This document shows, one piece after another, positions 1 through 25,035 of a DNA stretch of 25,035 nucleotides. Location: IMG/VR virus record IMGVR_UViG_3300027801_000151, positions 1 through 25,035 of that record. One strand, given 5' to 3'. Source of the DNA: a virus. Every line of letters starts with the position of its first letter. Within the stretch, counting starts at the first letter, position 1. The notes under the pieces were generated by a model. That model saw only the letters and a program-made list of their open reading frames with translations. It was not told the DNA's origin and did no database searches. A program made the position numbers and the translations under genes.

Positions 1-2229
1 GAATTTGTTTAAAAGTGTTCTACTAACGATTCGATTCTTCATTGATTTACTAAAGATTTTTTTAATAGATGTCGCTTTCATATCACTCTTAATCGCTGAT
101 AAGTCCGTATTATCAACTTGCATACTTTTACCATTCAATAAGAAGTATTTACTATACCCTAAACTTTTTGCTTGTGCATATCTTTCTTTTGTCATAGCAG
201 TTTTCATTTGTTTTATCAATTTTTCTTTATCAGAATAGTTTTTGTAATCACCTATGTAGTCAGCATACTCCCAACTTTTTAATTTTCTAGTAACATAAAA
301 CCCAATCGTAGATATATTATGTTGCTCTCTAATCGCTTCTAGTAATATACCAGTTACAGATGATCTTCTATAATTTTCATTTTCATCAGAATACGACTTC
401 TTACCTACTTTAATAACAGGTGTTCCATAAGTGTTACTTTCAACTAACTTACCTGTACTATCTTTTTGAAACGGATTTGATAATGAATAATTAGCACCAC
501 CATCTGTAAGAGTTATTAAAGTCATTTTTTCAATACTATATTTTTCTTTAAATAATGGAATCATTTTCTGCATACATACTAAACCTTCATTTAAAGGAGT
601 TGTACCTAAGTGAAAGTTTGTTGGTAAGTCATAAGATGAACCTTGATACTTTGCAGGATCAGAACCTGTATACCAACTATATCTATTATTATATGATTGA
701 CCCATGTGATATAAGTACATTAAAGACTCGTCTAATGTTTTTCTTTTCATTGTATTGTTTGCAACACAAACCAAGTTAACATCTTTTAATGTACCATCAC
801 CTGACTTATAGTTAAAAGACAATTTACCTTTATTGTTATATCTATCTCTCGAATTATCTTCATATTCACTTGTGAAAAAGTAAACTTCATACGGAATATT
901 AATTTTATCACAAAACCATACTAGATTTAATAACTGATCTATTGTTTGCTTTAAAGTATCACACATTGAACCTGACCAATCTAATAACATCATCATACCA
1001 TGATTTTTAGAGTCAGGTAGTATAGTCAACTTTTTAAATATATCATCTGAAAACTTATAATTTTTTAATTTTTGAGGATCAATAATACCTGTTTTAGATG
1101 TTGTTGCTCTTTTATACGCTGTAGCAGATTTTTTCATTTCGAATTCTTTTACAAGATACATTACAGTTCTTTTGTTATCATGTTTAAATTTTTTGTAAGT
1201 ATTATGTAACCATTTTTGATAATTATTATATTCTGGGTATCTTTTTATTTCACTAGAAGCATACTCTCTCATTTCTTTTAAAAATTGTGTATTTGAAACA
1301 ATAACTTGTTTAAGATTAGCATCAGGTAAAGTCATATATGAATATTTACGAGAAGTAGTTGAAACTAGCTTTTCTTTATTTTGTTCTAATGCGTCATCTG
1401 TAATAGCAACTAAAGCACCTGGTTCAATACCACCCTCTCCTCCACCGTTTTTTGATTCAGGAATTGGACTAGTTTTATCAGTATCTGTTTTATCTTCACC
1501 ATTATCTTCTGATTCTTCTGAGCCATTTGAGTCTTCTTCTGAATTTTCACTAGACTCATTACTTTCATCTGACATATCGTCCTCATCTTCAGAAAGATTG
1601 TAGTTATCAGCAAATGCGTGTTCATCAAAATCAGGTAGTTTTTTTAATTTCTCAACTTCTTTTTTCTGCCATTCTAGTATTTGTTTAGCAAGGTTAACAG
1701 TATCATTAAATGTTTTTAATTTGTCAACCTTACTTAACCATACCTTATCAACAGGAGAGAAAGTAAAAGGCAATCTTTTTGAAGACTTATAGAATAAATT
1801 AATTTTGTCAATTAACATTAAGTCTGTATTAATATCTTTGTTTTTAGTACCAAAGAAATTTTGTTTTTCTAAAATATCAAAACCATTGATATAGTTTTTA
1901 ACTACACCAGGATATTTCTTTTGAATTTTTGCGTCTATTCTACAATCTTCTAAAACGTTAACATACGATCTTAAAGAATCATCACCTGATATTTTTTTCC
2001 AACCATCTGTTGGTGTCCATAAAGCGTGTGAACATTCATGTGCGATTAACATATCGTACACATCACCAGCTTGTACTTTAAAAATAGGTAGTGTTAGTAT
2101 TCTGTTAACTGTATCAAATGATGCAGTCTTTACAGCGTTATGTTGAACTTGAATATTCTCTGTTGCGATTAACTTTGCGAGTTGTGATTTTATCTCAAAA
2201 TTTATTTTTTTATTTTTTTGTGTATCCAT
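1..2229 (-). CDS. VWA-domain / HExxH metallopeptidase-like protein (CobT-like architecture), C-terminus cut by window edge
   Basis: The frame is open for 743 codons from ATG at 2229 to the left edge; I checked every in-frame codon and found no stop. Residues 64-68 read HECSH, a zinc-metallopeptidase HExxH motif in the context IAHECSHALW. Residues about 205-250 are a very acidic Ser/Glu/Asp linker. The C-terminal part is a von Willebrand A domain with a full MIDAS set: DWSGS at 417-421, Thr543/544 in GTTPLNEG and Asp576 in LTDGG. An acidic linker before a C-terminal VWA is the plan of CobT, the cobaltochelatase partner of the AAA+ protein CobS; T4-like marine phages are known to carry CobS-like ATPases, so a CobS/MoxR-type partner elsewhere in this genome is a reasonable inference. 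Peptidase activity is inferred from the motif only. There is no Shine-Dalgarno; the start is chosen as the first ATG, just after a promoter. The frame stays open back to the methyltransferase stop at 2269. Confidence 0.85.
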   Translation of the reverse strand, partial: MDTQKNKKINFEIKSQLAKLIATENIQVQHNAVKTASFDTVNRILTLPIFKVQAGDVYDMLIAHECSHALWTPTDGWKKISGDDSLRSYVNVLEDCRIDAKIQKKYPGVVKNYINGFDILEKQNFFGTKNKDINTDLMLIDKINLFYKSSKRLPFTFSPVDKVWLSKVDKLKTFNDTVNLAKQILEWQKKEVEKLKKLPDFDEHAFADNYNLSEDEDDMSDESNESSENSEEDSNGSEESEDNGEDKTDTDKTSPIPESKNGGGEGGIEPGALVAITDDALEQNKEKLVSTTSRKYSYMTLPDANLKQVIVSNTQFLKEMREYASSEIKRYPEYNNYQKWLHNTYKKFKHDNKRTVMYLVKEFEMKKSATAYKRATTSKTGIIDPQKLKNYKFSDDIFKKLTILPDSKNHGMMMLLDWSGSMCDTLKQTIDQLLNLVWFCDKINIPYEVYFFTSEYEDNSRDRYNNKGKLSFNYKSGDGTLKDVNLVCVANNTMKRKTLDESLMYLYHMGQSYNNRYSWYTGSDPAKYQGSSYDLPTNFHLGTTPLNEGLVCMQKMIPLFKEKYSIEKMTLITLTDGGANYSLSNPFQKDSTGKLVESNTYGTPVIKVGKKSYSDENENYRRSSVTGILLEAIREQHNISTIGFYVTRKLKSWEYADYIGDYKNYSDKEKLIKQMKTAMTKERYAQAKSLGYSKYFLLNGKSMQVDNTDLSAIKSDMKATSIKKIFSKSMKNRIVSRTLLNKF

Positions 2230-2236
2230 ACTAGCT

Positions 2237-2264
2237 AATGTATCAGGATCTAGCGAAAAGTCAA
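2237..2264 (-). promoter_or_regulatory. sigma70-type promoter for the VWA gene, leaderless arrangement
   Basis: On the minus strand TTGACT (2264-2259), a 16-nt spacer and TACATT (2242-2237; 4 of 6 matches to TATAAT) are followed by 7 nt and then the ATG. The predicted start of transcription is at or one base before the ATG. It begins within a few bases of the methyltransferase stop codon. The -10 is imperfect, so this is the weakest of the three sigma70-type examples here. Confidence 0.45.
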
Positions 2265-2268
2265 TAGC

Positions 2269-3612
2269 TTATTTTGCAGTGATATTACTAGGGTTTTCTG
2301 GAGGGATGTTCTTGTTTTGTTCTATATTGTAGGGTTTTATTACTTTTTCGTATATATTTTGAGATAGGTTTTTCATCATTAGAGGCGCTACCATACGACC
2401 GATTCGTTCAGCTTGTTTATCAAATGTACCTTCTAGTTTATAATCATCTGGTAATCCCATGATTCTTTTTAATTCAGGTATAGTAAACTTTCTATTCTTA
2501 TCATAGTGAAATACACCCGATACACTCATCTGTTGTCCTCTTTGTGTTAATGTAGGACAAGGTAAATTGGGGGCAGGTCTTATCATATTAAACATAGATT
2601 TCTTATAGTTTATATCTATGTAATAATAGTCTTTGTCTGTATCCCATTCATAGTGTTTAACCTCTTTTTTATACAACTGCTCTATCTTTGTATCCGAATT
2701 TGTAATTATAGGTTTAGCATTTTTCTCTTTAAATCCCATGTTTTTGTATTCTTCCCACTTATCTTTTGGGATAATTCTCATATCATTTTCACTTGGTTTA
2801 GTATGTCTTGTAGGATTAAACGGTAATATCTCTACCCATTTCTTTTGAAAGCCCTTTTGTACATATTCAAATAATTCTTTTTCTTGTGATTCGTCACTTA
2901 CTACGTTCTCAATAGCTTCTTTTAATGATACTTTAGTATCAAGTGGTTCAGGATATACTTCGTTTTCCATAGTCATAAAGTTCATTCCAACCTTATCCAT
3001 TACATCATTTCTTACAGCAACAAAGAAACATCTTTGTCTTCCTTGAGGTGTTCCATAATCAGCAGCATTTAGTACTTTACCCACAGCTTCATACCCCAAC
3101 TTACCAAACTCATTTACAATTCTATTAAAGTATTCTTTTGCTTCTCCCATGGTAATACCAGCTACGTTTTCGCCAATGATTACTTTAGGCATTATCTCTC
3201 CAGCAATTCTAGTAAACTCAAAAAATAAATCTTCTATATTTTCTACTTTTTTACCATCAGAATAAGTCTTGGTCTGATCCCAACCCTTCTCTCTTTTACC
3301 GGCCACACTGAACGCTGAACACGGTGGAGAGCCATCAAGTATATCTAACTCACCCTTTTTAAGACCAGCGGCTTTTAAAAAGTCTTCGCCGGTTAATTCT
3401 TTTATATCGTTTGGTAATACAGGAGTATTTGGGTAATTTGCTTTATATGTTTCCTGTGCTGCCTCAACAAACTCATTAACACATAATATCTTAGCACCTG
3501 CTAATCTATAACCGGTAGAAGAACCACCACCACCAGCAAATGTAGATATGACAGTAAAGAGTTCTTTATTAGAGTTATCGATAACTTCTTTTAGATAATA
3601 TGGTGCGTGCAT
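2269..3612 (-). CDS. DNA (cytosine-5) methyltransferase, Dcm family, orphan
   Basis: Transfers a methyl group from S-adenosylmethionine to C5 of cytosine in DNA. The 447 residues contain the family motifs in order: motif I FAGGGGSSTG (25-34), motif IV DGSPPCSAFS (93-102) with catalytic Cys98, motif VI GENV (147-150), motif VIII QGRQR (190-194), then a roughly 190-residue segment that should hold the target recognition domain, motif IX-like FTIPELKRIMGLPDDY, and motif X-like IGRMVAP near the C-terminus. The family is certain; the target sequence cannot be read from the protein. No restriction endonuclease gene lies next to it, so it is an orphan enzyme, probably protecting phage DNA or marking it. 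It has its own consensus promoter directly before the ATG and no Shine-Dalgarno, which sets it apart from the gp47-gp46-deformylase operon upstream. Its stop lies in the same frame as the VWA gene downstream. Confidence 0.95.
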   Translation of the reverse strand: MHAPYYLKEVIDNSNKELFTVISTFAGGGGSSTGYRLAGAKILCVNEFVEAAQETYKANYPNTPVLPNDIKELTGEDFLKAAGLKKGELDILDGSPPCSAFSVAGKREKGWDQTKTYSDGKKVENIEDLFFEFTRIAGEIMPKVIIGENVAGITMGEAKEYFNRIVNEFGKLGYEAVGKVLNAADYGTPQGRQRCFFVAVRNDVMDKVGMNFMTMENEVYPEPLDTKVSLKEAIENVVSDESQEKELFEYVQKGFQKKWVEILPFNPTRHTKPSENDMRIIPKDKWEEYKNMGFKEKNAKPIITNSDTKIEQLYKKEVKHYEWDTDKDYYYIDINYKKSMFNMIRPAPNLPCPTLTQRGQQMSVSGVFHYDKNRKFTIPELKRIMGLPDDYKLEGTFDKQAERIGRMVAPLMMKNLSQNIYEKVIKPYNIEQNKNIPPENPSNITAK

Positions 3613-3618
3613 AATGTA

Positions 3619-3647
3619 ATTATATCAGGTTTATTTAATAATGTCAA
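3619..3647 (-). promoter_or_regulatory. perfect sigma70 consensus promoter, leaderless arrangement, for the methyltransferase
   Basis: On the minus strand TTGACA (3647-3642), exactly 17 nt, then TATAAT (3624-3619): both boxes match the bacterial housekeeping consensus at all six positions. Six bases (TACATT) separate the -10 from the ATG, so the A of ATG is the seventh base after the -10, the usual transcription start. It starts right after the deformylase stop codon (3650-3652). The host polymerase should read it without phage factors, which suggests early expression. Confidence 0.85.
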
Positions 3648-3649
3648 TG

Positions 3650-4216
3650 TTATGTTTTTTTAATGATTCTCGCATTTTTATCTTTTTTCATTATATTCAT
3701 CATCTTTTCAGCTTTATCATAAGCTCGTTTTAACTTAAATTTAGATACGTTATCTGTAAAGTTTAATCCAGTTGTGTGGTCGTGTTCGTGTTGAAATATA
3801 CGACTAAACATTCCATCTAAATGAGCTTCTTGTAATTTTCCATTCTCGTCTTCATATTTAACTACTACTTTTCTAGGTCTTTTTATAGATAAGAATACAA
3901 AGGGAAACGTTAAACAACCCTCTTTCATTAGTTCAGTTTCTTTACTACTTGATATAATCATAGGATTAAAACAAGCCATCTTTAAACCACTTTCTAATTG
4001 TGGGTGATCTCCTAGCACAAACATATTGAAAGGTAACCCAACTTGATTACAAGTTAAACCGATGCCTCCATATTTTTTCATAGTTGTAAACATTGAATCC
4101 GCTAGTTCTTTTCTATCTTTAAATCCTTCATCTTTTAACATATCATCATTAAAAGGAGCAATAGCTGATTGTACTCTTGGATCGGTAGGTGGTATTAATT
4201 TTAATTCTTTAGACAT
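3650..4216 (-). CDS. def: peptide deformylase
   Basis: Removes the formyl group from the N-terminal methionine of new proteins. With the start at 4216 it has 188 residues and the three family motifs: GIGLTCNQ (51-58, motif 1, with Thr-Cys where most enzymes have two Ala), EGCLTFP (99-105, metal-ligand Cys101) and QHEHDH (142-147, metal ligands His143 and His147, catalytic Glu144). A basic tail of about 35 residues follows the core. The frame can be extended to an ATG at 4249, but the ATG at 4216 gives the usual distance to motif 1 and overlaps the gp46 stop by 8 bases (TATGTCTAA), typical of translational coupling. No Shine-Dalgarno is visible. Phage deformylases are known from marine cyanomyophages and vibriophages; in cyanophages they are proposed to process host photosystem proteins, which cannot be claimed here without a host. 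Confidence 0.93.
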   Translation of the reverse strand: MSKELKLIPPTDPRVQSAIAPFNDDMLKDEGFKDRKELADSMFTTMKKYGGIGLTCNQVGLPFNMFVLGDHPQLESGLKMACFNPMIISSSKETELMKEGCLTFPFVFLSIKRPRKVVVKYEDENGKLQEAHLDGMFSRIFQHEHDHTTGLNFTDNVSKFKLKRAYDKAEKMMNIMKKDKNARIIKKT

Positions 4217-5924
4217 ATTGTAACTTCGTAAAGTTGTGTTCCTTTTCAAATTTAATTATGTTAGTAAATTTATCAAATAATATATCTCCTTTGTGTGATA
4301 TAATAAAGATGTTTTCAGTATCCATCTGTCTTACTATCTTAAAGAAGTCATCTGTTCCTTGACCATCTAAACTACTATCAAAAATTTCATCAAGGACCAT
4401 TAGGTTTGTATTAGCACTATTCTTCATTTTAGCAATGGCACGCCAAGTAAACACTAGTGCCAAATCTATTCTCATTTTCTCACCCTCACTAAAACTATTA
4501 TATTCAAATATATCTCTATAACGGCTCTTTACTGTTTCATTAAACTCCTCGTCTAAATTGAAGTTTATAAAGAAGTCCATAGATTGTAGATATTGATTTA
4601 TAAGAGTATTCATAATAGGTAGATACTTTTTGATTATCTTTGCCTTAGCACCTTTATCTGAAAGTATTTCTCTTACAACATCTATGTATTTCTTTTCTTC
4701 TACTATCTTCTCTAATTCAATCTTTATTTTTTGTAATTCAGTTTTAAGTTGTATTATATGTTCTTCAACAGTGGTACTATCATCTTCTTTTCCTTCAAGT
4801 AACAATATTTCATTATGTAAACTATCACTAAACTTTTTTAATTCATCAATAGAGGTATTGAGTTTTGACATTTCAATGTTAGTTTCATACATCTTTTCTG
4901 ATATTTTATTAAAGTCTTGTAATTGACCTTCTACTTTTGATATCTCTTTTAGTAAATCCTTCATACCATCATTCAAAGTTACAATTTTGGCTTTCTCATA
5001 TGTTTGTTTTTCACTCCTAAATTCAGTTTGTATCTTTTGAGTACAAGTAGGACAGTTATCGTTTTCTTTAAAAAAATTTAAATTGGCTTCATGTGTTACT
5101 AGATTTTGTTCTATTTTAGTTTCTAGTTTTTCTAATTGTTTTAGTTTACTTTCAAACTTATTTTTATCTTTAATAGTTTCTTCTAATTTTATATAATCTG
5201 TATCTAATCTTTGTATCTTTCTTAAATATTGTTCTTTGGCATCAGTATTTTTTTCTAGTTTTTGCTTCTTAATATCCATATCGCCAAGACTTCTATTCTT
5301 TAAGTTCTCAAAATGTTTTGTTTCTAATTCATATTTTGATTCAATTAGATCACATTGATGTCTAGCTTCATTAATTTTTTTTGATAAAGCAGTTTGTTGA
5401 TTCCTAGTCAATATATCCATATGAGATAAAACTCTTATATCTAAAATCTCCTCAACAACTTCTCGTCTATGTCTTGGTCTCATTTGCATAAACGGTTGGT
5501 ATGATGATGAACCTAATACAGCTATTTGTTTAAATGCTCGGTAGTTTAATCTTAATATTTGATCTTCTAAAACATTTTGATAGTCTATACTTGAAGCGTC
5601 TTGATTCAATAATACACCATCACTATAAATTTCAAATATACTAGGTTTAATACCTCTTATAACTTTAAATGATTTTGTACCAATTTGAAAATCTATCTCA
5701 GCACGAGTATCTCCATTGTTAATTGTATTTACTATTTGTTCTTTTTTGATTTGTCTGAATGGTCTATTGAATAGTGCAAAACAAATAGCGTCTAATAGTG
5801 TTGATTTACCAGAACCATTAGCTCCAATCAACAAGGTCATTTGAGCTTTAGTTAAATCAATCTCAACAAAGGTATTACCTGTTGACAAAAAGTTTTTCCA
5901 TTTAATTTTTTTAAATATAATCAC
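4209..5924 (-). CDS. 46: recombination endonuclease subunit gp46 (Rad50-like ATPase)
   Basis: ATPase subunit of the T4-type Mre11/Rad50-like complex that resects DNA ends for recombination-dependent replication and helps degrade host DNA. The 571 residues (T4 about 560) show Walker A GANGSGKST (34-42), two long coiled-coil arms, the zinc-hook CPTC (291-294), the ABC signature FSEGEK (478-483), Walker B LMVLDE with Asp512/Glu513 and the switch histidine in SHKGD (His544). All elements are present and in order, so the gene looks intact. Its ATG overlaps the gp47 stop by four bases (ATGA), so the two subunits are translationally coupled. The deformylase start overlaps its 3' end. Confidence 0.97.
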   Translation of the reverse strand: MIIFKKIKWKNFLSTGNTFVEIDLTKAQMTLLIGANGSGKSTLLDAICFALFNRPFRQIKKEQIVNTINNGDTRAEIDFQIGTKSFKVIRGIKPSIFEIYSDGVLLNQDASSIDYQNVLEDQILRLNYRAFKQIAVLGSSSYQPFMQMRPRHRREVVEEILDIRVLSHMDILTRNQQTALSKKINEARHQCDLIESKYELETKHFENLKNRSLGDMDIKKQKLEKNTDAKEQYLRKIQRLDTDYIKLEETIKDKNKFESKLKQLEKLETKIEQNLVTHEANLNFFKENDNCPTCTQKIQTEFRSEKQTYEKAKIVTLNDGMKDLLKEISKVEGQLQDFNKISEKMYETNIEMSKLNTSIDELKKFSDSLHNEILLLEGKEDDSTTVEEHIIQLKTELQKIKIELEKIVEEKKYIDVVREILSDKGAKAKIIKKYLPIMNTLINQYLQSMDFFINFNLDEEFNETVKSRYRDIFEYNSFSEGEKMRIDLALVFTWRAIAKMKNSANTNLMVLDEIFDSSLDGQGTDDFFKIVRQMDTENIFIISHKGDILFDKFTNIIKFEKEHNFTKLQYV

Positions 5925-6985
5925 CTCTCAATAGCCTCACTAAACAATTCTTTTATAGTTTTTTTAAGTTTTTGTTTATCTAATTTAGTATCAGCTTGTT
6001 CTACATAATTACCTAGAAAGGTTAACGTATCTTCCCCTTGGTCAAGTATATCTTCTTTTATACTTGTTGTTATATCTGTAGTTAAATCTTCTATAATATT
6101 AATTTCATGTACATTAATTGTATTATGGAATCTATCAATTAAGTTATTAAACATTTCTTCATTTGTTTTATTAGTAACAAATATTTTTACAAATGTATTT
6201 TCAAAGCTTGACAAGTCTTTTTTAGAATAGTCTTCCTCTTTATCATTGTAAATTAACTTTCTATGTATTCTAATTGGATTAGGTACTCGTAATAGTTCTC
6301 TAGTATCTGTATCAAATATATGAAACCCTTTTGGACACTTGTAGTCAGACCACGTAATTTCATATTGATTACCACAATAATATATTTGTCCATCATCTGA
6401 TTTTTTATGAAAGTGTCCAGATATAACTTTTTCAAATCTTTTAAATGTTGACTTATCTAATCCTTGATTGTTGTATGTACCATTATGCATCTCAAAGCCT
6501 TTAATCTCTAAATGACCCATAGCAATTTGAGCTTTACTATTTTTTATTTGTTCTTTAGAGTGCTCTAAATTATCATCACAAATCCAAGGTATCATTAAAA
6601 TATCTAAACCATCAAAATTAACAGTTGTTGTTTTAGAGTAAATCCAAGGTTCATTCTTACCATCATATGTTGTACACAATTCTGTAATTGAGTTTACGTC
6701 ATTTGTATTTTTGTAATAAGTATCATGGTTCCCTAATATGATATGAGTATCTATACCCTCTTGCCATAACCTTTTCATAAACCTTTGTCTAAAAACATGA
6801 GCTGTTTTAAAGTTGATAAACTTTCTTCTATCAACAACATCACCTAAATGAATAAGAGTTTTTATATTGTGTTCTTTAAGATATGGGAAAAACAATTCCT
6901 CATAGAAACGCATAAAGTAATCCAAAAACGCAGGACTATCGTTTCTCGCACCGAAGTGTGTATCATTTAACAAAGCGATTTTCAT
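5921..6985 (-). CDS. 47: recombination endonuclease subunit gp47 (Mre11-like nuclease)
   Basis: Nuclease partner of gp46. The 354 residues (T4 about 339) carry the calcineurin-like phosphoesterase motifs that bind two metal ions: NDTHFG (Asp8, His10), GDVVDRR (Asp49), GNHD (Asn86, His87), GHLE (His158) and GHFH (His191, His193). It lies three bases after the gp55 stop and has no recognisable Shine-Dalgarno before its ATG (GGTTAAATTATG), so translation probably depends on coupling to gp55. The gp46 ATG overlaps its stop. Confidence 0.96.
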   Translation of the reverse strand: MKIALLNDTHFGARNDSPAFLDYFMRFYEELFFPYLKEHNIKTLIHLGDVVDRRKFINFKTAHVFRQRFMKRLWQEGIDTHIILGNHDTYYKNTNDVNSITELCTTYDGKNEPWIYSKTTTVNFDGLDILMIPWICDDNLEHSKEQIKNSKAQIAMGHLEIKGFEMHNGTYNNQGLDKSTFKRFEKVISGHFHKKSDDGQIYYCGNQYEITWSDYKCPKGFHIFDTDTRELLRVPNPIRIHRKLIYNDKEEDYSKKDLSSFENTFVKIFVTNKTNEEMFNNLIDRFHNTINVHEINIIEDLTTDITTSIKEDILDQGEDTLTFLGNYVEQADTKLDKQKLKKTIKELFSEAIER

Positions 6986-6988
6986 AAT

Positions 6989-7522
6989 TTAACCAAAAAA
7001 TTTAAGAGTAGCTTTAACTTTAGCTTTCTTTTTAACAGTCTTCTTCTTTTTTACAGGTTCTTCCATTCTTATATTTTTTTGTAAGAACTCTCTAAATTGA
7101 TTTGTAAACCCGCCATCTTCATGTGGTTGTAAAGTCATATCATCATAATTATTATCCATAATAAGTTTATGTTTAATTGTGACTTGTTTCTTTTCTTTTT
7201 GGATTCTTCTGATGAAGGCGTAATAGATTATTTGAGTAAAATAAGCAAAAGGATTATTTGATTTTGCTGGATCAAAGTTGTCCAAATATTGTAAACAATT
7301 TTCAATACCATCACTAATCATATCATCTCTAAATGTGTAATTAATGAAGTTAGGTCTGAACGATAAATGATTTGCAATCTTTAGAAAACAACTACCAATA
7401 TAATTACTCACTAATGGTTTATCTTTTTTTTGTTTTTTTGATTTATTTACTTCTTTTTTGTAGGCTGTCATTGCCTCTAAAAAGTCTTTGTTATTTACGT
7501 AATGTTCTTTTTTTGCTGCCAT
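6989..7522 (-). CDS. 55: late-promoter sigma factor gp55
   Basis: Phage sigma factor that directs host RNA polymerase to late TATAAATA promoters. The 177 residues (T4 185) contain the sigma region 2-like core at about 65-112, with the segment FRDDMISDGIENCLQYL followed by FDPAKSNNPFAYFTQIIYYA and IRRIQKEKK, which is the gp55 family pattern. After an acidic linker comes a Lys-rich stretch and the C-terminus LKFFG. In T4, gp55 ends with a short hydrophobic peptide that binds the gp45 sliding clamp; LKFF is a plausible equivalent (inference). The gene has its own sigma70-type promoter with the ATG at the predicted +1 and no ribosome binding site. Many late boxes in this window agree with a working gp55. 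Confidence 0.92.
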   Translation of the reverse strand: MAAKKEHYVNNKDFLEAMTAYKKEVNKSKKQKKDKPLVSNYIGSCFLKIANHLSFRPNFINYTFRDDMISDGIENCLQYLDNFDPAKSNNPFAYFTQIIYYAFIRRIQKEKKQVTIKHKLIMDNNYDDMTLQPHEDGGFTNQFREFLQKNIRMEEPVKKKKTVKKKAKVKATLKFFG

Positions 7523-7528
7523 AATATT

Positions 7529-7557
7529 AATATACTACACTTTGTTGTTTTTGTCAA
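7529..7557 (-). promoter_or_regulatory. sigma70-type promoter for gp55, leaderless arrangement
   Basis: Minus strand: TTGACA (7557-7552), 17-nt spacer, TATATT (7534-7529), six bases, ATG. The -35 is perfect and the -10 matches 5 of 6. The A of ATG is the seventh base after the -10, the same geometry as at the methyltransferase. A host-type promoter is expected for a gene that must be made before the late phase. Confidence 0.75.
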
Positions 7558-7611
7558 TGTTCGTTCAATATAATAGTAAAAAATTACTTGGTAATAATTT
7601 TCAAATCAGTA

Positions 7612-7639
7612 TTGACTTTTGCTCAAAAATGCTTATAAT
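7612..7639 (+). promoter_or_regulatory. plus-strand sigma70-type promoter pointing against the flanking genes
   Basis: TTGACT (7612-7617), 16-nt spacer, TATAAT (7634-7639). It is on the opposite strand to every neighbouring gene. A transcript from about 7646 would run antisense into the Sm-like gene (from 7683) and towards uvsW. The only plus-strand ORF after it starts at ATG 7656 and has 21 codons with no good ribosome site, so a regulatory RNA is likelier than a protein. Confidence 0.6.
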
Positions 7640-7653
7640 AGAGCTTGTTGAGC
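7621..7653. repeat. inverted repeat GCTCAA/TTGAGC flanking the plus-strand -10 box
   Basis: GCTCAA at 7621-7626 and TTGAGC at 7648-7653 are exact inverted copies 21 bases apart, one inside the spacer of the plus-strand promoter and one just past its start site. The spacing of half-sites around the -10 box looks like an operator, but six-base arms can occur by chance. Confidence 0.4.
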
Positions 7654-7679
7654 GATGATAAGAAATAGAGTCAATAGAG
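7637..7679. repeat. three copies of AATAGAG spaced at multiples of 9
   Basis: AATAGAG occurs at 7637-7643, 7664-7670 and 7673-7679, i.e. 27 and 9 bases apart. The last two form a 9-bp tandem repeat (AATAGAGTC, AATAGAGTT) just before the stop codon of the Sm-like gene. The first overlaps the plus-strand -10 box. Confidence 0.45.
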
Positions 7680-7682
7680 TTA

Positions 7683-8111
7683 CTAGTGAACAGTTCCGTT
7701 ATCATCATAATCTTCATTAAATATTTCATTCAGTTCTTCATTTTCATCATCAGTTAATCGTCTTCTCTTATATTGTTTAGTTTTAGGAATTTCTTTATTC
7801 GTTGAGTAGTCTTTAGCTACGTGGAAGTAGCTTTTAATCATTTCAACACCAGCGTTAGTGATAGTTAATATCTTATCTTTAGGGATAGTAATAAGTTCAT
7901 CTGGCGTATAGGCAGCCCACTTTATAAGTGCTACATAATCTTTGATACCTACCGGAGTTAACTGTGGTATATATTTTAATTGAAACGGTTTTTCTAATCT
8001 TAACAATTTAGAATTCTCACCTAATTGTAACTTAGGTAATACACAAACCACATCATCACCATTAATAAGTTTAACTATCTTTATAGGACTGTCTAATTGT
8101 TTTTCTATCAT
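7683..8111 (-). CDS. small Sm-like-fold protein between uvsW and gp55 (function unknown)
   Basis: 142 residues. The N-terminal ~95 residues (SPIKIVKLINGDDVVCVLPK, then a strand pair ending in YIPQLTPVG and a segment KWAAYTPDELITIPKDKIL) have the short-strand pattern of Sm-like proteins seen in many T4-like marine phages. The C-terminal ~45 residues are basic (KQYKRRR) and then strongly acidic. I do not recognise a tested function; nucleic-acid binding is an inference from the fold guess. Position next to the late sigma gene raises the question of a role like the T4 co-activator gp33, but I see no gp33 similarity. The ATG sits exactly 5 nt after the late box GATAAATA, with no Shine-Dalgarno, and TATTATG at the start. 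Confidence 0.75.
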   Translation of the reverse strand: MIEKQLDSPIKIVKLINGDDVVCVLPKLQLGENSKLLRLEKPFQLKYIPQLTPVGIKDYVALIKWAAYTPDELITIPKDKILTITNAGVEMIKSYFHVAKDYSTNKEIPKTKQYKRRRLTDDENEELNEIFNEDYDDNGTVH

Positions 8112-8115
8112 AATA

Positions 8116-9597
8116 CTATTTATCTAATTCAATATTGTGTATTTCATATTCAAAGTCTTCACTATTATAAATGCTGATTCGTTCCTTAAAATGAGCTAAA
8201 GTATAGTTATCTTTATTGTTGTAAGATATATCATCTGCGATATCATATAAAGTAGCTGATGAATCATTATCTTTCAGACGTAATCCTCTACCAATACTTT
8301 GTAAATTTCTTATACGGCTCTTACTAGGGCTACTAAAAATAATGTTGTGTAAATTACGAATATTGATACCAGTAGAAAATGTACCGTAACTTGCGATAAT
8401 AATGGCGTCTTGACTTTGTTCTGTGATTTCTCTAACTTGTTCTCTTGCATCTGCTTCTACTCCTCCATGGATATAAAATACTTTTCGATCTCCAGCCTTT
8501 TCTTCAATTAACTCTTTGAGTATTTTACCATGTTTTTCCACATATTGAAATAGACATAAGGAGTTACCTTGTAAAGATATGCATAAATTTCGTATGTATT
8601 TATTCCTTTTGGTATTTGAAACAAGATAATCCATTTCTTCCTGATAAGACTTATCTTTTAAGAAGTGTCTAGCTGTTTTATCATGTTGTAAAACTAAACA
8701 CATAATCTTTAGTGCAGCAAGTTGTTTCTTTGCCATCAATTCACTTGTAGATACGACTTTATTAACTGTACCAAATAATCCTTCTAATACTAACTTGTGA
8801 GTTTTTGTTCCATCAAGTGTACCTGTTAGACCGATTCGATATTTACATTTCTCTAGTTTTGTCATCAATTTAGTTAATGACATAGCTTTAAATAGATGAG
8901 CTTCATCTCCTATTATCATACCAAATTTATCAAACCACTTCTTAGGTAGATTATAAATGGATTGCCAAGTAGATATTATAACTCTTTTAGTTGTTTCTTT
9001 ATCGTGTCCTTGATATATTTTATGTATGTTTCTTTCACTATTGTAGCCATAATCTTTAAAATCTTTAAATAATTGTTCCACAAGTGAAGTAGTTGGTACA
9101 ATAATTAGTATTCTATCTTGTTTTGTATTTTTTAATCTTAACAAATTAAAGATCACCATAAGATAAGCAATAAGAGATTTACCAGATGCTGTTGGGGATA
9201 CAAGTAAACATCTATCTTGTTCTACCGAATATTTAAACGCTGCCTTTTGATAATCTCTTACTTCGAAAGGTAATTTAAGAGCTTTGATTAAGTCTTCTAC
9301 CTTCTTGTCATCTACTTTATTGTGTTTTATTTTAGTACCATCAACAACGTGTACATCATTATCTTTACACCAATTAATAATATAAGGATATAATCCAGCA
9401 TATATTTGACCAGTTGCATATGAGAATAAACGTATCTTACCGTCCCAGACTCTGTTACGGTATTGTGGCATGAACTTATAACCAGGAACTTCGAAAGTAA
9501 AAAATGCACCTATCTCTCGTCTAATATCAGCATCAGCTTCTACTTTAAGATAGACTTCATTTACCTTATCAATAATAATATAACGAGTAAGGGACAT
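8116..9597 (-). CDS. uvsW: RNA-DNA / DNA helicase UvsW
   Basis: Superfamily 2 helicase that in T4 unwinds R-loops and branched recombination intermediates, switching replication from origin to recombination mode. The 493 residues match the T4 length (about 500). An N-terminal ~110-residue substrate domain precedes the helicase core: Walker A SPTASGKS (134-141), IVPTTSLV, Walker B GDEAH (Asp231, Glu232, His234), LTGT (motif III) and QSIGRGLRL (433-441, motif VI with the arginine finger). All catalytic residues are present. Its ATG overlaps the uvsY stop by one base (TAATG), so it is coupled to uvsY. Its last codons double as the late box of the next gene. Confidence 0.96.
   Translation of the reverse strand: MSLTRYIIIDKVNEVYLKVEADADIRREIGAFFTFEVPGYKFMPQYRNRVWDGKIRLFSYATGQIYAGLYPYIINWCKDNDVHVVDGTKIKHNKVDDKKVEDLIKALKLPFEVRDYQKAAFKYSVEQDRCLLVSPTASGKSLIAYLMVIFNLLRLKNTKQDRILIIVPTTSLVEQLFKDFKDYGYNSERNIHKIYQGHDKETTKRVIISTWQSIYNLPKKWFDKFGMIIGDEAHLFKAMSLTKLMTKLEKCKYRIGLTGTLDGTKTHKLVLEGLFGTVNKVVSTSELMAKKQLAALKIMCLVLQHDKTARHFLKDKSYQEEMDYLVSNTKRNKYIRNLCISLQGNSLCLFQYVEKHGKILKELIEEKAGDRKVFYIHGGVEADAREQVREITEQSQDAIIIASYGTFSTGINIRNLHNIIFSSPSKSRIRNLQSIGRGLRLKDNDSSATLYDIADDISYNNKDNYTLAHFKERISIYNSEDFEYEIHNIELDK
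8117..8124 (-). promoter_or_regulatory. late promoter GATAAATA, leaderless arrangement, for the Sm-like gene
   Basis: Minus strand GATAAATA then GTATT then ATG. It differs from the T4 late consensus TATAAATA only at the first base and lies inside the last codons of uvsW. T4 late transcription starts about six bases after the box, which is the A of this ATG. The 16-base string is identical to the one before the tube-fold gene at 10696. Confidence 0.65.
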
Positions 9598-10025
9598 TAG
9601 ATAGCGCCACTAGTAAATTTTCTCCAATCAATAGCATTCTTTATTGTAAAGCCACGATTTGCTATTTGTCTAATTGTTTTATCTAAAAAATCTACTGTTG
9701 TGTTTAAGTAATCTACTTTCTGTTTTAATTTTTGTAAATCTATATCTGCAAATAGATATTTGTCAACATCTGTTTTAAGTAATTTGAAACCAAATGGTTT
9801 ATCAATATACACTTGAGGATTTGCTTTACCTGTGTAATATTCCCACTTTTCTCTTTTTAAAATATTGTATTCAGTTTCACTACGACTTAACATTAATTTA
9901 TACATTGTTAAATGTTTTAAAAATTTGTTATGTAGTTGTGGGGTTTTTAATGATTCTAAATCTAATTCAGTATCATTTATTTTAAGGTCCTTATCAGCTA
10001 ACTCTTGTAATTCTTCTAAGGTCAT
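9597..10025 (-). CDS. uvsY: recombination mediator UvsY
   Basis: 142 residues (T4 137). UvsY loads the UvsX recombinase on single-stranded DNA covered by gp32. The sequence fits the family: charged, helical and without Cys, with the conserved block KREKWEYYTGKANPQVY and the C-terminal segment IKNAIDWRKFTSGAI. The gene order uvsY-uvsW supports the call. A Shine-Dalgarno GGAG lies 9 nt before the ATG, and a late-type box ACTAAATA lies upstream. Confidence 0.93.
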   Translation of the reverse strand: MTLEELQELADKDLKINDTELDLESLKTPQLHNKFLKHLTMYKLMLSRSETEYNILKREKWEYYTGKANPQVYIDKPFGFKLLKTDVDKYLFADIDLQKLKQKVDYLNTTVDFLDKTIRQIANRGFTIKNAIDWRKFTSGAI

Positions 10026-10054
10026 AATATATCTCCATTTTATAATTCATTAAC

Positions 10055-10062
10055 TATTTAGT
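10055..10062 (-). promoter_or_regulatory. late-type box ACTAAATA upstream of uvsY
   Basis: Minus strand ACTAAATA, about 30 bases before the uvsY ATG and just after the stop of the tube-fold gene. It has the AAATA core but not the leading TAT. The leader carries GGAG, unlike the leaderless boxes. Confidence 0.4.
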
Positions 10063-10066
10063 AGTG

Positions 10067-10696
10067 TTAACTTGTAGTCACAGTTGATGCTGAAGCTCCA
10101 GCTAACGCAAAATCATATATTGTATAATTAAACGAAACTGTTGCTGTTAAATAATCAACGTCAGCGGCTTGTTGATTATATTGTAATCCAGTTACTCCTG
10201 TTGGATAAACATCTCTGAATCTTACTTCTAATTCAGCGTTATTTTTACTGGATAATATTGTTAGAGTAGCATCTGAATATATACTACCAACATCAGTAGC
10301 TCCATATTTAACTTTACCTATTTCAGTACTTACTGATGATGAATTTCTATTAGGAAATCTATCACTACCAGAAGATACTAAATTTCCAAATTCAGTATGA
10401 TCTCTAGGGAAACCTAATCCAACTAACCAACCATGAATTTCTTGGAAGTTCTCTAAATTTTCATCTACTAAAAAGGACATTTGTAAGGGTTCATAAGTTA
10501 ACTTCTCACCCGGTAATGGAATATCTTTTAGTGGAGTTGCTTGTATGGGTGAACCCCCTAAATTAATACCAGGTATATTTACTGCTGTACAAAAGTATTC
10601 TACTTTTGGTAGTTTAACTATACTAAATTTAAACTGCGTTGGTGACGCATAATCTAGTTTAGTGGGTTGACGTAATAAAGAATTTGTAATTGTCAT
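10067..10696 (-). CDS. tail-tube-fold protein (gp3/gp54/gp19-type position)
   Basis: 209 residues. The sequence has the layout of myovirus tube-family proteins: an N-terminal FKFSIVKLPKVEYF strand pair, the loop VNIPGINLGG, LPGEKLTYEPLQMSFLVDEN, a central helix EIHGWLVGLGFP and C-terminal strands ATVSFNYTIYDF. The same plan is found in T4 tube gp19 and tube initiator gp54. In marine T4-like phages the slot between gp23 and uvsY is usually given to the tail completion protein gp3. I cannot decide between terminator, initiator and a tube-like baseplate protein from sequence. The ATG is 5 nt after the late box GATAAATA and has no Shine-Dalgarno. Confidence 0.7.
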   Translation of the reverse strand: MTITNSLLRQPTKLDYASPTQFKFSIVKLPKVEYFCTAVNIPGINLGGSPIQATPLKDIPLPGEKLTYEPLQMSFLVDENLENFQEIHGWLVGLGFPRDHTEFGNLVSSGSDRFPNRNSSSVSTEIGKVKYGATDVGSIYSDATLTILSSKNNAELEVRFRDVYPTGVTGLQYNQQAADVDYLTATVSFNYTIYDFALAGASASTVTTS

Positions 10697-10700
10697 AATA

Positions 10701-10904
10701 CTATTTATCTACTTCTTTCCATGACTTTTCATCTTCATGAGCTCTTTTAATTGACTTACACTCACTAGGATTAAACATACACCCTAATACAACGCCCATA
10801 GAGCCATCATATACATTGGGTTCTATCTTTTTCGTTACATTTGTACTCTTTATACAAGAAACCAGTAATAGAATTGTTGTGATTAAGACTAGTGATATTT
10901 TCAT
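10701..10904 (-). CDS. small predicted lipoprotein
   Basis: 67 residues from the ATG at 10904. A Lys at position 2, a hydrophobic run (SLVLITTILLLV) and the lipobox LVSC with Cys17 form a clear type II signal peptide. The mature chain would be 51 residues, polar, with two more cysteines (41 and 49) in the segment GCMFNPSEC. The residue after the lipid Cys is Ile, so in Gram-negative hosts outer-membrane sorting is likely. The frame extends upstream to an ATG at 10973, but that part crosses the gp23 terminator hairpin, so 10904 is the start; a late-type box lies 5 nt before it. Possible roles are an o-spanin-like lysis protein or a superinfection-exclusion lipoprotein; nothing seen decides this. 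Confidence 0.8.
   Translation of the reverse strand: MKISLVLITTILLLVSCIKSTNVTKKIEPNVYDGSMGVVLGCMFNPSECKSIKRAHEDEKSWKEVDK
10702..10709 (-). promoter_or_regulatory. late promoter GATAAATA, leaderless arrangement, for the tube-fold gene
   Basis: Minus strand GATAAATA, GTATT, ATG, formed from the last codons (GAT AAA TAG) of the lipoprotein gene. Sequence and spacing are identical to the box at 8117-8124. Confidence 0.65.
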
Positions 10905-10909
10905 GTTAG

Positions 10910-10917
10910 TATTTAGT
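10910..10917 (-). promoter_or_regulatory. late-type box ACTAAATA, leaderless arrangement, for the lipoprotein gene
   Basis: Minus strand ACTAAATA, then CTAAC, then ATG: again five bases between the last A of the box and the start codon. It follows directly after the gp23 terminator, so the lipoprotein needs its own promoter. Confidence 0.5.
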
Positions 10918-10924
10918 AGATACA

Positions 10925-10956
10925 AAAAAGGCGAGGTTTTTAGGCCCCGCCTTTTT
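10925..10956 (-). terminator. intrinsic terminator after gp23
   Basis: AAAAAGGCG (10925-10933) pairs with CGCCTTTTT (10948-10956); after one A/C mismatch, GG (10935-10936) pairs with CC (10945-10946), leaving an 8-nt loop. On the minus strand the stem ends in a run of six T. It lies about 20 bases after the gp23 stop. The hairpin also has T residues on the plus strand and could act both ways. Confidence 0.9.
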
Positions 10957-10976
10957 AGATATTGTATAAACAACTA

Positions 10977-12326
10977 TTACATTAAGTTCGCAACTTGAAC
11001 TCTTCTGTAGTATCTGTTTGAGTTAGCTGAACCAGCGTTATCAACCGCAGTAGCAGCACCAGACTGAGCGCCTGTTTCTGCGAAAGGATTAGCAATAAGA
11101 CCATATCTAGTCTTAAAACCAATTTTCGGTTGGAACGTATCTTGGCCAACTGCTCTAACCATTTGAAGTGGCACATAAGGACAATAGAACATACCAGCAT
11201 CGTAAGGTGAAGTTCCTTTGTATCCAACTACGAAAAACTGTTTACCAGTATTGTTCGCACTGTATGGATCAATATATACTTTAAATCTACCGTTTAATAC
11301 ACCAGCAAAAGTATTACCAGTATCGTCAACGTTTAGGTTATTGTTTAATGCAGGAGTGTAATCTAATACACCAGCCATTTGAAGCGCAGATGCAACATCA
11401 GAAGAACAGATAATCATATTACCTTTTCCTCTTCTTGTTCTCTGTGCAATAACATTAGCTTCTCTTTCAACTTGGAACATTAGTCCTTTGAATCTCTCAA
11501 CTGACCATCTACCATTTGAGTCAGTATCTAAATCAAAGATACCTTCTGTAGTAGTATTTACTGTTCCTGTGTTAGCAGATGCACCTTTTTCAGCATTGAT
11601 GTAAACTGTTCTTACAACTTCTCTGTTGATTTCCGAAAGGATTTCAGCAGATAGAATATTTGCAAGTTCTGTTTCAGCATCTAAACCGTGGATAGCTTTT
11701 AAATCTTGAGCTAATTCCATAGTGTATTCAGCTTTAAGAGCTCTACTTCTAGCAGTTACTGTAGATTTCTCGATTGAGAAAGCCATTTCAGCAAACTGAT
11801 TAGCAGTAGCATCACCTAATGCCTCAGCCGTAGCCGTAGTCATACCTTCAGATTTTTTATACGTCCCAGGGGATGCATCATTTAAAACTGATGGGTTTGT
11901 ACCAGAGTGACCACCAGCAGTTTGACCTGCAGTTGAGTCAGCAGCAGCATTTCTTCCAGAGAAATCAGTATCTGCTTCATCGAACATAGCTTCTCCGCCA
12001 GTTTTAGAAGTGTATCTTGATCTCATTGCAAAGATAAGGCCTACTGGGCCTGTCATTGGTTGAACGCCAGCGATATCGTAAGCGATAAGGTTAGGCATTG
12101 CTCTTCTTACTAATGAAATTAAAATTGGATCCCAATTTGCAGTTCCACTAGTGTTGTTTGTAGGAGCAGATTCATTTAAGAAAGCTTGATCCTCTTTTTG
12201 TGCTCTTTCTTGGTTTTCCAAGATTGTAGCTGTAACGGCTCGTCTGTAAGAATCCGTGATCTTTGGAAGATCAGGGTGTTCTAGGACTGGCTGCCATTTT
12301 TTTTCGTAAGTTTCAGATAAATACAT
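10977..12326 (-). CDS. 23: major capsid protein gp23
   Basis: 449 residues (T4 521). Forms the capsid hexamers. The N-terminus (WQPVLEHPDLPKI, then TILENQE) and the blocks DPILISLVRRAMPNLIAYDI, GVQPMTGPVGLIFAMRSRY, SRALKAEYTMELAQDLKA and FLGV-type region VLDYTPALNN are the standard T4-like gp23 markers. A likely maturation cut by gp21 is FLNE|SAPT after Glu52, which fits the small-x-Glu rule of that protease and removes a 52-residue head. It has the strongest ribosome site of the window (GGGGAGAG), as expected for the most abundant protein. It follows gp22 by 22 bases and ends in a terminator. No gp24 vertex gene is seen beside it. Confidence 0.97.
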   Translation of the reverse strand: MYLSETYEKKWQPVLEHPDLPKITDSYRRAVTATILENQERAQKEDQAFLNESAPTNNTSGTANWDPILISLVRRAMPNLIAYDIAGVQPMTGPVGLIFAMRSRYTSKTGGEAMFDEADTDFSGRNAAADSTAGQTAGGHSGTNPSVLNDASPGTYKKSEGMTTATAEALGDATANQFAEMAFSIEKSTVTARSRALKAEYTMELAQDLKAIHGLDAETELANILSAEILSEINREVVRTVYINAEKGASANTGTVNTTTEGIFDLDTDSNGRWSVERFKGLMFQVEREANVIAQRTRRGKGNMIICSSDVASALQMAGVLDYTPALNNNLNVDDTGNTFAGVLNGRFKVYIDPYSANNTGKQFFVVGYKGTSPYDAGMFYCPYVPLQMVRAVGQDTFQPKIGFKTRYGLIANPFAETGAQSGAATAVDNAGSANSNRYYRRVQVANLM

Positions 12327-12348
12327 TATCGTTCTCTCCCCTATATTG

Positions 12349-13506
12349 TTATTTGTTAGACAATTTAATGTCTTTTGTTTTACTTATAGCGGCGGTATAA
12401 GCAGCCATGCTTTTATTTAGATCAACTGAATCAGTTAATCCATCGTTTACCGCTACATCATCTACTTCTTGTGTACTCACTTCTTTTTTAGCACCAAAAT
12501 AGCTTTCTTTAATAGTAGCTACTTTAGTTTTAAAGTCTTCCTCATTTGTAAACTCAACTTCTTCAGCAAGTTTGTTAAATTTTTCTTTAGCAGTGTCAGC
12601 TAAATCAGAAGACGATTCATCAATGATGTCTTGTCTTACTAATACGCTTTTTGCTGAGTTTAATTCAACATTCTTTTCGATTTGTTCGTTAAGTTTCTTC
12701 TCAAGGTTTTCTATTTTAGAAGCTTGATCTTCAAGTACGTCATATTTTTCATCTGGAACATCAATGTAATGATCTTCAAATAATTTTTTAAGACCACCTA
12801 TGAAATCCTCAGCTATTTCGCCCTTGATTCCTCTTTCAATCGCTAGTTTATTTTCTGCCATCCATTCTTCGATAACATAGTTCATGTATGAGTCAACTTT
12901 CTCAACTAGTTCGACTTTAGAAGCTTCTACTTCTTCTTTTAACTTTTCTTCATAAGACGCAGTCAATTTTTTCTTTGCTTCTTTAACATTTGCGTTAACA
13001 GCAGCTTCGAAAATTGTTGCAGCCTTAGTTTTAAACTCTTCAGATAAGTCTTCATCTTTAGTTAAAGCGGCGACATCAGCAGATACGTCAATAAAATCAT
13101 CTTCTGATTCTTCTTTAACATCTTCTTTGTCGTCTTTTTTAGTAACATCTTTTCCAGATTTTTTTAATGCATCTAGAGCAGCTTGTGGCATTTCGCCTTC
13201 TTCAACTTCTGTTTTTTTCTTATCGTCTTTTGCTTCTGAATCGTCTTCCTCTTTCAATTTTGGCATTGCGTCAGCAGAACCAGCATGTGCTTGAGGAGCT
13301 TGTCCAGAAACAGTCTTAACTTTTTTTGTTGCGTCAGGGTTGCTGTCTGTCGGTTTAACAACAGGTGCTCCTAAATCTTCAGCATCATTTTTCAGATGTG
13401 TAGGTTCAGCAGGAACAGCGCCTCTTTTAGGAGCATCTGCAGATGGATTTGTTGCCTCAGCCACTACTTTTGCTTCTACCGCCTCAATATTTTTTGTTTC
13501 GGCCAT
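12349..13506 (-). CDS. 22: prohead core scaffolding protein gp22
   Basis: 385 residues (T4 269). The sequence is highly charged (Lys, Glu, Asp, Ala) with long helical, coiled-coil-like stretches (for example about 160-330) and almost no aromatic residues or Cys, as expected for an internal scaffold that gp21 later degrades. The N-terminal ~125 residues are disordered and rich in Pro, Ala and acidic residues, which explains the extra length. Position between the protease and the capsid gene is diagnostic. AGGAGAT precedes the ATG. The leader also contains a 20-bp palindrome and a consensus late promoter. Confidence 0.92.
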   Translation of the reverse strand: MAETKNIEAVEAKVVAEATNPSADAPKRGAVPAEPTHLKNDAEDLGAPVVKPTDSNPDATKKVKTVSGQAPQAHAGSADAMPKLKEEDDSEAKDDKKKTEVEEGEMPQAALDALKKSGKDVTKKDDKEDVKEESEDDFIDVSADVAALTKDEDLSEEFKTKAATIFEAAVNANVKEAKKKLTASYEEKLKEEVEASKVELVEKVDSYMNYVIEEWMAENKLAIERGIKGEIAEDFIGGLKKLFEDHYIDVPDEKYDVLEDQASKIENLEKKLNEQIEKNVELNSAKSVLVRQDIIDESSSDLADTAKEKFNKLAEEVEFTNEEDFKTKVATIKESYFGAKKEVSTQEVDDVAVNDGLTDSVDLNKSMAAYTAAISKTKDIKLSNK

Positions 13507-13522
13507 TAGAAATCTCCTTTTG

Positions 13523-13542
13523 ATTTATAAACGTTTATAAAT
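13523..13542. repeat. perfect 20-bp palindrome in the gp22 leader
   Basis: ATTTATAAACGTTTATAAAT reads the same on both strands. It sits between the late promoter and the ribosome site of gp22, so it would be in the mRNA leader. Each half contains TTTATAAA, itself close to a late box. It could fold as a hairpin near the start region or bind a dimeric protein. Confidence 0.85.
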
Positions 13543-13556
13543 TTCTCTTGTACAGA

Positions 13557-13564
13557 TATTTATA
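13557..13564 (-). promoter_or_regulatory. consensus late promoter TATAAATA for gp22-gp23
   Basis: Exact T4-type late box on the minus strand, about 50 bases before the gp22 ATG, just upstream of which the gp21 coding region ends. It should drive scaffold and capsid genes down to the terminator at 10925-10956. Confidence 0.85.
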
Positions 13565-13567
13565 AGA

Positions 13568-14212
13568 TTAGAGTTTTTTAAGAAATGATTCAAAGATTTT
13601 TAGTTTAGTTTCTTCTAAACTTCTTTGTTTAGCAGCCCGTACTTGTTGTTTCCAAGCCTCTAAATCAACCTGTTTAAGTATACCATTATCCCAAGTCCAC
13701 TCTCTACTCTCCATAATACCTTCAACAAAGGCGTCTGGCGCAGAGGGGTCAGCAACAATATCAGCTGCTGTGGCAAGATAAAAGTCATCTTTAACAAAGT
13801 TTATACCATTTCTATTAATAATCGAACCCATACCTCTACTAGAAACCCCTAGTTGAGCACCCTCGTCAATAAGACCTTTTACAATCTTACCATAAGGTGT
13901 GTCCATTATTTTCGCTTCACCAATAAAATTATCGCCATCAGGTGTTAATGATTTCACCATATGACAAACTCTCTCCAAGTTTACCGTTGGTCCATCAGGA
14001 TGTCCTAACTCGCCAAAAGCTCTATTTTTATTGATAAATTCTTTTGTATATCTATTCACTTCTCTAACCAAGATTTCTCTAGGATAGACTCTTCCATTTT
14101 TATTTTTAATATTTGATTGTAAGAATACACCCTTAATCTTATACTCTTTTTTACCGTTTTTTTCCTCGATCAGGTATTCGGCATTTTGTACTTCTTCGGA
14201 TATTAGTTTCAT
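13568..14212 (-). CDS. 21: prohead maturation protease gp21
   Basis: 214 residues (T4 212). Serine protease of the herpesvirus/T4 prohead class that cleaves scaffold, core and capsid proteins during head maturation. Markers are NGRVYPREIL (39-48), GELGHPD with catalytic His71, ERVCHMV (80-86) and LGVSSRGMG with the nucleophile Ser124 or Ser125, followed by DIVADPSAPDAFVEGI. A late promoter lies 19 bases before the ATG and an AGAGAGAG ribosome site follows it. Confidence 0.95.
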   Translation of the reverse strand: MKLISEEVQNAEYLIEEKNGKKEYKIKGVFLQSNIKNKNGRVYPREILVREVNRYTKEFINKNRAFGELGHPDGPTVNLERVCHMVKSLTPDGDNFIGEAKIMDTPYGKIVKGLIDEGAQLGVSSRGMGSIINRNGINFVKDDFYLATAADIVADPSAPDAFVEGIMESREWTWDNGILKQVDLEAWKQQVRAAKQRSLEETKLKIFESFLKKL

Positions 14213-14231
14213 AAATTCTCTCTCTTTGTAA

Positions 14232-14239
14232 TATTTATA
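14232..14239 (-). promoter_or_regulatory. consensus late promoter TATAAATA for gp21
   Basis: Exact late box on the minus strand in the gap between the 130-residue head protein and gp21, 19 bases before the gp21 start codon. Confidence 0.85.
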
Positions 14240-14246
14240 ATATTTT

Positions 14247-14639
14247 TTACCTAAACTCTACTATAATCGTATAATTATCACCATTTACAAAATTCTTTGT
14301 GGATAGTAAAATATCACCTGTTGGTGTTGTTGCGTTGTTTGGAATTTCGTTTCCTGATACTCTTAGGTCCCAATAACCTTGACCTGATAAAAGTAATGCA
14401 GTGGAATCAGTAGTACCGTCCCATAGTAGTTCTATACCAGACTTGTTATTGTTAGTATTAATTGAATACCAAATTTTAGATAATTTTCTAGTACCATCTT
14501 CAGTCATAAAGGTTGTTGCTGATGCATCAACTTTGTTAACTAAAGTTTCTCCAGTACCATCTGATAAGTTTGTAAGTTTAACTACATACTTAATACCAGA
14601 AGTATCTGTGATTGTTTGTGTTGTTACTGTATCAGCCAT
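14247..14639 (-). CDS. virion structural protein, likely head decoration type
   Basis: 130 residues, predicted all beta. The N-terminal TVTTQTITDTSGIKYVVKL, then LSDGTGETLVNKVDAS and the C-terminal GDNYTIIVEF form a pattern found widely in unrelated marine tailed phages. Those homologues are usually listed as structural or hypothetical proteins. Its place between portal and prohead protease suggests a head component such as a surface decoration protein (inference). Its ATG lies one base after the stop of the preceding gene (TAATATG) with no separate ribosome site, so it is probably coupled to it. Confidence 0.7.
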   Translation of the reverse strand: MADTVTTQTITDTSGIKYVVKLTNLSDGTGETLVNKVDASATTFMTEDGTRKLSKIWYSINTNNNKSGIELLWDGTTDSTALLLSGQGYWDLRVSGNEIPNNATTPTGDILLSTKNFVNGDNYTIIVEFR

Positions 14640-14640
14640 A

Positions 14641-14892
14641 TTAACTTCTAGGTGATCCTACAGCAGTTACTTTTGAAGTAGCTGATGTAATTTTATCATC
14701 TGGTGCTTTTTCTATAATAACAGAATCTCCTGCAGCATGTAAATAAAAATTACCTAGTACAGTACTATCTAATGATCTTACTTCTCCTGTTACTGTTCCA
14801 GCAGTTGCAACAACTCTAACGAATCGTGCTTTACCAATATTATTTAAACTTGGATTGGTTACTACCACTCCTTTTACTATCAAAGTTGTCAT
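14641..14892 (-). CDS. small beta-rich structural protein
   Basis: 83 residues. Alternating strands (KARFVRVVATAG, GNFYLHAAGDSVIIEKAP) look like a small beta sandwich. Similar short proteins sit in head gene clusters of marine phages. A strong AGGAG precedes the ATG. Translation of the 130-residue neighbour appears linked to it. Head decoration or stabilisation is a guess from position and fold. Confidence 0.6.
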   Translation of the reverse strand: MTTLIVKGVVVTNPSLNNIGKARFVRVVATAGTVTGEVRSLDSTVLGNFYLHAAGDSVIIEKAPDDKITSATSKVTAVGSPRS

Positions 14893-15135
14893 TTATTTTT
14901 CTCCTAATTGTTCTAATGTTTCTTTATCAAAATATTCATAAACTGTGTTTGTATCTATATTATGAAAACTTGCTACTTTTGTTACAGCGTTATCAACCTT
15001 TTGTATAATATTTCCAGTTTCTTTTTCTACTATTTTGAAAAAGTCTGTAATTGCTTCTTTCATTAATGGAGTTAATCCATTAAATGATTTAGAATCGATT
15101 AAAAGATTTTCTTTTACGATACTACTGATCTGCAT
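14893..15135 (-). CDS. small helical protein in the head cluster, function unknown
   Basis: 80 residues from ATG 15135. The sequence is helical and charged: LMKEAITDFFKIVEKETG, then VDNAVTKVASFHNID and TVYEYFDKETLEQLG. The frame is open to an ATG at 15195, but that lies deep in the gp67-like gene; a GGAG sits 9 nt before the ATG at 15135 (3 nt before ATG 15141), so the overlap with the gp67-like gene is about 14-20 bases. I do not recognise a family with a known role; a core or assembly protein is possible from its place. Confidence 0.65.
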   Translation of the reverse strand: MQISSIVKENLLIDSKSFNGLTPLMKEAITDFFKIVEKETGNIIQKVDNAVTKVASFHNIDTNTVYEYFDKETLEQLGEK

Positions 15136-15421
15136 TATCATCAGCTCCAACAGATAAATCAAGTTCTGCCTCACCATCCAAACCATCTCTAGCAACTACT
15201 TTACCAGATTGAGTAAAAGTTCCAACATCAGCAACATGAGGTTTTGGGTCACTATGCGGTTCAGCTTCTATTCCATTAAATAAACTACTTGCAATTTCTT
15301 TTCTATGATTGTCTAAAGAGTCTCCTACTTTAGCTCTTAATGCATCTTTGAATGCATCTCCAGCTGAAGCATTATCACCAGCTTGAATTTTATCTATAAA
15401 GTTTTTTACTTCATCACTCAT
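15122..15421 (-). CDS. 67: prohead core protein, gp67-like
   Basis: 99 residues (T4 gp67 80). The N-terminal half follows the gp67 pattern: a first helix with IDKIQAGDNASAGDAFKDAL, then a second helix ending in HRKEIASSLFNGIEAEP. The C-terminal half is acidic and low in structure. In T4, gp67 is a core protein needed for head shape and is cut by gp21 into internal peptides. The gene lies directly after the portal gene as in T4, with AGGAG before its ATG, overlapping the portal stop by 8 bases. Confidence 0.72.
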   Translation of the reverse strand: MSDEVKNFIDKIQAGDNASAGDAFKDALRAKVGDSLDNHRKEIASSLFNGIEAEPHSDPKPHVADVGTFTQSGKVVARDGLDGEAELDLSVGADDNADQ

Positions 15422-16958
15422 TTGTTTCTCCTATATTTTCATCATTGTTTGATACTTGAGCCATTGGGTCTTGGATAATACCAGTTTTAATTTCTGTTTT
15501 AATTTGTTTATCCATAGTTTCAATTTCTCTATCATTTTGTTTTAATACATTTTTTCTAATATATTCTACTGAGAAAAACTTACCTACGTAATCTCTCATC
15601 TCATTTGCTAAGGCTAATCTTTCTCTTAACAATTCAGTCTGTTTCAATTCTGCGAAATGACCATCTTGTAGAAAATCATATTGTAATGTATCTCTAATTG
15701 TATACCAATCTGTTTCAGCGATAATACCTTTTAAGACTAATTGTGTTCTTAAAATATCATTGAACAGTTCAGTAAATTTCTTTCTTAATCTTTGTACAAA
15801 CTTCGTAAATTTCAATTCATCTCTTGTAATTTCTGAAGCTCTACCTAGATTAAAACCCGAAGATGATTCTAAACGACTTACAGGAACATTTAGAGAACGA
15901 TATAATTTCGCTCTAAAATATTCTACGTCAGTTATCTCACCTAAGTTTTGACCACCCGGTAATGTAGTAATATCTGTACCACGACCACCTTCTCTACTTG
16001 GTAACCAGAAGTCTTCCAACATTGACATATAGTTTCTATCATCTCTGATCTCACCTGTGTTTGCGTCATAAACTAACTTGTTTCTATAACGAGCCATAAC
16101 ATCTCTTAAATATTGTTCAGCTTTTACTTTCGGTAAGTTACCTACATCAATCTTAAATATTCTTCTTTCAGGTGCTCTAGCTATACGATAGATAACCACA
16201 GCATCTTCAATCATTCTTAATTGATTAACTGGTTTGATCGCCTTATGTAAATAAGACAACACCATGTTTTTGTTTTGGTCAATTAATCCTGATGGACAGA
16301 AAGCTATTGTATCAGGTGCAATCTTCATACCACTTTGACCGGTAGTACCAGATAGACCTCTTTCATTAAATAAAAAATATTCAACAAATTCATCTACAAC
16401 AGCAAGACTATTCAACGCTGATGGACTAGGTACATCAGGTCTTTTCTTTCTTACTTCTCTAATCTTTTTGATTTTACGTGGATCAAGGTATTTTAATTCG
16501 GTGATACCTTTTTTAGGACTTTCTCTATCAATAACTTTTTGATAGAAAATTCTTCCGTCAACGTACCATCTTCTAAAAATATCATGTCCCTTTGTATTGA
16601 AGTTTAATAATCTTAAAACTTCTTGGAACTCGTCTTCTATTTTTCTTCTTATATCTTTTCCATAAGGTAAATCTATTAGATTAACTCTTACAGCATCTTT
16701 CAACTCATTAGCCACGATAGCTTCATTAACAATATCTTCTATTGCCATGTCACACTCGGGGTGTATTGCGATTTCTCTATATCTACGAATTAAGTCCTGC
16801 TCTGTTTTAGCAGTACCTTCCATATCCAAGTACGAACCAAAGTGACCACCAGCGGAAACAGTTTGTGTACCGTCATCTGCTTGTGCAGTCGCAAAACTTT
16901 GTTTTGGATCAGCTTGTTTCTTTAATCGTGTTATCGAGAAGCCAAATAATTCAGCCAT
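15414..16958 (-). CDS. 20: portal vertex protein gp20
   Basis: 514 residues (T4 524). Forms the dodecameric ring through which DNA enters, and starts head assembly. Conserved T4 portal segments include YREIAIHPECDMAIEDIVNE, FRRWYVDGRIFYQKV, ELKYLDPRKIKKIRE, APERRIFKIDVGNLPK, YRNKLVYDANTGEIRDDR and SMLEDFWLPSREGGRGT. The full length is intact. AGGAG lies 6 nt before the ATG. It begins after the hairpin that closes gp19, with a late-like box in the gap. Confidence 0.97.
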   Translation of the reverse strand: MAELFGFSITRLKKQADPKQSFATAQADDGTQTVSAGGHFGSYLDMEGTAKTEQDLIRRYREIAIHPECDMAIEDIVNEAIVANELKDAVRVNLIDLPYGKDIRRKIEDEFQEVLRLLNFNTKGHDIFRRWYVDGRIFYQKVIDRESPKKGITELKYLDPRKIKKIREVRKKRPDVPSPSALNSLAVVDEFVEYFLFNERGLSGTTGQSGMKIAPDTIAFCPSGLIDQNKNMVLSYLHKAIKPVNQLRMIEDAVVIYRIARAPERRIFKIDVGNLPKVKAEQYLRDVMARYRNKLVYDANTGEIRDDRNYMSMLEDFWLPSREGGRGTDITTLPGGQNLGEITDVEYFRAKLYRSLNVPVSRLESSSGFNLGRASEITRDELKFTKFVQRLRKKFTELFNDILRTQLVLKGIIAETDWYTIRDTLQYDFLQDGHFAELKQTELLRERLALANEMRDYVGKFFSVEYIRKNVLKQNDREIETMDKQIKTEIKTGIIQDPMAQVSNNDENIGETNE

Positions 16959-16979
16959 AATATTCTCCTGTTATACTAC

Positions 16980-16987
16980 TACTTATA
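16980..16987 (-). promoter_or_regulatory. late-like box TATAAGTA before gp20
   Basis: One mismatch to TATAAATA, 21 bases before the gp20 ATG and just after the gp19 hairpin, where a promoter would be needed for the head operon. Confidence 0.5.
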
Positions 16988-16990
16988 CAA

Positions 16991-17025
16991 GTTTTGAAAG
17001 GGGGTTTTTACGCCCCCCTTAAAAC
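16991..17025 (-). terminator. GC-stem hairpin after gp19
   Basis: AAGGGGG (16998-17004) pairs with CCCCCTT (17014-17020) around a 9-nt loop, and outside a 2-nt bulge GTTTT (16991-16995) pairs with AAAAC (17021-17025). It begins three bases after the gp19 stop. The T tract on the minus strand is short (TTTC), so it may be a partial terminator or an end that protects mRNA. Confidence 0.7.
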
Positions 17026-17027
17026 TA

Positions 17028-17555
17028 TTAAGTAGTTGTATTAGTTTCAAAGTATTGGTACTCAAACGTAACTTCAAATTGTTCAATCGCAGTTTGTTCG
17101 TCATAGTCTAAACTGATTGCTCCTATTGAAGTTGGGAAAGCACCTCTCAATGTGTATGATTTAATCGTATTACCGTTTCTGTCAAGATGGTCTAAAAACG
17201 CATCCACTTGGTAGTCAACAGGATTTGTTAATCCTTCATTATCAGTCATATTATTGATACCATTCTGCCATCTTTCGAAAGCATTTCTTAACTTAAAGTT
17301 AGTATCATTGTATGCTGTAACCGACCAACTAGGGATAGTTCTGTCTCCAGCTATTTTAACAGCTCTTCCTCTAAAGGGAACAGGAATAGTTCCTACTTCC
17401 ATAGATGGAATTGATGTTGCCCGACATAAAAACGCCAGTTCTTCTATTTCTCCACCAACTTGTGCGTAACCAGGGAAAGGCATTGTTACCTTAAACTGAT
17501 TGGCTCTAGCGCCACCGCCAGCAAGTTTAGCTTTGAAGTCATTTATATTTGCCAT
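17028..17555 (-). CDS. 19: tail tube protein gp19
   Basis: 175 residues (T4 163). Subunit of the inner tail tube. Family signs are the start MANINDFKAKLAGGGARANQ, then FKVTMPFPGY, LCRATSIPSMEVGTIPVPFRG, AGDRTIPSWSVTAYND and the ending EQFEVTFEYQYFE. AAGGAG precedes the ATG. It follows gp18 by 24 bases in the same operon and ends in a hairpin. Confidence 0.97.
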   Translation of the reverse strand: MANINDFKAKLAGGGARANQFKVTMPFPGYAQVGGEIEELAFLCRATSIPSMEVGTIPVPFRGRAVKIAGDRTIPSWSVTAYNDTNFKLRNAFERWQNGINNMTDNEGLTNPVDYQVDAFLDHLDRNGNTIKSYTLRGAFPTSIGAISLDYDEQTAIEQFEVTFEYQYFETNTTT

Positions 17556-17579
17556 GATTTTATTTCTCCTTCTCTACTA

Positions 17580-19508
17580 TTAACCTGCGACTTCATCAAA
17601 TGAAACGCCAGTTCTTGTTGCGATAAATGATAGTGTTATAAAGTTGATTGATCTTGTTGGTTTAACAAAGATTTCAGCTATAAACTCATTTCTATCAATG
17701 ACCTCGCCTGTGTTGTTAGTTTCATCACATACTACTAAAAAGTCTGTGATACCTCTTCTGCCTTGAACTTCACGTAAGAATGGTTCGACAATATTTCTAA
17801 AGTTCGCTCTTGTGAATTCATCATTGAACTCAAACAATTGGAATTTAGAAGCAGTTGCGATAGCCTTTTCTAAAACAATGAAAAGTCTTCTTACATTGAT
17901 TCTATCAAACGCAGATGGTGATGATAATCCAGTTTTGTCACCAAATAAGACTGTACCTTGTCCTGGGAAAGAAGCAACGGGGTTGACTCTCTTAGGATAA
18001 AGTTCATCTCTTTGTGATTTAGTTGGATTGTATGCTAGTTTAACAGCACCTCTGATAATACCTCTGTTGAAACCAGCAGGTGAGTACCAAGAGTCTGCAA
18101 CTAAATCAGTTCTAGCAGCTAGACCAGCTGTATCACCGTTTAGTGGAACATATCTATATACATCATTGTATCTGTCGTATGCATATTTGTAACCACTATC
18201 GAATAGAACATAACTTGATGATCTAATCAAATCAAAGAAACCGATAACGTTAGTTGTCTGAGTATTTGAGTTTGTGATATTAACTACATCTGATCTTTGT
18301 GGAGAAGCAAACACGATTGCATCTTTTCTATTTTCTGCAATAGTAATAAGATTATCAACGTGAGTTGTACTTCCACTTGGACCTGCAATAATTAAACCAA
18401 CATCAACTGTTTCAGCATCAGCAAACTTTGTATATGCTGTCTGTAGTTCACCATCAGTTACAGTAGATCCTGCAGTACCACCCGTAAGTGATTCTAGCAC
18501 TGGATCAGTTACAGCAGTGAAAGTAATTCCTGTTGCTGCACTTCCCCAATTGGTTCCACCTGTGTTGTGGTCCATCCAGTAGATGTAGTTAGATTTATTT
18601 TTGATTACTGTTGGGTAGTAATTGGTATCTCCTTGAGGTGTCTTAGCGTCAGACGCTTTAGACATTTTAGAAAATACTTCAAGTACTTCTCCTGGAGTTC
18701 CTGAAATAGCACCGTCTTCGTCAACGACTACAACGTGTATTTCATCACCAGAACCTGATCTCTCAGATGTCCATGGTGAAGTTCCTGGAGCGCCATCAAC
18801 AGCGTCATAATATCTCCATTTTCTTTTTATATGTGCGTTGTCAGTAATAACTCTTTTTAATCCACCCGATCCTCTTGGGTGTTGAACGATTGTTAAAGCG
18901 TTAGTATTAATTGCTGTTACTCTGTATTGTTCGCCATCATCAAAATCTGATGTAGAAGCTGTAGTAGAAAATGAAACAATGTCTCCGACATTGAATGCAC
19001 CGCCTAAATCAGTTTCAATAGTTGTGTCTCCTACTGCTACTGAAGTATCGTCAACTAATGTTGCTGATATTTCTTCAAAAGCTTGACCTGATGGACAAGT
19101 TGAAACTAATAAACTATTTCCCCATGTTCCAGCTGATCTTGCTGCGAATGTTCCTATAGAACCTTGTCCTGTAGAATAATTGTTTTCATAAGCGTCATCA
19201 TTACTTACTAGAAGTCCTGTTCCACTTGATGTTGCGTTTAATAATGATGTATTGGTTGCCCGTACTACTCTTAATGCGTTAGAGTATTGTAAGAAGTTAG
19301 CTGCGCTGAAAAAGTACTCAAAATTTGTTGAGTCGGGTTTTCCAAACGTATCTACTAATTCTTGTTCACTAGAAATTGATACGATTTCGTCAACTGGACC
19401 TTTTGCGAATTGTCCCGCAAATGCTCCGATTGATGTAGAGACCGCAGGAATTACTCTGCTTATATCTTTTTCTTGTACGAGAACACCTGGTGATACTTGA
19501 AATGCCAT
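17580..19508 (-). CDS. 18: tail sheath protein gp18
   Basis: 642 residues (T4 659). Contractile sheath subunit. The N-terminus FQVSPGVLVQEKDIS, then GAFAGQFAKGPVDE and LRVVRAT, and the C-terminal domain NVRRLFIVLEKAIATASKFQ to SINFITLSFIATRTGVSF are the standard sheath signature. Full length. AGGAG lies before the ATG. The ~100-nt leader from the late promoter at 19606-19613 holds a hairpin and a 17-codon ORF. Confidence 0.97.
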   Translation of the reverse strand: MAFQVSPGVLVQEKDISRVIPAVSTSIGAFAGQFAKGPVDEIVSISSEQELVDTFGKPDSTNFEYFFSAANFLQYSNALRVVRATNTSLLNATSSGTGLLVSNDDAYENNYSTGQGSIGTFAARSAGTWGNSLLVSTCPSGQAFEEISATLVDDTSVAVGDTTIETDLGGAFNVGDIVSFSTTASTSDFDDGEQYRVTAINTNALTIVQHPRGSGGLKRVITDNAHIKRKWRYYDAVDGAPGTSPWTSERSGSGDEIHVVVVDEDGAISGTPGEVLEVFSKMSKASDAKTPQGDTNYYPTVIKNKSNYIYWMDHNTGGTNWGSAATGITFTAVTDPVLESLTGGTAGSTVTDGELQTAYTKFADAETVDVGLIIAGPSGSTTHVDNLITIAENRKDAIVFASPQRSDVVNITNSNTQTTNVIGFFDLIRSSSYVLFDSGYKYAYDRYNDVYRYVPLNGDTAGLAARTDLVADSWYSPAGFNRGIIRGAVKLAYNPTKSQRDELYPKRVNPVASFPGQGTVLFGDKTGLSSPSAFDRINVRRLFIVLEKAIATASKFQLFEFNDEFTRANFRNIVEPFLREVQGRRGITDFLVVCDETNNTGEVIDRNEFIAEIFVKPTRSINFITLSFIATRTGVSFDEVAG

Positions 19509-19528
19509 AGGGTATTTCTCCTGTTTAA

Positions 19529-19582
19529 TTAGTTATTATATTTTTTAATTTCATCAAAAATCGTAAGTTTTCTTACGCCCAT
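19529..19582 (-). CDS. possible 17-residue leader ORF upstream of gp18
   Basis: ATG at 19582, stop at 19529, product MGVRKLTIFDEIKKYNN. It lies wholly inside the gp18 mRNA leader, ending 20 bases before the sheath ATG. It has no clear Shine-Dalgarno. The mix of charged and hydrophobic residues looks like a short amphipathic helix. Its first codons form the hairpin at 19562-19577, so translation of it would open that hairpin. It may be chance. Confidence 0.3.
   Translation of the reverse strand: MGVRKLTIFDEIKKYNN
19562..19577 (-). terminator. terminator-like hairpin in the gp18 leader
   Basis: CGTAAG (19562-19567) and CTTACG (19572-19577) pair around a 4-base loop; on the minus strand the stem is followed by ATTTTT. 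It lies between the late promoter and the gp18 gene, so it could attenuate, or could end read-through from gp17. Confidence 0.45.
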
Positions 19583-19605
19583 ATTCAAACTTTATCAGTT
19601 GTAGA

Positions 19606-19613
19606 TATTTATA
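19606..19613 (-). promoter_or_regulatory. consensus late promoter TATAAATA for gp18-gp19
   Basis: Exact late box on the minus strand in the 123-base gap between the gp17 stop and the gp18 ATG. It should produce a leader of about 90 nt, the longest in the window. Confidence 0.85.
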
Positions 19614-19631
19614 ATAACAAAAAAGTGTAGT

Positions 19632-21269
19632 TTATTGACCCTTTCTTACGACAGGATACCATCGTGTTCCATACTCGTCAATCGTATCTTCATTTTCGGG
19701 TGTATTGATACCATCATCTACAAACCCAAAAGGTGCCATATCTTGTTCTATTAATTTTTGATTCTCTACATACATTTGATTACGTATATTTGAATCCGAC
19801 AATTCTTTGAAATAGGGTTGATTAGAGAGCCAGCCAAATATAACTAAACACATAACCAAGTCATCATTTTGTCCTTCTTCAGCCTGCCAAGATGACCCTT
19901 TACGGGAAAAAGTTGACATTTCTTCAATAACATTGAAGTCATTGATTACAAGTTTATCACCCTCCACAAGCGTCTTAAAATTCGCACAACCAATCTTTTT
20001 TATCTGTTTTGTCATACGTATACCTAATGATGTACCACGACCTGAGAACATTGCGCCAAGTATTTGTCCAGCTCGACCCTTTTGTGTCGTCATCAATACG
20101 TTAGGATATTCTAACTCATAGTGTAATGCATCTGAAATTTGTTGACCTAAGTCATTGACTTCAACAAGGATATGAGCCTCATTGTATCCTTTACAAGCTT
20201 GTTCTACAATGTTTGGAAATACATAGGGTTTAATTTCATTATTCTTATACGTACACACAACTCTATAAGGTACTTGTTGAACATCTATAATTGTAAACGC
20301 TGAATAATCTCTACCAGTCCCTCGTGCCACGTCAACTGTACATACATAGAGTCCATCCTTCTTAGGTTTTTCAAACATATTTAATCCACCTTTAGATTGT
20401 AATGGTGTCATGTATGGTGTAGCTTTAATCTTTGGTCCTGATATTAAAGTATCAACTGAACCTAAAAAGTCACATTCAAATTCTTGTTGGAATTGCTCTT
20501 GACTAGTGTTTCTTATTGTTTCTTCTTTCCACTTTTGATCTCGACCAGGAACTTCTGACCAATGTACTTCAATAGGTATATAATCATTTCGTTTATTTTC
20601 TGCGTCTGTCCATAGTTTGTAAAACTGATTCATACCCATAGGTGTAGATACAATAATCATTTTTGTTTTATTACCAGATGAAATTGTAGGATAAACTGAA
20701 CTAAAGAATTGCTGAGCGATATTCGCTGGTACGAATGCAAACTCATCAAGGAATATAATATTATATGAACCTCCCCGAATGGCACTTGAAGATGTGGCAG
20801 CGGCGACAATGGTTGATTTGTTTTCTAATTCAATATTACCTTTGTTCCAATTGATTACACCTTGTTGCATCCATTTAGGTAAATTTTCATAAGCAAGTTG
20901 TAGTCTTCCTAAGATATCTCTTGCAGTAGATGATTTGTTAGCAAGTAGTGCGATATTAGAATTAGGATTAAACAAAGCATAATGTAATAGATAAGAAATT
21001 GTAGTAGTTGATTTACCAGACTGTCTGGGTAGTTTACAAATTGTAAATCTATTATTGTGGATTGTTCTTACAATTTTTTTTTGAAATTCATACATCGCAA
21101 AAGGAATTAAACCTTTATCAAGCGATACAATTTGAACATAGTTTACCATAAAGTAAATAGGATCATCAGCACATTTTTGATATTCTACTATTTGCTCTTG
21201 TGTAAACTCAACAGGAGTGTTTATCTTTTTAAGATTTGGATTACCAAGATAGGCATCATTATTACTCAT
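19632..21269 (-). CDS. 17: terminase large subunit gp17
   Basis: 545 residues (T4 610). Motor ATPase plus nuclease that packages DNA. ATPase domain: Walker A LPRQSGKST (80-88), Walker B IIFLDE (Asp175, Glu176). Nuclease domain: VDVARGTGRDYSAF with Asp313, HILVEVNDLGQQ and QNDDLVM with the later acidic residues of the RNase H-like site. All key residues are present. Its ATG overlaps the gp16 stop by 8 bases (ATGAGTAA) without a Shine-Dalgarno, and a late promoter lies inside the gp16 3' end. Confidence 0.97.
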   Translation of the reverse strand: MSNNDAYLGNPNLKKINTPVEFTQEQIVEYQKCADDPIYFMVNYVQIVSLDKGLIPFAMYEFQKKIVRTIHNNRFTICKLPRQSGKSTTTISYLLHYALFNPNSNIALLANKSSTARDILGRLQLAYENLPKWMQQGVINWNKGNIELENKSTIVAAATSSSAIRGGSYNIIFLDEFAFVPANIAQQFFSSVYPTISSGNKTKMIIVSTPMGMNQFYKLWTDAENKRNDYIPIEVHWSEVPGRDQKWKEETIRNTSQEQFQQEFECDFLGSVDTLISGPKIKATPYMTPLQSKGGLNMFEKPKKDGLYVCTVDVARGTGRDYSAFTIIDVQQVPYRVVCTYKNNEIKPYVFPNIVEQACKGYNEAHILVEVNDLGQQISDALHYELEYPNVLMTTQKGRAGQILGAMFSGRGTSLGIRMTKQIKKIGCANFKTLVEGDKLVINDFNVIEEMSTFSRKGSSWQAEEGQNDDLVMCLVIFGWLSNQPYFKELSDSNIRNQMYVENQKLIEQDMAPFGFVDDGINTPENEDTIDEYGTRWYPVVRKGQ

Positions 21270-21720
21270 TTTTAGGTGTGATGTCTTTAGTTTCAGTATT
21301 TATATTTTTCTTTAACATCTTTTGTAGTTCAGCAGTAGACCCCACAAACAAAGCATTCTTAATAGTGTTATTTGCTGTTTTGGGTAAATCTTTTAATGCT
21401 TTAAGTTTTTTTTGTAAGTCTTGTAGTTTATCTACAGTATCGCCAACTTGTCCAATTAATTGACCAGCAACTTCATATGCTCTTGGGTGTTGACCTTCTC
21501 TAGCAATATCAAGGATTCCTTCAATTGCTTCTTGGCCTCTTTCAATTAGATTATAATAATTTTCTCTGCTGAAATTATAGTCGTTATCTATATCAGCTTT
21601 ATTATCATCTTCTTTACGAAGTGCTACTGGTTTTAATTCTTGTTTAATAATTTCTTTTTTAGGTTCTTCTGGAGTATCTATTCCTAAAATTTCATTTACT
21701 TTATCTTCTAATTTAGTCAT
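21262..21720 (-). CDS. 16: terminase small subunit gp16
   Basis: 152 residues (T4 164). Recognises DNA and stimulates gp17. The middle section (SRENYYNLIERGQEAIEGI, then EGQHPRAYEVAGQLIGQVGD and a coiled helix of KLQDLQKKLKALKDL) is the T4-type small terminase pattern of paired helices. The N-terminal ~50 residues are charged and disordered. It overlaps gp17 and sits between gp17 and gp15, as in T4. No Shine-Dalgarno is visible before the ATG (TATATTATG). Confidence 0.92.
   Translation of the reverse strand: MTKLEDKVNEILGIDTPEEPKKEIIKQELKPVALRKEDDNKADIDNDYNFSRENYYNLIERGQEAIEGILDIAREGQHPRAYEVAGQLIGQVGDTVDKLQDLQKKLKALKDLPKTANNTIKNALFVGSTAELQKMLKKNINTETKDITPKNE
21297..21304 (-). promoter_or_regulatory. 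consensus late promoter TATAAATA inside gp16, for gp17
   Basis: Exact late box on the minus strand within the last codons of gp16, 27 bases before the gp17 ATG. Confidence 0.75.
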
Positions 21721-21733
21721 AATATATTATGTT

Positions 21734-21745
21734 TATTTATTTATT
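21734..21745 (-). promoter_or_regulatory. overlapping late-like boxes AATAAATA before gp16
   Basis: Two overlapping copies of AATAAATA on the minus strand (21738-21745 and 21734-21741), at the gp15 stop codon and 13-17 bases before the gp16 ATG. One mismatch to the late consensus; A-rich sequence makes chance matches possible. Confidence 0.35.
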
Positions 21746-22547
21746 CATCTGAATCCGTAGATGGGTTGTATTTTTTACCATCTTCAAACTTTGTTATTGT
21801 TGTAGTAAATCCAAAATCATCATCAGCGTCTGCCGTAGTAGGGTTTGGAATTACTACAATTCTTTCTTCTCTCGCTTTGTTTGTTGTATCAGTATCTGTA
21901 TATATATCAGATTGTACAGTTTTAACAACTTTTTGAGTTGATGCTGGTCCAAATAGATAAGTTTTTGCTGTGAAATTTAGAGTATAAACAACAGCTCTTC
22001 TAGTTGTAAAATCACCATTATAGCTATCTTCATAATTTACATCATTTAAAATGATTGGAACATCTCTCTTAATATCTAATTCAGGTATAGCATTAACAGT
22101 TACCGTATAGTCTGGTTGAAAGAATGGTAAAATTTGTTCTATGATTTGTAATCCACTTTCAGCCGTAGCAGTAAATACATTCAAAGTATAGCTCAGATTG
22201 TAAGGAACTGGAGTGTAATTAAAGTTTAATATTTTTCCATCTTTACCTGTCTTAACAGTTTTATACTTCTGCATTCTTGTAAGTTTACGACTTGAATCGT
22301 AACTGATACCTGTGATTTCAAAACTCATACGAGGTAATGTAATCGCAAATTCTCTTTTATTTAAATCGGGTTGTTGATCTAATCTTACTAAAAACTTTTC
22401 TTTTGGTGCATACGCTAACGGAACTTTAATAGCTTGAGTAACAGTACCAGCAGAGTCTTTTCTTTTAATTTGTATGTTATTGAAGAGCTGACCAAATGCA
22501 ATGGTCATTCTTCTCATACTTTCGTTATAAAAATATTGTCCAAACAT
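21741..22547 (-). CDS. 15: tail sheath stabiliser gp15
   Basis: 268 residues (T4 272). Caps the tail and joins it to the neck. The N-terminus MFGQYFYNESMRRMTIAFGQ, followed by LFNNIQIKR and IKVPLAYAPKEKFLVRLD, then LPRMSFEITGISYD, is the gp15 family signature; later strands (IPIILNDVNYED-type segment, VVYTLNFTAKTYLFGP) also fit. The ATG follows directly on the gp14 stop (TAGATG) without its own ribosome site, so it is coupled to gp14. Confidence 0.95.
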   Translation of the reverse strand: MFGQYFYNESMRRMTIAFGQLFNNIQIKRKDSAGTVTQAIKVPLAYAPKEKFLVRLDQQPDLNKREFAITLPRMSFEITGISYDSSRKLTRMQKYKTVKTGKDGKILNFNYTPVPYNLSYTLNVFTATAESGLQIIEQILPFFQPDYTVTVNAIPELDIKRDVPIILNDVNYEDSYNGDFTTRRAVVYTLNFTAKTYLFGPASTQKVVKTVQSDIYTDTDTTNKAREERIVVIPNPTTADADDDFGFTTTITKFEDGKKYNPSTDSDE

Positions 22548-23831
22548 CTAAATATCTATATCTCCAAAAGGGTTACGTTCTGTAAAATCTAATATATCAT
22601 CAGCTGTAGAAGCGGTATCAAAGCCAGCTTGACTATCTAAATCTAAATTATCAGCATATGTTGATTGTGTTTGTATGCTATAGTCTTCATTAATAAAGTA
22701 GTTAACTTCTCCTGAAGCACTATCATTTTCTAATATAACTGCTCCAGTTGCGCCTGTGTTTTCACTTATAGTTACAGTAGGACTTAATCCAAGATAACTT
22801 GAACCATCTACAGTAATGTTTATTTTTGTTAATACACCAGAAGTTAAAACACCAGCAGCCGCCGCTGTTACTGCGACACCTGTTCCACTAACTGCAACAC
22901 TTGTTATAGAAGAAATATCCGTAATTGTAGGAGTAGTTATTGCTGTAATTCTACCATTGGTTAATGACACAGCTGCAGAACTATTTGTTTTAGTTGTAGT
23001 ATCTGTTGCTACATAAATTAATGTAACAGTTGGTACTAAACTATAACCACGACCTGGGTTACTAATAGTAAATGAGGATAATGTACTACCAGATAAGTTT
23101 GCTGATACTACACCATTTATTGTAGCAGATGGTGCTGAAATTGTAATTGTAGGAGCTGTTGTGTATCCTTCTCCACCAGAAATAATTGGAATAGAAGTAA
23201 CTTGGTCACCGGTAACTACCGGAGAACCTAACACGGCACTAAACGTACCTGATTCCAATGATGTTTGGTATAGTGTTTGATTTAATGAATATTTATCTTC
23301 GGCACCGTCAATCGCAGCAATACCTGTATCTAATTTTTCACTAGAGTATTCCCAACGTGTGCATCTTAATTTGTAAACAGGTAAGTTACCTAATTGAAAG
23401 AATGGCTCTTGATCTTGTATGAATTGTATCTCAAAAAAACTTTCCATCAGAGGCATATAAATAATATCACCTTCGTTAGGTCTTCCTTCAACTATCATTG
23501 TATGAGCACTATCAACTTGATTTTGCCATCTTCTTTTAGATATTATGAAAGTTGTATCTTCTCTTATCTCTAAACCAAATTTATTAATAATCTCTTGTTC
23601 GCCAGCGAAACCTTCTGTGGTTTCCATATACATTTCTAGTAAATAGGAATCATCAAATTTAGCAAGAGTGTCCTCTCCTAAAATTAAATCTCGATTAACT
23701 AGTGTTCGTGGTAAATAATAACAGTCTTGTCCGTAAATTTTTAAACCTTCAATGATTAAATCTTCGTAAAGTCTTTTCTCATTGCTGTTTCCAATACCTG
23801 TTCCACCTTGAAAATAATGATTTGTTGCCAT
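22548..23831 (-). CDS. 14: neck protein gp14 with a large repeat insertion
   Basis: 427 residues against about 256 in T4. The N-terminal ~200 residues are a standard gp14 (YGQDCYYLPRTLVNRD, EMYMETTEGFAGEQEIINKF, ISKRRW, GDIIYMPLMESFFEIQF, LRCTRWEYSSE). The last ~55 residues, ending DFTERNPFGDIDI, are also gp14-like. Between them, about residues 205-370, lies a Ser/Thr/Val/Gly-rich insertion with repeats of the form GxGYxxxPTVTIS. The two flanks form one uninterrupted frame, so this is an inserted domain, not a broken gene. The insertion probably adds an exposed beta-structured domain to the neck. Five bases separate its ATG from the gp13 stop. Confidence 0.92.
   Translation of the reverse strand: MATNHYFQGGTGIGNSNEKRLYEDLIIEGLKIYGQDCYYLPRTLVNRDLILGEDTLAKFDDSYLLEMYMETTEGFAGEQEIINKFGLEIREDTTFIISKRRWQNQVDSAHTMIVEGRPNEGDIIYMPLMESFFEIQFIQDQEPFFQLGNLPVYKLRCTRWEYSSEKLDTGIAAIDGAEDKYSLNQTLYQTSLESGTFSAVLGSPVVTGDQVTSIPIISGGEGYTTAPTITISAPSATINGVVSANLSGSTLSSFTISNPGRGYSLVPTVTLIYVATDTTTKTNSSAAVSLTNGRITAITTPTITDISSITSVAVSGTGVAVTAAAAGVLTSGVLTKINITVDGSSYLGLSPTVTISENTGATGAVILENDSASGEVNYFINEDYSIQTQSTYADNLDLDSQAGFDTASTADDILDFTERNPFGDIDI
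22770..23177 (-). repeat. beta-repeat region coding for GxGY..PTVTIS units inside gp14
   Basis: Three recognisable units begin at residues 219 (GGEGYTTAPTITIS), 260 (GRGYSLVPTVTLI) and 343 (GSSYLGLSPTVTIS). The intervals are 41 and 83 residues, i.e. one and two periods of about 41; the region near residue 301 where a fourth unit would fall is Ser/Val/Ala-rich and has lost the motif. Confidence 0.75.
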
Positions 23832-23835
23832 GACA

Positions 23836-24642
23836 TTATCCGATCATAAGAGGTTGTGACATTTCAAATGATTTTCTTATTTCATCTTCTATTTTTTCAA
23901 TGTCAGTTAATGCTTCTGAAAAAATTTGTTGACCATTTAATGTAACGCCACCTAACATAGCAACTCCATTAAATTTAGATAAGTTTGAACCCCATTGTTT
24001 TTTAAACAAAGCAGTTACATATCTTTTTAAAATCATGTCATTATAAACGTCTGTGTAAACATTTGGATCTAATTTTCTATAACACTCTATAACTAAAAAC
24101 TCACCAACGAGTAAATCTTCTTTCCAATCTTGGTCAATATATAATCTGTTATCGTTTTGATTAAATCTTATAGGTTTTTCTCCTACTAGAATATGATCTA
24201 AAAAATCTAAATGCCTCATTACAACATCATAGTTAACAACTGATGTTGAAGAAAAATCGTATAGATCGTTTAATCTCATTTGATATCTAACATCAAATAA
24301 GTTCATACTACCTTTTGAGGAGTATGGGAATATGTTAATAACGGAGATAACACTTTCAGGAACTACTATAAAACCATTACCTTCTTGCCAAGCAGATGTA
24401 ACTGAATTTTTAGTTACTGATTCACTAGTGTTGGCTGTTATTCTATCGTAATCTGTTTGTGTATATTGATACTTTAAGTATGTTCTTCTAATACCATCAT
24501 AATGATATTGTTGATAAAATTGTAATGCTTCGTCAATTCTATCTTCTAATTGGTCATCTTCTGCGTTAATCTCTATCACAGGTTTCCCAAGTGCCCTTAA
24601 AGCGTATTGTTTTAACTGTTCTCTGCTTGCTGGTTCTGCCAT
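23836..24642 (-). CDS. 13: neck protein gp13
   Basis: 268 residues (T4 309). Head-completion protein that joins portal and tail with gp14. The N-terminus REQLKQYALRALGKPVIEIN, then QLEDRIDEALQFYQQYHYDG, and later ISVINIFPYSS, FDVRYQMRLNDLYDF, LVGEFLVIECYRKLDP and LKRYVTALFKKQWGSNL match gp13 of T4-like marine phages. AAGGAAA lies before the ATG, 29 bases after a consensus late promoter. It is the first gene of the minus-strand late cluster. Confidence 0.95.
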   Translation of the reverse strand: MAEPASREQLKQYALRALGKPVIEINAEDDQLEDRIDEALQFYQQYHYDGIRRTYLKYQYTQTDYDRITANTSESVTKNSVTSAWQEGNGFIVVPESVISVINIFPYSSKGSMNLFDVRYQMRLNDLYDFSSTSVVNYDVVMRHLDFLDHILVGEKPIRFNQNDNRLYIDQDWKEDLLVGEFLVIECYRKLDPNVYTDVYNDMILKRYVTALFKKQWGSNLSKFNGVAMLGGVTLNGQQIFSEALTDIEKIEDEIRKSFEMSQPLMIG

Positions 24643-24671
24643 AAATTTCCTTAATTGGTATATATCATCTA

Positions 24672-24679
24672 TATTTATA
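24672..24679 (-). promoter_or_regulatory. consensus late promoter TATAAATA for gp13
   Basis: Exact late box on the minus strand, 29 bases before the gp13 ATG. Confidence 0.85.
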
Positions 24680-24704
24680 CATCATAAATAATTGTATTAT
24701 GATG
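24680..24704. repeat. inverted repeat between divergent late promoters
   Basis: CATCATAA (24680-24687) and TTATGATG (24697-24704) are exact inverted copies around a 9-base AT-rich centre. It touches the minus-strand late box and lies about 20 bases from the plus-strand one. It could stop transcription from either side or be a shared protein site. Confidence 0.6.
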
Positions 24705-24724
24705 AAATTAACATAAGTAAGTCT

Positions 24725-24732
24725 TATAAATA
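24725..24732 (+). promoter_or_regulatory. consensus late promoter TATAAATA on the plus strand
   Basis: Exact late box, 25 bases before the ATG at 24758. With the box at 24672-24679 on the other strand it makes a divergent late promoter pair. Confidence 0.85.
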
Positions 24733-24757
24733 TGAATACAACAACGGATAAATTAAA

Positions 24758-25035
24758 ATGGCAATAACAGTAACATTAACTCAAACTAGACCTAATACAG
24801 ATGTCAATTTTCATAGTGCTTCAGACGATTTTAAAGCATTAAAAAACGAAATGGTGGCAGCTGGAACTCTAGTAGATAATGGTGGCAGTAATAGTGAAAA
24901 CGGTTTAATAAGAACTTGGAGTTTAACGTTTTCAAATTTTACTACACAATCAGCATTTATAAATGACAGTAGAAATGTAACTTACGAAGAAGACAGACAA
25001 ACTCACAATAGTGACAATGGTATTAGTGAACAAAT
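24758..25035 (+). CDS. unknown late protein, N-terminal part (cut by window edge)
   Basis: ATG at 24758; 92 complete codons without a stop to the window end. The start MAITVTLTQTRPNTDVNFHS and the later RTWSLTFSNFTTQSAFINDS suggest a beta-rich virion protein, but I do not recognise the family. GGATAAA lies before the ATG and a late box is 25 bases upstream, so it is expressed late. It is the only gene in the window on the plus strand. Confidence 0.75.
   Translation, partial: MAITVTLTQTRPNTDVNFHSASDDFKALKNEMVAAGTLVDNGGSNSENGLIRTWSLTFSNFTTQSAFINDSRNVTYEEDRQTHNSDNGISEQ

Follow-up and report, generated by a model that had tools for sequence, protein, structure and literature searches.

In phage T4, the neck structure report describes gp14 (256 aa) as a hexamer on the gp13 ring, with its C-terminal arm (residues 178–256) bound to gp15 and becoming ordered there at tail joining; the same report has fibritin binding gp13 rather than gp14 (PMC12270204). 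Such a stopper has to retain the packaged DNA and later open towards the tail, so little change is expected in it. Accessory domains of Ig-like or sugar-binding type have been described in several published accounts, on the sheath as well as on the neck and head (PMC9230969, PMC6669499, PMC11821841, PMC9958956, PMC3797505). The neck passage structure of 936 lactococcal phages, Hoc and other Ig-like decorations are, as far as these accounts go, external neck or head beta-domains that vary between close relatives. They sit on separate proteins, and cell binding by the 936 structure is reported as shown. The locus described here likewise has a predicted beta module at the neck that varies between close relatives, but its carrier is a T4-type stopper, and adhesion is here a proposal only.

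This locus lies in a virus record of 25,035 bases (the window, meaning the whole stretch analysed), in which T4-type structural genes occupy the minus strand. Gene 14 (22548–23831, minus strand) encodes a neck or head closure protein of 427 aa. Its residues 16–188 match Pfam T4_neck-protein (PF11649) at E 1.2e-34, residues 17–172 match solved T4 gp14 chains in the PDB at E 6.8e-26, and the protein matches the PHROG head closure profile Hc2 at E 7.7e-90. It stands between gene 13 (neck protein, 268 aa; 23836–24642, minus strand; PHROG head-tail adaptor Ad2, E 7.1e-43) and gene 15 (tail sheath stabiliser or terminator, 268 aa; 21741–22547, minus strand; Pfam PF16724, E 8.9e-82), neither of which has an insert, in the T4-type order 13-14-15. 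Judged by these matches and this position, the window's gp14 is a T4-type head closure or stopper protein, agreeing in family, gene order and core with T4 gp14 (PF11649; PDB 9lu4–9lu7 and 9mkb). Unlike the T4 protein, it carries an insert of about 167 residues, placed after the stopper barrel and before a C-terminal arm that is conserved.

Three parts can be told apart along the protein, all on the minus strand. The N-terminal stopper core (residues 1–188; 23268–23831) is delimited by the Pfam and PDB matches and is common to long and short relatives. The inserted module, predicted to be all-beta (residues 195–361; 22749–23249), is missing in short relatives, is predicted to fold alone and has been exchanged as a tract. 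The C-terminal arm (residues 362–427; 22551–22748) is present in long and short gp14 and corresponds by place to the T4 arm as that is described. In alignment the insert begins near T4 gp14 residue 208, that is, within the 178–256 arm. An earlier note on this DNA had read the N- and C-terminal parts as lying in one frame and the T4 protein as lacking the insertion, and both readings hold: gene 14 is a single open reading frame, and the T4 protein has no insert. The note's inserted domain is real too, supported by the alignment of long and short forms and by fold predictions, but it is wider than the 22770–23177 originally given, which covers only residues 219–354. Within the window, the insert family profile matches gp14 alone; the next-best open reading frame (E 0.032) is on the opposite strand.

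The insert is a variable possession of otherwise similar proteins. Relatives came from searches of viral contigs with gp14, one giving the best 80 of 255 and another the best 80 of 576. The best 80 of 255 comprised 29 long gp14 proteins, 49 short ones and two fragments, and long and short forms are alignable on both flanks of the insert. With fragments, exact duplicates and named phages excluded, 111 gp14 proteins remained for tree building; 40 contain the insert (427–431 aa), its length constant among them, and 71 do not (256–271 aa). Outside the insert, 35 aligned short forms are 70–82% identical to the window's protein, and the best named match, gp14 of Pelagibacter phage Mosig (272 aa), has no insert. 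Because so many close relatives do without it, the insert is not needed for head sealing or tail joining.

Repeats of the same type, found with a widened motif pattern, occur in gp14 of five of ten named relatives. These five are Kyanoviridae cyanophages (PHROG 460) with the repeats at the same place in gp14: S-CAM8 (357 aa), S-CAM4 (374 aa), P-SSM2 (470 aa), ACG-2014f (492 aa) and S-8S56 (644 aa). They differ from the window's protein in their lengths, in longer linkers and in having one to seven motifs by pattern, somewhat more by eye. The other five, in which the pattern finds no repeats, are Mosig, P-RSM6 and S-WAM1 (291 aa each) and S-RIM44 and S-CAM1 (292 aa each). The earlier note had proposed aligning gp14 from marine T4-like phages for presence, copy number and place of the insertion; presence thus varies, as does motif number among the named cyanophages, and place does not. 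In the open-access literature, a scope outside which most subscription papers fall, we found no account of marine T4-like gp14 that describes a repeat insert. The repeat is nonetheless already in the databases as a sequence feature, since the PHROG Hc2 profile includes about 80 positions of it.

Within the insert we recognise four units, with boundaries placed by eye: residues 211–250 (23082–23201), 251–293 (22953–23081), 294–333 (22833–22952) and 334–361 (22749–22832), all on the minus strand. Units 1, 2 and 4 carry a shared motif at residues 220, 260 and 343. The three units first noticed in the sequence are therefore real, although they had been placed at 219, 260 and 343 with steps of 41 and 82, where the spacings are 40 and 83. 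Shuffling the protein 200 times gave on average 0.03 motifs against the three observed, using a pattern that was widened once the units had been seen. Self-comparison of an insert profile built from 17 rows put its top two off-diagonal scores, 55.5 and 48.8, at offsets of 83 and 40, against a maximum of 39.2 among 500 column shuffles of the profile. The window's sequence by itself gives a weaker repeat signal, its best score being reached by 8 of 500 shuffles. In comparisons of units, 1 and 2 match with z 5.4, 2 and 4 with p 0.002, and 1 and 4 with p 0.018.

Unit 3 is the odd one. Its second half matches the second half of unit 1 better than any of 2,000 shuffles, whereas its first half matches no unit (p 0.59–0.66), and the unit as a whole matches neither unit 2 (p 0.90) nor unit 4 (p 0.22). 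A drifted fourth unit, suspected in the earlier note near residue 301, is thus borne out for its second half only. The motif of unit 3 is absent throughout the family alignment of 48 rows. Because this loss is common to the whole alignment, it does not reflect recent decay of the repeats, a possibility ruled out also by the constant length (427–431 aa) of the 40 insert-bearing proteins.

Structure prediction, which the earlier note had named as a check, gave a confident separate fold. Modelled alone from the 48-row alignment, the insert forms beta strands with a mean pLDDT of 88.7 and a pTM of 0.70, and within a model of full gp14 it is likewise confident and made of beta strands. The insert is accordingly predicted to fold by itself as an all-beta module. 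That full model places most of the core below pLDDT 50 and gives no direction for the module. Structure comparison of residues 236–319 returned weak Ig, FN3 and CBM-like matches, the best at Z 5.3 (5.4 with the full model). A CBM21 fold match (Z 5.3 over 75 residues at 3.0 Å) lies within about 1 Z of FN3 and Ig domains, and because such scores are low and nearly tied, they indicate no specific kinship with CBM, FN3 or Ig domains. One FN3 match to parts of residues 194–362 (rank 32, Z 3.4) hints at a nested layout of two sandwiches in which the ends of the insert would meet. The insert had no Foldseek match at E 0.001, no Pfam family at E 1 and no NCBIfam match, and comparison of its fold and its Pfam results identified no sugar-binding site.

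The history of the insert is separable from that of its carrier. On a core tree built with the insert columns removed, insert presence changes seven times (bootstrap range 6–8), gains and losses being indistinguishable; at least four changes are forced by well supported branches, and a single insert-bearing clade is rejected (p-AU 0.00024). Exchange is visible at the window itself. In 100-base steps over gp13–gp16, the window is 91–100% identical to one relative, L006, except at 22801–23000, where identity drops to 83–88% and a second relative, L009, is 98–99% identical to the window. Diagnostic sites, counted as window agreeing with L006 against window agreeing with L009, run 44:8 in gp13, 34:10 in the N-terminal part of gp14, 7:40 in the insert, 32:1 in the C-terminal part of gp14, 166:7 in gp15 and 97:6 in gp16. 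A Fisher test of 22801–23200 against the remaining gp14 gives p 1e-14, for an interval picked after the profile had been seen, and a further relative (L012) and a pair (L007 and L011) agree with the pattern. Taken together, the diagnostic sites and the identity profile show that exchange of the module took place independently of its flanks; on this sequence evidence, the window's insert is from a different lineage than the gp14 around it.

Across the 40 insert-bearing proteins, pairwise identity of the insert has a rank correlation of 0.35 with that of the N-terminal core, lower than the 0.70 between the C-terminal arm and the N-terminal core, the pairs not being independent. Median dN/dS is 0.24 for the insert, 0.11 for the N-terminal core and 0.19 for the C-terminal arm, values drawn from non-independent pairs at high dS. 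The insert thus appears to be kept by selection, though more loosely than the core.

The same repeat recurs on other virion proteins. Searched against viral contigs, the insert profile matched 65 loci, 58 of them at 50–100% identity; the other seven are L223–L229, six of which were inspected individually. Among 50,697 phage records, 143 match the window's insert, and 133 of these are named as Synechococcus phage, Cyanophage or Prochlorococcus phage. The profile also matches PHROG 460, 5342, 701 and 19630 (E 1.2e-10 to 5.6e-7), the matched PHROG profiles being those of head closure, fibre, baseplate and structural proteins, and giant structural proteins match as well. Two tail sheath proteins hold the repeat inside the sheath, one on a viral contig (L223:1599-3032; residues ~144–238) and the other in Escherichia phage Alux-21 (L230:3560-4984; residues ~142–236). 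From these matches we take the insert to be a member of a virion repeat family of marine T4-like phages that is carried on several outer proteins.

A fainter resemblance extends to T4-type gp18. At E 0.01 the insert profile found a match in all 11 genomes searched (ten named relatives and one Tequatrovirus), and the match in the Tequatrovirus (L241) is to gp18 residues 100–157 (E 0.0014), which fall in domain I (residues 98–188) as T4 gp18 is described in PMC3004832. This match is weak, with a PDB E of 0.14 and hhalign probabilities of 34% and 10%, and none of 923 scored shuffles was as high. T4 gp18 domain I was not among the matches listed in structure searches with the insert. Domain I of T4-type gp18 may be an old member of the repeat family.

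The neighbouring neck proteins vary in their own ways. In five insert-bearing relatives (L028–L032, for example L028:586-1824), gp13 is 416–422 aa long rather than about 270, with an insert of its own of about 150 residues that weakly matches a T7 tail fibre N-terminal family (E 0.0018, below the acceptance cut-off). Mosig gp15 (L002:3819-5417) has 532 aa against 268 in the window, owing to a C-terminal extension with pieces of the insert-type repeat at both ends and a different domain between. No Pfam family matches this extension at E 1; by eye, it has a LamG-like look. A different small insert lies near the C-terminus of gp15 in P-RSM6 (L232:2787-3716) and S-8S56 (L238:2580-3665). After gp15, six relatives (L015, L016, L019, L038, L053 and L064) have an open reading frame of about 460–480 aa in the place that the small terminase gene occupies in other loci, and in Mosig an annotated heme oxygenase and phycocyanobilin:ferredoxin oxidoreductase (L002:916-2152) stand directly upstream of gp13. 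A trade-off, with a module on just one of gp13, gp14 and gp15, found no support in lengths at 109 distinct loci: gp13 exceeds 330 aa at four, all with long gp14 (gp13 being missing or cut at 16), and gp15 does so at one, Mosig, with short gp14 (gp15 being missing or cut at 26).

What the module does is best explained, tentatively and with rather less than even confidence, as a mobile accessory all-beta domain displayed outside the neck at the gp14–gp15 joint for weak adhesion. It occupies the linker between the stopper core and the C-terminal arm; if gp14 is hexameric as in T4, six modules would project at the head-tail joint as an outer ring beside gp15. Through such a ring, phages that lack fibritin whiskers could make many weak contacts with the surface of the host or with the surroundings. 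That the module lies outside the neck is a fair inference from the position of the T4 arm at gp15, as the T4 report gives it, and by analogy with the same repeat in tail sheaths. We favour an accessory surface role because the module is mobile, because it occurs on outer proteins, sheaths among them, and because accessory domains on sheath, neck and head have already been published. The main rival to surface adhesion is bracing, in which six copies would reinforce the neck once the tail has joined, by packing on gp15, on the top sheath ring or on each other, and would play no part in adhesion. The insert does lie within the gp15-binding arm region of the T4 account (PMC12270204), its length is constant in all 40 insert-bearing proteins, and tail cementing has been suggested for extra sheath domains (PMC9230969). 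A brace would nevertheless have to be dispensed with in 71 of 111 gp14 proteins, come or go about seven times on the core tree and be exchanged apart from gp15, and in the window's clade the adjoining gp15 differs by no insert of its own. We consider bracing possible but unlikely.

Less probable again is a selfish or nearly neutral passenger, spreading because outer loops of virion proteins tolerate it and of little use at the neck. Patchy presence on the core tree, occurrence in many unrelated virion proteins and selection looser than on the core all suit a passenger, but its dN/dS, dozens of invariant columns and constant length do not. Improbable by a wide margin is an anchor for whiskers or neck fibres, comparable to fibritin on T4 gp13, a role the earlier note had floated. 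In pelagimyophages a large variable host-recognition cluster adjoins the neck gene, according to PMC7029224, which would suit an anchor. The fibritin family (PF07921), however, was found in none of ten related complete genomes and in the one Tequatrovirus control (the window's own genome being a 25 kb fragment only), and the T4 anchor protein is reported to be gp13, not gp14 (PMC12270204). Because fibritin is missing in all ten relatives, whisker-holding by the insert is unlikely. The window's gp13 is shorter around T4 fibritin-binding domain III (190–239), but lacks only 20 of its 50 residues, together with 171–189, and 12 other gp13 proteins lack 20–21 of the 50.

Weak adhesion by a displayed module, our preferred reading, could be part of something broader, which we put forward as a less probable conjecture. 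In fibritin-free marine T4-like phages, exchangeable beta-modules may dock on gp13, gp14 and gp15, giving the head-tail joint a ring of six or twelve swappable adhesins. These would take over from the T4 collar and whiskers the task of outside contact, and lineages would trade them by recombination at the insert edges. Whatever its role, the C-terminal linker of gp14 takes a module of 167 residues (several hundred in S-8S56) that is gained or lost and swapped while the remainder of the gene stays. If the surface reading is true, very common marine phages would have in the neck an exposed, evolving site that has been overlooked.
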